Notes under the pieces: model-generated
The model's database searches: none
Told to the model about the DNA's origin: nothing
The model's input: the letters and a program-made list of their open reading frames with translations, nothing else
In this document: piece by piece, positions 1 to 64,000 of the stretch
How the letters are laid out: each line of letters starts with the position of its first letter
Numbering within the stretch: position 1 is the stretch's first letter
Source: a virus
DNA length: 64,000 bases
Virus record (IMG/VR): IMGVR_UViG_3300022916_000008
Location: 1 to 64,000 of that record
Strand: one strand, 5' to 3'
Made by a program: the position numbers and the translations under genes

Positions 1-405
1 AGCTGCTGCAAATGTAAGACCTGTTAATATCTTATTCCCTGCCTGACTCTTGCTCCAATCAACATTATGAGTATTACTTGTCATCTTGCCAGTCTTGGTG
101 TCCATAGCCATCTCAGAGCTATCTGAAGCCTTCCTTCCTGATATAGATGTAATCGGTAGGTTATGAACCCTAGTCAGCTCACCTGTCTCAGGATCTCTTA
201 TAACAGGGTGATAATACTTGCCACTAGCATCACGTCTTGGTGGTGGAAATGATTCAAGATAGAACCGATCATCTTCTAATGTTCCATATTGATTCTTCTC
301 ATAACTATCCAGATCCTTTACCCTCATCGGCTTTCTTCTGACAAATGGATTCTTTAGATACCTTTCCCCATCTTGATATTTTGGTAATTGTTTCTTCTTA
401 GCCAT
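1..405 (-). CDS. Partial virion-block protein (N-terminal 135 residues)
   Basis: An ATG at 405 opens a leftward frame that runs without a stop to the window edge, so only the N-terminal 135 residues are visible. The start is lysine-rich (MAKKKQLPKYQDGERY), and the fragment is hydrophilic with several proline-rich turns and no membrane segment. It lies directly downstream of the stabilization protein gene in the same operon. In crAss-like phages this position often holds virion or cargo proteins, so a structural role is inferred from context only. I do not recognise a family. Confidence 0.7.
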   Translation of the reverse strand, partial: MAKKKQLPKYQDGERYLKNPFVRRKPMRVKDLDSYEKNQYGTLEDDRFYLESFPPPRRDASGKYYHPVIRDPETGELTRVHNLPITSISGRKASDSSEMAMDTKTGKMTSNTHNVDWSKSQAGNKILTGLTFAAA

Positions 406-458
406 AACACACAAATTGACCATAGCTTTCACCATAGTCTTTAATTAAACCATTATCT

Positions 459-3400
459 CTATTTATAGCTCTTCTGGAGCATAGCATCATATTTATGCAT
501 ATAAATCTCATATTGTTCTGTAATAGAATTACTGTATACAAACCGTATTACTATATATTTACCTCTAAAGAAACTCTTCTCATACCAGCGCTTACTCGCA
601 TTGATATTACTTGTAATTACCTTAGTGTTATCAGTTAATACTGAAGCATTTGTTCCGGTTGGTATACCTTTATCTTGATTTATTATTTGATTCGCATAAG
701 TAATGACTATGTCCTTAAAGTCATTGAATCTCCATGTACCTTCTGTGCTCTTGACATTAGCAGAACTAAGGTCTATAACACCGCTACACTGATTCTCGCT
801 GTAGATTAACAGCTTTGTAAATGTCTTTCCGTAGTAGTTTGTTCCATTGCTGTCAAATACCTCAGTTATCCACTGGAAAGCATCAAACAGCTTGTTTGTG
901 TCAAGGCTTGTTACCTGACCTGTTGTATAGTCTACACTTGTATTGATTACATACTCCACATAGAATTCATCTGGATTGTTTTGATCATAATACCTACCAT
1001 ACTTATTAGCAGTATTATGCTTATACATTTTTGCCCCTAATGAATAAGTAGGCTTAATGGCTGACATCAAGTTCTTATCATTCCTTAACATCATTGAAGG
1101 GATATAGCTATGATACGACCTCCACTCCTTTGTATTAAGAGAAAAGGTCATTGTCCATGACTTATCCGTAAATAGCCCTGAAGGGTTGGTGTCTAAATCA
1201 TATATGTTCGAATAATCAATTGCGTTCCATGTCGCTAAGGATGCATCGTAGTGAGCCATATAGTAGCCGTCAAGAGGAGAACTGAACTCTATTAACCCTA
1301 AGTCCCCATCGACAAGTACGCCTGTCCCATAGCCCTTAAACTTAAGTATGTCTTTAATCTCCACATCTCTCTTTGACATAATAATCCTATTGTACTTCTG
1401 ATCGTATTCGATATGAATACCGACCCCACCAACATTATTATCAAAGGTAATCTCAGGGTTACTTATACTAATAGATACCTGCGCCTTTAACTTGCTTGGC
1501 AACTCTTCTTTAAACCATATTCCAGCATTCCCTGATATATCATTTAGTTTACCATCATATAAGAATATCTTACCCAATTCTTGATTGACATAAACATATC
1601 CTATTGGTAGTTTTTTACAAGACCATTGGCTTGTACATCCTGCGAATCCATCCTCAGTAATTGCCTGCTCTTGTGGTTCTAATGAAAATAGGTCACCACT
1701 ACCTATATAAGTTGTTATCTCATCCAACTGTAACTTCTTACTTCCAATAGTCTTAAATATTGCCCTTGATGTATTCACAAGAAGTTCATCATTGATATTA
1801 ACTACGTTCCATACCTCTCCTCTTGTACTTGGCATATCATGGTAGTTGTTTACCAAAAAGTTCTTCCAGTTCTCAGCCAACTCTTCCTGTGATGATGCTT
1901 CACTAACCATTAACCTATTTGGAAAGTGCGTGGTTGTTGCTGAAACTAAAGGCGTTGGTATTGCCCTTGCCATATCATTAACAGCACTGTAGTCTATATT
2001 GTAATCAAAGATATTGGCTTGTGTGTCTATATCGTCACTGAGATATGCCGCCCAATCACTGGCATAAGGGCCGTATTTAGGCCAATAAGCTGCATCAGAA
2101 GAAGTGCTCAATGAGTCGGAATACCTAAGCCCTATATTTGAAGTAGCTATACAAGGAAACCAGTATAAATAACGCTCAGAATGTGTTGGATTGCCTTGTG
2201 TTGCTGGAGTAAATGAGCCACTATCCTCTATCGTCCTAAAAGCATAGTCTGTATTAAACACATCACCACCGCCAGTAATTGTCTTTGTATATGTTCCTAA
2301 AACATCAATGTCAATATCATTACCAGTATCATACAACTCTTGTGACTGAAATGGAGAATACATGTCTTGCCTATATACACAAGCATTAGTAAGATAGTAA
2401 TATGGTTCTAAATATGATTCTCCACGCCCTTGCTTTGATATGCCAGGGTATCCTACTGTTGGTACACTAACCTCTCCATAATATCTCCTTTCATGCATGT
2501 CTTCACCTAATAACAAATCATCCTCATGTATAAAGTTTTTCAATGCGCCTATACGTGTATTATCCGATGTAGTATATACATCTGGAACAGGAGCTGTGAT
2601 GTCGTACATGGAATAATAACAATTAAAGACTGAGCCTCCAACCGAAGAATCTCTTCCCTTAAATTTATATAAACATACATTCTCGATATAAGAAGCCATA
2701 GGTGGAAGACTGTTGGTCATCATATCAAAAGAGTGAAAAGCAAATTGGTTATCAGAATCACTATAATAAAGACTTTGGCCAAGAATAGTAGAATTGTTTG
2801 TACTCCTCTTAGCTATATATACATGCATCTTTTCAACCTGGATTTCTATTTCTTCTGGAATAACTATGTTTTCAAGTTTAATGCTACATACAGAAGATGT
2901 CTTTGTTGTTTCATTATACCATCCTCCTGTCTGACATGGCATTTTATGATGTCTTACATTTAGTCCATGTAATGAAGGTGCAACACTTCCTGTCTCATTT
3001 CCTACTCCAGTGAATCCCCATACCTCCCAATTGCCATCTGGATCATTGGCAAGCTCAGGATATTTCTCATTAGCATTTTCCCAAAAACACATTTGCGTTT
3101 TATTGTTTGACGTATCTCTTGTATGGAAGTACTTAATATTACCTGGATCGATTAAGTCATCTGCCTCAAGATAGTTTAATGCTGGATCAAGACTTATTAT
3201 ATCCCTCATTGTAGCATCTTCTGAGAACGTATTTCCCCCCACAGTAATATTTTGAACTTCTCTCCCCGGAACAGGATAAGCATAAGTTCTATTTCCATTT
3301 TTAAGTGTAAACCCTACATATACGGCATAGACTTCGCCAGGCATAAGGCCCTTATTGTTTATAATAAAGACACTATCTTTAAAATTAGTTAATGAATACT

Positions 3401-4502
3401 CTTCATGTTGAGTAGTAGTAAATACAGGAGCAACTGTAATACTGTTTGCATACTTCTGATAGTCTATATCTTCAAAGCCTTCTAGGTTCCCAAAACCTAA
3501 CTTGTCATTTAATGTAAAGATGGTCTTAGCCTTCTTATATGGTGCTGTCTGTGCAAGGTAACTCGTTAGTGGAACTGCAGTATCTGTTTCAAAGCCTGAG
3601 AATATCAGGTTTACGGATGATGATGTGATTGCTACCCTATAAAATAGGTACACGCTCTTCACACTATTGATACGAGATATATATCCAACGTTTAAGAATG
3701 AATATCTTTCATCAATATCCGATATTGTTATTGCTACCGACTTAGTTGTTGTTGTCCCTGCTTCGCATCCATCATACTCATACCATTGAACTGAAGACTT
3801 GTCCTCTGTAATAGTTAGTGGTTTTGTTGGTGAACTGTAATTGGTAAGGCTTGTGTTACCATCTTCGTAAGCAGTAAAGAACTGATAAGCTCCTGAAGAC
3901 AATTGCCCCCCAGAATCATTCACTTCGTCTACTGTTATTGTTGGCACATCATACTCAGGATATACATCTATAAGGGTAAGTTCAGATAAGGTATTTGGAA
4001 TAAGTGTGGCAGGATCTACTCCGCCTTTAAAAGGGAGGTTGTCAAGATTAAGTATACGCATATGATTAAGATCATCTGTCCATGATACTATTATCTCTCC
4101 ATTCTTAATCTTTGCCTTTGCTTGTATTTGATGAAACTGTGAGAATCCCATGTCTGCCCTTAACCTATGTTCATAGACTCCATTATTATGAAGTACTCCT
4201 ATAGAGTCAAGAGCGCCTGTTTGGTAGTCCCCCTCTGTGCTTTTTGTCTTTGCCAAGAACAATACATTTCTTGTCTCATCAACATTGACATTTCCTATGC
4301 ATATAAGGTCTGTAGGAAGTGCTGTAGTGGATGTTTCGGTAGTTCCTGTAATAATCTTAGTAATGAATAAACTAAATCCCTCCTCGTTGCTTACAGAGCC
4401 TATAATCTTATCAAAGTTCGCATTAAGCGCATCAACTGGATATGTATCTGGCTGATTAAGCTTCTTTGCATTAAGAAATAAACCTTTACCAACACTCTTC
4501 AT
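459..4502 (-). CDS. P22 gp10-like tail stabilization (muzzle-type) protein
   Basis: This 1347-residue protein is the largest complete one in the window. Its N-terminus (about residues 1-60) has the pattern of crAss-like stabilization proteins: a short leader, then a statement of N-x-N-x-D..G..SNE.GF type (here NANFDKIIGSVSNEEGF). The rest is long, beta-rich and Thr/Ser/Tyr/Asn-rich with no membrane segment, as expected for a large beta-propeller or beta-sandwich virion protein at the distal tail. In related phages this protein closes the tail tube and holds packaged DNA. The ATG overlaps the stop of the upstream tail tube gene by one base (4502), so the two are translationally coupled. Family assignment is from remembered patterns, not a search. 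Confidence 0.65.
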   Translation of the reverse strand: MKSVGKGLFLNAKKLNQPDTYPVDALNANFDKIIGSVSNEEGFSLFITKIITGTTETSTTALPTDLICIGNVNVDETRNVLFLAKTKSTEGDYQTGALDSIGVLHNNGVYEHRLRADMGFSQFHQIQAKAKIKNGEIIVSWTDDLNHMRILNLDNLPFKGGVDPATLIPNTLSELTLIDVYPEYDVPTITVDEVNDSGGQLSSGAYQFFTAYEDGNTSLTNYSSPTKPLTITEDKSSVQWYEYDGCEAGTTTTKSVAITISDIDERYSFLNVGYISRINSVKSVYLFYRVAITSSSVNLIFSGFETDTAVPLTSYLAQTAPYKKAKTIFTLNDKLGFGNLEGFEDIDYQKYANSITVAPVFTTTQHEEYSLTNFKDSVFIINNKGLMPGEVYAVYVGFTLKNGNRTYAYPVPGREVQNITVGGNTFSEDATMRDIISLDPALNYLEADDLIDPGNIKYFHTRDTSNNKTQMCFWENANEKYPELANDPDGNWEVWGFTGVGNETGSVAPSLHGLNVRHHKMPCQTGGWYNETTKTSSVCSIKLENIVIPEEIEIQVEKMHVYIAKRSTNNSTILGQSLYYSDSDNQFAFHSFDMMTNSLPPMASYIENVCLYKFKGRDSSVGGSVFNCYYSMYDITAPVPDVYTTSDNTRIGALKNFIHEDDLLLGEDMHERRYYGEVSVPTVGYPGISKQGRGESYLEPYYYLTNACVYRQDMYSPFQSQELYDTGNDIDIDVLGTYTKTITGGGDVFNTDYAFRTIEDSGSFTPATQGNPTHSERYLYWFPCIATSNIGLRYSDSLSTSSDAAYWPKYGPYASDWAAYLSDDIDTQANIFDYNIDYSAVNDMARAIPTPLVSATTTHFPNRLMVSEASSQEELAENWKNFLVNNYHDMPSTRGEVWNVVNINDELLVNTSRAIFKTIGSKKLQLDEITTYIGSGDLFSLEPQEQAITEDGFAGCTSQWSCKKLPIGYVYVNQELGKIFLYDGKLNDISGNAGIWFKEELPSKLKAQVSISISNPEITFDNNVGGVGIHIEYDQKYNRIIMSKRDVEIKDILKFKGYGTGVLVDGDLGLIEFSSPLDGYYMAHYDASLATWNAIDYSNIYDLDTNPSGLFTDKSWTMTFSLNTKEWRSYHSYIPSMMLRNDKNLMSAIKPTYSLGAKMYKHNTANKYGRYYDQNNPDEFYVEYVINTSVDYTTGQVTSLDTNKLFDAFQWITEVFDSNGTNYYGKTFTKLLIYSENQCSGVIDLSSANVKSTEGTWRFNDFKDIVITYANQIINQDKGIPTGTNASVLTDNTKVITSNINASKRWYEKSFFRGKYIVIRFVYSNSITEQYEIYMHKYDAMLQKSYK

Positions 4503-5458
4503 TAGAATTCATTATTAAAGAAGTTTTGTGCTCTATCAAGTACAGCTAAAGGACGCATCCATCTCTTAGTGAATACATCTGTCTGATCAATATTCCACAT
4601 CTGCGCATTTGATCTTGCCATATCTCTGTACTTCATCCATTCAGCCTTACATGTTCTTAAATCTTCTTCTGGAAACTTATAGCCTCTCTGGATCATTCTT
4701 ACTTTGACATAATACTCAAGTGCCCATAGATACATCTCGTCATCTGGTACTTTGTAATAACCCTTACTATCTGTAGGGATAGCATCATATGACATATCTA
4801 CTGTGCCTGACTCGAAGTTAGTCATTATATAGCCCGGATTAATCTGATAAGTATACAGGTAAGGTGAACTTGTAGGAGTTGATAACCCCCCTGCATTCAA
4901 CTCTCCAACATCTGTAGACACATTCGTCCAATTGACACCGGAATAGTCAATGGTTGAAAGATCTGTTGCTGCTAAAGTAAAACCTGATCGCTTATAGTAG
5001 TTGCCTATTATGCCTCCTGCTGTATGTCCTGGTGCTACCTTAACAATCATGTTAATGTTAATGACCTGAATCCCATCTGTGGAAGTATAATCTGCTATAA
5101 TGTTGTCAAGATTAGTATTGTACCTAACAACTGTGTCTGCTTCGAAAACACTACTACGATCATTGACACATTCTTCACATAGTAGGTACTGATACTTAAA
5201 GGTGCGGCTGGACCATGTTAAAGGCCAACCATTGTAACATATCTGCCTAAGACGAAAGAAATCACAAGGTAGTTCGACCCTGTGATCTGCTATCGTCAAT
5301 TGTTTAGTAACCATCTCAAGGGTTCCATGAGCTCCGATCTCTCGTATAGCCCATCCTATAAACTCATATATATTCAAGTATTCATTGTCGTCATCCAAGT
5401 TAAGGGTTAGACTTATCCTGGAATATACATGATCGATTGAGACAGTTTCGTAAATCAT
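4502..5458 (-). CDS. Tail tubular / ring protein (P22 gp4-like)
   Basis: The 318-residue protein begins with a helical segment (about residues 10-60) with regularly spaced hydrophobics. A central beta domain follows, then a C-terminal helical region ending in a KRWMRPL-type basic stretch. This helix-beta-helix layout, the length and the position next to the stabilization protein match the P22 gp4-like tail tube or ring proteins of crAss-like phages, which sit below the portal. ATG at 5458, stop overlapping the next start. The fold assignment is inference from layout. Confidence 0.6.
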   Translation of the reverse strand: MIYETVSIDHVYSRISLTLNLDDDNEYLNIYEFIGWAIREIGAHGTLEMVTKQLTIADHRVELPCDFFRLRQICYNGWPLTWSSRTFKYQYLLCEECVNDRSSVFEADTVVRYNTNLDNIIADYTSTDGIQVININMIVKVAPGHTAGGIIGNYYKRSGFTLAATDLSTIDYSGVNWTNVSTDVGELNAGGLSTPTSSPYLYTYQINPGYIMTNFESGTVDMSYDAIPTDSKGYYKVPDDEMYLWALEYYVKVRMIQRGYKFPEEDLRTCKAEWMKYRDMARSNAQMWNIDQTDVFTKRWMRPLAVLDRAQNFFNNEF

Positions 5459-5761
5459 TTAATTACCTTCAAGTGTATTGAAAACAAATCCTATTACTTC
5501 TGGCATTGCATAGACCTCACCAATCCTTTTCTTGATTTCTGTGATCTCCTCTGCCGTCAACTCTCCTTCGCTCTTCATGGTGCTAATCTTCTGAGCCATA
5601 TTGTAACGCTTGAACTTCTGCTCGCCTGTTATCTTTTGATCTGACTCTGCTGCTGTTAAAGCAGTAATGATTGCATCCTTTACGGTCATGTTCTTTCCAT
5701 CTGCATCAGGAATCTTGTTTCCATTCAGAAGGACGATCTCTTTCTCTAGTTGTACTTTCAT
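5459..5761 (-). CDS. Small helical virion-operon protein
   Basis: This is a 100-residue charged, mainly helical protein. An N-terminal part resembling a short beta hairpin (VQLEKEIVLLNGNKIPD) precedes helices rich in Lys/Glu/Ala, with a segment MTVKDAIITALTAA at about residues 25-38. It ends one base before the tail tube gene start, so it is probably co-translated. Its size and position fit an assembly or connector factor, but I do not recognise a family. Confidence 0.7.
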   Translation of the reverse strand: MKVQLEKEIVLLNGNKIPDADGKNMTVKDAIITALTAAESDQKITGEQKFKRYNMAQKISTMKSEGELTAEEITEIKKRIGEVYAMPEVIGFVFNTLEGN

Positions 5762-5788
5762 ATCTCTATTTTAATTTGGTTACTAATT

Positions 5789-6823
5789 CTAAGCCACTAC
5801 AGGCTGTGTTCCTCCAACACCAGCTCCAACTCCAATGATATACCATTTGCCATTGGTAAATATAAAGTCTACACTATCACCAGCAGCCAATAAGGTCACA
5901 TTGGTATACTCTGCACTTGCAGGAGCAATAACACATGATCCACCATCTGATACGTGAATACATGTCAGTCTTTGCCCTTCTATGCCATTGGCAATAGTCA
6001 TTGCATCTGCGCCTGTACTTGTTAGCTCTGCAATAGGTTGTGTTATAGGAATTGCGCCTGCTCCTGAACGAGTAGCTGTTCCTCCAAACACAATGTTTCC
6101 TGCTGTTGCGTTAATGGCTATTCCACTACCTGCGTTAATATTAAGAGCCGAGCCTGTTGTAAGGGATGCTGCTTGGATGTCAAGCATTAATCCTACTGTT
6201 GCTCCTGTACCGTCAAGGTGTAACAAAGAGGCTGCTGCGGTCATTCCTGCTCCGCCACCTGTGATGATCATTAAGTCACCATCAACCTGATTAGTTGCAG
6301 TAAGCGAGATAACACCTGTAGCTCCAACATAAGCGCCAGTAGTGCTAACAGCTAGTGCTGTACCAAGAGTGGCTGCTCCGGCACTAATATTAAGGACACC
6401 ACCTGCTGCAGTTGCAGTTGCTCCACCACCTGTGAGTTTTGCAACCCATCCAGTAGTAAGTCCTGTAGCCGAAACACGAATAATACCTGCTGATGTTGTT
6501 GCTGAATCAGCCTGACAAAGTAGTAATTCACCGTTTGTTGTAATTGCACTAGAAGATGTAAGAGACAACCCTGTACCTGTTGTTAGTGCATCAAAACTCC
6601 CATCGATACCTGTACCTGTAGTTAATGAGTCACAAGTAAATGGGAACACTGTGCTTGTTGTAGCATCAGAAGTAATAATAAACTGCTCTGTACCTGATAG
6701 GGTAAAAGTAGCTGTATCTAATGAAGAAAACATCGAGTCAATGAGGTCCGTCCAGATCCTTTGTGTCTGTGTATCCCCATGAACGAACATTTGTTTTAAA
6801 TTAAGTTTTGTTTGTACTGTCAT
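5789..6823 (-). CDS. Gly/Thr/Ala-rich repetitive fibre-like protein
   Basis: The first ATG is at 6823 (344 residues). A longer reading would need a TTG at 6841. The protein is strikingly low in charge and rich in Thr, Gly, Ala and Ser. Short irregular repeats of the type LNI.AG.A....AL.I.A run through residues 80-270, for example SALNINAGSGIAINATAGN. This is typical of triple-stranded beta-helix or fibre shafts of phage tails and head fibres. The last ~70 residues look like a compact beta domain (CIHVSDGGSCVIAPA). A receptor-binding or decorating fibre is likely; attachment partner unknown. Confidence 0.6.
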   Translation of the reverse strand: MTVQTKLNLKQMFVHGDTQTQRIWTDLIDSMFSSLDTATFTLSGTEQFIITSDATTSTVFPFTCDSLTTGTGIDGSFDALTTGTGLSLTSSSAITTNGELLLCQADSATTSAGIIRVSATGLTTGWVAKLTGGGATATAAGGVLNISAGAATLGTALAVSTTGAYVGATGVISLTATNQVDGDLMIITGGGAGMTAAASLLHLDGTGATVGLMLDIQAASLTTGSALNINAGSGIAINATAGNIVFGGTATRSGAGAIPITQPIAELTSTGADAMTIANGIEGQRLTCIHVSDGGSCVIAPASAEYTNVTLLAAGDSVDFIFTNGKWYIIGVGAGVGGTQPVVA

Positions 6824-6898
6824 TGTTTTGTTATTAAACAATTTGATTGAATAATCATATAAAATCTATTATGTGCTACCGCGCTATGTTCTCCTGTT

Positions 6899-7531
6899 CT
6901 AAAGTATGTCTGAACTAATAATATTATCTATTCTCTTTACTTTTCTATTCTCCTTAATGATGTCAAAGTTAAATACTTTTCTTGCAGAAAACAAAATGCT
7001 CTTGTCTGTAAAGTATCCAACTGTATATTCCATACCCTTTTTCGTTTGCCATCCACCATGTATTCCAACAGCAAACCCAGGCTTTATCATTGCATCTACT
7101 CCTATTGTCGGACCAGACTTCCATTTACTTATTGTTATTGTCTCAACGGTCTTATATGGCAACAACCACTTGTATGATAGCTGTCTGTCCATAAGCGTTC
7201 CCCACACGAATATGTCTCCGTAAATTTCAATGGAATCATTACCGTCTTGTATCTTATATCTCCTGACGCTATCACATTGACCTTCCAGATATACCAATGA
7301 TGTGTCATACTCTTTGTAGTACACTGAATTCTCATTAGTAGTATATACGTTTTGTGTTATATGGATAGTAGTGTCATAGTAGTGATTGATAACAATGGTA
7401 GTATCTGAGCCATTTAAAGAGCCGTCAGTGGACGATAGCCTTTTGGATACTAAAATACCCGATACAAATAAGATCGTGGCTATGAGTACCGCTAAAAGGC
7501 TTGTAACTAATATGTTCTTGTACTTACTCAT
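6899..7531 (-). CDS. Membrane-anchored envelope protein, spanin-like candidate
   Basis: This 210-residue protein has an N-terminal transmembrane helix (about residues 8-29, ending before VSKRLSS). A Thr/Tyr-rich extracytoplasmic region follows, then a C-terminal stretch of alternating beta strands (GPTIGVDAMIKPGFAVGIHGGW, shortened here by function: a hairpin at about 143-185) resembling outer-membrane beta proteins. It overlaps the small holin-like gene by ATGA (7528-7531), placing it in the lysis cassette. An inner-membrane anchor plus beta C-terminus suits an envelope-spanning lysis protein, but it is not a recognised spanin family. Confidence 0.5.
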   Translation of the reverse strand: MSKYKNILVTSLLAVLIATILFVSGILVSKRLSSTDGSLNGSDTTIVINHYYDTTIHITQNVYTTNENSVYYKEYDTSLVYLEGQCDSVRRYKIQDGNDSIEIYGDIFVWGTLMDRQLSYKWLLPYKTVETITISKWKSGPTIGVDAMIKPGFAVGIHGGWQTKKGMEYTVGYFTDKSILFSARKVFNFDIIKENRKVKRIDNIISSDIL

Positions 7532-7791
7532 TCTATCACATCTTTTTCAATTGTTTCTTCACTTATGGGATCTGCTTTGGAAACGGTATTCTCTCCCCAT
7601 ATCTTTTGTGCAACCTTTCCTGTTACAAAGACACCGATAAATGCTGCAATACCATACCAGTCAATATCATCACCTCTAATAGACCGTATCGTTGTTATCG
7701 CAAACACATTCACACAAGCAAGGACTAACATAATCCTCATAGTACTTGACTTAGTACCTTCTTTCCAGAAATCCCAAAACTTATAACTCAT
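7528..7791 (-). CDS. Small two-helix membrane protein, holin candidate
   Basis: This is an 87-residue protein with two hydrophobic segments (about residues 18-33 and 47-63), a short connector containing RSIRGDD, and a charged acidic tail. This is the usual layout of a class II holin. It is coupled by ATGA overlaps both to the peptidase-like endolysin gene upstream (7788-7791) and to the membrane-anchored protein downstream (7528-7531). Function is inferred from topology and neighbours. Confidence 0.55.
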   Translation of the reverse strand: MSYKFWDFWKEGTKSSTMRIMLVLACVNVFAITTIRSIRGDDIDWYGIAAFIGVFVTGKVAQKIWGENTVSKADPISEETIEKDVIE

Positions 7792-8207
7792 GATATCCTC
7801 CTATATTCAAGTAAACGTTCTTTCTTATATCCCATGATACATACTCGGTTCCCTTGATTGCCTCCAAGGATATAGATATACCCCTGATACTCCCTCACAA
7901 AGAAGCCAACGTGTCCATAAGCAGAATTCTTACCTTTCCTCCATAAAACAACTATGTCGCCTTGACGTGGACTTGTGACCTCATCACCAAGACTAAGGAA
8001 TGATCTCGCATTCAACTTACCTGTATGTGGTAGTCCAGATAGTTTTAACATAGCGTTTACAAAACATGCACACCATGCTAATTCATCGTCCTTTACCCAT
8101 GAATGTCCAATATCAGCAAACCATTGTACTATAGTAGGATTGTCTACTTCTCCAACAATCTCCCTCTCTCCGTAGAAGCTAAGTGCTAATTCAAATGCTT
8201 TATTCAT
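7788..8207 (-). CDS. CHAP/NlpC-P60-like endolysin (TIGR02594-type)
   Basis: The likely start is ATG 8207, which overlaps the upstream stop by ATGA (8204-8207). An upstream in-frame start would overlap that gene by >100 bp. The 139-residue product has a papain-like peptidase layout: WCACFVN (catalytic Cys probably C46), GDIVVLWR, a YGHVGFF histidine (H99) and GGNQ (N117). This Cys-His-Asn order is that of TIGR02594/CHAP-like cell-wall amidases and peptidases, which cut peptidoglycan peptide bonds. No signal peptide is visible, so it needs the adjacent holin to reach the wall. It is the late-operon lysin, distinct from the GH24 enzyme at 51917. Confidence 0.75.
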   Translation of the reverse strand: MNKAFELALSFYGEREIVGEVDNPTIVQWFADIGHSWVKDDELAWCACFVNAMLKLSGLPHTGKLNARSFLSLGDEVTSPRQGDIVVLWRKGKNSAYGHVGFFVREYQGYIYILGGNQGNRVCIMGYKKERLLEYRRIS

Positions 8208-8623
8208 ATCATTGTTATTACAGCGCCTATAAGAGATGCTACTAGCCCGAAAAACTTTATTGGAAGAATGTTCCTGCCAAACCACTTTTCTGTCTTGCTG
8301 TTGCCCTGATGATCCCAAGGGAGCCCTCTTCGCCAGTTCTCTCCTATATCAAATGCTGGCCAAAAGAAGAACGCAGATGTAAAGCATACAAACATGAAAT
8401 TTAAACCAATCTTCCAATCCTGTTGTAGATAAGTCAGTAACAGTGGATAGATAACAACTACTGCTGAGAATATGAATCCCCAGGCATGCCAGCGATCAAC
8501 ATCTTTCTCATTGTTGATATTGTCTTTCCATCTTTCAATTGCCCAATAGTCACGATTGATTCTAGCTACCAATACAAGTAATATGTAAAGGATGAATGTT
8601 AAGATGATCTGTGTCTGTGTCAT
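8204..8623 (-). CDS. Multi-span membrane protein of the lysis cassette
   Basis: The 139-residue protein has about four hydrophobic segments (residues 5-20, 47-64, 72-90 and 119-137) separated by charged, Trp-rich loops (RDYWAIERWKDN, ENWRRGLPWDHQ). No family is recognised. It is coupled to the endolysin gene by an ATGA overlap, so it may be a second holin-like or antiholin protein. Some Bacteroidota phages carry several membrane proteins beside the lysin. Confidence 0.6.
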   Translation of the reverse strand: MTQTQIILTFILYILLVLVARINRDYWAIERWKDNINNEKDVDRWHAWGFIFSAVVVIYPLLLTYLQQDWKIGLNFMFVCFTSAFFFWPAFDIGENWRRGLPWDHQGNSKTEKWFGRNILPIKFFGLVASLIGAVITMI

Positions 8624-8625
8624 AG

Positions 8626-8802
8626 CTATTTGTTTTCAAGTGAACGAAAGATTCCAAAAGCAATAACTGTTAATACAGCCTCGCTAATAACATATCCAAT
8701 GATATACTTCTCTACAGAAGCCATCTCAATTATCAGTGGAAGAAAGAAACATACTGCCCATAACAACAGTACAATCATTTGTGGTACATTAATCTTTTTC
8801 AT
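8626..8802 (-). CDS. 58-residue two-helix membrane protein
   Basis: A short leftward frame starts at ATG 8802 and ends in TAG at 8626, just before the next start at 8623. The product (MKKINVPQMIVLLLWAV...) has two hydrophobic stretches, about residues 8-24 and 32-49, separated by EMASVEKY. It fills the only gap in the lysis cassette and has the same strand and spacing as its neighbours, so it is probably real. A small holin or antiholin subunit is possible. Confidence 0.55.
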   Translation of the reverse strand: MKKINVPQMIVLLLWAVCFFLPLIIEMASVEKYIIGYVISEAVLTVIAFGIFRSLENK

Positions 8803-8809
8803 AATCTCG

Positions 8810-9232
8810 CTATTTATTTAGTCCGTTATCAATTAAAATATCTAATTTACTTTCTATACTATTAAACCTCCGATTGTAAAAGATATCTCTTAGTTCCTGA
8901 TCTTTCTCATAAAATGCCCAAAATGCTTTGTTATTAACCTGACCTAGATTAAAATATCCTGTCATACTATCAACAACACTATATACAACGTTTATGTCAG
9001 CACTACTGGCTTTATTAGATTTTAGCTCATGTATTTGGTTACTATGAACTTCTAATAAACCATCCTGCGAAACATTGCATTCTGTATTAACTTTTACCTG
9101 TTGGGTTTGCGTTTTACTCTTAGTTACAATACCAGCACTAAAGCTGAATACAATGCCAATTGCAATACCCACAACTTTAATCCAGAAGCTTTCTGTTAGT
9201 TTGGCTCGAAATGTTTTCTTCTCGTTTGTCAT
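8810..9232 (-). CDS. Single-span membrane protein with coiled-coil ectodomain
   Basis: This 140-residue protein has a short cytoplasmic basic start, one transmembrane helix (about residues 19-38), then a helical region with heptad-like spacing (QIHELKSNKASSADINVVYSV) and a charged helical C-terminus. A single N-terminal anchor plus a helical extracytoplasmic domain is the layout of many inner-membrane spanins. It lies at the upstream end of the lysis cassette. No family is recognised. Confidence 0.55.
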   Translation of the reverse strand: MTNEKKTFRAKLTESFWIKVVGIAIGIVFSFSAGIVTKSKTQTQQVKVNTECNVSQDGLLEVHSNQIHELKSNKASSADINVVYSVVDSMTGYFNLGQVNNKAFWAFYEKDQELRDIFYNRRFNSIESKLDILIDNGLNK

Positions 9233-9243
9233 CAGTCTTTTGT

Positions 9244-11487
9244 TTATTGTTCAACGCCTTTTTTGCCTTCGGTTAGTAGTAGCATATCTCCCACTGCTCT
9301 ATTGGCTTGGGTGATGTATTTACCTTCACTATATGTAGTATCTGTTCCAGTTCCAAGACTTGTTTTAGTTGTTACGCTTCCACCTATAAGGCTCATTACA
9401 AATACACCTGCGGTTGTTCTGGTTACTTCAACTTCGTACAGTGTATTAATAGTATAAACACTTCCAGATGTGATTACGGCTGCTCCAACAGCTCCATTAG
9501 TGACAACATATACATAAAACTTTTCGTCTGTACCAAACCTAACCATATAACCATTAAGCCCAGTTGTACCTATATCACCCTGAATGTTTGCTATAAATAT
9601 GCAATCCTGAGTAGTAGTTGTATCTGCCTTATAAAACCACATCCTCCACTTACCATAAGCCTGAGTACTAGGGATAGCATAAGCATCTGCCACATTACAC
9701 AAATGATACTTAGTACCGCTATTGAAGTTAGGTAGTGGGGGGGCAAAGTCTATTGAAATATTCTTTATATAAAAACTTTCTTCTGTACCTGTATAAGTTG
9801 TACTTCCACTTGCAGAAGGAAATATAGTTAATCCTACATCGGCAGTAACCTTTGTTAAATTTGCAGAAATACGAGTCCATGCTCCTTGAACTCCAACTAT
9901 ATTAAATGGAACATCAGGAACACCACCATATTCTACATAAAGCTTTACTAATGTAGTATTTGCTGTAGGTATATAATAGTCAAAGGATGTCGTAATGTAA
10001 TCCCATTTAGTCAACCCAGCAATAGTTTTTTTCGTATAATGTGCTACACCAACGGCTGTTGTATCAGTTAATTGCAGACAGTCATCTTCTGTTCTTCCAC
10101 TATCATCGGTTATATTATCTACATTACCTGTGACAGTAATATTAGCAGAAGCAGGAAAACCATCAGCACCAGCACTAAAATCAGAAGTATATATATTACC
10201 TAATTCAACAACCCACTCATCCCAAACAATATTAGGAACTCCACCTGTAACTCCTATTCCTTGCCATTGGTCGGGAGCATTACCAACTGCTTGTCCTAGT
10301 GTGTTAGACTTAAAGGTTAGTTGGTTGGCAAAGTCATTAGAATATTTTACTATCTCTGCAAGTGTTCTTTCTTCGGTATAGAAATATAGTTCTTCAATCT
10401 CAAATGCTCCATAACTAGCATTATTTAAAGCTAGTGTACAAGCTGTCATGTCAACATCAGTTGTGCTTGTTATTTCTAATGTATGCCAAACACCTGCTGT
10501 TATAGTATCAGTGTCTACTCCATTGATATAGCAGTTATCAAATTCAGCATACTCAATTGTTCCTGCATTTGCAAGTATTAGTTTTGCGTTGGCAGCTCCT
10601 TCAAGTATTTGTTCTGTGGTAGTATCAAGTTTAATCCTACATGAGAAGCCCTTAATATTTCCTACTGCTCCCATTGCAAACTTACCATCTACGCCATGAA
10701 ACTTTCTACCACTTAATATAGGTGTTTGACCACCGCTAAACGTACCATGAAGAGTTCCTTTCACATCAAGGCTACTTCCTCTTTTAAATGTATATGCATG
10801 GCTTACATTAGCTGTTAGAACCTTTGTTGGCTTCTGACGATCATAAGCAATAGGATTAACTATCTTACGTCCTTTTGGTTTTGATTGTAGGAACTCGTTG
10901 TATAGGTTGTTGCGTTCTTGTGTGGGTAGGATACCACTATATACTTGTAAGGTCTGAATGTATGCAGTTGCACTCTCACCGCCAACAGGGTTAGCACCAA
11001 TATATAATGTATTTGTCGCTGGTGTAGCTAATGTTACAGATGCGGTTGCTCTTACCAGAGTAGGATTATTTACATATATAGTAACCACATCAGCATCAGT
11101 AATACTTATAATTGCCTGATACCACTTACCAACGTCTAAAGTTACCCCACTACTAAGATTAGCAGAGCCACCATAACCAGACCAATATAATACGTTAACA
11201 CTATTTACCCATATTGATCTTCTTTTACCTGCTGAATCTTCACCCCATGCGAATAAAAGATGATTAATTCCACTTGTTAATAATTTAAAATTACAAACTA
11301 CTGTAAAATCATTCAGAGACAACCCCATTGAAGCACCGTAGGCAATATTGGTACTCCCATTCCCTTTCCAAGCTAATCCTTTAGATGTAGTACGAAATAC
11401 GCCATTAGTATTAGTTCCTTGTACACCACTTATACCATCAATGTATGAACCTTCATGTATGTTATTGAAATCGAATACCTTACTCAT
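9244..11487 (-). CDS. Large adhesin / tail fibre with LamG-like and CBM-like domains
   Basis: The 747-residue beta-rich protein shows three lectin-like parts. Residues ~1-195 form a concanavalin A/LamG-like fold (WYQAIISITDADVVTIYVNN, NTLYIGANP, then a LPTQERNNLYNEF end). Residues ~215-395 form a second degenerate copy ending in TLAEIVKYSNDFANQL. Residues ~430-590 resemble a CBM4/9-type carbohydrate-binding module (FDYYIPTANT, AWTRISANLT, FYIKNISIDF). The last ~150 residues are another LamG-like sheet. Such proteins bind host surface glycans, and this is probably a receptor-binding fibre or head decoration. It sits between the lysis cassette and a second adhesin gene. Confidence 0.6.
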   Translation of the reverse strand: MSKVFDFNNIHEGSYIDGISGVQGTNTNGVFRTTSKGLAWKGNGSTNIAYGASMGLSLNDFTVVCNFKLLTSGINHLLFAWGEDSAGKRRSIWVNSVNVLYWSGYGGSANLSSGVTLDVGKWYQAIISITDADVVTIYVNNPTLVRATASVTLATPATNTLYIGANPVGGESATAYIQTLQVYSGILPTQERNNLYNEFLQSKPKGRKIVNPIAYDRQKPTKVLTANVSHAYTFKRGSSLDVKGTLHGTFSGGQTPILSGRKFHGVDGKFAMGAVGNIKGFSCRIKLDTTTEQILEGAANAKLILANAGTIEYAEFDNCYINGVDTDTITAGVWHTLEITSTTDVDMTACTLALNNASYGAFEIEELYFYTEERTLAEIVKYSNDFANQLTFKSNTLGQAVGNAPDQWQGIGVTGGVPNIVWDEWVVELGNIYTSDFSAGADGFPASANITVTGNVDNITDDSGRTEDDCLQLTDTTAVGVAHYTKKTIAGLTKWDYITTSFDYYIPTANTTLVKLYVEYGGVPDVPFNIVGVQGAWTRISANLTKVTADVGLTIFPSASGSTTYTGTEESFYIKNISIDFAPPLPNFNSGTKYHLCNVADAYAIPSTQAYGKWRMWFYKADTTTTQDCIFIANIQGDIGTTGLNGYMVRFGTDEKFYVYVVTNGAVGAAVITSGSVYTINTLYEVEVTRTTAGVFVMSLIGGSVTTKTSLGTGTDTTYSEGKYITQANRAVGDMLLLTEGKKGVEQ

Positions 11488-11533
11488 TACCCTTCTCTAT
11501 TTATTGGTTCATGTATACTTGCTGTGTTTGTCA

Positions 11534-12955
11534 TTAGCTTAGTTTTTCTCTTTTAAGTGTCCAAAACTGCGTATGTTCAGCTAGGTTAATATTACCAGTA
11601 GTTATCCACCCATCACTAATAATCGGACTTCCGTAACTTCCTGTATATCCCCACTTGATATTACTACCTGTTTTATCTGCTGTACTAATTACTGATATGA
11701 TGTTCCAACCTCTGGTTAAAGTGGTTGTTGCTGCTCCATTTATCCAGCAAGTAGTTCCCCAATGTGTTAGGGTAGTTCCATTGCTTGTTATATTGGTAGT
11801 TCCATTATCAAGTGTCATAATGTTTTGTGCTGTTCCATCATTCCAGAATACAAAACTTACATGATTGACTGTACCTTTATTTCCTATTGTGATTAAATCA
11901 CTATTAGCTGCTACGAACTTAGCTGCATATACACTACCTCGTCTTACAATATCAGGAAGATTGGTTGTGTTTAAGGTTGTATATAAATCCTCACTGAACC
12001 CTCTACGACTTGTGTAATTACTTAGTGTGGTTATGGAAGGGTGTAGGACTTCTTTGACACTTACATTATCAATACTACAATTAAGTGAAGAATCTGCTTG
12101 AATATATATCCTATCATCGGCAATAGCTGCATCTAATGTAATTGTTTCTGTGAATGTTCCTGCTGCACCCCTACTTATTCCTGCTCCACTAGAATCATTA
12201 CCTAGTATGAAACGAGTTCCTCCTCCTCCAGATAAATTAGATGAAGTATATATTACTTTATATGTCTTACTTGCTGTTATTCCAGCAGATTGATATATTT
12301 CTGTTTTACTTCCTGCTGCGTGACTTGCGACTCCACTTCCAATTGTCCATCCAGCTCCTTTAGTCCAACCTGTATCTGTATCAAATCCGCCATTAGTAAC
12401 CAACTCACTCCCCAACTGCTCACTAACATCTGTTAATGCCTGATGTGTAGCTTTGTTATAATCGTTGGTTGCCTCAGACGCACTAAGTAAATAATTAAAT
12501 TGCTCTGCTAAGTCAGCTTTAAAAGTACCATAAGCAGTACCATCATATCCAATCTGTAAATCATTAACTGTGAAATCAGCATTGTTTTCAACTATTAGCG
12601 TAACCTTTCCAGTAGCAGGTACAGTAGAAGTTGCTGCTCCATTGACATAATAAGTAGCTGAACTAAAGCCTGTATTGGAAACAGTACCTCCTGTAACTAC
12701 AATAGTTCTACCTGTTGCTAACTTACAACGGAAACTTGTTACATCCTCTAATTCAAACTTGATAGTTCGTGTAACCCATGTTCCTTTAAATGTAATCTTA
12801 GAACTACTAGCAGTAACAAACATAGCTTGTCCATTCTCAAATGATACATTGCTTACAGTACCTTTAAGGTTCTGCACAATATCCCATTCAGTATTGAATG
12901 TACATCTCCAGTTACTACCACTGTTGCCCCAATTATGTCTACCTTCTTTTGTCAT
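11534..12955 (-). CDS. Second adhesin / fibre with CBM-like domain
   Basis: This 473-residue protein has the flavour of its downstream neighbour. Residues ~5-150 are a beta-rich LamG-like region. A linker with LLSASEATNDYNKATHQ follows. A CBM4/9-like module at about 190-310 begins LVTNGGFDTDTGW and ends CSIDNVSVKEV, the typical frame of carbohydrate-binding modules. A C-terminal beta domain (about 340-470) ends it. The two genes probably arose by duplication and shuffling of glycan-binding modules and set host range. ATG 12955, with a 10-bp gap to the upstream gene. Confidence 0.6.
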   Translation of the reverse strand: MTKEGRHNWGNSGSNWRCTFNTEWDIVQNLKGTVSNVSFENGQAMFVTASSSKITFKGTWVTRTIKFELEDVTSFRCKLATGRTIVVTGGTVSNTGFSSATYYVNGAATSTVPATGKVTLIVENNADFTVNDLQIGYDGTAYGTFKADLAEQFNYLLSASEATNDYNKATHQALTDVSEQLGSELVTNGGFDTDTGWTKGAGWTIGSGVASHAAGSKTEIYQSAGITASKTYKVIYTSSNLSGGGGTRFILGNDSSGAGISRGAAGTFTETITLDAAIADDRIYIQADSSLNCSIDNVSVKEVLHPSITTLSNYTSRRGFSEDLYTTLNTTNLPDIVRRGSVYAAKFVAANSDLITIGNKGTVNHVSFVFWNDGTAQNIMTLDNGTTNITSNGTTLTHWGTTCWINGAATTTLTRGWNIISVISTADKTGSNIKWGYTGSYGSPIISDGWITTGNINLAEHTQFWTLKREKLS

Positions 12956-12965
12956 TGAATTAAAT

Positions 12966-13415
12966 TTATGCTACTGTTAGTGAACTTCCTGCATCTAAAG
13001 GCATCCAGTGTACTGTCCACTTTATTTCTCCTGTTGCACTTGCATCACAAGCCAATTCAATAACACCTTCTCTTACGATAACAGGCGTTACTTGTGCTAT
13101 TAAAGCTCCTTCTCCATCAACACCTTGCATAGCATTTCCAAATGTTCCTGTAATATTATATAAAGTTCCAGGAATATGCGCATTTGTATTAATTGCAGCA
13201 CAAAGATTAACAGAATTACCAGCAGTAGGATTTGATATAAGAAGCATATTATTAGCTATCGCTTCCATACCTGTTGTAGCCTCTCCTATAATTTGTGTTA
13301 TAAGAACCTTTCCTGTAACAGTAAAATAAGAAGTTGTGTCTGTTTGTGGTAATGTAGAAGCTGCTCTTTCTACTATTCTTGGATATATTTGTGTTGGTAT
13401 ACTTGTTCTACTCAT
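12966..13415 (-). CDS. Small beta-rich virion protein (possible fibre adaptor or decoration)
   Basis: This 149-residue protein is hydrophobic-patterned and beta-rich, with few charges and a repeated Ala/Thr/Gly composition. It has no membrane helix or Cys motif. It lies between the fibre genes and the 148-residue gene with 6-18 bp gaps, so a structural role (capsid or fibre accessory) is inferred from context. Small beta-barrel decoration proteins have this size. Confidence 0.55.
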   Translation of the reverse strand: MSRTSIPTQIYPRIVERAASTLPQTDTTSYFTVTGKVLITQIIGEATTGMEAIANNMLLISNPTAGNSVNLCAAINTNAHIPGTLYNITGTFGNAMQGVDGEGALIAQVTPVIVREGVIELACDASATGEIKWTVHWMPLDAGSSLTVA

Positions 13416-13421
13416 TAGTTC

Positions 13422-13868
13422 TTATTTAAAATAACTTACAAAATCATTCCATGTTGCTGTGCCTTCTCCGTTGCTCCATTTGATTATCATCTTGATCACA
13501 TACTCAAAAGCATCCTTGTCGCAGTCAGGGAAGAACGTATAAGCTCTTTTGTTAAGTTTAAGCTTAGTTGATGGTATGTCATAATAAATCGTCTCAGAAG
13601 CCCTCTCTTCTGTTGCAGGGATTACTTTTTTTACAGCAGTTCCATTCATTACTTGCTGTACACAAGAGAAAACAGCATCAATCTTTCCAAACAAACTTTT
13701 TATCTGTGAAGCAGGTAATCTTAACTCTCCCATTTTATGCTTGGTAACTGTAACGTTTTTGTTTGTAGACATATATAAATCTACCAAAACCTTTTTATGT
13801 TTAACTGTTATTTCTTTTGTAGAAACTTTAGTGTCAACCTGTTTTTTAATTAGAAATGGATTATTCAT
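13422..13868 (-). CDS. Unknown 148-residue structural-operon protein
   Basis: The protein has a Lys-rich N-terminal third (KKQVDTKVSTKEITVKHKK), a helical middle and an acidic-aromatic C-terminal part (YTFFPDCDKDAFEYVIKMIIKW). I recognise no domain. It is co-directional with the surrounding virion genes at 6-11 bp spacing, and an assembly factor or minor virion component is plausible. Confidence 0.6.
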   Translation of the reverse strand: MNNPFLIKKQVDTKVSTKEITVKHKKVLVDLYMSTNKNVTVTKHKMGELRLPASQIKSLFGKIDAVFSCVQQVMNGTAVKKVIPATEERASETIYYDIPSTKLKLNKRAYTFFPDCDKDAFEYVIKMIIKWSNGEGTATWNDFVSYFK

Positions 13869-13879
13869 CTTATTTTATT

Positions 13880-15097
13880 TTAATAATATTGATTATATCT
13901 TATATCAGCAGCATTAGCTGGAGCAGCAGTATTGTCTTCATCATATTGTAATTCAAAAAATATTGCATAAGGTCTTGTTGGCAAGTCTATAAAGAATATA
14001 TCACCTACCGTCCCATCATTAATAGTAATTCCAGCAGCATTTCCAAGTACATCGTCACTTATGTCAAATATTTCATCACTGTCTGTAATGGCTGTATCTT
14101 CGTCTGGTAATGCAAAATCTGTTTTCATTGTTGCCCATGCCCTTAAAGTAACATCGTTATGAGTATCATCAGCAGTTAGTAAATAGCTACCTGACATATA
14201 ATTAAAAGTGCTGCAGTAAACAGTATGTCTTGTGTATTTAGTGTCATTCTGTGCGCCCTCATTATCTTCATCAATATCTTGTGTAGTCAATTCATGATAA
14301 GGATCAGGGCTAATCTCACTTATGTTCTTAGCAGATAATCCATAGTCTTCACTCACATTATAATGAATGATAATCTGTAACTCATCCCCATCACTCATTG
14401 TTGTAGTATCATAGTCTAGCGTAATCACATTGCCGGATATACTTCCGCCTTTTCCTGATACTTGATTATGAAATATAAGGATATTGTCTTCCAAGTTAGT
14501 TATTGAAAGAACCTCTCCTATTCCAAGTGTCTTGACTCCTGCGAGGGTAATGGTTTGTAAGGATGCATCAAATGTATAACTACCGATATCTGTCCCAATC
14601 AATGTACCATCTGTTACACCGCTTGCAGAGGCTTCTGCTGCCCTTACGTTAGTATAGACTACAAATGTATCAGTAGCAGCTAAAGTAGCGCCTGTGATCG
14701 TTATATCTTGCACACCATCGTAGGTTAACAATGTATCTTGCCTTGTATATGTAGCAACCCAAGCTCCTGTTGTATCATACCTATCGATTTTTTCCACCTT
14801 GTCAATTGTAAAATCAGTAAGCGAAAGCGTTGCTGGCATATCTGATAAACGAACTGTTGTTGCTGCCTGGTAAGCTGTTACAAAATCACCATCCGATCCT
14901 GTAGGCATTCCTATCAATGCTCCATAACCACCTTCTAGTTCCTCTACCTTGCCGATAAGTTCTGTCATCTTTGCATCAATACTTGTTGTATCTGAAAATA
15001 TTCCAGTTAACAATGCTCCTATTGTAGAAGTTACTCCATCTAATGCTCTGGAGAGTAAACGCCAAATGGCATTTAAGGTATTGTGTATGTTGTTCAT
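13880..15097 (-). CDS. 405-residue fibre or tail-associated structural protein
   Basis: A helical N-terminus (residues 1-55, containing a coiled-coil-like MTELIGKVEELEG) precedes about 350 residues of Thr/Asp-rich beta structure. Repeated patterns such as DTTGAWVATYTRQDT, DITITGATLAATDTFVVYTN and TITLAGVKTLGIGEVLSITN recur. A helical trimerisation stem followed by beta modules is typical of phage fibres. The C-terminal part (PTRPYAIFFELQYDEDN) is a separate small beta domain. A tail fibre or fibre-anchoring role is inferred. Confidence 0.55.
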   Translation of the reverse strand: MNNIHNTLNAIWRLLSRALDGVTSTIGALLTGIFSDTTSIDAKMTELIGKVEELEGGYGALIGMPTGSDGDFVTAYQAATTVRLSDMPATLSLTDFTIDKVEKIDRYDTTGAWVATYTRQDTLLTYDGVQDITITGATLAATDTFVVYTNVRAAEASASGVTDGTLIGTDIGSYTFDASLQTITLAGVKTLGIGEVLSITNLEDNILIFHNQVSGKGGSISGNVITLDYDTTTMSDGDELQIIIHYNVSEDYGLSAKNISEISPDPYHELTTQDIDEDNEGAQNDTKYTRHTVYCSTFNYMSGSYLLTADDTHNDVTLRAWATMKTDFALPDEDTAITDSDEIFDISDDVLGNAAGITINDGTVGDIFFIDLPTRPYAIFFELQYDEDNTAAPANAADIRYNQYY

Positions 15098-15104
15098 TAC
15101 TTTA

Positions 15105-15698
15105 TTATTTATTGTTACATGTATACTCTAGGTCAGGGATTTTTGTTATTAACTTTTTCATCTGTGGTTGTGTCTGAAACTTATAAACTGAATGGTTTTT
15201 TATCCTACAACTAGCCATATTCCATGTACAATGAAAATAACTGTCTTCAGTATGAGGAACTACCCAGGGCTTTCCTTTCCAGTTCTTTTTTGATTTCGCT
15301 AACTCTGGCTGCTTGTGGCATATTGTGTAATAAATAATCTTACCACTATTAGAACATACAAGCATAGGGCCTCTCCCTTGTTTAGACTCCGGGCACTTTG
15401 CACATCCATAAATATCTTCTTTGTTCTTGTTGCTATTCTTGTAATCGATTACATATAGATCAAACCTTCTCTTACATTTACGTACAAACATCTTACCTAT
15501 ATGGAGACCTATATTCAATACCTTGCCTTCTAGCATTTGAGACCTATACTCAACTAACGCATGACCAATAACTCTTCTGAAGTGGTCTGGGTGAATGTAT
15601 TTCTCTGGGTGCTCGTCATGGTACTTATCATAAAGTTCCTTAAAGCTAACCCTGCTCGATAGAGTCAACGGACTCCGGCTTTTGGTCATTGGCCTCAT
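15105..15698 (-). CDS. Cys/His-containing structural-block protein
   Basis: The 197-residue basic protein has an N-terminal helical domain (residues ~15-60: FKELYDKYHDEHPEKYIHP and FRRVIGHALVEYR), followed by a Cys-rich segment (CAKCPESKQG...LVCSNSGK, then CHKQPE and FHCTWNMASC) that could bind zinc. It overlaps the end of the upstream gene by 53 bp; ATGs at 15698 and 15689 are the only choices. Proteins with this helix-plus-Cys layout occur among the neck genes of crAss-like phages, but the role is unknown. Confidence 0.6.
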   Translation of the reverse strand: MRPMTKSRSPLTLSSRVSFKELYDKYHDEHPEKYIHPDHFRRVIGHALVEYRSQMLEGKVLNIGLHIGKMFVRKCKRRFDLYVIDYKNSNKNKEDIYGCAKCPESKQGRGPMLVCSNSGKIIYYTICHKQPELAKSKKNWKGKPWVVPHTEDSYFHCTWNMASCRIKNHSVYKFQTQPQMKKLITKIPDLEYTCNNK

Positions 15699-16323
15699 AT
15701 ATATTAACCATTTTAAGTTCTTTCGCTACTTCTTGATATATTGCATTAATGAAGTCTCCACTTATTGGAAAAGGACTATCATTAGTATAACACGGATCTC
15801 CTGAACAATTCCTAAACCTTGCTGCTTGTCTTGGATCGAAAAATAATGCCGACATATTAGCGTATCTAGTGAATTTATCGTTCAATATGTATAAATAGTT
15901 GTCTGGCTTGAGAAAGGCTCTCTTAACGTCTCCTGTGAACCTTAGATTGGGCAATGATCTTACCTCTGTATGTTTCATTGCTGCAAATACAGTATCATCA
16001 TTTGTGGATGTTATTGTGAAAGCATGTCTACCTTTTATTCTGATTAATTGTGGGATCTCCAATACTGACTTAAGGACTTTACACTCGGTTGCTACACCAC
16101 AGCATATTGTTTCATCTGTAAGTTCTAGTTCAAGGCAATTGATTGATTGTTGGAATATAGGATTGATCCCATTACGTTCTACATCCCTTCTTATAAGTAA
16201 TTCTCTCCAACGGAATATCTTAAACATGATCTGTTCCCTTGAATAGTCATCATTGGGCATACCTCCATTCTTGTCATTTAGAATGTCGTCTACTATCATA
16301 TTTAATGTTATACCGTATTTCAT
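15646..16323 (-). CDS. Ring / head-completion protein candidate
   Basis: The 225-residue protein begins with a helical segment (IVDDILNDKNGGMPNDDYS, then FKIFRWRELLIRRDVER) and continues as a beta-rich domain with several Cys and aromatic residues (DPRQAARFRNCSGDPCYTND). The C-terminus is acidic and helical (residues 190-225). A helical lead followed by a beta barrel and acidic tail is a plausible head-tail connector or ring protein. The ATG overlaps the upstream TAA at 16323, indicating coupled translation. Confidence 0.5.
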   Translation of the reverse strand: MKYGITLNMIVDDILNDKNGGMPNDDYSREQIMFKIFRWRELLIRRDVERNGINPIFQQSINCLELELTDETICCGVATECKVLKSVLEIPQLIRIKGRHAFTITSTNDDTVFAAMKHTEVRSLPNLRFTGDVKRAFLKPDNYLYILNDKFTRYANMSALFFDPRQAARFRNCSGDPCYTNDSPFPISGDFINAIYQEVAKELKMVNIYEANDQKPESVDSIEQG

Positions 16324-17525
16324 TATGCGCCAATAAGGTTTTTAGCTAAAAGTTCTGTTATAACTGTTCCAATAACATCAGCAAGAAGATCTATTCCTGG
16401 CTGATCAAATGTTACTGCATCACAATCGATTGTTTTGTCTTGGGTTACATTTGTAGCCGTCCATCCTGTTGACTGAACGGTTCCTGCTGAGCCAAAGAAG
16501 CCAATCTTGTCTAATATCCCACCACCAAGAACAAGACTGTCTCCTGCCGTGCTAAATGTCATATCTACTGATGATGTGAATGTGCCATTATCTATACTAA
16601 CTGTGCTATCAATAACTACTGCTGATCCAGCAAAAGGTGTTAAATTAAGATTCCCTGCAGTAGTTGATATTGTGTTTAAATTAACGTCAATATTATCAAC
16701 AACTAATTGAGTACATGCTGTGCTAGTTCCAATAGTTACATTGTCAATAGTACCTGAATTAATATCTACAGCCGTAATCGTTAATGCATTAATCTGTCCT
16801 GCTGCTCCAACAACAAGTGCTTTTGAATTTGAAAGCGTTCCTGGAGTTACTCCTAAGTATTCAAGTTGTGTTGTTGTTATTGCAGATGTTGTTAATACTC
16901 CTCCTCCTGTTGTAACAGAGACCACACTTGCAGCTCCTGTTGCCAACTTTGTCCATGCAATACTTCCGGCAAGCATCCCATTAGTAACTTTAGAAGCCCC
17001 TATTGTCGTTGCTCCTACATTGTCTACTGTTACATCACCAGTAAGAGTTCGTGGGGAAACAACTCCTGTGCCATCTCCTATCCATATCGTTCCATCTGCT
17101 AACTTAGTAGTCAGTAGGGTGGCATCAATAATTGGCATAGTAATAACAACACTTGCTGCTAAATCGAATTCAAGGTTATATGCTCCACCTGATGTAATAA
17201 GACTTCCGCCAAGAGTTACCGTCTTCCCTCCTATCTTTGATACAGTTACTGCACCAGTAGTTGCTATGTCAGCGTCTCCACTTGTAGGTACATTAGCCCA
17301 ATTAGAACCATCATAAACCAATATGTCTTTAGGTGCTGGAGCAACATCTATATCCTCATCAATGTCCGAGAACTTTAAGTTAACTATCTTAGTGTACAGA
17401 TACTTATGGGTTTCATCATGCTGAGTTACTGTCAAGGCGGTTCCGCTTCTATCAATAGCCCCAAGAGTATCTACTCCCGGAGTCCATGCTGATGCATCCC
17501 TTGTGTATAATTTATAAGCTGTCAT
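16323..17525 (-). CDS. Low-complexity Thr/Val/Gly-rich fibre protein
   Basis: The start is taken at ATG 17525, which overlaps the upstream stop by ATGA (17522-17525), giving 400 residues. Residues ~70-340 are Thr/Val/Ile/Gly/Asp-rich with almost no Lys or Arg, and read as repeated short beta strands (GDVTVDNVGATTIGASKV, then NIDVNLNTISTTAGNLNLTP). This composition is typical of beta-helical shafts of head or tail fibres. The N-terminal ~70 residues (MTAYKLYTRDASAW) probably attach it to the virion. It resembles the 344-residue fibre at 5789 in composition. Confidence 0.6.
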   Translation of the reverse strand: MTAYKLYTRDASAWTPGVDTLGAIDRSGTALTVTQHDETHKYLYTKIVNLKFSDIDEDIDVAPAPKDILVYDGSNWANVPTSGDADIATTGAVTVSKIGGKTVTLGGSLITSGGAYNLEFDLAASVVITMPIIDATLLTTKLADGTIWIGDGTGVVSPRTLTGDVTVDNVGATTIGASKVTNGMLAGSIAWTKLATGAASVVSVTTGGGVLTTSAITTTQLEYLGVTPGTLSNSKALVVGAAGQINALTITAVDINSGTIDNVTIGTSTACTQLVVDNIDVNLNTISTTAGNLNLTPFAGSAVVIDSTVSIDNGTFTSSVDMTFSTAGDSLVLGGGILDKIGFFGSAGTVQSTGWTATNVTQDKTIDCDAVTFDQPGIDLLADVIGTVITELLAKNLIGA

Positions 17526-17857
17526 AATGTATGATCTAAAGTTGTGTGACTTGCGCTTGTGTGCTGTGCTGCAGATACTACTGTCGAACCTGATACTTCT
17601 GTACAATTACAACTGCAGAGTTTATTTATTCTATGTATTGTCTTTTCGATCTGTGCTCCTGTCATGCATACCTCTGACTCCCAAGTCAAATAAGTTTCTA
17701 AAGCAAAGATTATGATTGATAGCTCTTGGTTTACTAACAAGGTGGCTTCATAACCCTGTCCATTGATTGCTTTACTAAGCATCTTGCATGTATAGTCTCC
17801 CATACAACATTTTGCAGTATTAATACCTGCCTGTATTTGTGCGTTGCTATAACTCAT
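17522..17857 (-). CDS. Small Cys-containing virion-operon protein
   Basis: The ATG at 17857 shares a base with the upstream TAA and gives 111 residues (a TTG at 17866 is less likely). It is helical in the first two thirds, with Cys pairs (NTAKCCMGDYTCKM and INKLCSCNCTEV), and has a Ser/Thr/His-rich C-terminal tail (VVSAAQHTSASHTT). Cys positions resemble those in the adjacent 185-residue gene (KCCLASKIASIMDYSCSDC), so the two may be paralogous domains. Confidence 0.6.
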   Translation of the reverse strand: MSYSNAQIQAGINTAKCCMGDYTCKMLSKAINGQGYEATLLVNQELSIIIFALETYLTWESEVCMTGAQIEKTIHRINKLCSCNCTEVSGSTVVSAAQHTSASHTTLDHTL

Positions 17858-18414
17858 TATTGACAACCACTTTGATAGCAGTCACCGTCATCATCACAAA
17901 ACTCCTCAACATAGTCGAGTTTGGCTTGTGCTTCTGTCCAGTCACCACAGTTAGTACTACCATCATGCTCTGCACCTTCTAGTAACATCTTCATGAAGGT
18001 TAAATTTGATATTGCTTTTTCCCTTGCACAATCACTACATGAATAGTCCATGATAGAAGCGATCTTAGAGGCAAGGCAACACTTTCTCTGTGCATCTGTA
18101 AAAATGTATACAGAAGTATCTGTCGTCTCTGGTGCTACTGCTGAGGCTGATAACTTGAATTCATATACTCCATCTGGAATAACATCATCCTCTGCACCTG
18201 CTACTGTAATTGAACCTCCTGATGAATAAATTGGTATTGTTCCAGGCGCTGTTGTTATTGGGTCCCCTAAAGAGGTATAGTCTGAATCACCTGGAGCTTT
18301 ATAATAAAGATAAGCAGGATCTCCAATTGTAGCTATACTATCCCAATCAGAGACTGTAAGGGTAATAGTCTTTGCTGTGCTGTTTATTGCTGCTGTGAAT
18401 ACGACTGTTGCCAT
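17857..18414 (-). CDS. Beta domain plus Cys-rich helical domain protein
   Basis: The 185-residue protein has an N-terminal Ig-like beta domain (residues ~1-105, containing FTAAINSTAKTITLTVSDW and SDYTSLGDPI) and a C-terminal helical, Cys-rich segment (KCCLASKIASIMDYSCSDC, with CGD, CDDDGDCYQSGC near the end). The helical part resembles the neighbouring 111-residue protein. It lies just downstream of the main 491-residue virion protein, with a strong hairpin in between (18444-18471). A decoration or fibre-adaptor role is possible. Confidence 0.6.
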   Translation of the reverse strand: MATVVFTAAINSTAKTITLTVSDWDSIATIGDPAYLYYKAPGDSDYTSLGDPITTAPGTIPIYSSGGSITVAGAEDDVIPDGVYEFKLSASAVAPETTDTSVYIFTDAQRKCCLASKIASIMDYSCSDCAREKAISNLTFMKMLLEGAEHDGSTNCGDWTEAQAKLDYVEEFCDDDGDCYQSGCQ

Positions 18415-18443
18415 AGAAGTAGATGTTTAAGTTACCATGGTAC

Positions 18444-18471
18444 AAAGGAGGGGCTGTTAACTCCCCCCTTT
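18444..18471 (-). terminator. GC-rich hairpin between virion genes (attenuator candidate)
   Basis: AAAGGAGGGG (18444-18453) pairs with CCCCCCTTT (18463-18471) across a loop of about nine bases. It lies in the 74-bp gap after the 491-residue gene in a leftward operon with otherwise tiny gaps. The leftward transcript has only a short U-run after the stem, so partial termination or an RNA-stability stop is more likely than full termination. Confidence 0.5.
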
Positions 18472-18488
18472 ATACTACGGTAGTGAAA

Positions 18489-19964
18489 TTAAGCTGCATC
18501 TATAGTAGCTGCGAATGCACCTGATGAATTTGGGCCATCCTTTAGGTAATCTTCTAACCAGTTTGCGCCAGGAGATCCATCACCAAGAACTTGTACTGCA
18601 AGCGTATTGATAGTGAATGTTCCAATGTCATCTAAGACATAGATAACAAGTTCCATGTTATTATCATGACTCCTGCCTGTGCCATCTGTGCCCGGAATAT
18701 AGTTGTTGTATGTAATACTCCATCTATTATAAGTTCCAGTTGAAGAAGCGATATGTGTTCTTGCGTCTGGTATAAATGTTTTATTCATAGTACCATAAGC
18801 AGGATCACTCCATCCTTCTTGTTGAGTTACCTCTGCATAAGAACCAACTTGATAAGCCATTGCATTCCTTGTTACAGCTTCATCTGCATCAAAACCTTCT
18901 TCAAGTTTAGCATCAAAATTCTCATTGTAATTATCAGCTTCGAAATGAAGTCCAAATAAAGTATCAGCATCTACTGTTGCATTGGCTACAAAACATGCAG
19001 AACCAATTGCTGCAGTCGTAGATGATGGAACCGCTTGAGGTGTTAATGCGACTGTTGCTCCTTCATATGGGCGATCAATTGTAAATGATTCATCTGCTAT
19101 CTCTCCTGTAACTTTATAAGAAACATTACCAAGACTAACATAATCACCTACAGCTAGATCTGGTGTAGTTGTATCTGTACATGTTACCAATATTGATCCA
19201 TTTGTAACTCCACAGTTAGCACCTGTGACTCCATTAAACTTAATAGTCTCGCTTACGCCTTCCCATGCTCTGTCAATGGTAAATGATCCGGCTACAACAT
19301 CAGACACTTTGTATACACTAAATCCAAGTTGTACAAAGTCTCCATCTACCATAGCACTTGCATGTGTACAGGTTACAGTAGTAGATCCATTAACAACAGT
19401 TGCGTTTCCTGCTAATGCTGTTACTGTTTCACTCTGACGTAAATAAGCTTTAACATTAAGATTAGTATCTGTATTAATCTCAGTCATTAAACTTTTAAGA
19501 AGAACATATCTTCCTTGTGCTGCTGCTGGCGTATTGTAAGCTGAAATAAAAGACTTATAGAAACCTGATGGCTCCCACTTTGTACCTTCATTGTCTATAT
19601 CAGCAGGAGTAATACGAATACCATATTCATATGAACTGTATAGATTCACTGGTAAGGTGTTTGTTCCGGTCCCAATATAACCCGCTACAATACTTTTCTT
19701 TGCTCCTACAGTATAAATTGCATTGGAGAAAGTTACAACACCTTTTCCCTCTATAGTTACAACATCTGGGGCTTGCCCTGTACCTTTTCCTACTGCTACT
19801 AACACTCTTGGAAAGTTAGTGACTGTACTTGCGTTTCCAATTGCTGCAAGAGTTCCAACAGGGCTTTGTGTAAGAATACCTAATTGTCCTGATGTTAATG
19901 CTGTCAATGTAGTTGGTGCATTAGTTATGCTACTAGCTACCAACACGTTTTTTTGTCTACTCAT
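18489..19964 (-). CDS. Abundant virion protein with duplicated inserted beta module
   Basis: This 491-residue protein has a beta-rich core (residues ~1-180 and ~340-491) interrupted by two tandem copies of a ~60-residue module. Copy 1 includes VNGSTTVTCTHASAMVDGDF and SFTIDRAWEG; copy 2 includes VTNGSILVTCTDT and SFTIDRPYEG. Each has a shared GD[FY]V.LG..VYKV frame. Insertion of repeated surface domains is common in capsid decoration or tail proteins. By gene order after the capsid gene it could be an auxiliary capsid or tail protein. I do not recognise the family with certainty. Confidence 0.6.
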   Translation of the reverse strand: MSRQKNVLVASSITNAPTTLTALTSGQLGILTQSPVGTLAAIGNASTVTNFPRVLVAVGKGTGQAPDVVTIEGKGVVTFSNAIYTVGAKKSIVAGYIGTGTNTLPVNLYSSYEYGIRITPADIDNEGTKWEPSGFYKSFISAYNTPAAAQGRYVLLKSLMTEINTDTNLNVKAYLRQSETVTALAGNATVVNGSTTVTCTHASAMVDGDFVQLGFSVYKVSDVVAGSFTIDRAWEGVSETIKFNGVTGANCGVTNGSILVTCTDTTTPDLAVGDYVSLGNVSYKVTGEIADESFTIDRPYEGATVALTPQAVPSSTTAAIGSACFVANATVDADTLFGLHFEADNYNENFDAKLEEGFDADEAVTRNAMAYQVGSYAEVTQQEGWSDPAYGTMNKTFIPDARTHIASSTGTYNRWSITYNNYIPGTDGTGRSHDNNMELVIYVLDDIGTFTINTLAVQVLGDGSPGANWLEDYLKDGPNSSGAFAATIDAA

Positions 19965-20265
19965 GATTCAATAATTTTTGTTTTAATTTAAAGTTTCTAT
20001 AGAAAAATCTCCTTTCTTCTAACAATCTCTTAGCTTCCCTTAAAAAGAATAATGTCTTATTGTTAAATCTATCGCTCTTTTTGCTATTCTGATCTTCAAG
20101 TCTATGTACTAAAATGTCAAGGAGGTCTTCATTAAGAACACCATCCACAACAAGTTTGTCTTTATCTTTATGCAAGAAACTCAAAAAGAAGTCCTTGCCC
20201 TTTGGCGTTGTCACCTTGTATTCGATACCTTGTATCATTATCTCTATTCTCTCGTTTAGTCTCAT
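19957..20265 (-). CDS. Small basic virion-operon protein
   Basis: This 102-residue Lys/Arg-rich protein has a short beta start (IMIQGIEYKVTTPKGKDFF) and a long helical C-terminal half with a heptad-like pattern (LFFLREAKRLLEERRFFYR). Its end overlaps the start of the 491-residue gene by 8 bp. It could be a chaperone or connector for its neighbour. No family recognised. Confidence 0.6.
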   Translation of the reverse strand: MRLNERIEIMIQGIEYKVTTPKGKDFFLSFLHKDKDKLVVDGVLNEDLLDILVHRLEDQNSKKSDRFNNKTLFFLREAKRLLEERRFFYRNFKLKQKLLNHE

Positions 20266-20266
20266 C

Positions 20267-21418
20267 TTAGTCTGTTTTTTCTGCTTCGATTATCATTGCT
20301 TGATAGTTCTGATGACTATTAATTGCTTTGATGTGTGCTATTGCTAAGTCACATATCTTGGCATGTGTGGAGTCGTTTAACTCGCATCCCTGATTAAGAG
20401 ATAGGCTTATTGCTTTTGGCTTTCTGATATAACTAATTACCACATCTTTGACTATTGCACCTTCATCTGTGTAGAAGTCAAGGAAATTCTGGTGCTCAGT
20501 ATATAGTACCTTCTCGCTGTTTGGTCCATGAAAAGCATTCGCTAATAACATCTCAACTTCACCATGTCTTCTCATTTCTGCTCTTGCATACTTGTAGCTT
20601 CCTGATGATGCTGTTTCTGTTAATGTTTTGTAGGTTACAGGTGTGTCTACAATTGGTTCATAGATGTCATTGTTAGTTATTCCTGTAAGATCAAACTTAA
20701 CATCTCCTGTCTGATTATCTTCTTGGACAATGATAACCTTGCCTGGATAATATAAACCCTTATAAGCCTCCCAATACATGCCTATACCTAGTCCTTGATC
20801 ATCGAACTCTGCATTAGCTGCAATTATAAATGCTTTAAGGAAAGAATCTCCGTCTTCAGGGAAGTTATAGCTTGCCCATGGAAGGTTTCCAGCTAAAGGA
20901 TCTATTTGACCTGAGTATGATCCTGTGAAATTAGATTCATATTCTATAAGGCTTATACTCGACCCCCCAAGCGTTGTTGGATTAGTGATAAAAGTAAATG
21001 TTCCTATTTGAACTGATGTTGAAGTAACTGTGTATTCTATATCACTACAATCATTATAGAACACCCTTGGACGACACCTAGTTAGTATAGCATAATCATC
21101 CGGTAGTGTTAACCTGAATTTGGTTGGTATGGATGAATCATTATTGTATACTCTCTCGATGTCGCCAGAGCTGCTCTGAGCGATGTACGCATTGTCTTTG
21201 TAGTAATCTACCACTAGCGAAGAAAGCTCCGCATAACGCTTGTTAGACTGCTCAAATCCTTGAGTGTTCTTTAAGGGTAGATAATGCTTGTCAAAATATG
21301 CACTCATTGCCCTATTGAGAAACAAATCAATCTCCTCCGACTCATATCCACGATACAAGTTTGAGTTCATGTTTTGAAGTCCTTCTAGGACATAGTTATG
21401 CATATCTAATACGAACAT
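20267..21418 (-). CDS. crAss-like ring / connector protein
   Basis: This 383-residue protein has an N-terminal helical lead (residues 1-60, with SEEIDLFLNRAMSAYFDKHY), a beta-rich middle and a C-terminal signature IRKPKAISLSLNQGCELND followed by a helix (ICDLAIAHIKAINSHQ). The 'RKPK.ISL..NQ.CEL' followed by 'I.DLA' pattern is one I associate with a conserved ring protein under the portal in crAss-like phages. It lies between the capsid gene and the 491-residue virion gene. Moderately confident on the family, less on its exact ring position. Confidence 0.6.
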   Translation of the reverse strand: MFVLDMHNYVLEGLQNMNSNLYRGYESEEIDLFLNRAMSAYFDKHYLPLKNTQGFEQSNKRYAELSSLVVDYYKDNAYIAQSSSGDIERVYNNDSSIPTKFRLTLPDDYAILTRCRPRVFYNDCSDIEYTVTSTSVQIGTFTFITNPTTLGGSSISLIEYESNFTGSYSGQIDPLAGNLPWASYNFPEDGDSFLKAFIIAANAEFDDQGLGIGMYWEAYKGLYYPGKVIIVQEDNQTGDVKFDLTGITNNDIYEPIVDTPVTYKTLTETASSGSYKYARAEMRRHGEVEMLLANAFHGPNSEKVLYTEHQNFLDFYTDEGAIVKDVVISYIRKPKAISLSLNQGCELNDSTHAKICDLAIAHIKAINSHQNYQAMIIEAEKTD

Positions 21419-22345
21419 CTATTTTGATATTGATAGTTCACGTTTTAACTCTTCATGTCTTGCCTTGATCTGCATATAGACCTTCTTGCTGTCAGGTGAA
21501 GCGTCTTTAAGGCTTGTAAGTACCTCGTCTATGCCCATGCCAAGTTCCCGATCATCAAACCAGTACTTACCACCTACATATGTCAGAGCCTTACTCTTAA
21601 CCATAAGTTCCACCATAGCTTTTAATTCTATATCCTTATCTAAGCATAGCAGTTCAAATACCTTCGCTGGCTTGCTTGTGTATTCAATCTTTGTTTTACC
21701 CTTTGTGATGACTGGCTTGACTGTAGCCTGGCCATTGATAATCTCACTTAGTCTGATCTTCTTTTCAGCTGGAGTCATATTGAAAGGTGACTCTCCAAAG
21801 TATGTCAGTACCCAATCTATCTTCTCCTTTTGTTCGTCCTTGAACAGGATTGCTAGTTGGTACATAGCACTTGCTGTATCATCTATAGTGGTTTCTTTGG
21901 CCTTCATCTGATCCCGAACACTCTCAATATAAAACAAACATCTCTTAGTGTCATTCTGAGCTGCCTCATATGACTCCTTAACAATACCTGTTTTGTAATT
22001 GATGTGTGATTCAGCAATCTTCCAATATAAATAATCCTGTGGTTCAATTGGATTTCCGCTTTTGTCAAGGCCAATATTCAATCTTAAACCATCATAGGGG
22101 ACATCAATACTTGTGTCAAGTAAATACTTGGCTACAGCTTCTCTAAAACCCATACCTTGCGATACATTGGTTAGTGACTGATAGACGTTCTCTCCTATAG
22201 GGTCTTCGATCTTAAGTGGCATAATGACTCGGCTATTCTTGCTGAATACGCTAAGTGCTCTCGTAGATCCTTCGAGTAACTCTTTAGGGAGCCTGCTGTT
22301 CCCTATGGTTCTTTTGATAATTACAATGTTCTCTTGTGCTTTCAT
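21419..22345 (-). CDS. Conserved virion-block protein downstream of capsid gene
   Basis: The 308-residue protein is mostly helical and charged, with a short beta start (NIVIIKRTIGNSRLP) and a Lys-rich C-terminus (MQIKARHEELKRELSISK). It is immediately downstream of the capsid gene (23-bp gap) and one base from the next gene. In size and place it fits a capsid-associated or head-completion protein. No catalytic motif or domain recognised. Confidence 0.6.
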   Translation of the reverse strand: MKAQENIVIIKRTIGNSRLPKELLEGSTRALSVFSKNSRVIMPLKIEDPIGENVYQSLTNVSQGMGFREAVAKYLLDTSIDVPYDGLRLNIGLDKSGNPIEPQDYLYWKIAESHINYKTGIVKESYEAAQNDTKRCLFYIESVRDQMKAKETTIDDTASAMYQLAILFKDEQKEKIDWVLTYFGESPFNMTPAEKKIRLSEIINGQATVKPVITKGKTKIEYTSKPAKVFELLCLDKDIELKAMVELMVKSKALTYVGGKYWFDDRELGMGIDEVLTSLKDASPDSKKVYMQIKARHEELKRELSISK

Positions 22346-22368
22346 ATTTCTATTTTAATCATTTACAC

Positions 22369-23856
22369 TTATGCTACTAAGCTTAATCTTAAGCAAGCAG
22401 ATGTATCAAAGATATTAATTCCTTGCTCAAATAAATACTCTAAACTTGCAGAGTCTTTGTCTGTAGCAACAAAATTAGTACTTCCATACTGTGAAGGTAA
22501 AGTTGCAATACCGGCTACTACTTTACGTACCATTTCACGACCCTTACGAGTTACCATCTTGACGTTAGGAATACCATTGTATGTACTCAAGTCAAGGAAG
22601 ATAAATTCACCACTGAATGAAGGCAAGCCCTCATACTTTGGATAGTTCCTGTGAATAAGGTCAAAGACAGGATTTCTATGAACTGTAATAGTATGTCCAT
22701 CTCTTGTCTTGTATGTATTGAAGTATGCTCCTAAAGATAACTTATCACCATTCTTAGTCACAAAAGTATTCTGTGTCTGCTCTGTAGTGAAGTATGACTT
22801 TAATTTGTCTTGCATTGCCTCGTTGAAAATACGCATACCCAATGTACCTGTATGTAATTGAATGTGCTTCTTCTCTGCACCACTAATACCATAGAACAAT
22901 CTTGTAGCAATCTGCTCAAAACGTTTGGCTGTTAGTTGTCCAGAATATGTTTCAACATTAGTGATCTGGTTAAGGATGCCGTCTCCACGCAAAATAGGTT
23001 TGCCACTTGGGCCACGCTGAGGAACTGTTCCATCAGGCATACGGTTGTACTCGCTTGTCCAATAGTCAATCTCTTTATACCTTCTCATTTTCATTAAGAA
23101 CTGCCACTCTGCCCAATCCATCCAATACTTAAAGGTAGTTACACCACCGCCACCTTGACGCATAGGCATATCAAACTTTACTTTATCGAATTGTGCTGAT
23201 GCTGAACCACCAATAGGTAGTGCTGCAATATGACCTGCAAATTTCATAGATGAACGTAGAGTCGTAAGTTGATTCTTTGCCCTTCCAGGATATTGCTGTT
23301 CTGTTTCAACTCCTACTGATTCTTCGTATTCAACAGGAGATGCTCCTCTTTCCCATTCAATGCCTGCTGCAAGATCTGTAGCTGGTACTGTGGCTAAAGA
23401 GTTATTACCCATGATCTGAAGTAAATAATCATAGTTTTGCCCATTGGCTTTTGGTTGTTCTGCAATCCTACACACAACTCCCGAAGGTGATGTAATAAGG
23501 TTTTGGAACTTAAAGCGTCTGTGCTTAAAGGTTACTTGGAATAATGAGAAGCCAAGGCCAGCATTTGTTGTTGTTGTTGCTGTTACTACTGAATCCATTG
23601 GGTCCATATCTCCCTTCATAATTGGGTACTGATACTCAAATGAGTCAACGTAATCTACGTTACCCACTCCTTCAGTAAGTTTTGATATGGCAAAGTCCTC
23701 TGGATAGTAATAAGTACCCATAGCCCAAATGAGTGCATTTGAAATCTCACTTGGTCGTGTCTGCATTGCATTCACAATAGATTCATAATCAAATAAACCT
23801 TTATCGTTTTGGTAAACCCCATGTACTTCTAACTGAGGTGATACTGCGTTTGTCAT
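22369..23856 (-). CDS. Major capsid protein (HK97-fold expected)
   Basis: The 495-residue protein follows terminase, portal and scaffold in order and has the length of crAss-like capsid proteins (about 490-500). The mixed alpha/beta content, a long N-arm (residues ~1-60), a central helix and a C-terminal region ending AGIATLPSQYGSTNFVA agree with an HK97-type subunit. It builds the icosahedral shell. I base the call on position and length, not on a profile. Confidence 0.7.
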   Translation of the reverse strand: MTNAVSPQLEVHGVYQNDKGLFDYESIVNAMQTRPSEISNALIWAMGTYYYPEDFAISKLTEGVGNVDYVDSFEYQYPIMKGDMDPMDSVVTATTTTNAGLGFSLFQVTFKHRRFKFQNLITSPSGVVCRIAEQPKANGQNYDYLLQIMGNNSLATVPATDLAAGIEWERGASPVEYEESVGVETEQQYPGRAKNQLTTLRSSMKFAGHIAALPIGGSASAQFDKVKFDMPMRQGGGGVTTFKYWMDWAEWQFLMKMRRYKEIDYWTSEYNRMPDGTVPQRGPSGKPILRGDGILNQITNVETYSGQLTAKRFEQIATRLFYGISGAEKKHIQLHTGTLGMRIFNEAMQDKLKSYFTTEQTQNTFVTKNGDKLSLGAYFNTYKTRDGHTITVHRNPVFDLIHRNYPKYEGLPSFSGEFIFLDLSTYNGIPNVKMVTRKGREMVRKVVAGIATLPSQYGSTNFVATDKDSASLEYLFEQGINIFDTSACLRLSLVA

Positions 23857-23867
23857 AATGTTCTATT

Positions 23868-25139
23868 TTAAATTATTAATTGTCCTCCAAAATCTGGCTG
23901 ATTACCTTTTGATGCTCTATTCTCTGTTGTCGCCATTCTCTCTGCCGGAGTGAATCCCGGTAAACTCTGCTTTGCTCTTATTGTCTGTGCTCTATTTGTT
24001 GCTAGTTTGTTAATGAATTCAGGATCTTTATCATACATAAAAGTTGCATACTCAAGGAAGGTTCTCAGTTGTGCATACTTAGGTGCATTATACTGGGGAG
24101 ATTGTGGGTTCAATGCATGATAATGTAACTCCTGTGATATAGGCACATTCTTTAGCGTTGAATCACTTCTCTGATTAAACTTGAATTTAATAAAATCATC
24201 TTTGTCCTTCTCTGCGACTGGAAGGTTTGCAATGACCTTACTTTCCTTGACTTTTTTTGAAAAAGATTCTTTGTAATTGTTATAGTCTTCGATTTGCTTT
24301 TCCCTAAGTTGCTTTTGATGATTAACAATATTGGCTTTCTCATAAGACTGTTGTTGTACTAACTTCTCTTGTGCCAACTTAGCCATCTTTCCTTTTATCC
24401 CTGATGTCTCATAATCTGCAATAATTGCTTGCGACTGTTCTTCGGAATAACCTTGGCTTGTTAGGTCAAACATTAATGTTCCTGTTTGTGTTCTGTCTTG
24501 CTCTGGAAACTGCTCAGCATCATAGTCTGCATCAAGTATCTCTATCTGTGAAAAGTCTACTTCTGGATACATGGTTGCATTGTACTGCTCAGGAGTTCCT
24601 CCATTACTTAAGTACTCATGCATGTGAGCCATTGCAGGATATTCTTTTAATAACGATTGTACAGCTACTTCCTCTGCTGTATGGTATACGTTCTTAAAGA
24701 TGTTCGCTAATCCATCTTCATCATTGGTAATATCATCGCCTATGTCAATGCCAAAGTTGTTTATGGCTAAGTTCTTTGCAATGTCAATGATGGACTTTGG
24801 TGCATTGTCTGCTACAAATGCCTTCTCGTCTTCGGTGAGTTCTTCCTCTGGCTTGTCAAGTAATGTTTCATACTTCTGCTTGTTGGCTACCTCATCGTAA
24901 GATGTTACTAAAGCCTTCTCTTCGTCTGTGCGTTGATCTTCTGGCTTGGCTACAATAGAATCGTATTGCTCCTTTCCTGCTTCTGGTAACTGCTCAACTG
25001 GCTTGTCTGGTTTAACAGGAGGTGCTTCTGGGTCAGTTTGACCTTCTACTGCTGGCTTCTCTGGCTCAAAAGTAGTTGTCGGCATAATGAATTCTACCGC
25101 TTGTGACTGAGTTGTATTTGTTTCTACTTGGTCTGTCAT
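23868..25139 (-). CDS. Scaffold-like acidic protein
   Basis: The start is the ATG at 25139; a TTG at 25148 is less likely. The 423-residue product is very acidic in its N-terminal ~140 residues, with repeated 'KPEDQRTDEEKALV / KPEEELTEDEKAFV' segments and a Pro/Glu-rich stretch (PEKPAVEGQTDPEAPPVKPD). Residues ~240-320 are highly charged coiled coil. Acidic, helical proteins between portal and capsid are usually scaffolds. The duplicated DEEKA-type motif may be a capsid-interaction repeat. Confidence 0.65.
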   Translation of the reverse strand: MTDQVETNTTQSQAVEFIMPTTTFEPEKPAVEGQTDPEAPPVKPDKPVEQLPEAGKEQYDSIVAKPEDQRTDEEKALVTSYDEVANKQKYETLLDKPEEELTEDEKAFVADNAPKSIIDIAKNLAINNFGIDIGDDITNDEDGLANIFKNVYHTAEEVAVQSLLKEYPAMAHMHEYLSNGGTPEQYNATMYPEVDFSQIEILDADYDAEQFPEQDRTQTGTLMFDLTSQGYSEEQSQAIIADYETSGIKGKMAKLAQEKLVQQQSYEKANIVNHQKQLREKQIEDYNNYKESFSKKVKESKVIANLPVAEKDKDDFIKFKFNQRSDSTLKNVPISQELHYHALNPQSPQYNAPKYAQLRTFLEYATFMYDKDPEFINKLATNRAQTIRAKQSLPGFTPAERMATTENRASKGNQPDFGGQLII

Positions 25140-25231
25140 GATCTTCAAATTTAATTGTTAAACTAATATTATTTCATTCATTCTTAACGATTTTATACTT
25201 ATATACTCTTTAAAGTATTTATAGTGGCTCT

Positions 25232-27601
25232 TTATTTTCTTTTCTCTCCTGAAACCGGGTTTTTTAACTTCTTGTTCTCTATGGCTATCTTGTTCTTCAT
25301 CTCTTCACGCTTGACCTTTACATCGTCTTCATGCTTCTGCTTTTCAAAGGCTAGCTTCTCTCTGTCTATATTGCTCTTGTCTAATGCTTGCCTTGCCTTA
25401 TTTGCCTCTGCTGTAATCTTTGTAGTATCAATATCAGTAACTAATGTTTCTGGCTCAAACCCTGATGCACGAATACTTGCTTCTTTTACTCTTGCTTCTC
25501 TATCCAATGCATTTTCTTGTGATTCAAAAGCCCTGGCTTCTTGTTGTTCTTTAGCTGCTGCTTCAAGTTGTTGTTGCTGCATCTCCTGCTCATGCTTACG
25601 AATCTGCTCCTCGTACTGCTTAGTAGCTGTGTCTGCTCTCTTCATAGCTAATTCAATCTCAGATATACTGTCTGATTTAACCATGCTTCCTATCATCTCT
25701 GGAGTAATACCGTTCTTGCCTACGTTCTGTGCAAATGGTTGGGTAAGAGTTCTCATTGCATCAAGCTTAACCTTGTCTTTAGTTGCCTTGCTCATGTAGA
25801 TACCTAACTCTTCTTCCTCTATGTTCCATCCCTCAAGGTCAAGGTAAAGTGGCATGCCATCAACAATATACATTCCCTTCTTATTCTTGCTATAAACTAT
25901 CTTGGCTATATTGATAATATCATTAAGCTCTTGCTCTTCAAAGTTCTCATAGTCTACAAATACTCCCTCTGAAACACTATATGCTCCTGCGAGTGCCATT
26001 TCCGTTGTTGCCTTTCCAGCGCTACTATTAATCTCTCCCCTGCGTTGTGGTGTTATACCCATATGAAGGTCAAGCTCTTGCCGTAGTGCCAATAGAACGT
26101 TTAATATGGAAGCTACTGCATTGTGTTGAGAGAAGTCAAGCTTAGCTCCCCACTGTTGGAACTTGCCCATGTCGTCTCTGCGTGAATCAAGCCATAGGAT
26201 GTGTTGCGTCTCCATGTAATACATAGCCTGATCAATGTCTTGTGACCCCAATCCATGTCGTGCTAATACGGCCTTATCAATGATTGTTACTTGCCCTTTA
26301 TCAACTGCTATGAGTCTTTCCATCTTTGCCTTGTAGATGTTCCAGTAGAACTGATATATATACGCTTCTTTTACAAGTGATGTGTTTGTTGTGTTTAGTT
26401 CAGAGAATTTTGCCTGATTATATGGAAGTGGTGTTAAAGATGGATTACTAAGCTTGCGTGATGTGTATGGAACCTCTCCTGCACCAATGAATATATCTCC
26501 GTCTATGCGGTATACCTCGTCTATACAAGTAAGCCATTCCCATTCCTCATTCACTATGTCATAGCCAAACAACTTCTTGTCAAAGGTTTGATCAACCTCT
26601 ATGGTTTGCTTCTCCTCAAACTCATCAAGGTATGAGATGTATCCTACCTTCTTATACGACCTCCAGCAAGAATGAATAACTTCTTTCATTGACCCTGTTG
26701 TAGCATCTGTATTCTGATCACGTACAAACTGTTGCCTTGTATAGTCAATAACTGCATTAGATGGCTTGTCATTGTTTGCCGATAGATCAAGAAGCTCCTT
26801 CTCTGTCATCAAGTCCCTGAAGTTGTCTACTATCTTTGATAAAGGCATCATCTTTCTATATACTGCAGCTTCCTTGTCCCTTCCGTATGGATTGTCAGGA
26901 CTACCTATAAAGTCTATATCGATAGGATTGATTACTTCATATACCAGATCATTTTGACGCATGCCTTTGTATGTGTTTATCTCTCCAGCAATTACCCAAT
27001 GCTTCATACCTATCCTATTAAGCTTCTCTTGTACCCTTTCCTCTGATACAGCTATACGAAGTATCTTCTGGGCTTCTATGGCTCTCTTGTCAATATAGTC
27101 CATCTCGTACTTCAAAGCAAGGTCTTGTACGTTTTGTACTGGCTTACTCTCGACTCCGGTATTTACTCCATTCTCATTTGCTAAGTTGATTAGATTCTGA
27201 GTAAGTGTCTTCTTTATCTCCTCTTCCATAGCAACAGTTCTTGCACTAACTGCATCTGGGTTCTTTACCACTGCTTGATAGTTCCATGGACGCTTCTCCT
27301 TTTCATTGATAATAATGTTACCATTGGCTCGGATAATGTTCCATGGTTTGACATCATTTAGTGGAAGTGGATTAGTGGTACTCTTTGTACCAAATGGATC
27401 TTCAAATCCTGAGTAATGCCCATCAATCTTTTCTCCATTAAACACCTTGTACCATGTAAGCAAGTCTTCTGTTGATGTACCATGTTTGAACTTGGACATT
27501 GTTAGATATGCTTCGAGTGTGTCTTTGTAGTGTTGGAAATCATTTGCTTTCTTTTTAGCCAATGAAATCATTTGATCGGGTACTGAAGTTACTGTAATCA
27601 T
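25232..27601 (-). CDS. Portal protein
   Basis: This 789-residue protein lies directly downstream of the terminase gene with a one-base gap. A long alpha/beta body (residues 1-600) contains a MGITPQRRGEINSSAGKATTE segment (about 515-535) of the type found near the portal stem and crown. The C-terminal ~170 residues are a Gln/Glu/Lys-rich coiled coil (EEQIRKHEQEMQQQQLEAAAK) and then KKLKNPVSGEKRK. A portal forms the dodecameric DNA channel at one capsid vertex. Length, order and coiled tail fit crAss-like portals. Confidence 0.75.
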   Translation of the reverse strand: MITVTSVPDQMISLAKKKANDFQHYKDTLEAYLTMSKFKHGTSTEDLLTWYKVFNGEKIDGHYSGFEDPFGTKSTTNPLPLNDVKPWNIIRANGNIIINEKEKRPWNYQAVVKNPDAVSARTVAMEEEIKKTLTQNLINLANENGVNTGVESKPVQNVQDLALKYEMDYIDKRAIEAQKILRIAVSEERVQEKLNRIGMKHWVIAGEINTYKGMRQNDLVYEVINPIDIDFIGSPDNPYGRDKEAAVYRKMMPLSKIVDNFRDLMTEKELLDLSANNDKPSNAVIDYTRQQFVRDQNTDATTGSMKEVIHSCWRSYKKVGYISYLDEFEEKQTIEVDQTFDKKLFGYDIVNEEWEWLTCIDEVYRIDGDIFIGAGEVPYTSRKLSNPSLTPLPYNQAKFSELNTTNTSLVKEAYIYQFYWNIYKAKMERLIAVDKGQVTIIDKAVLARHGLGSQDIDQAMYYMETQHILWLDSRRDDMGKFQQWGAKLDFSQHNAVASILNVLLALRQELDLHMGITPQRRGEINSSAGKATTEMALAGAYSVSEGVFVDYENFEEQELNDIINIAKIVYSKNKKGMYIVDGMPLYLDLEGWNIEEEELGIYMSKATKDKVKLDAMRTLTQPFAQNVGKNGITPEMIGSMVKSDSISEIELAMKRADTATKQYEEQIRKHEQEMQQQQLEAAAKEQQEARAFESQENALDREARVKEASIRASGFEPETLVTDIDTTKITAEANKARQALDKSNIDREKLAFEKQKHEDDVKVKREEMKNKIAIENKKLKNPVSGEKRK

Positions 27602-27602
27602 G

Positions 27603-29735
27603 TTAGTACCATTTTGAATGTTGATAGAATTTCGCTACCCTGTCCCTATGAAAAAAATTATTCTCTTCTGTGCTATTATCTGTCATCGGAACAACATTAA
27701 TTGTCTCACGAATGTAGTACATTAAAAGTAAAAATGCATCTACACGGTCAAAATTACCATCTCCATAAGCAATCAGTTCCTGTATAAGGGGCCTATCGTA
27801 TATTGTATGTAGATTCTGGAATACACGTCCATTCTCGTCTTCTCCTCTTGATTCTACTAACCAGTCAGCTAAATACTGCTCTCCTGTTATACGTACTGTA
27901 TCATCTTTACCTGCTCCCATTTTCATACCATAACCTCTCCTTATACTTGGCCTGGCTATCTGTGTATTGTATTTGAATTCAAATTCTACTTGTAAGAATT
28001 GTAATTTCCTATGTCTTATTGCATAGTCACGTATACTCAATCCTTTGTCATTCTCAAAGGCTATCTTAGCATTGTAATACTCTGCTAACATGAATAGATT
28101 GTCAAGATATTTTTCAAGTGTTGCTGGACGACCTACATATGCTGCTGAGATAGTATTCATTCTAAACTTAAAGTCTGCATTTACCTTTTTATATACCAGC
28201 GTTGCTCCAAGTGACGGTCCATGACTCTTATCATGATAGTAAGGGTCATTGGAAAGTAAATATAGTTTGGGACGGACTTCTCCATTTACCCTGTCTGGGC
28301 TATCATATATTACCACACAGCCCTCTTCTCCTTGTTTCTTATTATTAGGGAAACTTTCTATTGGGATGTCTTTTACGCTTTGCCTGAATGCAACTTTACC
28401 AGTTCCATCTCTATACAAATGCCCTGCTCTCCCATAGTGTAATTTATATGGATCTGTCTCTACATCGGCTAAGTGCTCAATAAGTTGCTCCATAGGAAAG
28501 ATATTCTTGTTTATATTAAGCGTTGCTTCAGCAGGCGTGAAAGGATTTTCACTCTTATAGCGTAATAATGTATGTCTTTCAGTAGAACTTTGTGCTATTC
28601 TTGCTCTCTCTTGTTCTTCATAAGCAGTAGCCTCTTCTATGTTAGAATTACCATCTGAGTCCATAAAACTCTCTGAATTGATATATGCTGGCCAAAAGAA
28701 AGCTGTATTACGATGTGATGCTCCTTTGTCCCATACATTTGGTATACCATATATATTAAAGCCATCAGGATGACTGAATAGTTCTGTTAGTCCTGCATAA
28801 TCGCTTCCTGTTTGCCCACCTGTTCCGCTTGCTAAAAGAAATCCAAAGACTTTACGCCCTCTTTGTACAGAGTTACGTAGTATCTGCCATTTCTCTAATA
28901 GGTTTGGATCTTTACCTGCCTCCTCAAGATAAATAAACTTACCCCTTATACCTCTTACCTTGCCCGGATCATTTTTTGTAGTGATACCTTTTATCATAGA
29001 TTGGAATCCACTCTCTACTTCTATCCCTCTTATAGTCTCTTTGAATGAGGCTCTTTTTTCCATAGCAGTACTGGTAAGTTGTCTGCGTTTAGCAAAGTCT
29101 GTGTGCTTATCAACAAAGTACATCATATCCCATGCTTTCTGTAGCACACCATCACCAAGTAAGAAGTCCTTATCGTCTGCTATAAGGAATGAGCGTGACT
29201 TAGGGATCAGGAAATAGTTGCGTGTTGGTTTGCTTGCATTCTTGAAACTTGACCCAACTCCTCTCACTTTGAGAACAGTACCGAACTTGCCTCCCCTCTC
29301 TGCATCATCGATATACTTGTAATACCAGAAGTCACCATCCCAAAAGTTAGGGAAGCCCTCTACACGATCTGTTTTTATTAGGTCATAGTTCTTGTAAGAT
29401 ACTTCCCCTGATTCTTTGTCTACTATAATGTTTGTTTGATAGTCTTCTTCATCAGCATCCTGGTTTTTACCCAAATGGAGAATAGGGCAGAAGTTCAAAT
29501 ACCAATAGTAGTAACCGGGTATGTATATCTTCTCACCATGAGGACCTATAGGGAAGTAATCGCCATAAAGTGACCTTTTCTCTTGTAAATCCCAGAAGTC
29601 CTCTCGTAGTGGATCTCCTTCGCTGTATGGACAGTATTTACCCTTATCCTCAAAGGCATGAGCTGCTTGCAATAAGCTCTTTGTATTCTTGAACTTAATC
29701 TTATACAAATCATCCCATGTTACTACTTTGGCCAT
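27603..29735 (-). CDS. terL: Terminase large subunit (packaging ATPase-nuclease)
   Basis: This 710-residue protein has a crAss-type N-terminus (GYYYWYLNFCPI at about 73-84), an atypical Walker A region (KVRGVGSSFKNAS) and a Walker B-like GKFIYLEEAG. A coupling region LLASGTGGQTGSDYAGL follows, and a C-terminal nuclease domain contains YLLSNDPYYHD and a late ENDKGLSIRDYA. The enzyme pumps DNA into the capsid through the portal and cuts concatemers. It is the first large gene of the leftward structural block. No separate small terminase is recognised; one of the upstream small genes could fill that role. Confidence 0.8.
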   Translation of the reverse strand: MAKVVTWDDLYKIKFKNTKSLLQAAHAFEDKGKYCPYSEGDPLREDFWDLQEKRSLYGDYFPIGPHGEKIYIPGYYYWYLNFCPILHLGKNQDADEEDYQTNIIVDKESGEVSYKNYDLIKTDRVEGFPNFWDGDFWYYKYIDDAERGGKFGTVLKVRGVGSSFKNASKPTRNYFLIPKSRSFLIADDKDFLLGDGVLQKAWDMMYFVDKHTDFAKRRQLTSTAMEKRASFKETIRGIEVESGFQSMIKGITTKNDPGKVRGIRGKFIYLEEAGKDPNLLEKWQILRNSVQRGRKVFGFLLASGTGGQTGSDYAGLTELFSHPDGFNIYGIPNVWDKGASHRNTAFFWPAYINSESFMDSDGNSNIEEATAYEEQERARIAQSSTERHTLLRYKSENPFTPAEATLNINKNIFPMEQLIEHLADVETDPYKLHYGRAGHLYRDGTGKVAFRQSVKDIPIESFPNNKKQGEEGCVVIYDSPDRVNGEVRPKLYLLSNDPYYHDKSHGPSLGATLVYKKVNADFKFRMNTISAAYVGRPATLEKYLDNLFMLAEYYNAKIAFENDKGLSIRDYAIRHRKLQFLQVEFEFKYNTQIARPSIRRGYGMKMGAGKDDTVRITGEQYLADWLVESRGEDENGRVFQNLHTIYDRPLIQELIAYGDGNFDRVDAFLLLMYYIRETINVVPMTDNSTEENNFFHRDRVAKFYQHSKWY

Positions 29736-29742
29736 ACCTTTA

Positions 29743-29862
29743 TTATAATAGGTTGATTAATTCCTTTAATTTAGTAGTTGCCAATTGAGCAATTTCCTTA
29801 TCATTGTTATCGAGTAATAGTGACAATACTTTGATTGCTTCTATAATTTCTGTTGAGCTCAT
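29743..29862 (-). CDS. 39-residue helical protein upstream of terminase
   Basis: The only good start is ATG 29862, preceded by the AT-rich leader TATAATATAAAAT. A longer reading would begin at a TTG at 29946 inside the upstream gene. The product (MSSTEIIEAIKVLSLLLDNN...) is two amphipathic helices without charge clusters. It ends 7 bp before the terminase start and may be a small packaging or regulatory factor. Confidence 0.45.
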   Translation of the reverse strand: MSSTEIIEAIKVLSLLLDNNDKEIAQLATTKLKELINLL

Positions 29863-29872
29863 ATATTTTATA

Positions 29873-30268
29873 TTATATAGGTTTTTTATAATAAGGGTCA
29901 TTAACTTCTGAATATTCATATGCTGCCCTTTTAAATATACAGTCAATACCCTCTGTCATATTTTCATACTCCTCCAATGTGCATTCTATAGAAATACTAT
30001 GGGGTAAAGCATCTATTGGCACAAAATAATATTTCTTTTTACCGTATGGGATTTTTATTATTGGCAGTTCATATGATTTTGTTTTAATCACAAGACCACT
30101 ATATCTTTCTGGTACATGATCATTGCGAGGTATCTCATATAATTGTGGATTAGTCCCTGCTATTGGAGTAGCGTCATTAAATCTTTTTCTGAGTTGATGG
30201 AAAGACGTTACCACCCCATCATCTTTTCTTTTCTCGTCTAGTACACTTATTGTTCTCATGGTTTCCAT
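29873..30268 (-). CDS. Unknown 131-residue pre-terminase protein
   Basis: The protein has a helical start (TISVLDEKRKDDGVVTSFHQLRKRF), then a beta-rich part with YGKKKYYFVPIDALP and a C-terminal helix with EECTLEEYENMTEG-like spacing. I recognise no motif. It is in the leftward operon upstream of terminase. Confidence 0.6.
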   Translation of the reverse strand: METMRTISVLDEKRKDDGVVTSFHQLRKRFNDATPIAGTNPQLYEIPRNDHVPERYSGLVIKTKSYELPIIKIPYGKKKYYFVPIDALPHSISIECTLEEYENMTEGIDCIFKRAAYEYSEVNDPYYKKPI

Positions 30269-30286
30269 TTTAGTTATACCTTTATA

Positions 30287-30946
30287 TTATATAGGTTCTT
30301 CTAAATCCTTCTGCTTGACTATTAATGAATCTTCTGCTCTCTCTCTTGGGCCTGCTGCGCCTCCCCCCCTGATCTTTGCTATCTGCTCCTCTCGCCTACG
30401 TGCTGATACTTGGTCTTGTAACTTCTTGACTGTATCAAGCTTGTCAGACAACTTACCTGTCTTTGTCATCAACTCCTCTATGGAATCCGATACATTAGTT
30501 ACATCTGGATAAGTATTCTTTGCTCTTTTGATTATCCCCTCCGCACCCTGACTAATCCGTACAATCGATTTAGTAAGATTCTGAATAGACTTCTCTACAG
30601 CAAACAACATCTGCATCTCTGTGCATACATATCCCTGTAAGTCTTTATAACGGTCTCTGGCCTTGCGTATGCTGTTGTGAGGAACCCAATCCTTCTTAAG
30701 CCTATCTATCCCACAATGCCTTCTAGCATATTCAAGCTGTTTGTTCTCTGGTAGTTTTAATCCCCACATTGAGTAGTCTTCTAATAGGGCTATATACATC
30801 ATTATAGCAACAGCTACCTTTTTATCCTTTCTAGTATCAGCATTGTATATACCCCTAAATTCTGTTACAGTAAGCGCCCAAATAGTGAAAATAAGCTCTC
30901 CGTCTTCATTCAATTCAAGTACTGGTAATGTGAAATCATACTTCAT
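30287..30946 (-). CDS. 219-residue helical protein, possible packaging or head factor
   Basis: The ATG at 30946 is preferred; a TTG at 30994 would overlap the upstream gene by 58 bp. The N-terminal part resembles a compact alpha/beta domain (FTLPVLELNEDGELIFTIWAL). From residue ~120 on it is a charged coiled coil (SIEELMTKTGKLSDKLDTVKKL) with a Gly-rich break GGGAAGPRE near the end. It overlaps the upstream gene by 11 bp. A small terminase-like role is possible given its position, but no HTH is visible. Confidence 0.55.
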   Translation of the reverse strand: MKYDFTLPVLELNEDGELIFTIWALTVTEFRGIYNADTRKDKKVAVAIMMYIALLEDYSMWGLKLPENKQLEYARRHCGIDRLKKDWVPHNSIRKARDRYKDLQGYVCTEMQMLFAVEKSIQNLTKSIVRISQGAEGIIKRAKNTYPDVTNVSDSIEELMTKTGKLSDKLDTVKKLQDQVSARRREEQIAKIRGGGAAGPRERAEDSLIVKQKDLEEPI

Positions 30947-31226
30947 CGGTTCTATTGTTTTTCTTATCCAACCATTCCTTCTTTTTCTTGTCAAAATAAA
31001 TTAACCCTATTCCGGGGATTGGAAACACCCTCCTATCCATTCTCTCCATATGCTCCTTTAACTGCCTCCAGTAGAATTCCATGATAACATCAATCTCTTT
31101 AACGCTTAGCTTCTTAAATACCTTTGGGAACTTCTCATGTTGCCTTAGTGTGTCAGCATGAACTCGTCTATGTGCCAACTTTTTGTCAAGAAGCTTATTA
31201 TACTTTATAGCAGTACGTAGTCTCAT
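30936..31226 (-). CDS. Basic 96-residue protein
   Basis: This Lys/Arg-rich, helical protein (LDKKLAHRRVHADTLRQHEKFPKVFKKL) has a short C-terminal beta/turn (FPIPGIGLIYFDKKKKEW). It is coupled to the upstream GroES-like gene by ATGA (31223-31226). Nucleic-acid binding is possible from charge. No family recognised. Confidence 0.6.
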   Translation of the reverse strand: MRLRTAIKYNKLLDKKLAHRRVHADTLRQHEKFPKVFKKLSVKEIDVIMEFYWRQLKEHMERMDRRVFPIPGIGLIYFDKKKKEWLDKKNNRTDEV

Positions 31227-31600
31227 GCCCTGGCTTTTGGCATTATCACTTTAGCAGAAAACTCTAGCTTATCGAAAGCATCTTTGCTAGTCATCTTACA
31301 AGTATCAACAAAGTAGTCCTTCAACTCTCCTTCTAATACGGATATAGCTGCTGTTTCTGGAATAAGGTAATAATGCATCTTCGTAGTCATATCTGTTATA
31401 GCCACTCCATGACTCATCATATGAGGATTAAGGACAATGGCATCCCCTGCCTTTACAAAATTGCACTTAGCCCCTACAAGAACTACTCTCATATAATTCT
31501 CTAACTTGGCTAATGCGGCTTCATCAACAATGAGATCCGTTGCTTTGTGTAGTCTCTCAATAAGAATCCATCCTTCTGTTACTCTAATTTTCTTCTTCAT
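31223..31600 (-). CDS. Small beta-barrel protein, GroES-like candidate
   Basis: The 125-residue protein reads as a small beta barrel: an N-terminal KKIRVTEGWILIERL strand, a mobile-loop-like Lys/Ala/Asp-rich region, VLVGAKCNFVKAGDAIVLNP and a C-terminal YYLIPETAAISVLEGE. The 'V..G.....K.GD.V' arrangement resembles Cpn10/GroES co-chaperonins. Phages such as T4 carry one (gp31) to fold the capsid protein with host GroEL. The match is by eye and weak. Confidence 0.4.
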   Translation of the reverse strand: MKKKIRVTEGWILIERLHKATDLIVDEAALAKLENYMRVVLVGAKCNFVKAGDAIVLNPHMMSHGVAITDMTTKMHYYLIPETAAISVLEGELKDYFVDTCKMTSKDAFDKLEFSAKVIMPKARA

Positions 31601-31607
31601 ATACTAT

Positions 31608-31763
31608 TTAGTTTAAAAATATTGGTCTAAGCAATACAGGCTTCTTTACCATATCATCCTTAAATATAATGAAATCAATGGAATCAACATAGGGTTGTAA
31701 ATCCCCTCGCCCTGCCTGTGCAAGTAATACCTCATATCCTCTGTAATAACTCTTAAGCGTCAT
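31608..31763 (-). CDS. 51-residue small protein
   Basis: A leftward frame from ATG 31763 to TAA 31608 encodes MTLKSYYRGYEVLLAQAGRG and then an acidic-hydrophobic tail (IDFIIFKDDMVKKPVLL). It overlaps the end of the upstream RHH gene by 11 bp and ends 8 bp before the next gene, keeping operon spacing, which supports it being real. Function unknown. Confidence 0.45.
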   Translation of the reverse strand: MTLKSYYRGYEVLLAQAGRGDLQPYVDSIDFIIFKDDMVKKPVLLRPIFLN

Positions 31764-31902
31764 ATGTTTCTTGATTTACTTCTATTCGTGCTTCAATATA
31801 CCTCCGCAAGTCTTTACTCATATCAATCCCCTCCCGATCACACACATCTCTATATGCGTCCTTAACCTCTTGTTCTATTCTAATCGGTAACCTTACTTTC
31901 AT
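31753..31902 (-). CDS. Ribbon-helix-helix (Arc/CopG-like) regulator
   Basis: The 49-residue protein has the compact RHH layout: a strand KVRLPIRI (residues 2-9), helix EQEVKDAYRDVCDREG (10-25), turn, and helix DMSKDLRRYIEARI (27-40). RHH dimers insert the strand into the major groove and bind direct repeats. It is near the head of the leftward operon, beside the divergent control region, whose TGCA 9-mer repeats (32068-32094) are a candidate operator. Confidence 0.55.
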   Translation of the reverse strand: MKVRLPIRIEQEVKDAYRDVCDREGIDMSKDLRRYIEARIEVNQETYDA

Positions 31903-32011
31903 ACAATTCCATATTCCTTTTCAGGCTTTCAATCTTCTTATAAAGAGTGTCAAGCTCATCGTATAATCTCAATATGAGTTCGTCCTGCTCGTTCATTACT
32001 CCTGTATTCAT
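31880..32011 (-). CDS. 43-residue coiled-coil peptide at operon head
   Basis: A frame from ATG 32011 to TAG 31880 encodes an acidic, heptad-patterned helix (ELILRLYDELDTLYKKIESL). It overlaps the RHH gene by 23 bp, so the two may be coupled. It would be the first gene of the leftward block. Short, so coding status is uncertain. Confidence 0.4.
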   Translation of the reverse strand: MNTGVMNEQDELILRLYDELDTLYKKIESLKRNMELYESKVTD

Positions 32012-32067
32012 ACAACAAACATACATATTCTGTGCACACATCTCCAAATAAACTTATATACCCCTAT

Positions 32068-32094
32068 TGCATTTCTTGCACTTCCTGCACTAAA
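32068..32094. repeat. Three tandem 9-bp TGCA repeats (operator candidate)
   Basis: TGCATTTCT, TGCACTTCC and TGCACTAAA follow each other without spacers. Spacing near one helical turn fits cooperative binding by small dimeric regulators, and an RHH-type gene lies about 170 bp away. Binding is inferred. Confidence 0.4.
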
Positions 32095-32356
32095 GCATAA
32101 CCAATTACATTAATAAAAGATACATTCACCCCTTAGTATCCAGATAGGGTTCAATGTGTATTCACATCCTTGAATCAAACATTATCATAGTAAGGGCGTA
32201 GGCCCATATACAATACATTATTTTTTTATAACATATATTTTAATAAGAATAGGTGAGCGTGAGTAGTACCCAATAGCAACCCCCCCTTCGTCATTTGCTC
32301 CGCAAAGGGTCCCGCTGTTGTTGTTCCTTTTGCTTTGTATGTCAATAGCTTATAAA

Positions 32357-32370
32357 CCTTTTAAAGTATA
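32357..32370 (+). promoter_or_regulatory. Leader motif CCTTTTAAAGTATA, copy 1
   Basis: The 14-mer ends four bases before the ATG at 32375. The same word with the same four-base spacing precedes the ATG at 50409, and a variant (CGTTTTAAAGTATA) precedes ATG 50049. It decides the start here, since the reading from 32318 would begin further upstream without such a leader. It could be an A/U-rich translation enhancer or a promoter element. Confidence 0.45.
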
Positions 32371-32374
32371 TATT

Positions 32375-32740
32375 ATGACTATTAAAATTAAAGTTAAGAA
32401 GTCTTATGATGAAGAAATTGCTAACGGTTACACTCCTATTGGTGAGGGTGGTGGATTTTCACTACCTGATGATTGGAATGACTTGACTAAGCAATATGAA
32501 GTACGCATTATAGGCAACGAGCGCATGAAGCACAGCCCAGAGGGTGCTGAGTTTAAGTGGTGTATGTTGCTTATTGATGTTGAATATACTGATGATGATG
32601 AGGAAACTCATGTTGTTGGTGTTCGTGTGCCTAATAGCTATAAGTCATTAACTGTTGGTGATGTTATCAATGTAGGCTTACAAGCTTCGAGAGATGGTAA
32701 CCGTATTTATGCATCAATAATTGATATGGTAGAAGCTTAA
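32375..32740 (+). CDS. First rightward gene, 121-residue beta-barrel-like protein
   Basis: The start is the ATG at 32375 behind the CCTTTTAAAGTATA leader. The protein is mainly beta (ITIKVKKSYDEE, then KQYEVRIIGNERM, EFKWCMLLIDVEYTDDDE, HVVGVRVPNSYKSLTVGDV), ending in a short strand-helix. The pattern of a small barrel fits a nucleic-acid or protein-binding early factor, possibly an OB-like fold. A strong terminator follows, so it is its own transcription unit. Confidence 0.65.
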   Translation: MTIKIKVKKSYDEEIANGYTPIGEGGGFSLPDDWNDLTKQYEVRIIGNERMKHSPEGAEFKWCMLLIDVEYTDDDEETHVVGVRVPNSYKSLTVGDVINVGLQASRDGNRIYASIIDMVEA

Positions 32741-32742
32741 AC

Positions 32743-32782
32743 AAGAGAGGGTGAGAGGGTAAAACCTCTTGCTCTTTTTTTC
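32743..32782 (+). terminator. Rho-independent terminator after first rightward gene
   Basis: AAGAG/CTCTT and AGAGG/CCTCT form a two-part stem around GTAAAA, followed by a run of seven T (32775-32781). It begins two bases after the stop codon. Confidence 0.7.
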
Positions 32783-32785
32783 CTT

Positions 32786-32908
32786 ATGCCTAGAGGATTG
32801 GGCTGTGTGAGGGTGGGGTGTCTTCTTTCTTATTCTTTACTCTTACTATGGTTGAGTATTGGTGTTTATCTCTTATGGGATTTCTTCTTTTGTTTAAGTC
32901 TCTTATAG
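32786..32908 (+). CDS. Doubtful 40-residue hydrophobic ORF in leader region
   Basis: ATG 32786 to TAG 32908 would encode a Leu/Tyr/Trp-rich hydrophobic peptide (RVGCLLSYSLLLLWLSIGVY). It starts inside or just after a terminator T-run and has no good leader, so it may be chance. The rest of 32909-33035 holds a TGTGC/GCACA hairpin (~32974-32990) and a GTTGATGAAA word similar to that in the tRNA-like RNAs. Confidence 0.2.
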   Translation: MPRGLGCVRVGCLLSYSLLLLWLSIGVYLLWDFFFCLSLL

Positions 32909-33035
32909 TACTGTTATTAGAGTTGTATTCAAAGTTGATGAAATGATTAGGGTTGATTATTATCTATGGTGATATTACCTTTAGTGTGCCTCGGAAGCAC
33001 ATTAGATAGCTTAAATCAATTAAAAAAACTGAATT

Positions 33036-33413
33036 ATGAAAGTAACAAATGGAGTATCTGAAAGAAGTGAATTAAGATTAGAGGCTATTGAATTAGTCCT
33101 AAAATGCAGACCAGTATTAACAGATAGTGACTTCTTAAGAGCTATGAGTAGGGCTACTGATCTGTATCCAGCAACAATTCCAGTATCAACTGATAAAGAT
33201 GGGATGGAGCCAGAAGAAGAGACTTTAATGCAAAGACTCTTTGGAAATGATGGTGCTAATGGTGTTGAATCAGCATTGGATAGATATGAAACAATTAAGG
33301 AAGTAATGGCATACAATCCTGTCCCTGTTTTATTGCGCTCTTTCTATTGCGATGCATACACTACTACATCACAATCATGGGAATTGTTTAAGGCGGGATT
33401 CGAACTTAAATAA
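33036..33413 (+). CDS. Unknown 125-residue helical early protein
   Basis: This is an acidic, mostly helical protein (LRLEAIELVLKCRPVLTD, then FLRAMSRATDLYPATIP) with a C-terminal ALDRYETIKEVMAYNPVPV segment. No motif is recognised. Its ATG follows an AATTAAAAAAACTGAATT leader. It is followed by 390 bp of structured non-coding RNA before the next gene. Confidence 0.6.
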   Translation: MKVTNGVSERSELRLEAIELVLKCRPVLTDSDFLRAMSRATDLYPATIPVSTDKDGMEPEEETLMQRLFGNDGANGVESALDRYETIKEVMAYNPVPVLLRSFYCDAYTTTSQSWELFKAGFELK

Positions 33414-33424
33414 AGAATTGTAAT

Positions 33425-33580
33425 TGTAGACCGAACGTTATTGCTAACGTTGCTAAAGTAAATAGCAAGGGATTTATAGAGAATACCATAGGTTATGCAG
33501 ACCACTCTTAGTAAGGACATTCACCTAACTCTATTGGAACGAGGACAGCATTAAGTGTTGGTGAACTACTTACGATGATA
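33425..33580 (+). ncRNA. Structured RNA upstream of first tRNA-like gene
   Basis: Several helices can be drawn: TTGCTA/TAGCAA (about 33451-33469) and AACG/CGTT overlapping it, and a strong long hairpin in which GTAAG and TTCACC-T-AAC (about 33512-33534) pair with GTTGGTGAA and CTTAC (about 33558-33574). The last helix has 14 bp over small bulges. No ORF covers it. It is contiguous with the tRNA-like RNA that follows, so the two could be one transcript. Confidence 0.45.
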
Positions 33581-33586
33581 ATGATT

Positions 33587-33783
33587 GAGGATATGGTGAA
33601 ATGGTAGACACGCACTATCGGGTGTGAACGGATTGTCCAGAACTGGAATAAAGAGGTCAGGTAAACAGGTAGACCAGAACAGTCCGCAATTTAAATGTTG
33701 ATGAAAATATTAACGATGGTCCTCTTCGGAGTGCTGACTAACATCAATTATAATTCGTACAGGTTCGAGTCCTGTTATCCTCA
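33587..33783 (+). ncRNA. Giant-arm tRNA-Leu-like RNA 1
   Basis: Acceptor GAGGATA (33587-33593) pairs with TATCCTC (33776-33782), followed by discriminator A. The D arm is tRNA-Leu-type (TG, GTG, loop with GG, CAC). The T arm is ACAGG TTCGAGT CCTGT (33759-33775). Where the anticodon arm should be there is GCACT-ATCG-GGTGT (33612-33625), with a four-base loop. After two bases, ACGGATTGT (33628-33636) pairs base by base with ATAATTCGT (33750-33758), which abuts the T arm. This stem encloses ~113 nt with further hairpins, including CTC-TTCG-GAG (about 33722-33731). In a class II tRNA this stem is the variable arm, so this looks like a tRNA with a giant variable arm and no usable anticodon loop. 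A split anticodon arm with an intron is the alternative. Confidence 0.6.
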
Positions 33784-33804
33784 CTAACCTAAATAAAGAC
33801 TGAT

Positions 33805-34221
33805 ATGTATACAGGAAGCGGATTGCCCGGAAGTTATGTTAATATCAAGCCATTAGACAATAAGATTGTTTGTTATGGCTATAATTGTGAATGTACTATT
33901 CTTGCTGTTGTAAAAGTACAAGGTGAGACTGATTCATTTGGTGCAGAGTATTCTTACTATTGCCATGATTGTCATGAATTGTGTAAGCAAGCTGATCAAG
34001 AGTTTCGTGAAGAACTGGATAATTGTGATTGGTGTAAGAAAGAAGCACAACTATCACCAACTAGAGATTGGGAAGAAGGAATGAACGGACCTGTTTATTA
34101 TGTTTGTAATGAATGTAATAGTAAACAGAACCGTGAAATGATGGAAGAGTATGAAACCATGTGTAATGAATTAGATTTTCAATCAGCTATGGAAGTAGCA
34201 CAAACATTAGAACAGTCATGA
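33805..34221 (+). CDS. Cys-rich zinc-ribbon protein
   Basis: The 138-residue protein has several CxxC or CxC clusters (YNCECTIL, YYCHDCHELC, NCDWCKKEA, YVCNECNSKQ), spaced like two zinc ribbons, and an acidic helical tail. No catalytic domain is evident. The stop overlaps the next start by ATGATG. It may bind nucleic acid or partner proteins; several other small zinc-ribbon proteins occur in this block. Confidence 0.65.
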   Translation: MYTGSGLPGSYVNIKPLDNKIVCYGYNCECTILAVVKVQGETDSFGAEYSYYCHDCHELCKQADQEFREELDNCDWCKKEAQLSPTRDWEEGMNGPVYYVCNECNSKQNREMMEEYETMCNELDFQSAMEVAQTLEQS

Positions 34222-34430
34222 TGAAAGATAATTGGATGCTGTTTGTTATGGGTGGTATATTAGCCGTCTCATTAACATTGTTTGTAATTGAGAATCTTGA
34301 TTACAACACGCCTTGTTATATCCTTGATGAACCACAAGAGTTTGTTATGGATAGTACTACTCATCATGTAGCATTTGCTATTAGTGAGTTAACAAAAGAA
34401 AGGAATTTATTAAAACCATTAAAAGACTGA
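34218..34430 (+). CDS. Single-span membrane protein
   Basis: The 70-residue product has one hydrophobic helix (about residues 6-26) and a short periplasmic or cytoplasmic tail with HHVAFAISELTKERN. It overlaps the preceding gene by 4 bp. Function unknown. Confidence 0.55.
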   Translation: MMKDNWMLFVMGGILAVSLTLFVIENLDYNTPCYILDEPQEFVMDSTTHHVAFAISELTKERNLLKPLKD

Positions 34431-34431
34431 T

Positions 34432-34806
34432 ATGAAAAAGTTATTGACTATTGTATTGTTGTTAGTTGCTATGACAAGTTACAGCCAAGACGGAGTGATC
34501 CTAGACATCAAGGGTATGTGTAGCCTGGAAAGTGGGCAAACATCCTTTAGTGATTGGGAAGAGTTTAGTGGAAAGATCATGTGTAATGATGAAAAGATTA
34601 CATTCTTCTTGAAAACAAAGATTATTATCTACGTTATCACTGTAGACCAAGTGTCTGAAATAAAATGGGAGATAGAAGCATTGGATCCTGACATAGGAAC
34701 TGTGTATGTTGATATGTCTTATGATGAAGAAAAGGATACATGGTTTGTTACGATGATGTATGATATGTTTAGTATCATGTATGCTTGTGACTTTGTAAAT
34801 AGATAG
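34432..34806 (+). CDS. Secreted or envelope protein with signal peptide
   Basis: The 124-residue protein begins with MKKLLTIVLLLVAMTSYSQDG, a typical Bacteroidota signal peptide ending in SYSQ. The mature part is beta-rich and acidic (FFLKTKIIIYVITVDQVSE, then YVDMSYDEEKDTWFV). It is probably exported during infection; a superinfection or envelope role is speculation. Confidence 0.6.
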   Translation: MKKLLTIVLLLVAMTSYSQDGVILDIKGMCSLESGQTSFSDWEEFSGKIMCNDEKITFFLKTKIIIYVITVDQVSEIKWEIEALDPDIGTVYVDMSYDEEKDTWFVTMMYDMFSIMYACDFVNR

Positions 34807-34808
34807 CC

Positions 34809-34955
34809 ATGAATATATTTCCATTCTATAGTGACAGTAGGCATCCAGAGGAGCATAAGAGAGGCACGAAGAAGAGTGTTCTTACTCCTAAGCAGAAGAA
34901 AGCACGTAAGAAAAACAAAGTGGCTAAGAAGTCACGTAAACAATCAAGAAAATGA
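34809..34955 (+). CDS. 48-residue very basic protein
   Basis: ATG 34809 to TGA 34955. The C-terminal half is almost all Lys/Arg/Ser (KQKKARKKNKVAKKSRKQ), suggesting nucleic-acid binding. It overlaps the next ORF by ATGA (34952-34955). Confidence 0.5.
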   Translation: MNIFPFYSDSRHPEEHKRGTKKSVLTPKQKKARKKNKVAKKSRKQSRK

Positions 34956-35053
34956 GAAAAGCAATCTGTCCCAATTGTGGGCTAAATACATTTAATGGCA
35001 TAGAGTGTACTAATTGTGCAATTGATTTGTCATTCGATCCTAATTGGGATTAA
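34952..35053 (+). CDS. 33-residue zinc-ribbon micropeptide
   Basis: ATG 34952 overlaps the preceding stop (ATGA). The product has CPNCG and CTNC pairs about 11 residues apart, i.e. a minimal zinc knuckle. It ends seven bases before a tRNA-like gene. Confidence 0.5.
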   Translation: MRKAICPNCGLNTFNGIECTNCAIDLSFDPNWD

Positions 35054-35060
35054 TAATATT

Positions 35061-35232
35061 GGGAATATGGTGGAATGGTAGACACGCTACATTAGTAGTT
35101 GAGCAAATAAGGTAGCTCCTTACAAACAGAGAACTTTGACATATAAAGAATGTACGGTCTTTGTGTTGATGAAAGTATCTGAAGACTATAGACAGTAGTT
35201 GCTCAGTTCAGGTTCGAATCCTGATATTCCTA
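35061..35232 (+). ncRNA. Giant-arm tRNA-Leu-like RNA 2
   Basis: Acceptor GGGAATA (35061-35067) pairs with TATTCCT (35225-35231), discriminator A. The D arm is GTG...CAC with a GG loop. The T arm is TCAGG TTCGAAT CCTGA (35208-35224). At the anticodon-arm position is GCTAC-ATTA-GTAGT (35086-35099) with a four-base loop. TTGAGCAA (35099-35106) pairs with TTGCTCAG (35199-35206), one base before the T arm, enclosing ~92 nt. That region holds TAAGG/CCTTA (35108-35122) and AAAGA/TCTTT hairpins. The layout is the same as in RNA 1, and they share TGTTGATGAAARTAT (here 35164-35178). GTAGT occurs again at 35195-35199, so an intron-like alternative pairing exists. Confidence 0.6.
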
Positions 35233-35252
35233 CAAACTAAAAGATTGAACTA

Positions 35253-35423
35253 ATGAAAGCATTTGACGCATTTAAGAAAGATCTAAGAGAAGACAAAGAG
35301 TTCTTGGACAGATTGTACCAAGAATCAAAACAAAGGGCTGTGTATGGCTCTTATGATGTTCTAGTGGTTAAGCCTAGTCATCTGTTGAGTAATATTACAT
35401 TTGATAACCTAATAAGTGAATAA
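35253..35423 (+). CDS. 56-residue unknown protein
   Basis: ATG 35253 to TAA 35423 encodes a charged helical N-terminus (KKDLREDKEFLDRLYQES) and a short beta tail. It is the only ORF between the second tRNA-like gene and the terminator. No family recognised. Confidence 0.5.
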   Translation: MKAFDAFKKDLREDKEFLDRLYQESKQRAVYGSYDVLVVKPSHLLSNITFDNLISE

Positions 35424-35463
35424 AGAATGGTCAGGATATCTTGAAAGAGATTAGTCCTGATAT

Positions 35464-35512
35464 GTGTTCCTGTCAGTTTTTCCATTCAGTCTTTACTGGC
35501 AGGACACTTTTT
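35464..35512 (+). terminator. Terminator-like hairpin
   Basis: GTGTTCCTGTCAGT (35464-35477) pairs with ACTGGCAGGACAC (35495-35507) across an 18-base loop and is followed by TTTTT. One bulged base. Preceding TCAGGA/TCCTGA pairs (about 35430-35460) form a second helix. Confidence 0.6.
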
Positions 35513-35525
35513 ATCATAAAGACTA

Positions 35526-35643
35526 AAGACATACTCTCATGTAGTCGATTACCCGAATCATTAAGACCTTGAGAGTACTTACGGCTTCTAAGATATGGTT
35601 TAAAAACAAATCGCTTTTGTTCGCTATGTCTTGGAAGCTTTTT
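35526..35643 (+). ncRNA. Leader with competing terminator and antiterminator pairings
   Basis: GCTTCTAAGATAT (35584-35596) pairs with ATGTCTTGGAAGC (35626-35638) and is followed by five T, giving a terminator hairpin whose loop holds a nested AACAAA/TTTGTT helix (35605-35621). Upstream, AAGACATA (35526-35533) is exactly complementary to TATGTCTT (35625-35632), which is part of the terminator's 3' strand. Forming one excludes the other. TACTCTCA (35532-35539) pairs with TGAGAGTA (35570-35577). This is riboswitch- or attenuator-like and lies just before the 753-residue gene. The ligand, if any, is unknown. Confidence 0.45.
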
Positions 35644-35675
35644 ATAATCACAATTAATACTGTAAATTAAAGACA

Positions 35676-37937
35676 ATGGAAATAACTAAGAAAGAAATCA
35701 TGACAAATAAATTATTAGAAAAAGCAAGAAATGATTATCCCACAGGTACAGAGTATTATCCTGCTCATTTAAGCGGAGAAGAACATACTTTGTGTACTGT
35801 AGGTAATCCAAACACATTTCATGTCGATAGCTCAGGAGATGTTTTAGAAAGCCATGGTGATAAACCCAAGAATGGTCATCTCCTTTCTGAAATTATTTAT
35901 CATAATGACATAAAGAAATGGGCTGAGATTAAATCAAAGCCAAATGATAAGGACTGGTGGAAGACTGTTGCAGTAGGAGACATCATTGCATGTACTGAAA
36001 CAAAAGGCCGAGGTGGTTTAGGTTTCGAGCCAAATGAAGTGTTTAGAGTAAGGGGGATTGATAAGATGCCTATCCATGCCATATTCTTTAAGGTTCAAGA
36101 AAACAATGTAAAGCCTGATGGAGTATACCAAGATGAGATACGCAAAGCAACACAAGAAGAGATCAATGCATATAAAGCAAAATTGGGCGGTGTGAAGCCA
36201 TTATCTCCTTCAAAGGGTGCAAACACTCCAGGATTTGATAAACTCGTCTTAGAAGCGAGGAAAAGGTATCCTGTTGGAACAAGGTATGTATGTCTTCATG
36301 ATTGTGGAGAAGGGAAGATTGAAACAGAAGATGATTTCCTTTTAAGAAAAAATGAAGACTGTATAAGGACGAATAAGGGCACTCGTTGTTGCTGGAATGG
36401 TACAGATTGGGCTGTTATAACAACTCTTCCAGACGGAGTAATGGCAAGGGCTATCAAGCAATATTCCATTGGTACTGTCATAAATGATCCAGGTCCAAAT
36501 AAGATAAGAAGAGCAAAAGTAGTACGTACTCCTAAACAACTACCAGATGGAAATGTTGCAGGAGGTAGTGGATATATATATCACGAAGGAGTTTGGGCAG
36601 AGATCGTTAAAGACGACAACCTTACTATCAATGATTTAGTAAAAGGAGAGATATACTATCATTATTGTGAAAACTACAAGTATATTATTAAGTTTGATAA
36701 ATTGGATGGTAAGCAAATCATTGGGAAGTGTTCTATCTCTCTTAATAGTAATAAATTTGATCCCGGTACTTATCGTAATACTGGTGTTAAAGAATTACGT
36801 GTTGCTACTACAGATGAAAAGAGGTGGTTGAACGCATGTATAGACAAGGGTAGTTTTGTAAGCATGGAAGACGCACTTAAAACAAAACCAATGAAATACA
36901 AGTTAGGACCCATAAGGTTTAAAGAAGGTGTTAGTAAAGGATGTACGCCTGAATATGAAACAGAATATGGAGGCGATATCCCAAGAGATAAGATTGTTCA
37001 TGGTACTACCGAGTTACATGATGAGTATACTGCAGAGATTGTGGACTATCATAATGAGTATTACATTGTCAGATTTCTTGATAGCAATAGCCATTACACT
37101 CAACTTGGATTCTTAGAAGATGCGTTAGAACCTGTTGGAGTAGAAGATGTCATTAAAGTAGGTGACTATGCTATTATGACTAAAGCAGGTGGTTGGGGTT
37201 ATGACGAAAGAAACAATGGTTGTCTTGCCAAGGTCACTGAAGTAAGTACAAAATACGTTGATGGTAAAAACAGGTGTTCAATTAATGGAGAAGTAATCAA
37301 TCCAAGAATCAAACAATGTTTAAAGTTTTCAATTGTTCCGCAGAATACTGATGATATAGGCGAGGTATGGCGTAAGGCAACACAGGCTGAAATAGATGCT
37401 GTAGTCAATGATGTTTCCACATTAAAGAAGAAAGAGGAATATTTTATTGGTAGCTATATTGTCTGGATAAAGAAGCCAAGCGGAAATGCTGAGGTAGGAG
37501 ATATAGATAAAATAATATCACAAGAAGATCGCTTTCTTCATCTTAAAAAATATGGTTCATGTTGTAAAAGTAGAATCCGAGATAAGGAAGTAAAATGGTT
37601 TGCTACACTTGAAGAAGCACAACTCTATACTTTAAGGATAGCCAAGGATAAAGAATTCGTAGTTGGCGATTGGATCACACTGGATGGTTGGAAACGTGCT
37701 TATCGTATAAAGAAGGTGCTTGTTCATGATTATGTCCTTGATTGTGAGGAAGGGGATGATATTGGAACTTATCTTAAAAAGAATGGGTTTAGATATGCTA
37801 CCAGAAATGAAATAGAAGGTAAGTTTGTACCTCGGGATGAAATAACTTCAGCTAAAACAAACATTAAGAGTACTGGTCCAGACTTCTCATTGAAAGAGGA
37901 GCCAGAAATAACAAAAGGAATCGATTTAATTAATTAA
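35676..37937 (+). CDS. 753-residue modular repeat protein
   Basis: Large soluble protein built of related modules. The first ~480 residues hold segments starting A...YP.GT (LLEKARNDYPTGTEYYP, LEARKRYPVGTRYVC and AIKQYSIGTVI) and ending with W.EI (KWAEI, DWAVI, VWAEI). Motifs of the type RKAT..EI.A recur at about 165-180 and 560-575, after GD-containing beta segments (VAVGDIIACTET, IKVGDYAIMTKAGGWG). No catalytic motif is recognised. Repeats of this sort suggest a binding scaffold or multi-domain inhibitor. It is preceded by an attenuator-like leader, so its expression may be conditional. Confidence 0.6.
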   Translation: MEITKKEIMTNKLLEKARNDYPTGTEYYPAHLSGEEHTLCTVGNPNTFHVDSSGDVLESHGDKPKNGHLLSEIIYHNDIKKWAEIKSKPNDKDWWKTVAVGDIIACTETKGRGGLGFEPNEVFRVRGIDKMPIHAIFFKVQENNVKPDGVYQDEIRKATQEEINAYKAKLGGVKPLSPSKGANTPGFDKLVLEARKRYPVGTRYVCLHDCGEGKIETEDDFLLRKNEDCIRTNKGTRCCWNGTDWAVITTLPDGVMARAIKQYSIGTVINDPGPNKIRRAKVVRTPKQLPDGNVAGGSGYIYHEGVWAEIVKDDNLTINDLVKGEIYYHYCENYKYIIKFDKLDGKQIIGKCSISLNSNKFDPGTYRNTGVKELRVATTDEKRWLNACIDKGSFVSMEDALKTKPMKYKLGPIRFKEGVSKGCTPEYETEYGGDIPRDKIVHGTTELHDEYTAEIVDYHNEYYIVRFLDSNSHYTQLGFLEDALEPVGVEDVIKVGDYAIMTKAGGWGYDERNNGCLAKVTEVSTKYVDGKNRCSINGEVINPRIKQCLKFSIVPQNTDDIGEVWRKATQAEIDAVVNDVSTLKKKEEYFIGSYIVWIKKPSGNAEVGDIDKIISQEDRFLHLKKYGSCCKSRIRDKEVKWFATLEEAQLYTLRIAKDKEFVVGDWITLDGWKRAYRIKKVLVHDYVLDCEEGDDIGTYLKKNGFRYATRNEIEGKFVPRDEITSAKTNIKSTGPDFSLKEEPEITKGIDLIN

Positions 37938-37955
37938 ATAAACAATTTTATTATT

Positions 37956-38399
37956 ATGAGTACAGAAGTAAGTAAAGACAGAATGTCTTGGATCAAAGCT
38001 GTAGCAGCTTTATTCGAAATTAGTAAGCAAGGATTAGCAAAGAAGTTTCAAGCTGATCTTAAAAAGACTTGGGAAAAGAATTTGAAAACAAGGAAGAAAG
38101 AACTTGTGCAGATGAATGACCAGAAGGCTGATGAGCTGGAGGACATGAACACTCAGCTTGAAGAACTTATGGAGCAAAGAGACAATAAGTTTATTGCTGT
38201 AGATGTAGATCGCATCGGAAGTTTGGAAGAGAGAAAGGCGTATATCATAGACTTTAACCGGGCTATTGATAGAGCAATGGATGCCGTTGTAGCACAAGAA
38301 GAGGCTATTGAAGAGTATCTGTCAAACATGGATACTCGTATCAAAGACAAGCAACGTGAGATTGATCATTTCACAAATAAGCTTGAGATGATTAAGTAA
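37956..38399 (+). CDS. Coiled-coil protein
   Basis: The 147-residue, highly charged helical protein has heptad-like stretches through residues 20-75 (LKKTWEKNLKTRKKELVQMN) and 90-147 (YIIDFNRAIDRAMDAVVAQE). No other domain. It begins 18 bp after the repeat protein and may partner with it. Confidence 0.6.
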   Translation: MSTEVSKDRMSWIKAVAALFEISKQGLAKKFQADLKKTWEKNLKTRKKELVQMNDQKADELEDMNTQLEELMEQRDNKFIAVDVDRIGSLEERKAYIIDFNRAIDRAMDAVVAQEEAIEEYLSNMDTRIKDKQREIDHFTNKLEMIK

Positions 38400-38408
38400 T
38401 GTATTGGG

Positions 38409-38467
38409 AGATGTGTAGCTCAGTTGGTAGAGCTTTTAGGTCGTGGGTTCAAGTCCCACCACATCTA
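38409..38467 (+). ncRNA. tRNA-like RNA lacking an anticodon arm
   Basis: Acceptor AGATGTG (38409-38415) pairs with CACATCT (38460-38466), then A. D arm GCTC-AGTTGGTA-GAGC (38418-38433) and T arm GTGGG-TTCAAGT-CCCAC (38443-38459) are perfect. Between D and T arms are nine bases (TTTTAGGTC) where a tRNA has ~23, so the anticodon stem-loop is missing. AGGTC looks like a normal variable loop. The RNA would be 59 nt. It sits between two genes on the same strand and could serve as an RNA-processing tag or decoy, or be a deletion relic. Confidence 0.65.
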
Positions 38468-38485
38468 CAAATTAAATAAAAGACG

Positions 38486-39124
38486 ATGAATAAAGTAAAA
38501 ACGTATCTACAAGGAGTAAATCAAAAGACCCTTGTAAAAGTAGACCTACATCCTGGGTATCTTCCGATATACTCACCAGATCGTAGAGTAGAGCTTCCAG
38601 AAGGAGCATTTGTTGAAATGATTAGGCTATACAAGCGTGGCGCAAATGATGATAAGTTTCATATTGTCATTAGCTTTCCTTGGGACACTAAACTCCAAAG
38701 GACTTGTCAATACATCATAAGACCTACTAAGTACAAGCCAGTAACAATACCATTGGTTGTAAAAGAATTGGAAGCTGTATTTAATTTCGAACACAAAACT
38801 GTTACAGGAGACAGGGTAGAAGTATATCCTGAGTTCATTAAAAAGGTATTGACACAAGAAGAATTAAAGTATGCCTTCAAGAAGCGTGTACATGATGATG
38901 TCAATCCCAAGTTAATCAAATGGTGGACTATGTGGAAAGCATTATTTACATCCTATGAAGTACATCAGGTATATCAAAGAACTACTTATTACATTCAGGC
39001 TTATGGAACCAATCCTGTAGCTGCTGTACCGGAGTATCCTGTATATGTCAATACAGATGTGTCAGAACCCAAAGAGGTTACTAAAATAGAAATTAGAAAG
39101 AGAGTACGAGTATTTGGAATATAA
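38486..39124 (+). CDS. Unknown 212-residue protein
   Basis: Mixed alpha/beta, basic C-terminus (KEVTKIEIRKRVRVFGI). The middle has a YQRTTYYIQAYGTNPVAAVP segment rich in aromatic residues. No motif recognised. It follows the armless tRNA-like RNA by 18 bp and has the leader AATAAAAGACG. Confidence 0.55.
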   Translation: MNKVKTYLQGVNQKTLVKVDLHPGYLPIYSPDRRVELPEGAFVEMIRLYKRGANDDKFHIVISFPWDTKLQRTCQYIIRPTKYKPVTIPLVVKELEAVFNFEHKTVTGDRVEVYPEFIKKVLTQEELKYAFKKRVHDDVNPKLIKWWTMWKALFTSYEVHQVYQRTTYYIQAYGTNPVAAVPEYPVYVNTDVSEPKEVTKIEIRKRVRVFGI

Positions 39125-39141
39125 CCCAATAAAAAAGAAAA

Positions 39142-39510
39142 ATGAAGACTATTGAGAAGATGAATGCATTAGACCTACAATTAATACTGGACTATTGCAA
39201 AGCCTATCCGTTTGATGTAACATTTCAAACAGAAAATGACCAAGTATTATTACATGATGGTAACAAGGTATTTAATGTTATCAAGTGTGACAATGGATTG
39301 TTAGTTGGTACAGAATTGTGTAAGGGAAGACATAAGAAGTCAATTCAGATTAATAGTGCTGTTATAATAAGCAATGCTGTTGATGCCATGATACAAGGAG
39401 AAACATGCCTTCCTGTTGTGGCAATTGCAAAGAATGGTGTTCCAATGTCATTGCTAACATATGATGACTATGTGAACGATGAAGAATTGATTAAAAATGG
39501 TAGCTCATAG
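39142..39510 (+). CDS. Unknown 122-residue alpha/beta protein
   Basis: The protein has an N-terminal helix (ALDLQLILDYCKAYP) and a beta sheet with DQVLLHDGNKVFNVI, then a C-terminal MDA-type helix region. It overlaps the primase-like gene by 14 bp, so it may act with it. No family recognised. Confidence 0.55.
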   Translation: MKTIEKMNALDLQLILDYCKAYPFDVTFQTENDQVLLHDGNKVFNVIKCDNGLLVGTELCKGRHKKSIQINSAVIISNAVDAMIQGETCLPVVAIAKNGVPMSLLTYDDYVNDEELIKNGSS

Positions 39511-40336
39511 GCTAGAAAGAAGTCCTGCCCATAAGGGCAACTGTCCTCACTGTAGTAGAAATAAAGTATGGAGATACTTTGAAGGCTTCCATGGAGATGA
39601 GAGATTTGGAAGGTGTGAGAGGATCAATAGTTGTCCTTCTGGTGGGAATGTATACTATCCCGATAGAACGTCCAAGAGAACCTACTTAAAAGAGGTTATA
39701 GAGGTAAGGAATAAACAGGCATTCATCCCACAAATGTATTATAGGAATATTATGCTTGACATGAGTTCTAACTTTCATGTGTTTTGTCGTAAGCTAGGTA
39801 TACCCAATGAACATTTAATCAAATGGGGAGTAGGTACTGACAAAGAAAGGACTGTATTCTTTTTTATCAATCACAAGAAAGAGATTGTGAATAAGAAGGT
39901 GGGTAAGTATCATAAAGATGGGAAGAGAGATAAGGAGTTTGGGTTTTACAGCATGAAGCAACCAGCTAAAGAGTACAAGTATCAATTATGCTTGTTTGGA
40001 GAGCATTTAATCAATGGATTGGATATAGCTATAGTTGAATCAGAGAAGACGGCTGTACTTGCCTCTTGGGTGTACCCTAACTACTCTTGGGTAGCATGTT
40101 CAAGTGCTAATGGATTAAGTGATGGAAGTAATGGTTCTGCTGATAGGATAAGCATACTTAAAGACCGAAAGGTTATATGGGTGTGTGATGCCGATAAAGC
40201 AGGAAGAAGTAATAGTAGTATTAACAACCTTGTCAGATACAACATCAATCATGTTATTATGGACTTCTTTATTATGCGTACAGATGGCTATGATATAGGC
40301 GATAGTATTGTTGATGGCATAAAAGATTTATTATGA
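39497..40336 (+). CDS. Zinc-finger/TOPRIM primase-like protein
   Basis: The 279-residue protein has an N-terminal four-Cys finger (C16, C19, C40, C46; CPHC ... C.RINSC) like CHC2-type primase fingers, and a C-terminal TOPRIM signature: DIAIVESEKTAVLAS (Glu181) and VIWVCDADKAG (Asp231, Asp233). The middle is short, so the catalytic RNA-polymerase domain of DnaG looks reduced. It resembles the minimal DUF6371-like TOPRIM proteins of Bacteroidota phages and plasmids. A primase or topoisomerase-like role in early replication is likely. No helicase partner is seen nearby. Confidence 0.65.
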   Translation: MVAHRLERSPAHKGNCPHCSRNKVWRYFEGFHGDERFGRCERINSCPSGGNVYYPDRTSKRTYLKEVIEVRNKQAFIPQMYYRNIMLDMSSNFHVFCRKLGIPNEHLIKWGVGTDKERTVFFFINHKKEIVNKKVGKYHKDGKRDKEFGFYSMKQPAKEYKYQLCLFGEHLINGLDIAIVESEKTAVLASWVYPNYSWVACSSANGLSDGSNGSADRISILKDRKVIWVCDADKAGRSNSSINNLVRYNINHVIMDFFIMRTDGYDIGDSIVDGIKDLL

Positions 40337-40623
40337 CCAAAGAAGAAAATCAATTGATAAAGAAAGCAGAAGCTATTAAGTCTGTTGAATGTATAGACTG
40401 TGAATGCTTAGACCAAGACAAGGATGGATTAAAGTGCTGGAACTTTAACAATGGCAGAGAAGGGAAATTGTTTAGGATAAGATACATGAGTTATTCTTGT
40501 ATAAAAAAGATGCAAGTTGATATGATTAAGACAGTTAATACCCAAGATAAGCTTAACTTAGCCCATAAGATAATTCGCTTTGGCAATTCAATAAAAGGAC
40601 GTGAACTAATAAACAAAGACTAA
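40333..40623 (+). CDS. Cys-rich 96-residue protein
   Basis: Helical at both ends with a central Cys cluster (VECIDCECLDQDKDGLKCWN) that could bind metal. It overlaps the primase-like gene by ATGA and the next gene by TAATG. No family recognised. Confidence 0.6.
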   Translation: MTKEENQLIKKAEAIKSVECIDCECLDQDKDGLKCWNFNNGREGKLFRIRYMSYSCIKKMQVDMIKTVNTQDKLNLAHKIIRFGNSIKGRELINKD

Positions 40624-40940
40624 TGAGTGGAGTAAAAAGTAATGAACAGATAATCCATATCAATGACAATTATGTTATTGGTATGTTTGATGAATACAAC
40701 TTCGCATTAAAGAAGAAGCGTGTTGTACAAAGTGGAAATAATACTGGAGACATTAAGTGGGATGTCAAAGCATGGTGTGGTTCCTTCAAGCAAGTAATGG
40801 ATCATGCGGAAAGAAACAATATCATTGACACTGTTGGGGATGCTACGGAAATAATGAAAACAGTAACAGATCTACACAAAGAAGTGGAAAGAATTGGGGA
40901 AGAAATTAAACAACTAATAAAAGACAAAAATGAAAGGTAA
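40623..40940 (+). CDS. Unknown 105-residue early protein
   Basis: A beta-rich start (IHINDNYVIGMFDEYNFAL) precedes a coiled-coil C-terminus (TDLHKEVERIGEEIKQLIKD). It overlaps the following gene by 11 bp. Function unknown. Confidence 0.55.
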   Translation: MSGVKSNEQIIHINDNYVIGMFDEYNFALKKKRVVQSGNNTGDIKWDVKAWCGSFKQVMDHAERNNIIDTVGDATEIMKTVTDLHKEVERIGEEIKQLIKDKNER

Positions 40941-41520
40941 ACTAAGATCAGTTGTGCCACTGATGAGAAATGACGCACACAACACATGGACATCAAGCCG
41001 TGGAGATTTAATGTATGATTTCAGCCTAGAAGTTGAAGTAGACGACAAGGTGCTTACAGGATCGGCAAGTGCAAAAAGAGATGTGTTTAGATTCAAAGCT
41101 GGTGATCAAATAGTATTTGAATACAAAGAGAATGATAATCCCGCATATCCTGCTAAGTTCAGTAAGGTGGCTGACCCTAACTATCAAGCAAGTGGTGGAG
41201 GTACTGGTGGTGCTCGTAAGGGAGAAGACTTTTATGTTAAGATGAAGGTTGGTATGTGTAAGAGTACAGGCAGTAAGCTTGCAGTTAATGCAGCTATTAA
41301 TCTTAAGAAAGAAGTGTCATTGGATAACCTCTATGCTCTTACTAAGTTATTTCAAGGCTGGTTGCTTACTAATCCTACTAATCAAGAGGATATGTCCAAG
41401 CGTATGAGTGCTTTGTCAAGAGCAGTAGAATGTATTGTATTTGATAACCTCAACATTGCAGACAGTAAGGCAATCTTAACTTGTGCTGATTTGTGGTTGG
41501 CTAATGTAAGCTTTGAATAA
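40930..41520 (+). CDS. Candidate nucleic-acid-binding protein (OB-like start)
   Basis: The 196-residue protein opens with a beta-barrel-like stretch (SLEVEVDDKVLTGSASAK, then FRFKAGDQIVFEYKEND), a Gly-rich linker (SGGGTGGARKGED), and a helical C-terminal domain (LFQGWLLTNPTNQEDMSKRM). A barrel followed by a Gly linker is how many ssDNA-binding proteins look, but the C-terminal acidic tail typical of SSB is absent. It overlaps the Fe-S nuclease gene by one base. Confidence 0.5.
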   Translation: MKGKLRSVVPLMRNDAHNTWTSSRGDLMYDFSLEVEVDDKVLTGSASAKRDVFRFKAGDQIVFEYKENDNPAYPAKFSKVADPNYQASGGGTGGARKGEDFYVKMKVGMCKSTGSKLAVNAAINLKKEVSLDNLYALTKLFQGWLLTNPTNQEDMSKRMSALSRAVECIVFDNLNIADSKAILTCADLWLANVSFE

Positions 41521-42350
41521 TGAAGAGCTTAGTCGACAAAGAAGGTAATGTCCATTTAGGATCAAGCCTTATTAAACAAATATATTACAAGGGAGAAGAA
41601 AGAATCCATTGTCCGAGAAAGATCTATATCAGCTATGTAGCCAAGTCTCATAAGTCACCATCAAGTATATATATGCTTAGAGGGCTATACTTTGAATACA
41701 AGTGCTTAGGGGCTATGAGTTCTCATCAAGAAGATGTCCCTGATTGGTCATCATTGTTCTATGCAAGAGATCAGGAGAAGCCATTAGCAGAAACAGATCG
41801 TGTATTAAGGCAAGTCGATAATTTCAGAGAAAGAATCATTCCTCCTTATGGGTTAGAAGTTGATGAAGTAAGGGTTCAGGTAAAAGGAGAAAAGCTTTTA
41901 GAAGATCACAAGATAATATTAGAGGGAGAAGCTGATCTTATTAGTCCGGTATCTTTTACTGCACAGAACAAGGAGTATGTCTTTGATGATTGCATTATTG
42001 ATCTTAAGCTTACCGGAGACCTTGGTAATGATTTTGGGGAATTCAGTTGGGCAAAGGCTCAGGATATGGATCACATACAAGCATATATCTATGGAGCTAT
42101 ATGGGAACTACCATTCATGTACTTTGTGTTTGACTATAAGAAGAACCCAGAGTTCCTTCCCATACTTAAGACCATGAAGGGTGTAGAGGCTATGGAGTAC
42201 ATGCAGACTGTTCTCAATGCAAAGGAAAAGATTCTTGAGTACGAAGAAAAGAAGTGGCCAGCAGTGTCTTCATACAAGCTATGTAAGAACTGTATGCTGC
42301 AAGATGTATGTGATAAGTTTATCAATAAGCCTGATGCTGTAATCATATGA
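41520..42350 (+). CDS. Cas4-like PD-(D/E)XK nuclease with Fe-S cysteines
   Basis: The 276-residue protein has the RecB/Cas4 nuclease motifs GEADLI (D139), DCIIDLKLTG (D161, K163) and a downstream Q187 in HIQAYIYG. Four cysteines are placed as in 4Fe-4S Cas4/AddB-type nucleases: C31 in IHCPRKIY and C255, C258, C264 (CKNC....VC) near the C-terminus. Such enzymes trim DNA ends during recombination or replication. It sits between a putative DNA-binding gene and small genes in the DNA-metabolism region. Confidence 0.7.
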   Translation: MKSLVDKEGNVHLGSSLIKQIYYKGEERIHCPRKIYISYVAKSHKSPSSIYMLRGLYFEYKCLGAMSSHQEDVPDWSSLFYARDQEKPLAETDRVLRQVDNFRERIIPPYGLEVDEVRVQVKGEKLLEDHKIILEGEADLISPVSFTAQNKEYVFDDCIIDLKLTGDLGNDFGEFSWAKAQDMDHIQAYIYGAIWELPFMYFVFDYKKNPEFLPILKTMKGVEAMEYMQTVLNAKEKILEYEEKKWPAVSSYKLCKNCMLQDVCDKFINKPDAVII

Positions 42351-42362
42351 AACACAAAGTAA

Positions 42363-42647
42363 TTGACTAGCGATACTTTGAGCAAACTTCGGATAACATA
42401 TAACGGTGACTACACTCCAATTAATGAAATTTTAGTTGGAGAGGTAGTTACTGCTATGTCCCGGAGATTCTTTAAGGTGTTAAAAATACATAAGAAGGAA
42501 AGATATCACACGCTTGAGAATTTAATTACAAAGCGAATTGTGAAAGTGGGTTGGGGCACATCAGAGTTCATTGTCCTATCAAAGTTATCCGAAGAAAAAA
42601 GGGATAAGTATCGACAGATATATAAGCAAGAACTAAAACTAAAGTAA
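42363..42647 (+). CDS. Small basic protein with likely TTG start
   Basis: The only full-length reading starts at TTG 42363, since TAA lies immediately upstream at 42360-42362. It then has PINEILVGEVVTAMSRRFFKV, an alpha/beta pattern, and a Lys/Glu-rich C-terminus. An ATG at Met32 would give a 63-residue form. It overlaps the next gene by TAATG. Function unknown. Confidence 0.45.
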   Translation: MTSDTLSKLRITYNGDYTPINEILVGEVVTAMSRRFFKVLKIHKKERYHTLENLITKRIVKVGWGTSEFIVLSKLSEEKRDKYRQIYKQELKLK

Positions 42648-42808
42648 TGGAAAACTTATGGAAGATCCTTATGATCTCCATTGTTGTAGGAGTAATACTC
42701 TATCAGCTATGGAAGCGTATGTGTAAAGAAAAGCAATACACAAGAGATTTTGATAACAATCTTAAAAAACAAATCAAAGACAGACAGAATGAAAGAATAC
42801 AAAAGTAA
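42647..42808 (+). CDS. 53-residue single-span membrane protein
   Basis: ATG 42647 to TAA 42808. Residues ~5-21 are hydrophobic (WKILMISIVVGVILYQL), followed by a basic, helical tail (KKQIKDRQNERIQK). It overlaps the RadC-like gene by 20 bp. A small regulator or membrane anchor is possible. Confidence 0.5.
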   Translation: MENLWKILMISIVVGVILYQLWKRMCKEKQYTRDFDNNLKKQIKDRQNERIQK

Positions 42809-43235
42809 TATCACTACATACAGACTTGTTAAAGAGCCTTGTGAGATTAAAAAGGTTAAGATAACTAAGTCCGCAGAAATTGCTGAATACTGCCGAGCTT
42901 TTTGGCATGACGACATAGGTATATACGAGAGTTTCTTTCTATTGCTAATGAACCGGGCAAACAATACCACTGGTTATGTTAAGATAAGCCAAGGTGGTGT
43001 CTCTGGAACAGTTGCAGACCTAAAGATAATCATGAAGTATGCAATTGAAGGACTAGCAGCAGCAGTAGCAGTCGTTCATAATCACCCATCTGGAAACATG
43101 AAGCCAAGTCAAGCAGATATTGAGTTGACAAAAAAGATCAATGATTCATGTAAACTAATGGATATAGCATTGCTAGATCATTTGGTTATTACCGAAGAAA
43201 GTTATTTCAGTTTCGCTGATGAAGGTCTTTTATAA
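42789..43235 (+). CDS. RadC-like JAB/MPN domain protein
   Basis: Starts at ATG 42789 (148 residues). It is the C-terminal RadC domain only, without the N-terminal helix-hairpin-helix. The JAMM-type metal motif is HNHPSGN (H97, H99) with S101 and D110, then LMDI.LLDHLVIT and FSFADEGLL. RadC-like proteins are common on Bacteroidota mobile elements. The biochemical role (DNA repair or metallo-protease) is unclear. An attC-like hairpin follows within 16 bp. Confidence 0.75.
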   Translation: MKEYKSNITTYRLVKEPCEIKKVKITKSAEIAEYCRAFWHDDIGIYESFFLLLMNRANNTTGYVKISQGGVSGTVADLKIIMKYAIEGLAAAVAVVHNHPSGNMKPSQADIELTKKINDSCKLMDIALLDHLVITEESYFSFADEGLL

Positions 43236-43250
43236 GGTTTTCTTTAATTG

Positions 43251-43306
43251 GCTATAACGGTTTGTGTATGGCATCGTTTTAATGTGCTATACACGTTGTT
43301 AGGTGC
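43251..43306 (+). repeat. attC-like hairpin element 1
   Basis: GTGTATGGCA (43264-43273) pairs with TGCTATACAC (43285-43294) around TCGTTTTAATG, with outer GCTATAACG and a 3' end GTTGTTAGGTGC. The 3' box (GTTAGGTGC) and imperfect outer pairing resemble integron attC sites. A related element is at 43891-43932 with the same loop. Confidence 0.5.
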
Positions 43307-43336
43307 TTTTTAAAATAAATATTTAAAGATAAAACT

Positions 43337-43474
43337 ATGTTAAAAAACGAATGGTGGACAAAGCCAAACCCAGAAGGAATAAGCAATAAAGATGTACTAC
43401 AAGTGTTTTGTGCTTGGTTAATGATACAAAGCGTGTGTATAGGTAGTTACCTATTTATTTTATATTGCACCTAA
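43337..43474 (+). CDS. 45-residue membrane-like cassette ORF
   Basis: ATG 43337 to TAA 43474. The second half is hydrophobic (FCAWLMIQSVCIGSYLFILY), a probable single span. It lies right after an attC-like element, as a gene cassette would. Confidence 0.4.
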   Translation: MLKNEWWTKPNPEGISNKDVLQVFCAWLMIQSVCIGSYLFILYCT

Positions 43475-43634
43475 TGTGATCTTGTATAAATTGAGTGTGG
43501 CATTTTCGCCACACGGTAGATTTTGGATGCCACATTCAGTTTATACATTGTTAAGATTAGTTACACAAGGGAATGATAAATATTTTAATAAATAGCGAGA
43601 CTGATCGATGTGGTATTCATACAAGATCACATTA
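43472..43634. repeat. Nested inverted-repeat element
   Basis: TAATGTGATCTTGTAT (43472-43487) is exactly inverted at 43619-43634. Inside, 43483-43503 pairs with 43527-43547 over 21 positions with two G.T-type changes, and GTGTGGC/GCCACAC (43495-43514) forms an alternative inner hairpin. No ORF lies inside. It could be a small non-autonomous mobile element or a folded RNA. Confidence 0.5.
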
Positions 43635-43671
43635 AGGTTAATTAAGTTTAAAAGGAATTAAAAAAGAAAAC

Positions 43672-43878
43672 ATGAAGATAATAAACGGAGTAATATTAGT
43701 GCAACTTGATGATCGTGATGGAGTTTTTCAAATAGATATGAAAGAAGAAAGGTTTAAATTAGCATTAAGGTTAATTCAAGAAAAAATATATAAGTTTGAA
43801 CCTATGCCAATATTTGATAAACCCATTGAAGAAGTACAGTTTGTTTTTAATGATTTAAACGACCCGAAGGGTAATTAA
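43672..43878 (+). CDS. 68-residue cassette-like protein
   Basis: Small alpha/beta protein with an acidic C-terminus (KPIEEVQFVFNDLNDPK). The leader is A-rich. It lies between the nested inverted repeat and the second attC-like hairpin. No family recognised. Confidence 0.5.
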   Translation: MKIINGVILVQLDDRDGVFQIDMKEERFKLALRLIQEKIYKFEPMPIFDKPIEEVQFVFNDLNDPKGN

Positions 43879-43890
43879 CCTTAACTCTAA

Positions 43891-43932
43891 GCTATGATTC
43901 GTTTTTAATGAATTATAGCGACAGTTATGGGC
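43891..43932 (+). repeat. attC-like hairpin element 2
   Basis: GCTATGATTC (43891-43900) pairs with GAATTATAGC (43910-43919), ten pairs with one G.T, around GTTTTTAAT. It is followed by GACAGTTATGGGC. The TCGTTTT(T)AATG loop and the 3' GTTA box match element 1 at 43251. Confidence 0.5.
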
Positions 43933-43951
43933 AGTTTTAATTATCAAACTA

Positions 43952-44119
43952 ATGAAAAAGAAACAAGAATTAATAAAGAAGACACGTCCTTGGCATAAAG
44001 AAAGGTGTGTATGTGGACATATGATTTATTGGAGTAGAACAAAAGGTGAGTATAGATGCCATTGTTCTAATCCTAAACCCTTTAATAAACAACATGATGG
44101 AAGGACAATATACAAATGA
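43952..44119 (+). CDS. 55-residue zinc-finger-like protein
   Basis: ATG 43952 to TGA 44119. Basic start (KKKQELIKKTRPWHKE) and a CVCGHM/CHCSN Cys cluster of zinc-ribbon type. It overlaps the next reading frame by 26 bp. Confidence 0.5.
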   Translation: MKKKQELIKKTRPWHKERCVCGHMIYWSRTKGEYRCHCSNPKPFNKQHDGRTIYK

Positions 44120-44267
44120 GGAAATGTTGGCTATGTCTAATATTATTACTTCCGTTGCTATGATGAACAGAGGACTTATAATTCGTAAAGTTGGAAGAAC
44201 TGTAAACTATTACAGCAAATGTTCTGATGACAGTTGGTTGAACTATGATTGTAAAACAACAAGCTAA
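44094..44267 (+). CDS. Small 57-residue protein
   Basis: ATG 44094 (or 44097) gives a helix-rich start (GQYTNEEMLAMSNIITSV) and a basic-aromatic C-terminus. A leader AACCCTTTAATAAACAAC lies just before it, like that before the DUF932-like gene at 45079. Stop overlaps the next ATG. Unknown function. Confidence 0.45.
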   Translation: MMEGQYTNEEMLAMSNIITSVAMMNRGLIIRKVGRTVNYYSKCSDDSWLNYDCKTTS

Positions 44268-44614
44268 TGAAAATTGAATTAATATCAAATCAACAACATC
44301 TGTTTATTAAGGAAATGTATGAGAAGCATCCAGTATTGACTTCCCAAAATGAAGGTTATGAATATATTGATAAATCGAAGTTTGCCAAAGAAGAGAAAGA
44401 AGCTTTTGATAATATTGAAGCTATACTTAAGAAGCATATAACAGGATTTCATGAATTCAATAACTTTAGAATATCAAGAAAGACTAATGAGTTAGAATTG
44501 CGCTTTCAATATTCTTGGACTGCTGATGATCCTGATTCTAGAGTTTCTTTTTCAGGAGTAGGATACATTTTACTTGATGAACTTTTAAACGGATTTGATA
44601 AACTTCGTAGGTAA
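44267..44614 (+). CDS. Unknown 115-residue protein
   Basis: N-terminal helical (HLFIKEMYEKHPVLTSQ) then a beta part with NNFRISRKTNELELRFQY and YILLDELLNGFDKL. One-base overlap with both neighbours. No motif recognised. Confidence 0.55.
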   Translation: MKIELISNQQHLFIKEMYEKHPVLTSQNEGYEYIDKSKFAKEEKEAFDNIEAILKKHITGFHEFNNFRISRKTNELELRFQYSWTADDPDSRVSFSGVGYILLDELLNGFDKLRR

Positions 44615-44916
44615 TGACTACCCAAGAAATATATGACAGAGCCGTAAATTATGGTTGTAGTCTTGAATGTACATGTGTAGACATAACGCAAAACAAATGG
44701 GATAGTCTTATGGAGGGACACACCAGAGCAAATCGGATATTAGTTGTAAAAGCTGCAATGATAGCTGGAATACTAAATGATGAAGAAGGTAGAAAAGAGA
44801 CCAGACAACCTTGGCATAATCCTTATAATCATTACAAAACTAAAACGCATTTGATCTATGTCCATCCCTGTACTGAACACTTTATAAAAGTAAATGATGA
44901 CGAGAGACGTATTTAA
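44614..44916 (+). CDS. Unknown 100-residue protein
   Basis: Starts helical (TTQEIYDRAVNYG), with Cys residues (SLECTCVDITQNKW), a helical middle and a His-rich end (HNPYNHYKTKTHL). Its end overlaps the next gene by 20 bp. No family recognised. Confidence 0.5.
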   Translation: MTTQEIYDRAVNYGCSLECTCVDITQNKWDSLMEGHTRANRILVVKAAMIAGILNDEEGRKETRQPWHNPYNHYKTKTHLIYVHPCTEHFIKVNDDERRI

Positions 44917-45067
44917 GGAATTAGGGAACATTCTTGACCCTAATAGATGTGAGAGCTGTATACTCATGGAATCGGGTAGAAATACTACTATATGCAGGGC
45001 AAATGGGAAGCCTATTCCTGATATCACTGGACAGCCTATATGGTGTCCTAAAAAGAAAACCCTTTAA
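44897..45067 (+). CDS. 56-residue Cys-containing protein
   Basis: ATG 44897 to TAA 45067. It carries CESC, TICRANGKP and WCPKKK, i.e. four Cys spaced like a zinc ribbon. Overlaps the preceding gene by 20 bp. Confidence 0.5.
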   Translation: MTRDVFKELGNILDPNRCESCILMESGRNTTICRANGKPIPDITGQPIWCPKKKTL

Positions 45068-45078
45068 TAAACAAGACA

Positions 45079-46116
45079 ATGAATAAACCAAAAAAGACAG
45101 AAGAAGTAAAAGAAGTAATCGTGCAAAAGATTATTATCGAAGACAACAGTAAGGCAGTAGAGCTGACACTTGATCAGTTGAGAGAAACAAGAACGTTTGC
45201 AGATGCATTTGGTAACATGCCTGAGAAGTTCCTTAAAGAACACCATATCTTTATCAAGGATATTATGGATATGGCAGAAGGTGTTGGTGCAAAGCCTAGC
45301 ATAGGACAGATATTGGCTCCATCAAAAGGTATTGAGAAAATATCATTAGCAGAAGCAGAAGAAAAAGGACTTGATCAGGACCTTGCCGAGAACACTTGTG
45401 TAAAGGTCGTTATTGGACGTATTGATCTTGGTGATAAGTTTGCCAAGAAGTTATGGAATCTTGCAATAGGGTTCATGTATAATGAAAAGGGAATGGAGAT
45501 ATGCGTTGGCACTAACATCGCTATATGTAGTAATCTCACAATCTTTGGTGAAGGAGTTCATTACAAGAGTCATGGACGTGGCGCAATTAGTATATCCGAG
45601 ATGTATGTTAATGTAAAAACATGGCTTGAGAACCTTGAAGGTTTTGATACTGTTAATTCAGAGCTACTGGAACGTATGATAGCAATTCCTATTGATTGGG
45701 ATAAAGGTACTGAATCATTCGTTGGTCACTGTCTTAAAGCTGCTGTAAGGCGTAATTATCATAAAGGCAATGCTTTTCCTTTAAACATGACAGAAGTAGG
45801 ACGTATGACCTCTTATTTGATCGGACAAGAAGGAACAGAAGATGCTGAGAACCCTTCATTGTATCACTTGTATAATGCCGGAACATGGTTGCTAACACAT
45901 TCAGATGATTTACCAAATAAGTATGGTACTATCAAAGAGTTTACTGAATGGTTTGAGAAAGAATGGTTAATCCCTGCAGAAGAAGTTGCTGCATTAGCTG
46001 TTATCGAAGAGCCTTTTAAGGATGAAGTTGAAAACGATGAAGGACTTGCTAATGTACCAGACAATATTGTAGATGATACAGGGTTTCCTCTTGAAGATGA
46101 TGGTAATGGAGAATAA
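45079..46116 (+). CDS. DUF932/DUF945-like protein
   Basis: The 345-residue protein has an N-terminal acidic-basic lead, a middle with FMYNEKGMEICVGTNIAICSN (a 'G.....CVGTNI..CSN' pattern like that of DUF932/DUF945 proteins) and an acidic C-terminal tail (DDTGFPLEDDGNGE). Such proteins are common in phages and mobile elements of Bacteroidota; their role is not settled. Leader AACCCTTTAATAAACAAGACA. Confidence 0.5.
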   Translation: MNKPKKTEEVKEVIVQKIIIEDNSKAVELTLDQLRETRTFADAFGNMPEKFLKEHHIFIKDIMDMAEGVGAKPSIGQILAPSKGIEKISLAEAEEKGLDQDLAENTCVKVVIGRIDLGDKFAKKLWNLAIGFMYNEKGMEICVGTNIAICSNLTIFGEGVHYKSHGRGAISISEMYVNVKTWLENLEGFDTVNSELLERMIAIPIDWDKGTESFVGHCLKAAVRRNYHKGNAFPLNMTEVGRMTSYLIGQEGTEDAENPSLYHLYNAGTWLLTHSDDLPNKYGTIKEFTEWFEKEWLIPAEEVAALAVIEEPFKDEVENDEGLANVPDNIVDDTGFPLEDDGNGE

Positions 46117-46117
46117 C

Positions 46118-46258
46118 ATGGAGAAGCCAAAAGTAAGTAAAGACATTACGGATTGGTCAATGGAAATGCAGTTTGGTTGGAGAGACGGAAAGAAGCTCCC
46201 AAATCCAGATAGTGGAGTTAAAGTAATAAAGACTCCAAGGCAAGTAAAGACCAAGTAG
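46118..46258 (+). CDS. 46-residue small protein
   Basis: ATG 46118 lies two bases after the preceding stop. Charged, with DWSMEMQFGWRDGKKLP in the middle. A terminator follows seven bases after its stop, ending this transcription unit. Confidence 0.45.
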   Translation: MEKPKVSKDITDWSMEMQFGWRDGKKLPNPDSGVKVIKTPRQVKTK

Positions 46259-46264
46259 TAACAT

Positions 46265-46308
46265 AGTCCTCTCGCTGTCACAGATGATCGTGAGGGGACT
46301 TTCTTTTA
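46265..46308 (+). terminator. Rho-independent terminator
   Basis: AGTCCTCTCGC (46265-46275) pairs with GTGAGGGGACT (46290-46300), 11 bp with two wobbles, followed by TTCTTTTAAT. Confidence 0.7.
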
Positions 46309-46326
46309 ATATCTAATGAAACACCC

Positions 46327-46656
46327 ATGAGAAGAATGAAACGTGTCACAGACGGCAATAATCCAAATGGTACTCCAGACAATGTATTCTTTATGAAAAG
46401 CTATGGAGCAGAACCGCATAATCTAAAGATTCCATATTCTATTGCCGAAGTAGTAAGAAACTATTACGACAAGGGAATGAAGCAGTCAAAGATATGTGCT
46501 ATCGTTGGCCTTGACAAATCGTCTGTTAATAAAATTATATCATTTAAATCACACGTAACAAACTCCCGAACAGTATCTCCAGAAGAGGCAATACAGCTTG
46601 GAGTAACAAGCGGAGAATCTGTTATGAAAATGTTTAAGTATGAGAAAAATATATGA
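46327..46656 (+). CDS. Helix-turn-helix protein
   Basis: The 109-residue protein has an HTH-like segment at about residues 40-75: SIAEVVRNYYDKGMKQSKIC then AIVGLDKSSVNKIISF, i.e. helix-turn-helix with GLDKSS at the turn. It is probably a DNA-binding regulator. It is the first gene after a terminator. Confidence 0.55.
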   Translation: MRRMKRVTDGNNPNGTPDNVFFMKSYGAEPHNLKIPYSIAEVVRNYYDKGMKQSKICAIVGLDKSSVNKIISFKSHVTNSRTVSPEEAIQLGVTSGESVMKMFKYEKNI

Positions 46657-46843
46657 AGTAAAAATTCAATGGCTTGATGATGAAAAAGAAATTGTATCAG
46701 GACTATTGTTTGAAGAAGGTGATTTTGAAGATAATGATAATATTTTCTTTTATATATCGTCTGAAAATGATCTCAAAGAACTTATGAAAGAAGGATCAGC
46801 AAATGATTTTATTGTATTAGACTATCACAAACTAAATTCTTAA
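46640..46843 (+). CDS. Acidic 67-residue protein
   Basis: Beta-strand start (YEVKIQWLDDEKEIV), then acidic (EEGDFEDNDNIFFY) and a helix. Overlaps the HTH gene by 17 bp. Possibly a regulator partner. Unknown family. Confidence 0.5.
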   Translation: MRKIYEVKIQWLDDEKEIVSGLLFEEGDFEDNDNIFFYISSENDLKELMKEGSANDFIVLDYHKLNS

Positions 46844-46845
46844 TT

Positions 46846-47376
46846 ATGGCTGATAAAAAACCTGAAAAGAAAACAACTGATAACTTTAAGGCTATAATCT
46901 TAAAGACACTTGAGAAGAGAGCAAAAGACGATGAATTGTTTGCAAAGACATTCAAAAAAGAAAACAAGAACATTGATGATTGTATAAAGTATATTCTCAA
47001 TACAGTCCAGAAAAGTAAGATACAAGGGTTTACTGATGATGAAGTATATGCAATGGCAGTTCATTATTATGATGAAGATGAAATTGAAGTAGGAAAGGAC
47101 AATAAATGTCAAGTAGTAGTTAATCATACAGTAGTGCTTACAGAAGAAGAAAAGAAAGAAGCCAGACAAAAGGCTATTGATGATCTTGCCAGAGAGCAAA
47201 AGAATAAGATGAAAGGTGTGGGGAAGAAGAAAGAAGCTCCTACCAGTCCAGCTATTGACTTTACCAAAAAGAATGAAGATTATCCAGACACAGGCCTAGA
47301 GAAAGCAATCAAACAAGAAAAGGCCAAACCTAAAGCAGAACCAAAACCTGTTGCAGTACAGGGATCATTATTTTAA
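46846..47376 (+). CDS. PcfK-like protein with clamp-motif C-terminus
   Basis: The 176-residue protein matches the PcfK layout: a charged helical start (FKAIILKTLEKRAKDDELF), then DDCIKYILNTVQKSKIQGF and the strongly patterned DDEVYAMAVHYYDEDEIEVG (about residues 64-83). A long Lys/Glu/Pro/Ala tail follows and ends QGSLF, resembling a sliding-clamp-binding peptide. PcfK and PcfJ genes usually travel together on mobile elements, as here. The function is unknown; the clamp idea is inference. Confidence 0.65.
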   Translation: MADKKPEKKTTDNFKAIILKTLEKRAKDDELFAKTFKKENKNIDDCIKYILNTVQKSKIQGFTDDEVYAMAVHYYDEDEIEVGKDNKCQVVVNHTVVLTEEEKKEARQKAIDDLAREQKNKMKGVGKKKEAPTSPAIDFTKKNEDYPDTGLEKAIKQEKAKPKAEPKPVAVQGSLF

Positions 47377-47379
47377 GAC

Positions 47380-48660
47380 ATGGAACCAAAAACTAAACTA
47401 CAGAAAAGAGTATATAGAAATAGCAGAAGACTTCCGTCATTAACTAAAAAGCATGAACAATGGGCTGCTGATAACTTATTTGATGCTTGGCTGTATAAGA
47501 CGAATAAAACTAATATATGCTTTAATTGTGCTCATGAATGGAGTGATGGTATTCGCAGAGATGCATTGTTAGCGCAATTTACTACTTGCCCTAATTGTAA
47601 GAAGGACTTGAAGTTAACAGAGAAAAAGTCATGGAGGCATAGAGACATTAATCAGTTCTGTATTCTTACTGTTATTGATGGATTCCAAGTAGTACGATAT
47701 GTCGAAGCAATACAGTATTGTGTAAAAGGAGAGCCTGTAGAATATGACCTATACGATATATTCTCTCATTGGATTAGCCCTGATGGTAAAACAACTGGTA
47801 TATCAAAACTTAGAGCAATGTATGGTTATTACAACTTTTCTGAGTGGAGCAGATGTTCTACATTAGAGATAAGGCAAAATTTGGCATACAATACTTATGC
47901 TGTTGAAAGTTATAAGAATGGTCGTGTTATTCCAGAACTTAAGCGTAATGGATATGATGGCAATGTTTATGGCTATGACACATCAATGTTCTTTAGGTAC
48001 TTATTAAGTGAGCCAATATTTGAAACATTGTTAAAGAAAGGACAACTTGGGTTATTGAAAAGTTATAAATCACAGTACGATTCAATAAACAAGTTATGGG
48101 CACAGATCAAAATATGCTTTAAGAACAATTATGTTATTGAAGACTTTGTGATGTGGAAAGATTATCTTGTATTGCTACATAAGTTCGGCAGGGATGTGTA
48201 TAGTCCAAGATGGATATGTCCTGTTGATTTAAACAAAAGACATGATAAGCTTGTGGAGAAGGCTAGGAAGTTGAGACAGAAGGAGAAGCTGGAAGAGCTT
48301 AAAGATAAAATCCGAGTAGATAATATCAAATACAGAAAGAAGATAAAGAAGTTCCTTGATGTTAGATTTTCTAATGATAACATTGAAGTTGTTGTAATCA
48401 AGAATGTAAAGGAGCTGCTAAAGGAAGGAGATGAATTGAATCATTGTGTATTTAGCAGTAATTACCAGAACAGATCTAATTCATTGCTTTTGTCTGCAAG
48501 AAAGGGTAAGCAGAGAATTGAAACGATTGAGGTTAATCTTAATTCCATGACAATAGAGCAAGCAAGAGGATCGGGTAATAAGCCTACAGAGTATCATGAG
48601 GAAATTGTTAATTTAGTAAACCAGAATATTAAAACATTGAAAAGGATAAAAGTGTCATGA
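47380..48660 (+). CDS. PcfJ-like protein
   Basis: The 426-residue protein has a Cys pair (CFNCAHEWSDG) and CPNCKKDL (zinc-ribbon type) in its first third, then a long helical/beta body. Near the C-terminus it carries the PcfJ hallmark: a ...GDELNHCVFSSNYQNRSNSLL... segment (about residues 350-375) and IETIEVNLNSMTIEQARGSGN. It follows the PcfK-like gene with a 3-bp gap. The pair is best known from conjugative plasmid pCF10 and Bacteroidota elements; the biochemical role is not established. Confidence 0.65.
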   Translation: MEPKTKLQKRVYRNSRRLPSLTKKHEQWAADNLFDAWLYKTNKTNICFNCAHEWSDGIRRDALLAQFTTCPNCKKDLKLTEKKSWRHRDINQFCILTVIDGFQVVRYVEAIQYCVKGEPVEYDLYDIFSHWISPDGKTTGISKLRAMYGYYNFSEWSRCSTLEIRQNLAYNTYAVESYKNGRVIPELKRNGYDGNVYGYDTSMFFRYLLSEPIFETLLKKGQLGLLKSYKSQYDSINKLWAQIKICFKNNYVIEDFVMWKDYLVLLHKFGRDVYSPRWICPVDLNKRHDKLVEKARKLRQKEKLEELKDKIRVDNIKYRKKIKKFLDVRFSNDNIEVVVIKNVKELLKEGDELNHCVFSSNYQNRSNSLLLSARKGKQRIETIEVNLNSMTIEQARGSGNKPTEYHEEIVNLVNQNIKTLKRIKVS

Positions 48661-48917
48661 GTAATAAAAATAAATTAGGACAAGAGCCAGCATTTCCATC
48701 TGGAGAGATAGATATGGAAACATTTGAGCCAACAAAAGATCATCTGGGTATGTCAAAACGATTCTATGCAGCTTGTAAGGCTATGCAAGGACTTTGTAGT
48801 AGTGAACTAATAGGTATAACTGCAGAACAAGCAACTAAGAGGGTGCCTAGAGTAGTAAAATTGGCATATGTGTATGCAGACGAACTATTAAAACAAGAAG
48901 AAGATGAAAGTATTTAA
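48657..48917 (+). CDS. Conserved small phage protein (GQEPAFP type)
   Basis: The 86-residue protein contains LGQEPAFPSGE and MSKRFYAACKAMQGLCSSE. This is a pattern I know from small proteins of many phages. Overlaps PcfJ by ATGA. Function unknown. Confidence 0.55.
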   Translation: MSNKNKLGQEPAFPSGEIDMETFEPTKDHLGMSKRFYAACKAMQGLCSSELIGITAEQATKRVPRVVKLAYVYADELLKQEEDESI

Positions 48918-49173
48918 CGCACAACAAGTATTGAAAGAATTCCCCAATGAGCTTAGAAAGTATATTTGGGATAGTAGAGATAACCTTATGATGGTTGTTA
49001 CAAATGAGTTTTGCATAGACTTGCCTAAGCTCGATGATACATTGGCTAGGCATGATAAAGAGTATGATCACAAGAATTGTACTTACAAGGGAGAAGAGAA
49101 TGTGTCTATGTCGGGTTATATCAAAGCCAAATATGGAGAAGATATCTCTAATACAATTGAAAAACTAATGTAA
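48904..49173 (+). CDS. Unknown 89-residue protein
   Basis: Charged alpha/beta protein with helical ends (FNAQQVLKEFPNELRKYI). Overlaps the preceding gene by 14 bp and the next by TAATG. No motif. Confidence 0.5.
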   Translation: MKVFNAQQVLKEFPNELRKYIWDSRDNLMMVVTNEFCIDLPKLDDTLARHDKEYDHKNCTYKGEENVSMSGYIKAKYGEDISNTIEKLM

Positions 49174-49391
49174 TGAAAGTAACTAAAGATGGATTTGTTT
49201 GGAAGCTAATAACTCCATACAAAGCAAAGGAGATGTTCTATTACGGAATGTTCGATATATATCTATTATATGATGATGACAGTGAATCAAAGGCTGAAAC
49301 AATGGTTGATATAAATACTCATGAAGGATTGTTTGGTATTGAAGTAGGTCATCTCAACAGAAAAACATGGCAAAGAAACAACCTAGTGTAA
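49173..49391 (+). CDS. Unknown 72-residue protein
   Basis: Basic start, then acidic aromatic middle (FYYGMFDIYLLYDDDSESK). Overlaps the next gene by 25 bp. Function not known. Confidence 0.45.
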   Translation: MKVTKDGFVWKLITPYKAKEMFYYGMFDIYLLYDDDSESKAETMVDINTHEGLFGIEVGHLNRKTWQRNNLV

Positions 49392-49831
49392 CAATCCCTG
49401 ATCTAGCAATAGAATCATTTAGGATTGGTGATAAGCTAAGTGGTCCAGGTGGACAGAGAATCGAGATAACAGGATTCAAGGTGTCATGGGCTTTTTATGG
49501 TCAAGATCACATATTCTTTGATAAGTGCAACAATTGTTTAATGCTTGAATTTATTGAAGGTGGGGAGAAAAGAGAACGCAGGGCATGGATTCTAGCCAAT
49601 GATTGGGTTATTGATGAAAAGGGAAAAGGAAGGGATGTTCCGGTCATACCAATTGGATATGATTTTCCAGAGCTTATAAGAGGCGTAGAGCGACACAAGC
49701 CCAAGGAGTGGCCGAATGTATCAGAAGTACCAAAAGAGTTGAGTGGTAGCCCACTGACAGCTTCTAAGGTATATAAAGAAAAGATTGTTGAACCGCCCAA
49801 AGAAGAAGAAGGGCAATTAAGTTTATTCTAA
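49367..49831 (+). CDS. 154-residue protein with QLSLF clamp-type C-terminus
   Basis: Beta-rich, with RIEITGFKVSWAFYGQDHIF in the middle and a proline/basic linker. The C-terminus ends EEEGQLSLF, a textbook form of the bacterial sliding-clamp (DnaN) binding pentapeptide QL(S/D)LF. This suggests recruitment to host replication forks. Domain otherwise unrecognised. Confidence 0.6.
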   Translation: MAKKQPSVTIPDLAIESFRIGDKLSGPGGQRIEITGFKVSWAFYGQDHIFFDKCNNCLMLEFIEGGEKRERRAWILANDWVIDEKGKGRDVPVIPIGYDFPELIRGVERHKPKEWPNVSEVPKELSGSPLTASKVYKEKIVEPPKEEEGQLSLF

Positions 49832-50052
49832 TGATAGGAATAGCACAAATAAAGGTAGGCGACTATGCTTTAAGAAGCCTTGGTATTGATCATGGGTTAC
49901 AGAAAGATGATTGGGTGTTCATACTTAAAGCAGATCCCTGTCCTATTATGGGCAAAGGATATAGAGTTACTACTGACTCACAAGTATTGGGAGATGATTA
50001 TTATTGGGTTAAGTCATCACATTTGAAAAACGTTTTAAAGTATAAGAAATGA
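49831..50052 (+). CDS. Unknown 73-residue protein
   Basis: Small beta-rich protein (AQIKVGDYALRSLG, then DDWVFILKADP). Its end overlaps the next small ORF by ATGA (50049-50052) and contains the CGTTTTAAAGTATA word. Confidence 0.5.
   Translation: MIGIAQIKVGDYALRSLGIDHGLQKDDWVFILKADPCPIMGKGYRVTTDSQVLGDDYYWVKSSHLKNVLKYKK
50031..50044 (+). promoter_or_regulatory. Leader motif variant CGTTTTAAAGTATA, copy 2
   Basis: Four bases separate this word from ATG 50049, as in the copies at 32357 and 50391. It lies inside the end of the preceding coding region. Confidence 0.4.
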
Positions 50053-50171
50053 GTAAATGCAGAAGAAGCTTGGATGATATTGATGTAGAACTTAAAACTG
50101 CAAGACAAATGTTAATACTCGTCTTGGTACTTTATGTTATTGCAGTAATACTAATGTTTTTAACAACTTAA
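50049..50171 (+). CDS. 40-residue single-span membrane peptide
   Basis: ATG 50049 to TAA 50171. One hydrophobic helix (MLILVLVLYVIAVILMFL) after a polar start. Behind the fixed-spacing leader motif, which supports translation. Confidence 0.45.
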   Translation: MSKCRRSLDDIDVELKTARQMLILVLVLYVIAVILMFLTT

Positions 50172-50180
50172 ATTATTTGA

Positions 50181-50390
50181 ATGAAAACAAGATTATTAAA
50201 AATCCTCAGAGCTAAGTTTTATGTAGAATATTATCCAAGTACAAAACAATATAGATGTGTAACAGGAGATAGATCAGATGATACTTGGCATTCTAGCAAG
50301 GAAAGTGCAATAACTCAGAGAGAGTGTAATATTATCAATTACGGAAGAAAGTATTACCGGAAATATTCAAAGCACATAAAGATTACCTAA
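50181..50390 (+). CDS. Basic 69-residue protein
   Basis: Lys/Arg-rich, with KILRAKFYVEYYPSTKQYRC and YYRKYSKHIKIT. Nucleic-acid binding possible from charge. The next gene has the leader motif one base after its stop. Confidence 0.5.
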   Translation: MKTRLLKILRAKFYVEYYPSTKQYRCVTGDRSDDTWHSSKESAITQRECNIINYGRKYYRKYSKHIKIT

Positions 50391-50404
50391 CCTTTTAAAG
50401 TATA
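50391..50404 (+). promoter_or_regulatory. Leader motif CCTTTTAAAGTATA, copy 3
   Basis: Identical 14-mer to that at 32357, again four bases before an ATG (50409), in a short gap after a stop codon. Confidence 0.45.
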
Positions 50405-50408
50405 AACA

Positions 50409-50669
50409 ATGGAAGTACATTTTAAGAAAAGCGTTTGGGAAAGAGTATCTATTCCAGACAGAATAACAAAAGAAGAATTAATTGCACTTATCGACAAACA
50501 TAGTCCAGTTGAATTAAATCATCTGCTTGTAGATAAAGAAGAATGTTTGTGGGAGAATATATTAGAAACAGAAGAGCTTCTTACTCCTGATGATAATGAT
50601 AGTCAAACAACAATTGAACTATTGGATGATGAAGGAGTAACTATTTATAATAATCAAAAATATATGTAA
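50409..50669 (+). CDS. Acidic 86-residue protein
   Basis: Mixed helix/beta; KEELIALIDKHSPVELNH then an acidic end (LTPDDNDSQTTIELLDDEG). Overlaps the next gene by TAATG. Unknown function. Confidence 0.5.
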   Translation: MEVHFKKSVWERVSIPDRITKEELIALIDKHSPVELNHLLVDKEECLWENILETEELLTPDDNDSQTTIELLDDEGVTIYNNQKYM

Positions 50670-51040
50670 TGGGTTGGACAAGTTATAGAACAAATGATTC
50701 CTTTATGGAAGTGTTTAAAAGCGAATATAGGCAATGGCATCAGCCAGATAGTGAGCATCTAGTACGTCAATCAGTAGAAATGAAAGTAAGTCCACATGAT
50801 TGGGATGAAGGTACTGACAGTGAAAGTGAAATATGGTCAGCAATAGAATGGAAAGGTAAAGGTATTTATGCTCATGTTCTATTAATGTCAAAACGTGATG
50901 GAGAAGTATATTTTAAGGGCATGGATGAAACAGTAGGGCCATATTCCAAAACAAGGTGTCCTGATGAAATATTCAATCTACTTACACCATTACCCGAAGA
51001 TATTGAAGGGTATTCTAAAGACTGGAGGGCAAGACGATGA
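50669..51040 (+). CDS. 123-residue protein (DUF6927-like start)
   Basis: Starts MGWTSYRTND, a pattern seen in DUF6927-type proteins of phages. The rest is Trp/Glu-rich (HDWDEGTDSESEIWSAIEWK) and beta. Overlaps the next gene by ATGA. Function unknown. Confidence 0.5.
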   Translation: MGWTSYRTNDSFMEVFKSEYRQWHQPDSEHLVRQSVEMKVSPHDWDEGTDSESEIWSAIEWKGKGIYAHVLLMSKRDGEVYFKGMDETVGPYSKTRCPDEIFNLLTPLPEDIEGYSKDWRARR

Positions 51041-51282
51041 TCTATTTTGTATATGAAACAGATAAACATCAAACATACTGCTCTACCTGTATTAAAATGG
51101 TTGAGACCAATCACAGAAGAGCATTGGCTTTTTATAAAAAGATTGCTCCAGAGTGGGAAAAAGAAGAATGGAATTTATATTTCTCATACTTCAATATTGA
51201 TGAACATCGAGAAGATCTAGGTAGTAGATCAAATATATTACGTTTATTAACTGTAATTAAAAGCACTGAAGAAAATGAGTAA
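51037..51282 (+). CDS. 81-residue protein with Cys pair
   Basis: Starts IYFVYETDKHQTYCSTCIK with a CSTC pair, then helical. Acidic C-terminus. Overlaps the zinc-ribbon gene that follows by 8 bp. Confidence 0.5.
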   Translation: MIYFVYETDKHQTYCSTCIKMVETNHRRALAFYKKIAPEWEKEEWNLYFSYFNIDEHREDLGSRSNILRLLTVIKSTEENE

Positions 51283-51631
51283 AATAATGAAATGTGAATG
51301 TTGTAAAATTAATGAAGCTGAGGTTAAAGACTTTAGAACAACAGATGAAATAACATCCAGTTATCGTGTTTGTAGAAAATGTCAAGTACTATCAGATGAA
51401 GATTTCAGAGAAAAGAAATATGAAACTAATAAAATTGTTTCGTCAGGTGATTGGTATTGTGAAAGATGTTTGTCTACAGAGGTTGAAATGAAGCTATGGG
51501 TTAATCTTAAAACAAAAGTATGTACTGATGATTTGGGTGACATAAAAGAAGTTAATGGCATTGATGGTAATGGTGAAATTGACACTCATTGTGCTAATTG
51601 TGGCAAAGATGTAAACTTAAAACGATTATGA
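51275..51631 (+). CDS. Double zinc-ribbon protein
   Basis: The 118-residue protein has four CxxC pairs: CECC, CRKC, CERC and CANC, spaced as two zinc ribbons flanking an acidic middle. It is likely DNA- or protein-binding. Overlaps the next small ORF by 4 bp. Confidence 0.6.
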   Translation: MSKIMKCECCKINEAEVKDFRTTDEITSSYRVCRKCQVLSDEDFREKKYETNKIVSSGDWYCERCLSTEVEMKLWVNLKTKVCTDDLGDIKEVNGIDGNGEIDTHCANCGKDVNLKRL

Positions 51632-51732
51632 AATACGATGAATACAAACTCGCTAATCCTTGGGATGATCAAGAAGTTCATGAAGTGGATGAAGATGATC
51701 ACCATGAAGAACAAGAAGAACTAAAAGAATAA
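51628..51732 (+). CDS. 34-residue acidic peptide
   Basis: ATG 51628 overlaps the preceding stop. Very acidic (EVHEVDEDDHHEEQEELKE), DNA-mimic-like composition. Its end is three bases before a structured RNA. Confidence 0.4.
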   Translation: MKYDEYKLANPWDDQEVHEVDEDDHHEEQEELKE

Positions 51733-51735
51733 ATG

Positions 51736-51846
51736 CTTCTTACTTCGAAATAATGTACTCTGATTTCTTAGAGTGAGCAGTTGATGGGTATTGTGTCTGT
51801 CCTCGCAGATTAAGTCTACTGAGGTAAGAAGTTCCGAAAGGAGATT
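51736..51846 (+). ncRNA. Structured intergenic RNA with closed multi-helix layout
   Basis: CTTCTTAC (51736-51743) pairs exactly with GTAAGAAG (51824-51831) and encloses two helices: ACTCT/AGAGT (51757-51774) and CAGT/ACTG (51778-51821) with an inner GTCTG/CAGAT (51795-51810). A three-way-junction layout results. A short TTCC-GAAA-GGAG hairpin follows (51832-51843). A GTTGATGGGTAT word inside resembles the GTTGATGAAARTAT of the tRNA-like RNAs. No ORF. Confidence 0.5.
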
Positions 51847-51881
51847 AGTTTCATAGTAGTTAACAATATCAAAGAATGACG

Positions 51882-51903
51882 AGCTGGAAAGACAGCTATT
51901 TTT
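51882..51903 (+). terminator. Short terminator hairpin
   Basis: AGCTG (51882-51886) pairs with CAGCT (51893-51897) and is followed by ATTTTT. It lies just upstream of the lysozyme gene, after the structured RNA. Confidence 0.5.
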
Positions 51904-51916
51904 AAATAACAAAGCC

Positions 51917-52513
51917 ATGAGTAAACATAATTTATTTTTAACAAGTGTTTCTATACTAACTATCCTTGCAATTGTATTGCTTGTAAAGGAGGTTCATCAG
52001 GAAAGAACTATTAGAGAGCCTTATACGGACATGGAGCAGTTTGATGAAGCATTCGTCCAAGAACAAGAAGATAAGGCCGTGTATAGCGCTGAAAAAGCTT
52101 TATATGACTATACCATTGACTTCATTAAGAATCATGAAGGTTATGTTGCCGAACCATATCAATGTGCAGCTAATAAATGGACAATTGGTTACGGTCATAG
52201 AACGTATGGTCATGAATCATATAAGCATCTTACCGAAGTAGAGGCAGAGGCATTGCTAAGAACAGACTTTGATGTTCGCTTAGACATTGTAATGGAGAAA
52301 TATCCTGAACTTAGCTTTCATCAACAAATAGCATTAGCACACTTCGCATTTTGTTGTGGAGTAGGCGCTATGGAGAAGATGTATGCCGATACAAGTATTG
52401 ACGACATCGATAATTGGATTCATATATTGGGAAAGCCTAATAGCTTCTTGATAATGATCCGTAAGTTTGAAACAGACATTTATAATAACAACCCTTTTGG
52501 ACATGATAATTGA
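51917..52513 (+). CDS. GH24 lysozyme with N-terminal membrane segment (SAR-like endolysin)
   Basis: The 198-residue protein has an N-terminal hydrophobic helix (about residues 6-23) and then a phage-lysozyme domain. The E-8-C-5-T catalytic spacing is complete: E74 in NHEGYVAEP, C83 in YQC, T89 in WTIGYGHR. The Cys in place of Asp occurs in R21/P21-type enzymes. An N-terminal uncleaved or signal-anchor helix would let it reach the periplasm without a holin. It lies in the early rightward block, far from the leftward lysis genes. It hydrolyses peptidoglycan glycan bonds. Confidence 0.75.
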   Translation: MSKHNLFLTSVSILTILAIVLLVKEVHQERTIREPYTDMEQFDEAFVQEQEDKAVYSAEKALYDYTIDFIKNHEGYVAEPYQCAANKWTIGYGHRTYGHESYKHLTEVEAEALLRTDFDVRLDIVMEKYPELSFHQQIALAHFAFCCGVGAMEKMYADTSIDDIDNWIHILGKPNSFLIMIRKFETDIYNNNPFGHDN

Positions 52514-52673
52514 CATACAACACAACTTGCTTACTGTTAAGGAATACAAGAACTTTCTATTTCAATGGAATGGTATAGACAAGATAAAAAGTTATGAAAC
52601 TCGCAAACGAAAGAGAAATGAATTGTGGGATAGGTGGCTGGAAAAGCTGAATAATGAAAAAAGATTAGAATAA
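52503..52673 (+). CDS. 56-residue basic protein
   Basis: ATG 52503 overlaps the lysozyme end by 11 bp. Helical and basic (KSYETRKRKRNELWDRWLEK). Function unknown; could be a small regulator. An in-frame ATG at 52467 is inside the lysozyme gene and less likely. Confidence 0.45.
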   Translation: MIIDIQHNLLTVKEYKNFLFQWNGIDKIKSYETRKRKRNELWDRWLEKLNNEKRLE

Positions 52674-52713
52674 ATTTGGAAACTACTACCAGAATGTAGT
52701 ACGTTTGAAGTCA

Positions 52714-52823
52714 TGCTAAACATTCAATTAAATATCAATAATAAGAAAGACAGTGTCCCCGGACACACCCAGAGACTCCTTGGTTGGATGTTTAGCAAAG
52801 TTGATAGCCAAGGAGTTTTTTTA
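52714..52823 (+). terminator. Pseudoknotted terminator-like RNA
   Basis: TGCTAAACAT (52714-52723) is complementary to ATGTTTAGCA (52788-52797). The latter lies in the loop of a second helix, ACTCCTTGG (52775-52783) with CCAAGGAGT (52808-52816), followed by a T-run (to 52822). Order A5-B5-A3-B3 makes an H-type pseudoknot. A GTGTCC/GGACAC hairpin (52753-52766) sits in between. It fits a terminator with an extra tertiary feature. Confidence 0.55.
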
Positions 52824-53092
52824 TTATACCCCCTCAAGATATAGCTACAATAACTACAGTAGCGACACAGACACAGGCTACTTGAAAAGGTTAAACTTTA
52901 TGACAAGTATTGGATCGGATAACTAAAATTGTAGACATCTCTACCTTTTTGTAGGCTTTTTGGTGTCAAAGAGAAAATACCTTATATGTCAAGAAAAAGA
53001 ACTATAGCGCAAGCAACGTTATCCAAATAGTAAGTAATTAAATAGTAAATATATGTTAGATAATAGAGTAGGTTATAACTTAATAGTAAGAT
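52824..53092 (+). promoter_or_regulatory. Non-coding stretch before RNase H gene
   Basis: This AT-rich stretch holds further pairings: TCAAG with CTTGA and TAGC with GCTA (52834-52885), and a GTAGA/TCTAC hairpin (52931-52944) followed by CTTTTT. No ORF of useful size. It likely holds the promoter of the RNase H operon, though I cannot place one. Confidence 0.4.
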
Positions 53093-53578
53093 ATGATTAC
53101 CTTATGCTTCTTTGATGGCTCATGTGGAGATAGTGGTGATGGAAAGTTTCATAACCCTGGCGGTGAAATGGGAATAGGAGCTGTTGTATTCTGGAATATC
53201 GATATTGCTGTTTTTAAATCAATTATTAATAGGGAATTGTTGTCTGAGACAATATTACATAGAGACTGTGATGAGATTAGTTACAGTGTTCCTCCACACA
53301 ATTCTAATAGTAATAATGTTTCCGAATACATGGCAGTCATAGAAGTAATGAAACTACTTAATAATAACAATGATAAAATTAGTCCAAAAGTATATATCCT
53401 TGGAGACAGTAGGCTTGTAATAGAGCAGCTTAATGGGTATTGGAAAATAAAGCAGGGAAGGTATAAAAAATATGCCTTGGAAGCTAAAGAAATGATAAAG
53501 CCAAGCTATAGATTTTTATGGATACCAAGAGAGTATAATGGCTATGCAGATATTTTATCAAAACAAAAAGATATATGA
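53093..53578 (+). CDS. RNase HI
   Basis: The 161-residue protein has the RNase H fold pattern with acidic residues D8 (CFFDGSC), E78 (NNVSEYMAV), D105 (ILGDSRLVIEQL) and D153 (GYADILSK). It removes the RNA strand of RNA-DNA hybrids, e.g. primers. It opens a rightward gene group containing the recombination genes and overlaps the next gene by 4 bp. Confidence 0.8.
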   Translation: MITLCFFDGSCGDSGDGKFHNPGGEMGIGAVVFWNIDIAVFKSIINRELLSETILHRDCDEISYSVPPHNSNSNNVSEYMAVIEVMKLLNNNNDKISPKVYILGDSRLVIEQLNGYWKIKQGRYKKYALEAKEMIKPSYRFLWIPREYNGYADILSKQKDI

Positions 53579-53895
53579 AAAAACTAGAACAGACAAGATT
53601 ACAAAGACTATGGATGCAATTTAAGTCATGGATAAAACCTACAAAGCTTGACCTTGTAAACGAATTACGAGGTATTGATATGTTCGAACTACCAGAGTGC
53701 GATTACAAAGAACTTCCCGGTAAAAAGTTTGAACCATTTAAAATGACGATGAATCGTAATGAGTTTGATAAAGATATCATTTACCAAGACTCTTCTTTTA
53801 CAAGAATTAAGATTATTGAACCACCCAAATATAAGCGTTTCTTGTTTTTTTGGAAGAGACGTTGGGAATATACAGTAGAACCTTATAAAGAATAA
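53575..53895 (+). CDS. Unknown 106-residue basic protein
   Basis: Helical basic start (TRLQRLWMQFKSWIKPT), mixed middle, and an aromatic-basic end (KYKRFLFFWKRRWEY). Overlaps RNase H by ATGA. No family recognised. Confidence 0.5.
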   Translation: MKKLEQTRLQRLWMQFKSWIKPTKLDLVNELRGIDMFELPECDYKELPGKKFEPFKMTMNRNEFDKDIIYQDSSFTRIKIIEPPKYKRFLFFWKRRWEYTVEPYKE

Positions 53896-53899
53896 TACT

Positions 53900-54205
53900 A
53901 TGGCTTATTTTAGTAATGGAACCGATGGAATGGTATTAGACGATGAGTGTAGTACATGCTTAATAGGAAAAGACCCTGAACAGCTCTGCCCTATCTTATT
54001 CGTACAGATTGAAAATAACTATAATGCAGTTAATAATGAAGTTGCAACAAACATACTTAATCATTTAATTGATAACAATGGGAAGTGTGCAATGAAAGAA
54101 ATAATAACAGAAAAGAGCCTAATAACAAAAGGACTTAGTACATGCTGTGGATTTGTTAAAGAAGAGGCAGTGATATGCTCAAGGTGTAAAACAATAATTT
54201 TATGA
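53900..54205 (+). CDS. Cys-rich 101-residue protein
   Basis: Several Cys pairs (DECSTCLIG, TCCGFVKEEAVICSRC) typical of a zinc ribbon at the C-terminus. Middle is Asn-rich. Overlaps the next small ORF by 4 bp. Confidence 0.55.
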   Translation: MAYFSNGTDGMVLDDECSTCLIGKDPEQLCPILFVQIENNYNAVNNEVATNILNHLIDNNGKCAMKEIITEKSLITKGLSTCCGFVKEEAVICSRCKTIIL

Positions 54206-54303
54206 TACTATCAACATGCTGTAGTGCTCCTTATATAGGAGATGAAGTAGATCCGTTATGTACGGAATGTAAAGAACACACTGAATTATATGACGATGAG
54301 TAA
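54202..54303 (+). CDS. 33-residue zinc-ribbon micropeptide
   Basis: ATG 54202 to TAA 54303. Contains STCCS and CTEC. Overlaps both neighbours by 4-14 bp. Confidence 0.45.
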   Translation: MILSTCCSAPYIGDEVDPLCTECKEHTELYDDE

Positions 54304-54499
54304 GAAAAGACTAAGACATTTTTTATTGATATGCATGAGAGATGTGTATGTCAACAAAGTAAATCCGGATGAGTGGATAGATGATATTATGAAAGAAATC
54401 TCTAATTCAAAAATGTTTAACGCTACAAGTTTTCTCAATGGACTATATGTTGGAATGATTGTGCTATATGTAATACAATTAATAGTAGGAAATAGGTAA
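54290..54499 (+). CDS. 69-residue single-span membrane protein
   Basis: Start ATG 54290 or 54296. Polar basic start and a C-terminal hydrophobic helix (FLNGLYVGMIVLYVIQLI). Overlaps the next gene by TAATG. Role unknown. Confidence 0.5.
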   Translation: MTMSKKRLRHFLLICMRDVYVNKVNPDEWIDDIMKEISNSKMFNATSFLNGLYVGMIVLYVIQLIVGNR

Positions 54500-54888
54500 T
54501 GACGAAGAAGTATAAATCATACAAAGGTCCGATGATGCACCGTGGAATAGATGACCTCAAGTCCTTACATCCATGGGTATCAACAATGCAAGGAGATCAT
54601 ATGTGGTCAGACAAGGTAGATGAAGATCATACCTACTTAATGGAATCATATTCATGGAGTGGTATAGACCTTACAAGTCAGAAAGCAATTGATGAAGAAA
54701 TAGCCAGGCGTAAGGCATGGAATGAAGAGTATGTCCGTGGGTTGTTAATTAACGGCAGCTATGGAGAAGATATTGGACAGAATGAGATTAAGATGATAGT
54801 TGATTCCTTTTGGGATAAATCAATAGGGAGCCAGCCAAAGTCATCATATAAGATGATATTTTTAGATCATGGTAAAACAAAAACATAA
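54499..54888 (+). CDS. Unknown 129-residue protein
   Basis: Trp/His-containing alpha/beta protein (PWVSTMQGDHMWSDKV, then EEIARRKAWNEEYVRGL). One-base overlap with the following gene. No motif recognised. Confidence 0.55.
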   Translation: MTKKYKSYKGPMMHRGIDDLKSLHPWVSTMQGDHMWSDKVDEDHTYLMESYSWSGIDLTSQKAIDEEIARRKAWNEEYVRGLLINGSYGEDIGQNEIKMIVDSFWDKSIGSQPKSSYKMIFLDHGKTKT

Positions 54889-55328
54889 TGGCAGTACTAC
54901 TAATAGCAAAGAACTTTTTACAAGGACATCCTAAAGCAGGAACTCCAACTAACTTTGGTGGACGCATAGAGTCTGGATGGAAGAAGCATACAGTACGTCA
55001 GTCTTATACTGATTGGAAGAACATGGAAAAGAAGGTTAATGAGAAAAGACTTGTCCTTGATATACGTCAATGGAGTGCGAATCCATATAGCTCCAAACAA
55101 GAACAGTTGATGACGTTACGAAACATCTGCGTAGAGACCTTTCAGATCAATTCTAAGGGACTTTATTATGTCGGTGGCACATTGATACCAAATATCCATA
55201 ATTTCGTCTATAATGACGGATTTACACGTGATGAAGAAGGCGTGTTGGATTTCGAAGAATGGATAGGTTGGGAAAGAGGTAAGACCTTCAATGGATGTTT
55301 GATTTACTTAACAGATTTTAGATATTAA
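54888..55328 (+). CDS. Unknown 146-residue protein
   Basis: Contains a KHTVRQSYTDWKNMEKKVNE helix and a C-terminal WIGWERGKTFNGCLIYLTDF beta end. No family recognised; mixed alpha/beta. In the early gene cluster. Confidence 0.5.
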   Translation: MAVLLIAKNFLQGHPKAGTPTNFGGRIESGWKKHTVRQSYTDWKNMEKKVNEKRLVLDIRQWSANPYSSKQEQLMTLRNICVETFQINSKGLYYVGGTLIPNIHNFVYNDGFTRDEEGVLDFEEWIGWERGKTFNGCLIYLTDFRY

Positions 55329-55345
55329 CACTATAAGGAAAAGAA

Positions 55346-55540
55346 ATGAAAGTTAAAGACCTGATAAGAAAATTAAAGAAAATGCCAAAAGACTCAGATG
55401 TTGCATTTCAAGATCACGATCAAGATGCTGCTGAATTAAATAATTTTGTAAATAATGTAGAATTGGTTGATTTTAACGAATTTGATGATACGGAAAACTA
55501 TGCAGGATATGAAGGAGAAATTGTAGTATTAAAGGGTTAA
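55346..55540 (+). CDS. Small conserved-looking acidic protein
   Basis: 64 residues starting MKVKDLIRKLKKMPKDSDVAF, a pattern common to small phage proteins (a helix then a beta strand), ending in an acidic tail. Role unknown. Confidence 0.5.
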   Translation: MKVKDLIRKLKKMPKDSDVAFQDHDQDAAELNNFVNNVELVDFNEFDDTENYAGYEGEIVVLKG

Positions 55541-55558
55541 ACACTATAAAGAAATAGC

Positions 55559-56122
55559 ATGAAAGCAAAAACAGCAGAAATATTAAAGAAATTAGATAGC
55601 CTTAAATTTAGTAGTGATTTGGGCAAAGGATATACAGATGTAGTTTTATTACATGATGTTGAAAAGGTTTTAAGAGAATACGCTAACCAAAGCAAGTCAC
55701 TACCAACGGATGTAGAAATTGAGAATATTGCATCCAGACAGTATAATTCATCTATATTATTAGAACATTTTCCAGAAGGGAATAATATGAGGCGTATTAT
55801 AGTTTCGGTTATTACAAAAGCACTGAAGCATATGCGAGACACATACAAGCCTACAGAGTGGGTAAGTGTTGAGGATATGCTGCCAGAAGAAAATCAAGAT
55901 GTGATTGTATACGAACCATCTACAGGTACTTCTTGTGCTGAATTAGATCAAGGTATGTGGTATGATATATCAGCAGCATGTTACTTCCCTCCACATCAAA
56001 AGGTTACTCATTGGATGTATTTACCTGAGTTTAAAGAAGATGATTTTCAAGAAAAGCTTAAAAAGTATTTACCAGAAATAAATTCAAATGAGTTTCCTGA
56101 CGATTCAGATGTAGCTCTTTAA
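55559..56122 (+). CDS. DUF551-like protein
   Basis: The 187-residue protein has a C-terminal DUF551-type domain: EWVSVEDMLPEENQDVIVYE and then VTHWMYLPEF (about residues 102-160). DUF551 is found in many phages; function unknown. The N-terminal half is helical. Leader ACTATAAAGAAATAGC. Confidence 0.6.
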   Translation: MKAKTAEILKKLDSLKFSSDLGKGYTDVVLLHDVEKVLREYANQSKSLPTDVEIENIASRQYNSSILLEHFPEGNNMRRIIVSVITKALKHMRDTYKPTEWVSVEDMLPEENQDVIVYEPSTGTSCAELDQGMWYDISAACYFPPHQKVTHWMYLPEFKEDDFQEKLKKYLPEINSNEFPDDSDVAL

Positions 56123-56131
56123 ACAAAAGAT

Positions 56132-56305
56132 ATGACACGAATAATATTTACTGATAGGATAACTCCAAAAGAATTAGGATTTAAAACTCCCAGGCTTCCC
56201 AGAAAAAGGAAGAAAAGATTGAAAAAAATATATGCCCGAAGTGGAATGGATTGGAGAGAATGGGTTAGACTAAAAAGAGTTAAAAGAACTAAAAGAAATG
56301 ACTGA
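56132..56305 (+). CDS. 57-residue very basic protein
   Basis: ATG 56132 to TGA 56305. Arg/Lys-rich (PRLPRKRKKRLKKIYARSG and WVRLKRVKRTKRND). Possibly nucleic-acid binding. Overlaps the next gene by 8 bp. Confidence 0.45.
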   Translation: MTRIIFTDRITPKELGFKTPRLPRKRKKRLKKIYARSGMDWREWVRLKRVKRTKRND

Positions 56306-56543
56306 TAAATTATACTTAGGTTCTCTGCTTTTAGAGATTGAGAAATGGTCTGAAAAATACGATATGAATTTCCAATTTTGGAATGATGATAACAGTGTGT
56401 TTCTATACGCAAAAGGAACAAGTACTGAATTATTTAGTAATGGGGGACTATCATCTCCACAAGAAGTTATTAAAGAAGTACTTAAATTTATTTATAGAGT
56501 AAACAGAACCCCTAAAGATAAAAGGGTAAAAAGTCATGACTAA
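56298..56543 (+). CDS. Unknown 81-residue protein
   Basis: Helical start (LYLGSLLLEIEKWSEKYD) then a beta/loop part. Overlaps the MmcB-like gene by 8 bp. No motif. Confidence 0.5.
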   Translation: MTDKLYLGSLLLEIEKWSEKYDMNFQFWNDDNSVFLYAKGTSTELFSNGGLSSPQEVIKEVLKFIYRVNRTPKDKRVKSHD

Positions 56544-57039
56544 GATAACTACATTAGAGATAGAGGTTAGGATGATGCAACACCTAGACTTTCGCACAAA
56601 CCTTATTGTACCCAATGTTAGTTGGGGAATACCTATTGACTGGAATGCGTCTGGTAACAGAAAGTATGGAAACTTACATGAATGTGACTTACTATCATTA
56701 AGTGTGGCAGGATATGCAACAGAGGTTGAGATAAAAGTATCTAAAGCAGACTTGATAAAAGATGATGCTAAGAAGCACAGCCATGATCACAACTTGATTA
56801 AGTACTTATACTTTGCCGTTCCTAAGAAATTAGAAGCAATAGCCTTGGAAGTTATACCAGAACGTGCCGGACTATTTGTAATTGAAAGAATGACCCACAA
56901 CTCCTATCTGAAAGTAAAATGTGTTAAACGTGCCAAGCAAAGAAAGGATGTGTTGAAGTGGAGTGATCATCAAAGATATGTCCTTGCCAGACTAGGTGCA
57001 ATGAGAATAGTTGGGTTAAAACAAAAGTTAATTAAATGA
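56536..57039 (+). CDS. MmcB-like nuclease-fold protein
   Basis: The 167-residue protein has HECDLLSLSVAGYATEVEIK and then VSKADLIKDDAKKHSHDH, a PD-(D/E)XK-like D...ExK arrangement followed by a YFAVPKKLEAIA helix. This is the layout of MmcB-type DNA repair proteins. Sits just upstream of RusA and overlaps it by 4 bp, so a recombination or repair role is likely. Confidence 0.6.
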   Translation: MTKITTLEIEVRMMQHLDFRTNLIVPNVSWGIPIDWNASGNRKYGNLHECDLLSLSVAGYATEVEIKVSKADLIKDDAKKHSHDHNLIKYLYFAVPKKLEAIALEVIPERAGLFVIERMTHNSYLKVKCVKRAKQRKDVLKWSDHQRYVLARLGAMRIVGLKQKLIK

Positions 57040-57641
57040 CAATGGGATTTAGTGAAGAAGAATTTAAACAGTTACAGAACAATGTAAACAAGGGAAAGGG
57101 TATGATAGATGAAAAGAAAAAGATTGTTGCTAAAAGAAAGAAGCGTAATCCAAAGCAGGAGCAAACAGCCTTATTCACAGAAGATGTTTATGATGTTCGT
57201 AAAGGACAAACCGTTGAGTCAGAAACTTATTATAAGCTGATTTCTCCAACAAAGGTTGTATTGCCTAGAAAGACAAAAAAGGACAATACTGTATACCTTA
57301 ACCTTAATATCTACAGGAACCTTCATTATATAATTAACAACAATGCTAAGAAGGAGTACAAGCGATTAATGTTTGATCAGGTAGTCCAACTACCTAAAAT
57401 GAAAAAGATCGCCTTGGTGTTCGTATTAAACAAGTCTACGATGGGTGTTAAGGACAGACATAATGTGTGCTGTATAGTCCAGAAGTTCTTTTGTGATGTA
57501 CTCACAGATAATGAGCTTAAAATTATCCCTGATGATGATGACAAGTATATCGAATACGAGAGGTATGTGTCAGCAGATCAGCTATCAAAAAGTGACTTCA
57601 TTGAAATCTATGTAATAGATAAATCATATACAGTTGAATAA
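57036..57641 (+). CDS. RusA-like Holliday junction resolvase with clamp-type peptide
   Basis: The 201-residue protein has a C-terminal domain like RusA: KDRHNVCCIVQKFFCDVLTD and ELKIIPDDDDKYIEY, where clustered Asp residues bind metal and Holliday junctions. The N-terminal lead is Lys-rich and carries QTALF at 43-47, resembling a clamp-binding motif. Lies between MmcB-like and helicase genes. Confidence 0.6.
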   Translation: MTMGFSEEEFKQLQNNVNKGKGMIDEKKKIVAKRKKRNPKQEQTALFTEDVYDVRKGQTVESETYYKLISPTKVVLPRKTKKDNTVYLNLNIYRNLHYIINNNAKKEYKRLMFDQVVQLPKMKKIALVFVLNKSTMGVKDRHNVCCIVQKFFCDVLTDNELKIIPDDDDKYIEYERYVSADQLSKSDFIEIYVIDKSYTVE

Positions 57642-57653
57642 TCAATATAGCCT

Positions 57654-59183
57654 ATGGAAAATAAACATACATTTGAATGTACTGTATTAAATAAAATCCG
57701 TCATATTAACGATTGGAGGATTTATACATTTGTTACAGATGAAAGCGTACCTCATACAATACCTTTGAAAATAAAAGGGACTCATCATGGAAAAAACTTT
57801 GGCAGGCTCACATGCTTTAATGATATGACCAGAAACACTAAGTATGTTATTTCTATAAGCATACGTAATAGCAAGAATAAAGATCAGAATGGCATATGCT
57901 ATAAAAACTTATATCTTGAAACATATTATCCTATACTTGGTGAAGAAGCAGATCAGGATTTTTTAAAAGCCATTGTATCAGAAGCAAGATATGATTTGAT
58001 TATGTCTGTTTACCCAGACTTCATTGACTTGGTTCGTAATGGAAAAGAAATAGATCTAAACTTATTACCCGGTATTAAAGAAAAGACTTTTGCTATTATC
58101 AGAGACAAGGTTACAATCAATTACTGGAAGGCTGAGCTTATGTCATGGCTATTACCACTTGGTATTACCGAGAAGATGATCCAGAAGCTTATAGGTAGGT
58201 ATAAGACACCTGATGCACTCAAGGTAGCATTAAAAGGTAATCCATACATACTTACTGAGATTCATGGATTAGGTTTCTTTAGAGTAGATGATATGGTCAT
58301 GAAAATGTTTCCTGAAAAAAGAGTTAGTAGGGAGCGCATGATGGCATTTGTTACTTATCAGCTACAACATGTAGGGAATACGTCTGGACATACTGTAATC
58401 AGTAAAGCAGATATACTTGTATACATAAAGAAAAGTATACCGGAATGTGAGGCATTGTATAAGATAATGGCAAGTAGTCCAACGCAAGAATTATTGATAA
58501 TGTATAATGAGTTCGTAGGGCTTAAGCGTTACTATGATGCTGAGAAGTATATCTATGAAAAGCTCAAGAAGATAGCAGATGCGCCTATAGAGGTTATGCA
58601 TAATGAGAATGACTATATCTTTATGACAGAGGAGAAGATAGGCTTTAAGTTATCAGAAGAACAGAAGGAAGCTATAGAGTCATTACAAACCAATAACCTT
58701 GTGATAATCGTAGGAAGTGCTGGTGTTGGTAAAACAAGTTCTATTCAGGGAATTATACATGAATATGATGAGTGGGATATACTCTTGTGTTCATTAAGCG
58801 CTAAGGCTGCTGATAGGATGAGAGAGATAACAGGTAAGGAAGCATTTACTATTCATAGAGCATTAGGATATGACGGAAAAGGTTTTGCTTACAATGAAAG
58901 AAGTCCATTACACAACAAGGTTATTATTATTGATGAAGCCAGTATGGCTAATCTATACATCTTTAAATCATTGATAGAGGCTATAAGTATAGGGTCTAAA
59001 TTAGTAATAGTTGGAGATGATGGACAGTTACCGCCAATAGGGGCAGGTAATGTCTTTCAGGATTTATTGCAGAGTGAATTTAAGATATGTAGGCTTACAA
59101 AGATATACAGGCAGGCACAGAGGAGTGGTATCATAGTAGATGCTAATTATATTAGAAAAGGAATTAACCCATTTAAACAATAG
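57654..59183 (+). CDS. RecD-like helicase, N-terminal fragment (motifs I-IV)
   Basis: The 509-residue protein has a beta-barrel-like N-terminus (~1-95), a helical middle with a HhH-like ITEIHGLGFFRVDD (201-213), and a superfamily 1B helicase core: Walker A GSAGVGKTS (354-362), Walker B IIIDEAS (424-430), motif III VGDDGQLPP (453-461) and motif IV-like LTKIYRQA (481-488). It ends NPFKQ-TAG before motifs V and VI, which are encoded by the separate gene at 59432. Together they make about the length of a RecD2-like helicase. A small ORF intervenes. Confidence 0.75.
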   Translation: MENKHTFECTVLNKIRHINDWRIYTFVTDESVPHTIPLKIKGTHHGKNFGRLTCFNDMTRNTKYVISISIRNSKNKDQNGICYKNLYLETYYPILGEEADQDFLKAIVSEARYDLIMSVYPDFIDLVRNGKEIDLNLLPGIKEKTFAIIRDKVTINYWKAELMSWLLPLGITEKMIQKLIGRYKTPDALKVALKGNPYILTEIHGLGFFRVDDMVMKMFPEKRVSRERMMAFVTYQLQHVGNTSGHTVISKADILVYIKKSIPECEALYKIMASSPTQELLIMYNEFVGLKRYYDAEKYIYEKLKKIADAPIEVMHNENDYIFMTEEKIGFKLSEEQKEAIESLQTNNLVIIVGSAGVGKTSSIQGIIHEYDEWDILLCSLSAKAADRMREITGKEAFTIHRALGYDGKGFAYNERSPLHNKVIIIDEASMANLYIFKSLIEAISIGSKLVIVGDDGQLPPIGAGNVFQDLLQSEFKICRLTKIYRQAQRSGIIVDANYIRKGINPFKQ

Positions 59184-59187
59184 TATT

Positions 59188-59448
59188 ATGGATTGGGAGA
59201 AAGAGTATAAAAAGTGTATAGGGAATCCTTATTATTTCTATACAACATATGTCCTTGTTAATGGAAAGCAAGCAACAACAATGTTGTCAAAAGAAGAGTT
59301 TAATAAATATTTTGAAGCAAAGAGATATTCTGAATGGTGGAGAAAGACAACTCCTAAACACATACAGGAAAAGATGCAAAAAGAATTTGACAAGATAGAG
59401 GAGGAACTTTGGACTAAAGAGTATAAGAAAGATGGCAATAATAACTAG
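59188..59448 (+). CDS. Small ORF inserted between the helicase halves
   Basis: Start ATG 59188 is five bases after the helicase stop (an upstream in-frame ATG at 59140 lies inside the helicase gene). The 86-residue product is charged: NPYYFYTTYVLVNGKQATTM, then a helical end (EKMQKEFDKIEEELW). It overlaps the C-terminal helicase gene by 17 bp. No homing-endonuclease motif is visible. Confidence 0.55.
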   Translation: MDWEKEYKKCIGNPYYFYTTYVLVNGKQATTMLSKEEFNKYFEAKRYSEWWRKTTPKHIQEKMQKEFDKIEEELWTKEYKKDGNNN

Positions 59449-60094
59449 AGGAGAGCTAAAGGATATTCACTATTCCTTTATAGAGGAGAGGGATAAGATA
59501 TTCGATCAGGCAGTACGTGCTTATATGAAAGCTGCAGGAAAGTATGGAACAGATGAGGTTATTCTTATCACTCCTAAGCGTATACATGAGGGTCTAACTA
59601 CTAATAGCTTTAACAGGGCTATTCAGGACTTGCTTATTGAGAAAGATGTTAAGTCAATGAAAAGAGGAGCTCATGAGTTTAGGTTAGGCGCTAAAGTAAT
59701 ACAGAAGGAGAATGATTACAAAGGCAAGGGAGTTATCAATGGGCAGATAGGATATATATGGTCTATAAGTGATGAAGGGTTTAGCGTGGACTTCAAGGGA
59801 GAGGTTGTAGAATACCAAAAGGATGAGATCAGGCAGATAGAACTTGCCTATGCATTAACAGGACATTCCTATCAGGGTAGCCAGGCGAAGATCGTTATCA
59901 TTGCCTTTGATATGAGTGTATACATATTATTGTCCAGACAGTGGCTGTATACGGCTATCACAAGGGCACAAGAACAATGCTATATCATATGTCCAAAGAA
60001 AGCTCATGATGTAACAATTGGAAAGAACTTCACACACCGAAGAACATTTATGCAGAGAATATTAGCAACAGCAAAACTATTAATGACATTATAA
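59432..60094 (+). CDS. RecD-like helicase, C-terminal fragment (motifs V-VI)
   Basis: The 220-residue protein starts with a DIHYSFIEERD stretch that continues where the 57654 product ends, then has EVILITPKRIHEG, motif V ALTGHSYQGSQ (141-151) and motif VI WLYTAITRAQ (171-180). It lacks Walker A and B, so it must work with the other half. Probably the two products assemble into one helicase. Overlaps recA by one base. Confidence 0.7.
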   Translation: MAIITRGELKDIHYSFIEERDKIFDQAVRAYMKAAGKYGTDEVILITPKRIHEGLTTNSFNRAIQDLLIEKDVKSMKRGAHEFRLGAKVIQKENDYKGKGVINGQIGYIWSISDEGFSVDFKGEVVEYQKDEIRQIELAYALTGHSYQGSQAKIVIIAFDMSVYILLSRQWLYTAITRAQEQCYIICPKKAHDVTIGKNFTHRRTFMQRILATAKLLMTL

Positions 60095-61044
60095 TGGGAG
60101 ATAAACTAAAATCAGCAATAGAGGGTCTGGAAAAGACTTATGGGAAAAATGTAATACTTAAGCTAGACGACAAGCCTTTAAAGGTTCCTACGCTATCAAC
60201 AGGAGTAGCTAACATTAACAGAGCATTGGGCATAGGTGGTTATCCCTTTGGACGTATAGTAGAGATATTTGGTCCAGAATCTGCGGGTAAGTCAACCCTA
60301 GCCTTACATGCGGTTAAAGAAGCACAGGTAAAAAAGATTACAGTGGCTTATGTAGATACAGAGCATTCACTTAATATCCAATACGCACAAGATCTAGGTA
60401 TAGACATTGATAAGCTATTGATCTCTCAACCTAATAGTGCAGAAGAAGCATTAAATGTAGTAGAGGTATTAGTCAAGACAGAAGAGGTTGGTCTGGTCAT
60501 AGTCGATAGTGTATCAGCATTAGTTCCTAAATCAGAAGAAGAAGGTGAGATGGGAGATCAAAGCATTGGTAGACAGGGTAAGCTAATGTCACAAGCCATG
60601 AGAAAGCTAGCTGGACCAGTAAGTAAAAGCAAGTGCATTGTTATCTTTATAAATCAACTACGTGACAAGATAGGTGGTTATGGAGGACAAACTACTTCTG
60701 GAGGTCATGCATTGAAGTACTATGCATCTATACGCATTGATATTAGAAAGATGGGTGTGAAGATAGAGGATAAGACTAAGCATATAGGAGATACTACTAA
60801 AGTCAAGATAGTCAAGAATAAACTTGCTCCCCCATTCATAACCACAGAAGTTGACTTGATTTATGGAAAAGGATTCTGTCCTATACGTAATACTATTAAT
60901 GCAGCAGTGGAAATGGGTATTGTCCAAAAGGCAGGAGCATGGTATAGTTATAATGGTACTAAGCTAGCTCAAGGATTAAGCAAGGCAGTTGCTTTAATAG
61001 AAGACAATGATGAATTATTCAAAGAAATAGAGTCCAAGTTATGA
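60094..61044 (+). CDS. recA: RecA recombinase
   Basis: The 316-residue protein is a full RecA core: Walker A GPESAGKST (60-68), E90, Walker B VIVDS (135-139), L2-like IGGYGGQTTSGGHALKYY (193-210) and Lys-rich strand after. It matches bacterial RecA rather than T4 UvsX in its GG-rich loop. It makes ssDNA filaments for strand exchange. Neighbours: helicase halves upstream, a zinc-ribbon micro-ORF downstream with ATGA overlap. Confidence 0.85.
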   Translation: MGDKLKSAIEGLEKTYGKNVILKLDDKPLKVPTLSTGVANINRALGIGGYPFGRIVEIFGPESAGKSTLALHAVKEAQVKKITVAYVDTEHSLNIQYAQDLGIDIDKLLISQPNSAEEALNVVEVLVKTEEVGLVIVDSVSALVPKSEEEGEMGDQSIGRQGKLMSQAMRKLAGPVSKSKCIVIFINQLRDKIGGYGGQTTSGGHALKYYASIRIDIRKMGVKIEDKTKHIGDTTKVKIVKNKLAPPFITTEVDLIYGKGFCPIRNTINAAVEMGIVQKAGAWYSYNGTKLAQGLSKAVALIEDNDELFKEIESKL

Positions 61045-61175
61045 GTAAGAAAAAGAAAGATGGTTATAAACCTCATATGTGTGAGATGTGTGAGAAGGAG
61101 CCAAGTGCTATAATCACATTAGAAAGGAAACGGATATGTTTAAAATGTTGGAAGGATGAAAACAAAGACCTGTAG
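61041..61175 (+). CDS. 44-residue zinc-ribbon protein
   Basis: ATG 61041 overlaps the recA stop. Contains CEMCEKE and CLKCW with a Lys-rich start, as in small zinc ribbons. Overlaps the HNH-like gene by 20 bp. Confidence 0.5.
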   Translation: MSKKKKDGYKPHMCEMCEKEPSAIITLERKRICLKCWKDENKDL

Positions 61176-61701
61176 TATTTGCGATAGACCTGTTTGGAAG
61201 AATGGGAAGTGTAGGTATCATGACGATACACAGAAGCCTCTGGTGAGCTCTTCTAACTTCAAGAGTACAAATGTACCACTTAGGAGGAGATCGTCCATCA
61301 GCGTTCCTTATACAGCCTTAAAACGCAAGTCTCCTAATAAGGTTGAGAACACTGAATGGGGATATGACAATCAGTTTGGAATGTTCTTATCTTTATGGGA
61401 GAATGCTAAGAAAGCAGGAAAGGTATATTCACAGATATCAGGAATAGATATTACATGGACATATGGAACAGACTTATGGGTAAATTGCTTTGCCCACATA
61501 CTTGCAAAAGGGATCTATCCTCGGTGGAAGTTGAATCCTGCTAACATAATGATAGTAGAACCACATGAACATTCACTTTTAGATCAAGGGACGGTTAAAC
61601 AAAGACAAGACTATGAAAAGAAATATAATTGCAGCTTTGATATCTTTTATGAAAAGAAAGACAGGCTTAAGATCGAGTACATGGCCACAACGAGCCGTTG
61701 A
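61156..61701 (+). CDS. HNH-like endonuclease candidate with N-terminal zinc motif
   Basis: 181 residues. An N-terminal CSICDRPVWKNGKCRYH finger is followed by a basic linker. The C-terminal part has FAHILAKGIYPRWKLNPANIM and HEHSLLDQGT, fitting an HNH-like His-Asn-His arrangement. Such proteins nick or cut DNA, or resemble NinG-type recombination factors. Not fully certain of the catalytic residues. Confidence 0.5.
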   Translation: MKTKTCSICDRPVWKNGKCRYHDDTQKPLVSSSNFKSTNVPLRRRSSISVPYTALKRKSPNKVENTEWGYDNQFGMFLSLWENAKKAGKVYSQISGIDITWTYGTDLWVNCFAHILAKGIYPRWKLNPANIMIVEPHEHSLLDQGTVKQRQDYEKKYNCSFDIFYEKKDRLKIEYMATTSR

Positions 61702-62524
61702 GTATTATAATAATAATATAAAGGATGATCCATGGAAAGCATCTACTAGCTGGTCCGATACAGGCAAGAGATATACTTGTGGTGCTGATCCTTATAGGAA
61801 TGTCGATGATGTTACTTATCATTGGCCTCTAGGTAAGGGTATATTAGAACAGGTAAGGGATAGCAACTATGTAGAGTATTCCAAAATGCCACCAGTGACA
61901 GGGGAGTCCATTAAGGAAGCGTGTAGGAGAGCATTGGAGCAATATATAAATCCTGTTATTGAAACGGATAGAGCAGGTGCTAAAATGTTTCATGAAGCAA
62001 TGAAACGAGCTGCTGCTGCTGATTATCCTACACCTATTGAACATGACAAGAACAAAGCCTATGACTACTACTATGATCAATATAAAGAAGCACTAGAAAA
62101 GCGAGTAGCTAAGGATAGAGCAGAAGTCAATGAAAAAGGTACTGTATTTTCTAAGGAACAGATAGAGAAGTTAGAGAAAGAACATCCGGGATTCATTCAA
62201 TCTGCAATACAGTCTGGAGATATTAAACCTTCAGATATGCATCCTTCATTAAAAGAACACAACCAACTATACTTTACCAAAGATGTTAGTGAAGATACTG
62301 ATAGGCACAAACCTTTTCATATATATACAAACAAGCCAATTGCTAAATACAACAGCAAAGGTATTGAACACAAGATAGTAACTTCATGTGGTGATGAGTT
62401 TAGGATGATAAATGACAATAGTTATTCTGATGGATATACATGGGTAATGTATTGTGCTAATACCAATATAGGTTATGCAGCAGCAGTCTCAAAGGGTGAT
62501 GAATTTGTATTAAAAGAAGTTTAG
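61613..62524 (+). CDS. Unknown 291-303-residue early protein
   Basis: The start could be ATG 61613 or 61649, both overlapping the previous gene. The protein is charged and helical in the middle (YKEALEKRVAKDRAEVNEKG), then has FHIYTNKPIAKYNSKGIEHK and a C-terminal beta domain. No family recognised. It is the second-to-last gene before the terminator. Confidence 0.5.
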   Translation: MKRNIIAALISFMKRKTGLRSSTWPQRAVEYYNNNIKDDPWKASTSWSDTGKRYTCGADPYRNVDDVTYHWPLGKGILEQVRDSNYVEYSKMPPVTGESIKEACRRALEQYINPVIETDRAGAKMFHEAMKRAAAADYPTPIEHDKNKAYDYYYDQYKEALEKRVAKDRAEVNEKGTVFSKEQIEKLEKEHPGFIQSAIQSGDIKPSDMHPSLKEHNQLYFTKDVSEDTDRHKPFHIYTNKPIAKYNSKGIEHKIVTSCGDEFRMINDNSYSDGYTWVMYCANTNIGYAAAVSKGDEFVLKEV

Positions 62525-62526
62525 TT

Positions 62527-62790
62527 ATGAAAGATCAGAAATATAACAAAGGAGATAGAATCAGGATAATCAATTACGGACATCAGATATGGGAACAGTC
62601 AGGTGTTCCGGGCAAGGTAAAAGTAATAGACTTAAGTCCAGAATTAGTAGGACAGCTTGGAACTATTCAGTATTCTTATAATGACCTATATGATTCAAAA
62701 CTAAGGAGGTCAGCCGAACAGTATAGTATTAAATTTGATAATGGCAGGGAAGTGTCTTGGTTTACTCTTAATCAATTAGAAAGAATTTAA
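62527..62790 (+). CDS. Small beta protein at end of rightward block
   Basis: 87 residues, with KGDRIRIINYGHQIWEQSG and GQLGTIQYSYNDLYDSKL, like a small SH3-type barrel. Ends the block. A terminator starts 15 bp after its stop. Confidence 0.5.
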   Translation: MKDQKYNKGDRIRIINYGHQIWEQSGVPGKVKVIDLSPELVGQLGTIQYSYNDLYDSKLRRSAEQYSIKFDNGREVSWFTLNQLERI

Positions 62791-62804
62791 GGTTGTTAAG
62801 GGGA

Positions 62805-62872
62805 GGGGACTACTGTGCGAAATAAGGCTATTTTCGTCTTGTGAAGCAGTAACAGTAGCACCCCTTTTTTTT
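62805..62872 (+). terminator. Strong terminator ending the rightward block
   Basis: GGGGACTACTGT (62805-62816) pairs with ACAGTAG and CCCC (62852-62864), with a CGAAATA/TATTTTCG inner hairpin, and is followed by eight T (62865-62872). It separates the rightward genes from the converging leftward gene at 62875. Confidence 0.75.
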
Positions 62873-62874
62873 GA

Positions 62875-64000
62875 CTATCTACGTGTAGTCCCTATCTCTT
62901 TATATCCTAAGAACCTACCTAGTTCTGAATTTTTTATGTCATCCTTGAAGTATCTTTCAAACTCAGCAAATGTAGATAATACAGGAACAGACTTTCTTAT
63001 TTGGTATGCACCAGGCATTCTTCCGTCCTTAAGACGTTCTCCTTTAATTACTCCATTAAACATGTATTGGAACAATGCTGTATTAACATCATAAAGTCTC
63101 CCTATTACTACTACTGGTTGATTAACGTTCCTTAGTATATCTGCAGGCCTTAGTCCTTGAGTAATGTCTTCCATCATAAGTCTACGCAACCTTACTTCTA
63201 ATGCTGATTCAGCTTCATCGTCATCTGCTGCTCCTCCTGCAAGTAACCAACTAGCCATAACTGCACCCGTCAATAAAACTTCAACTACATGCTGTTTTTG
63301 CCTTGATGACAATTGTTCCCAAGTATATGCTTCATTATATCTTATATCAAGTGGGCTAATTTTATTAATGGCTACCATTGAGTATGTTTTAAGTACATTC
63401 CACATAACCCAAACCCTACCTTGATTAAGTACGTCTAAGAATTCATATACTGTTGCTCCTTCATGCATAATGATGTTACCAAACTCATCTTGTCTTGGCT
63501 TCCAAGCTCCTAATGACTTATCTTTAAATTTACCAGCGTAAGCATTATTAAGTTGTGCCTTCATATACCTTTTGAATTGCTGTAACCATTCACCGTATAC
63601 AGTAACGTCCATAGCAGTCTTTTCTTCATCTCTGTAGCCACCATGAATAAGTTGTGATACCCTCTTTAGTCTTATCTTTTCTTCAGTAGTTAATTCATTT
63701 AACTCCTCAAAACTACCATCGCCTTTCTGTGTCCAACCTCTTTGACCACCCTTATATATAGCCCTGCCATCTTCAATTTCATAAGCATCCCACATACTCA
63801 TACTCTTTGGATCATTCATGTCCACTTTCATATGACGTAGCTGTGCTGCAAGAAGTGTGTACAACGCAAAGTCTTCACCTATCCTATAAGTAAGGAAGAT
63901 GTTTGATCTATCAAGAAGCTTAGCCTTACTCGCTATCTTTTCTTTACTCCTGATCTTAAAGTCATAGTTGTCATTCATATACTCTAACTCTTTAGCTAGT
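62875..64000 (-). CDS. C-terminal part of a large virion-type protein (runs off edge)
   Basis: The frame stays open from 62875 to the right edge, so the real start lies outside; ATG 63978 need not be the start. The visible ~375 residues include charged helical regions (EEKTAMDVTVYGEWLQQF), an Ala/Leu-rich possible amphipathic or membrane helix (VEVLLTGAVMASWLLAGG) and a C-terminal ESALEVRLRRLMMEDITQG. Long proteins with such helices are often ejected or internal virion proteins. Family not recognised. Confidence 0.55.
   Translation of the reverse strand, partial: LAKELEYMNDNYDFKIRSKEKIASKAKLLDRSNIFLTYRIGEDFALYTLLAAQLRHMKVDMNDPKSMSMWDAYEIEDGRAIYKGGQRGWTQKGDGSFEELNELTTEEKIRLKRVSQLIHGGYRDEEKTAMDVTVYGEWLQQFKRYMKAQLNNAYAGKFKDKSLGAWKPRQDEFGNIIMHEGATVYEFLDVLNQGRVWVMWNVLKTYSMVAINKISPLDIRYNEAYTWEQLSSRQKQHVVEVLLTGAVMASWLLAGGAADDDEAESALEVRLRRLMMEDITQGLRPADILRNVNQPVVVIGRLYDVNTALFQYMFNGVIKGERLKDGRMPGAYQIRKSVPVLSTFAEFERYFKDDIKNSELGRFLGYKEIGTTRR

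What the first reader, a model, noticed from the sequence alone, without database searches (positions are those of the whole stretch)
33587..33783. tRNA-Leu-like RNA with a giant variable-position arm and a four-base anticodon loop
Acceptor, D and T arms are those of tRNA-Leu, but the anticodon-arm position is GCACT-ATCG-GGTGT and a nine-pair stem encloses ~113 nt directly before the T arm. It cannot read codons in this form. It may be a new class of phage tRNA-like RNA, or a tRNA with a tiny intron. GCACT can also pair with AGTGC at about 33730, and the U.G pair closing the tetraloop is reminiscent of a group I P1, though ~130 nt is very small for group I.
Basis: partly seen in the sequence, partly recalled or inferred. 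Interest (0 to 1): 0.8.

Follow-up and report, generated by a model that had tools for sequence, protein, structure and literature searches.

The report
Phage tRNA-like RNA that cannot decode
A crAss-like phage carries an RNA gene that keeps the ends and elbow of a transfer RNA but has a folded, knotted RNA domain where the codon-reading arm should be; the same fold recurs in ten other phage records and belongs to a large, apparently undescribed group of non-decoding phage tRNA look-alikes.

Summary
The feature is real. Window 33587-33783 has the acceptor (7/7 pairs), D arm and T arm of a tRNA-Leu, and no usable anticodon arm. ARAGORN (no intron allowed) finds no tRNA in the whole 90.9-kb crAss-like phage. 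The central ~150 nt are not junk: ten other phage records carry the same RNA. Across the 11 sequences, helices HA, HD, HB and H9 form in 231 of 231 cells, with compensatory changes at 10 pairs; HD forms a pseudoknot. Splicing is not supported: no group I match, and joining the flanks restores an anticodon stem no more often than chance (1 of 11, expected 1.25). T1 belongs to a wider group: about 190 distinct aberrant tRNA-likes in the viral loci I held, half with the same acceptor stem (AGTCAGG/CCTGACT), many with an H-type pseudoknot in place of the anticodon arm. I find no Rfam family and no paper describing them. Most likely it is a trans-acting non-coding RNA on a tRNA chassis, matured by host tRNA-processing enzymes, perhaps an uncleavable tRNA decoy. 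Identity is well supported; function is inferred.

The parts
33587..33593 (+). acceptor stem, 5' strand GAGGATA (with 33776-33782 TATCCTC; 33783 = discriminator A)
   Evidence: acceptor 7/7 paired in 9 of 11 homologs with 9 different sequences
33594..33611 (+). tRNA-Leu-type D arm TGGTGAAATGGTAGACAC (U8, A14, GG)
   Evidence: for conservation of these positions in the wider group
33612..33625 (+). H1: hairpin in the anticodon-arm position, GCACT-ATCG-GGTGT
   Evidence: weakly conserved in form in homologs (H1 78.6% of cells paired)
33629..33636 (+). HA 5' strand CGGATTGT, pairs with 33679-33686 ACAGTCCG
   Evidence: 100% of cells paired, 4 of 6 pairs with compensatory change
33643..33646 (+). 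HC 5' strand CTGG, pairs with 33674-33677 CCAG (T1 form is short; 5-6 bp in homologs)
   Evidence: a different sequence in almost every homolog, always pairing. T1's CTGG/CCAG assignment was read from the alignment by eye
33656..33660 (+). HD 5' strand GTCAG (in the HC loop), pairs with 33734-33738 CTGAC: the pseudoknot
   Evidence: 11/11 paired; variants GUCAG/CUGAC, GUUGG/CCAAC, GUCUA/UAGAC, GUCGG/CCGAC
33679..33686 (+). HA 3' strand ACAGTCCG
33697..33703 (+). HB 5' strand GTTGATG, pairs with 33742-33748 CATCAAT; followed by conserved AAAATATTAAC
   Evidence: 7 pairs in 11/11, outermost pair G-C/C-G/A-U/G-U
33722..33731 (+). H9 hairpin CTC-TTCG-GAG
   Evidence: 3 pairs in 11/11, 2 with compensatory change
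33734..33748 (+). HD 3' strand CTGAC, linker TAA, HB 3' strand CATCAAT
33759..33775 (+). T arm ACAGG-TTCGAGT-CCTGT
   Evidence: T stem 5/5 in 10 of 11 homologs
33610..33761 (+). whole non-decoding central domain, match to covariance model R1 (111.8 bits; T1 is one of the sequences in the model)
35061..35232 (+). T2: second tRNA-Leu-like RNA of the phage with a ~125-nt centre (hairpin GCTAC-ATTA-GTAGT, 7-bp stem TGAGCAA/TTGCTCA just before the T arm)
   Evidence: (Rfam tRNA 36.5 bits); lies in a region 99.8% identical in relative L124
38409..38467 (+). T3: tRNA with acceptor, D and T arms but the whole anticodon arm replaced by TTTT
   Evidence: Rfam tRNA 51.5 bits; armless relatives in L130-L133

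Best explanation
T1 is a phage non-coding RNA built on a tRNA chassis. Shown by sequence: the acceptor stem, T arm and tRNA-Leu-like D arm are kept (the acceptor stem by compensatory change across phages). The anticodon arm is replaced by a conserved pseudoknotted domain: H1, then HA-HC, whose loop pairs (HD) with the base of a second arm, HB-H9. It cannot decode. Inferred: it is co-transcribed with its early-gene cassette and cut out by host RNase P and RNase Z, which read the acceptor-T half only, and it acts in trans. My leading guess for the action is that it occupies a host tRNA-binding protein, most plausibly a tRNA-cleaving defence nuclease that cannot cut a tRNA without an anticodon loop, with the central domain providing affinity or specificity. 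It is one member of a large group of such phage RNAs whose centres differ while the chassis stays.
For: Homology and fold: T1-type RNAs in L136, L137, L138, L222, L224, L227, L229, L231, L232, L238. HA, HD, HB and H9 pair in 231/231 cells, 10 pairs have compensatory changes, covariation is 0.448 against 0.136 shuffled (0/500), and slid controls are at most 0.092. Chassis kept by selection: acceptor 7/7 with nine different sequences, T stem 5/5 in 10 of 11. Discriminator base is not fixed (A, G, U, C), which argues for processing rather than leucylation. Wider group: 108 of 120 pattern hits have a complementary acceptor; 193 distinct aberrant strings, 101 with acceptor AGTCAGG; 62 AGTCAGG loci in 37 unrelated clusters; A-B-A'-B' pseudoknots more often than in shuffles (63% vs 28-41%); same strand as the downstream ORF 67 to 10. 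Anticodon-armless T3 and L130-L133 fit a role that needs no anticodon. None of 396 bacterial genomes from the phylum of a Muricauda genome (Bacteroidota) matched the model or the AGTCAGG chassis. Precedents: a YrlA tRNA-like domain has been proposed to inhibit an anticodon nuclease competitively (PMC7790460); phage tRNAs have been proposed to evade anticodon nucleases (PMC10264068).
Against: No transcript, end mapping or binding data exist for any member. The decoy step has no direct evidence; T1-type centres are conserved while other centres vary, so they may do different things. A near-identical relative lacks T1, so it is dispensable. T1 itself is below Rfam's tRNA threshold. L138 has lost its acceptor and T-stem pairing.
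Confidence: 0.55

Rival explanations
1. tRNA punctuation: the tRNA-like fold is only a cleavage signal that lets RNase P and RNase Z cut the early polycistronic mRNA, as in mitochondria. The centre is a filler or a stabilising element.
For: T1, T2 and T3 all end about 18-22 nt before a start codon, and T3 begins 9 nt after a stop codon. T1 sits beside a leader repeat AAAGACTGATATG. Anticodon-less T3 is enough for RNase P/Z (general knowledge). Co-orientation with the downstream ORF is 67:10.
Against: It does not explain a deeply conserved pseudoknotted centre, nor arrays of several units with little coding sequence between them (L331, L297, L315).
Confidence: 0.2
2. An intron (group I-like or a new self-splicing type) interrupting a tRNA-Leu; splicing restores a normal tRNA.
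For: tRNA-Leu is a classic group I host (general knowledge). H1 often has a U.G pair closing its loop, like P1. The insert is structured.
Against: No Rfam intron match at E<=10. The candidate P7 strand in T1 is not conserved in pairing. No restored anticodon stem (1 of 11 vs 1.25 by chance). Some group members are far too short for an intron (59-84 nt).
Confidence: 0.08
3. RNA antitoxin or mimic: the pseudoknot neutralises host type III toxins, as ToxI-like RNAs do, and the tRNA chassis only delivers it.
For: H-type pseudoknots are common in the wider group. Several units with different centres occur per phage. Type III antitoxins are pseudoknots and phages evolve ways round them (PMC5449768, PMC5086642, listed).
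Against: No sequence link to any antitoxin was tested or found. The T1 core is larger and has a different topology.
Confidence: 0.1
4. A decaying tRNA gene with random inserts.
For: The anticodon arm is lost; L124 lacks the locus; L138 has a damaged chassis.
Against: 231/231 cells paired with compensatory changes at ten pairs; acceptor stems remade nine times; identical architecture in unrelated phages.
Confidence: 0.03

Closest known systems
Bacterial Y RNAs (YrlA), which carry a tRNA-like domain
   Same: A non-coding RNA with a tRNA-like fold and no decoding role; the tRNA-like domain is not a substrate of an anticodon nuclease and may inhibit it (PMC7790460).
   Different: From general knowledge, in YrlA the tRNA-like module is internal and a Ro-binding stem closes the RNA; here the tRNA is the outer chassis and the novel domain is internal. 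No Rfam family other than tRNA reached threshold in the loci searched.
Phage T4 stable RNAs C and D (species 1 and 2)
   Same: Phage-encoded small stable RNAs of unknown function next to tRNA genes (PMC9697503). RNA C ends with a perfect T arm CCGGG-TTCGAAT-CCCGG and a 3' strand like an acceptor.
   Different: I saw no D arm and only a poor acceptor match at the annotated 5' end of RNA C; no homology to the T1 core.
tmRNA
   Same: A tRNA-like domain joined to pseudoknots.
   Different: tmRNA has a reduced D arm and a tag reading frame (general knowledge). Here the D arm is complete, and L231 carries a 10-nt insertion in the only conserved AUG stretch, which breaks the frame. No tmRNA match at threshold.
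Group I introns in tRNA-Leu
   Same: Host tRNA type; a P1-like U.G hairpin.
   Different: No group I core, no Rfam match, no restored anticodon stem.
Phage tRNAs with altered anticodon loops (anti-nuclease hypothesis)
   Same: Phage tRNAs thought to resist host tRNases (PMC10264068).
   Different: Those still decode; T1 cannot.
HDV-like theta ribozymes beside gut-phage tRNAs
   Same: Structured RNA tied to phage tRNA biology (PMC10879173).
   Different: Described as ribozymes involved in tRNA-based recoding; here the structured RNA is inside the tRNA fold. The paper does not use the term tRNA-like.

Membership tests
tRNA | acceptor, D and T arms with elbow residues | tested here: met
tRNA | anticodon arm with a 7-nt loop | tested here: not met
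   ARAGORN without introns finds 0 genes in the window and in the rest of the genome; the arm position is a 5-bp hairpin with a 4-nt loop
tRNA | Rfam tRNA score above threshold | tested here: not met
   T1: 13.2 bits partial; homolog L232: 26.9 of 29 bits; T2 and T3 do pass
group I intron | match to the Rfam group I model | tested here: not met
group I intron | P3/P7 pseudoknotted core with a P7 strand next to P3 | tested here: not met
   the conserved pseudoknot (HD) lies in the HC loop and in HB, not next to HA
group I intron | U.G pair at the 5' splice site | tested here: inconclusive
   present in part of the family; column 6/13 U.G in 5 of 7 countable sequences
group I intron | exons that join to a functional tRNA | tested here: not met
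   1 of 11 vs 1.25 expected
tmRNA | tag reading frame | tested here: not met
   frame broken by a 10-nt insertion in L231 and by hairpin length changes
tmRNA | Rfam match | tested here: not met
   only 16.9 bits against 47 for permuted tmRNA in L232, 3'-truncated; none for T1
bacterial Y RNA | Rfam match / Rsr partner gene | tested here: inconclusive
   no Y RNA match listed; presence of the family in Rfam and an Rsr gene in the phage were not checked
type III antitoxin | binds and inhibits a ToxN-like toxin | not testable with these tools
   needs an experiment
tRNA processing substrate | cut by RNase P and RNase Z | not testable with these tools
   expected from the acceptor-T geometry only

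The most novel reading that the evidence does not exclude
Tailed phages commonly carry a hitherto unnamed class of non-coding RNA: a tRNA chassis, matured by the host's tRNA enzymes, with the anticodon arm exchanged for a pseudoknotted payload. T1 represents one conserved payload family. The class acts in trans against host tRNA-centred defences or other host machinery.
Probability: 0.5. Interest if true: 0.92.

Novelty: categorically new. Interest (0 to 1): 0.82.

Why it matters
Phage tRNAs are usually read as decoders, and tRNA finders discard or miss genes without an anticodon, so this group has been invisible. If these RNAs are made, they show that phages use the tRNA fold as a general carrier for functional RNA, with several different payloads in one genome. 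They would give a new set of candidate counter-defence RNAs, may bear on the unexplained T4 RNAs C and D, and offer a naturally evolved tRNA scaffold for RNA engineering. The T1 pseudoknot family has enough covariation to be entered as an RNA family at once.

Tried and rejected
Group I intron: my first reading of T1 (P3 = HA, P7 = GACCA/UGGUC) looked good on one sequence. It was dropped when the homologs showed that the 5' strand of 'P7' is not conserved in pairing and that HA encloses HC and the HD strand. T1's GGUC/GACC pairing, which I first took for HC, was dropped for CUGG/CCAG after the alignment. The nine-pair stem was dropped because it uses HA's 5' strand. A pairing of the H1 loop with the tail before the T arm exists in several homologs but is not consistent and is not claimed. 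A short reading frame starting AUGAAAAUA was dropped: frame not kept. Box C/D snoRNA hits in Rfam are chance scores far below threshold. Broad DNA patterns returned mostly tRNA arrays; a 26-base motif in genome contigs gave 70 chance or coding hits. blastn against annotated phages found no T1-type relative. The model R1 found no further member in about 1.8 Mb of held loci; the remaining ~65 viral loci were not searched because that call failed. The aberrant-tRNA count includes some strings that span two adjacent units and some that may be ordinary tRNAs missed by ARAGORN, and the loci were chosen by pattern, so it is not a prevalence.

Full report
SETTING. The window is part of a 90,856-bp virus record. 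Its major capsid protein is 31% identical to that of crAssphage, so this is a crAss-like phage. The left half carries structural genes on the minus strand; the tRNA-like genes lie among the plus-strand genes that follow. ARAGORN without introns finds no tRNA in the window or in the rest of the record. Rfam finds two tRNA matches, T2 at 35061-35232 and T3 at 38409-38467, and misses the feature I was given, T1.

OBSERVATION. T1 (33587-33783) has a perfect 7-bp acceptor stem, a tRNA-Leu-type D arm, a 5/5 T arm and a discriminator A. The anticodon-arm position is the hairpin GCACT-ATCG-GGTGT. In 40 Markov copies of the genome the acceptor+D+T criterion is never met; the real genome meets it three times. 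Energy folding of T1 alone is not better than shuffled sequence, so structure had to be tested by comparison.

HOMOLOGS. A motif shared by T1 and T2 followed by a T arm led to three true relatives in other phage contigs, L136, L137 and L138. A second motif from the 3' half added L222, L224, L227, L229, L231, L232 and L238. L230 shares only part. All ten sit inside a tRNA-Leu-like chassis; L232 and L230 come from contigs whose IMG/VR names look like isolate genomes rather than metagenomes (inference from the name).

FOLD. On an alignment of the 11 central domains (A2), four helices pair in every one of 231 cells, with compensatory changes at ten pairs. The covariation score is 0.448 against 0.136 in shuffles (none of 500 as high), and sliding the partners by 1-3 columns drops it to 0.09 or less. 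HA reads GGAAUG/CAUUCC, GGAUUGA/UCAAUCC, GGAUUGU/ACAGUCC, GGAAAG/CUUUCC and so on. HD reads GUCAG/CUGAC, GUUGG/CCAAC, GUCUA/UAGAC, GUCGG/CCGAC. HB's outer pair is G-C, C-G, A-U or G-U. H9 varies likewise. HC pairs in all but with shifting position, so the fixed-column count understates it (67.7%). HD joins the loop of the HA-HC arm to the base of the HB arm: a pseudoknot. Conserved unpaired stretches are ACAAGU, GGUAAAUA and GAUGAAAAUAUUAAC. One caution: the alignment was made by sequence and the helices were found by eye on it, so the shuffle counts are not probabilities; the complete absence of mismatches and the slid controls are the stronger argument.

THE CHASSIS IS UNDER SELECTION TOO. 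Nine of the 11 have 7/7 acceptor pairs with nine different sequences, one has 6/7, and the T stem is 5/5 in ten. L138 has lost both. The discriminator is A in eight, and G, U and C in three, so leucylation, which needs A73 (general knowledge), is probably not what is being kept.

NOT AN INTRON. Rfam gives no intron family for T1 or L232 at E up to 10. The conserved pseudoknot has the wrong topology for group I. If the insert were removed from an anticodon loop, the 3' flank should hold a partner for the 5' anticodon strand: it does in 1 of 11, against 1.25 in shuffles. Members of the wider group as short as 59-84 nt leave no room for an intron.

A WIDER GROUP. A scan for complete acceptor, D and T arms that ARAGORN does not call normal found such genes in many phage loci. 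In all held viral loci there are 193 distinct aberrant strings, 101 beginning AGTCAGG; this includes some that span two neighbours. The 62 loci with that acceptor fall into 37 clusters without shared DNA of 300 bp or more. Up to seven occur in one locus, in arrays, in the same direction as the next gene 67 times against 10; some phages have them beside many normal tRNAs. Their centres differ, but many have two helices interleaved as A-B-A'-B', with A soon after the D arm and B' just before the T arm: 63% against 28-41% in shuffles, with compensatory pairs between related copies (for example L271/L305 and L287/L351). Isolated phages have them unannotated: Bacteroides phage BI-TP1, Brochothrix phage BtpYZU01, Lactobacillus phage Lenus. 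None of 396 genomes from the phylum of a Muricauda genome matched the model or the AGTCAGG chassis; the model scan used strict filters and has no positive control there, so this is only suggestive of a phage-borne group.

ANATOMY AROUND T1. T1 ends 21 nt before a start codon; T2 and T3 end about 21 and 18 nt before one, and T3 starts 9 nt after a stop codon. A relative nearly identical elsewhere (L124, 99% over 11.6 kb) lacks window 33038-33794, that is T1, a 125-aa ORF and 173 nt of non-coding DNA, but keeps T2 and T3. The two borders of the missing stretch carry similar leaders ending AAA(A/G)ACTGA..ATG. T1 thus travels with an accessory cassette.

MECHANISM. Shown: the fold, its conservation, loss of the decoding arm, conservation of the half of tRNA that RNase P and RNase Z recognise. 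Inferred: it is excised as a stable RNA. Inferred with less confidence: it acts as a tRNA look-alike that a tRNA-cleaving defence nuclease binds but cannot cut. [quoted passage not shown] The main rival is use of the fold as an mRNA cutting signal; it explains position and armless T3 but not the conserved core.

NOVELTY. The features that define tRNA, group I introns and tmRNA were tested and at least one fails for each. T4 RNA C, a stable RNA of unknown function (PMC9697503), has a perfect T arm near its 3' end and may be a distant analogue. Ten literature searches in an open-access library found no description of such RNAs; papers outside that library were not seen. I therefore rate the group as new in kind, with identity well supported and function open.

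Noticed in passing
window 38409-38467; L130 1218-1280; L131 4746-4805; L132 11361-11420; L133 ~1081: tRNA genes whose anticodon arm is replaced by 4-9 nt while acceptor, D and T arms are intact; they recur with different acceptor stems.
   Followed up: partly
window 33414-33586: 173 nt of non-coding DNA between the 125-aa ORF and T1, part of the cassette missing in L124; folds into several hairpins; no Rfam match; nature unknown.
   Followed up: no
window 33024, 33795, 34422: A repeated leader (AAA)AGACTGA(T)ATG before early genes; it flanks the module that is absent in L124 and may mediate its gain or loss.
   Followed up: partly
L006 7647-7785, 7954-8087, 10136-10266: Three tRNAs of one 175-kb phage carry similar inserts of about 60 nt around the anticodon loop (TTTTTCCC...GTGGCGTTTGGAATGG.TTACTTAG), possibly a small intron-like family.
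   Followed up: no
L024 3200-5400: A stretch of about 2 kb in a 353-kb phage contig rich in apparent structured RNAs and tRNA T-arm fragments; one is a tRNA-Leu-like RNA with a near-normal anticodon arm and a ~100-nt insert after it.
   Followed up: partly
G406 (phage of L356) about 102.6-108.3 kb: About 15-20 low-scoring tRNA-like RNAs within 6 kb beside a few normal tRNAs.
   Followed up: no
L219 1500-1640; L220 1500-1740: Lactobacillus and Brochothrix phage tRNA-Leu-likes with a TGCAAAT instead of TTCRANT T loop and abnormal centres, unannotated in the records.
   Followed up: no
L364 1409-1547 (T4 RNA C): T4's stable RNA C ends in a perfect tRNA T arm (CCGGG-TTCGAAT-CCCGG).
   Followed up: partly

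Follow-up and report, generated by a model that had tools for sequence, protein, structure and literature searches.

The window (the whole 64,000-nt stretch analysed, positions 1 to 64,000 of IMG/VR record IMGVR_UViG_3300022916_000008) is part of a tailed-phage contig of 90.9 kb. The left arm of this record carried the terminase, portal, and capsid genes, and the right arm carried the DUF6371, RadC, PcfJ, RecD2-like, and RecA genes; the gene content points to a Bacteroidota host. A 59-nt armless tRNA-like RNA, including the discriminator A38467, was located at 38409–38467 on the plus strand, between two ORFs of the same strand. The upstream ORF (37956–38399, +; 147 aa) was coiled-coil-like, gave no family over the cut-off, and stopped 9 nt before the element. 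The downstream ORF (38486–39124, +; 212 aa, no function assigned) started with an ATG 18 nt past it.

Read directly, the element consisted of the acceptor 5′ strand AGATGTG (38409–38415), the bases TA, the D arm GCTC-AGTTGGTA-GAGC with G18 and G19 (38418–38433; stem 38418–38421/38430–38433), the 9-nt linker TTTTAGGTC in place of the anticodon arm (38434–38442), the T arm GTGGG-TTCAAGT-CCCAC (38443–38459; stem 38443–38447/38455–38459), and the acceptor 3′ strand CACATCT with the discriminator A (38460–38467; strand 38460–38466), followed by CAAAT with no encoded CCA. In canonical tRNA, about 23 nt join the D and T arms. The sequence-only reading had described perfect acceptor, D, and T helices joined by nine bases instead, and this was borne out, with no mismatch in the 7-bp acceptor, 4-bp D, and 5-bp T helices. 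Its view that the element is a tRNA-like RNA without an anticodon arm also held, given a full-length match to the Rfam tRNA model RF00005 (51.5 bits, gathering threshold 29, E = 3.9 × 10−8 for the whole window) and the exact three-way fold obtained with RNAfold (−20.2 kcal/mol, z −3.2, 68% of the ensemble). When the element was tested as a canonical tRNA, the acceptor, D, and T arms were present over the Rfam threshold and an anticodon arm with a 7-nt loop was absent. ARAGORN called no tRNA on the window, at 38409–38467 or elsewhere. The linker, judged by its bases, is not arbitrary; it parses as position 26, three further bases, and an ordinary variable loop 44–48 (AGGTC) in which C48 is retained.

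A second tRNA-like of the window phage was found by Rfam and folding at 35061–35232 (+). Its acceptor, D, and T arms were intact, its anticodon arm was a 5-bp stem with a 4-nt loop (35086–35099), and its variable arm, which carries several hairpins, was expanded to some 100 nt (z −2.5). A group I intron in this stretch was unsupported; the predicted fold is that of a mini anticodon arm and an expanded variable arm. The 90.9-kb record contained no canonical tRNA and no tRNA-like other than these two, and thus, with one mini-arm and one missing arm, both tRNA-likes of the phage are without a usable anticodon. A search for wider relatives of the phage found only one near-identical contig (L005/L279, flanks 96–99% identical). 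The locus there was checked for a full tRNA, as would be expected if the window copy were an isolated deletion, and it held the short form too, with the element unchanged; the stretch corresponding to 35061–35232 was also identical in this sole close relative. In the window, the GOLLD and ROOL models of Rfam gave no match at the gathering threshold, no tmRNA was detected by ARAGORN or Rfam, and no structured RNA lay beside the element (upstream stem, p 0.98). In addition, the intergenic stretch 35424–35675 (+) had a very stable predicted fold (−69.6 kcal/mol, z −4.95, no shuffle as good) and no Rfam match at the gathering threshold; from its folding, it may be a noncoding RNA of the phage with a terminator-like stem at its end.

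The same armless form was found by BLAST in the cultured Polaribacter phages Danklef_1–5, where both the acceptor stem and the neighbouring genes differ from those of the window. It is the element annotated as tRNA-OTHER (Undet_NNN) in MT732458–MT732462 and is the same as the armless class described below. The Danklef phage paper counts it as one tRNA, in passages that do not mention the missing arm (PMC8776804). Pattern scans were performed over the IMG/VR viral contigs, which may be partial, and 84,980 prokaryotic genomes. The patterns fixed the D-arm and T-loop letters and left the acceptor, the outer T stem, and the linker free, and the resulting class, ascertained via one D-arm type, comprised 80 distinct sequences with a linker of 8–12 nt and a paired T stem. 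Conservation of the D and T loops was not used as evidence because the search patterns demanded those letters. The named hosts of the paired-acceptor copies included Lacticaseibacillus, Lactobacillus, Weissella, Streptococcus, Corynebacterium, Microbacterium, Oleispira, Oxalobacter, and Pseudodonghicola. BLAST matches in Enterococcus, Acinetobacter, Xanthomonas, Synechococcus, and Nocardia phages were full-length tRNAs or sequence without an armless element.

The acceptor stem, which the scans had left free, was paired at six or seven of its seven positions in 56 of the 80 sequences and at all seven in 48. The mean number of acceptor pairs was 5.91, compared with 3.19 when the 3′ strands were swapped among sequences (maximum 3.66 in 1000 shuffles, which ignore phylogeny, with sequences drawn from many unrelated contigs). 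Several pair types occurred at every acceptor position. Furthermore, L052 and L068 had upstream flanks that were 93% identical and acceptors that differed at several positions with the pairing maintained, and compensated acceptor changes were also seen in the Microbacterium-type group L035/L059/L064. The commonest linker was 8 nt long with the consensus CTTGGGTC (C-T-T-G-G-G-T/G-C). Its last base, C48, was present in all 33 of the 8-nt linkers and in 70 of the 80 sequences overall, which indicates that the 15–48 Levitt pair, and hence the tertiary core, is preserved. Moreover, the armless element was the sole tRNA-like gene in 19 of the 34 records searched, so it is not mere debris of a tRNA array. 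From these sequence comparisons, the armless tRNA-like is considered a real kind of RNA, found in dozens of unrelated phages, with a shape under clear selection. A recent or isolated deletion, which had been proposed from the window sequence, was not in agreement with the recurrence in Danklef or with the co-varying acceptors of dozens of unrelated contigs; recurrence and covariation together also spoke against an assembly error, which was rejected.

The features that usually serve charging were variable. Encoded CCA was found in 6 of 57 armless and 34 of 96 full-length elements among the matches listed, a comparison confounded by the host mix, and the discriminator was C or T in 19 of the 57 armless elements. 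Given the rare CCA and the C or T discriminators, selection for charging does not seem to be present. G3–U70 occurred in 4 of the 56 members of the paired-acceptor class, the window element having A3–U70, and no common aminoacyl identity was found across the class. A tmRNA has a reduced D arm, the alanine identity pair G3–U70, and an mRNA domain. The armless class resembles the tRNA-like domain of tmRNA in its acceptor and T arm without an anticodon, but these three features are not typical of it. A tmRNA mimic or a single aminoacylation identity was rejected because the acceptor, the discriminator, and the 3–70 pair were too variable.

Some copies lay directly 3′ of a longer noncoding RNA. 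In a Streptococcus porci prophage, the armless tRNA began 3 nt past the end of GOLLD, and in the S. suis phage Javan565 a homologous full-length tRNA lay 8 nt past GOLLD; the comparison indicates that the tRNA body was kept and the anticodon arm was not. In a Lactobacillus xujianguonis prophage, ROOL was flanked 5′ by a full tRNA (2 nt away) and 3′ by an armless element, which overlapped the Rfam 3′ end of ROOL by 10 nt. This placement was therefore seen for GOLLD (L048/L113) and ROOL (L015/L128), but not in the window. In G035, ROOL lay 2 kb downstream of the armless element. No tRNA was found within 1.5 kb of ROOL at five ROOL loci from 148 Lactobacillales genomes; ROOL accordingly needs none, and ROOL dependence was ruled out. 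A stem abutting the element upstream (3′ arm ending at most 12 nt before it) was found at p ≤ 0.02 in 10 of 51 loci, where 1 was expected. However, the same was true of 60 of 492 full-length phage tRNAs, so the enrichment does not distinguish armless from full-length elements, and a specific tie to structured upstream RNA was rejected although the count was above chance. At L074, an 18-bp stem enclosing about 80 nt ended 1 nt before the armless element. In the Microbacterium-type phages L035 and L059, a 15-bp GC-rich hairpin and then ACCA stood directly before the armless tRNA. The Lactobacillales-type prophages L052, L068, and L106 carried tandem RNAs about 270 nt upstream of it, namely a possible D-armless tRNA-like, a hairpin, and a roughly 70-nt RNA closed by TGTGCTGT/ACAGCACA, the last of which adjoins the armless tRNA.

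The genes 3′ of the armless elements often coded for terminase subunits and HNH nucleases, and in other cases for DNA polymerase, exonuclease, and capsid proteins; the upstream genes were often late regulators. The distance from the element to the next gene ranged from 13 to over 500 nt, the start codon lying 18 nt past it in the window and 13 nt past it in Danklef. Compared with the sister species Freya, the Danklef cassette of ORF, terminator-like hairpin, and armless tRNA was replaced by another ORF, and the homology resumed at most a few bases away from where the tRNA ends 3′ (L003 5587–6060 vs L285 799–1170). The Freya phages, which have no armless element, kept the downstream gene, indicating that the element is dispensable there.

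By analogy with known substrates, the armless element may be a dedicated tRNA-shaped cleavage module for RNase P and RNase Z, a reading that we favour tentatively. The parts kept, the acceptor–T coaxial stack and the D/T elbow, are those that the two enzymes read, and the part shed, the anticodon arm, serves only decoding on the ribosome. The element would be transcribed within a phage operon, and a host RNase P cut at its 5′ end would give the RNA upstream its 3′ end. At the other end of the element, a cut by RNase Z or other nucleases would probably free the downstream RNA. The upstream RNA is a large structured one in some phages (GOLLD, ROOL, or the unnamed stem-closed RNAs), and in the window and Danklef the element lies between two same-strand genes. 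That RNase P/Z cleave the element, and that this cleavage is what benefits the phage, are what we infer here. A processing tag had already been suggested by the sequence-only reading; the copies abutting GOLLD and ROOL and the weakly conserved 3′ end speak for the tag, while the cutting itself is its predicted part. RNase P alone would also tolerate loss of the D arm, and the retention of the whole core counts against the processing module. So do the window locus with no structured RNA at its side, the upstream stems shared with full-length phage tRNAs, the five ROOL loci with no tRNA nearby, the distant ROOL of G035, and the Freya phages that do without the element. The module is favoured because the parts that RNase P and RNase Z read are retained, the CCA and discriminator are relaxed, and the RNase P literature is in agreement. 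Besides tRNA precursors, the bacterial enzyme processes tmRNA, 4.5S, OLE RNA, mRNAs, and RNAs induced by phage, and its human counterpart cuts substrates without an anticodon stem-loop (PMC4919922). Furthermore, mascRNA, which is not aminoacylated, is recognised by RNase P and RNase Z via the elbow (PMC11693755).

Many copies, that of the window included, have no structured RNA as a neighbour, which leaves room for a mimic or decoy acting in trans, a reading we hold possible though doubtful. A processed RNA of about 60 nt might accumulate and occupy acceptor- or elbow-binding enzymes; the candidate targets would be RNase P, the CCA-adding enzyme, EF-Tu, and tRNA-modifying or tRNA-attacking defence proteins. 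Such a mimic might also be immune to anticodon nucleases, which we regard with similar reserve. The complete elbow and core and the records in which the element is the sole tRNA-like gene are consistent with this. However, a single enzyme bound at the 3′ end fits poorly with the free variation of acceptor and discriminator and the rarity of encoded CCA, and the tight intergenic placement in the window offers no obvious route to high copy besides processing. In a wider form of the idea, which we would not rate any higher, phages repeatedly evolved or exchanged a distinct anticodon-free tRNA class whose mature RNA, about 60 nt long, targets tRNA enzymes of the host or tRNA-directed defences in trans, and the punctuation beside GOLLD, ROOL, or other RNAs would be secondary. 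It is unlikely that the element is a cis-acting leader or stability element that works by its fold, uncut, for the downstream gene. The close start codons in the window and Danklef would suit a leader, as would the terminase small or large subunit or HNH genes within a few kb downstream in several other phages, but the wide range of distances to the next gene, the different downstream genes, and the Freya phages with the gene and without the element do not.

It is improbable that the element is a tRNA gene in decay or a product of faulty assembly: the S. porci copy clearly descends from a full tRNA of the Javan565 kind, and partly shortened arms with linkers of 16–21 nt do occur, but the compensated acceptors, the dominant 8-nt linker, and its invariant C48 oppose decay, as does the recurrence in cultured Danklef genomes and in bacterial isolate genomes. 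More improbable still is an attP copied from a host tRNA gene. Copies of this kind usually preserve the 3′ half of the tRNA rather than a complete self-paired body that lacks the anticodon arm. Integrase was not one of the gene families that recurred next to the other armless elements, the window proteins tested included none recognised as an integrase, and the only match of the S. porci element elsewhere in its host genome was partial (22 nt, inside the T-arm region). Partial tRNA genes are, nevertheless, known to arise through integration (PMC9897764), and an armless tRNA-like of Lactococcus P335-type phages (Rfam 37.8 bits, altered D stem) lay beside an integrase. A general attP origin was thus rejected and retained for the P335 phages alone, where the element is probably attP. 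Like the class, the P335 copy has the armless shape and a paired acceptor; unlike it, it is near an integrase and its D stem is shifted. These unannotated copies (L265 190–270, L266 about 3740–3785, and L267 2868–2928; ul36, bIL309, TP712, and others) sit between the lysin and the integrase or the genome end. A YrlA-like RNA was not favoured either, since the TROVE protein was absent from the Bacteroidota genomes tested (L115, L119, L125, and L136), whose different D/T element folds differently. In Spirosoma and Larkinella (L125 7320–7430, L115, L119, L127, L136, and L140), this D-arm/T-arm element had an unpaired acceptor and stood beside a T-arm-like hairpin.

Among known systems, the mascRNA and menRNA (the 3′ elements of MALAT1 and MEN-beta and substrates of RNase P/Z) also have a tRNA-like body without a functional anticodon and with the elbow kept, and they share the position at the 3′ end of a long noncoding RNA with the GOLLD and ROOL cases. 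They differ in that the phage element has no anticodon arm at all, has a full D arm and variable-loop core, and often lies between protein genes, with its cleavage a prediction. To our knowledge, no function has been assigned to GOLLD and ROOL. Both are often found near tRNA islands (PMC12286853), and the tRNAs of such phage islands were described as ordinary, or as a pseudo-tRNA within GOLLD (PMC6582537). The armless elements share this neighbourhood but are distinguished by the armless form, the abutment, and the compensatory changes, for which no earlier account was found. No description of anticodon-armless tRNAs as a phage class was found in a literature search (most subscription journals and preprints being outside its scope), and the armless tRNA-like is apparently an undescribed kind of RNA. 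As tRNA finders reject such genes or file them as undetermined, a recurring phage RNA class has escaped notice. As RNase P modules, the elements would offer a way to learn how GOLLD and ROOL acquire their 3′ ends and would be a bacterial counterpart of MALAT1/mascRNA; as RNAs acting in trans, they would amount to a small weapon aimed at the tRNA enzymes or defences of the host. Either reading can be tested with the cultured Danklef phage and at the Streptococcus GOLLD locus.

In a control scan with longer gaps, tRNA-likes with a linker of 16–21 nt and no canonical anticodon stem were found among the matches listed, whereas with a 23-nt gap the normal anticodon stem was present in 93 of 95 of those listed. 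The former included, among the matches listed, L146, L155, L161, L197, L205, L210, L262, and others, with acceptor and T stems intact. Encoded CCA was rare in these phage tRNA-likes, again among the matches listed. They are a second mode of anticodon loss, possibly more numerous than the armless one, and by its sequence the 35061–35232 element of the window is placed in this wider set with shrunken arms. In L277, a 150-nt Rfam tRNA match (270–419) was located in a phage tRNA island near ROOL, and it may be another tRNA-like with an expanded arm.
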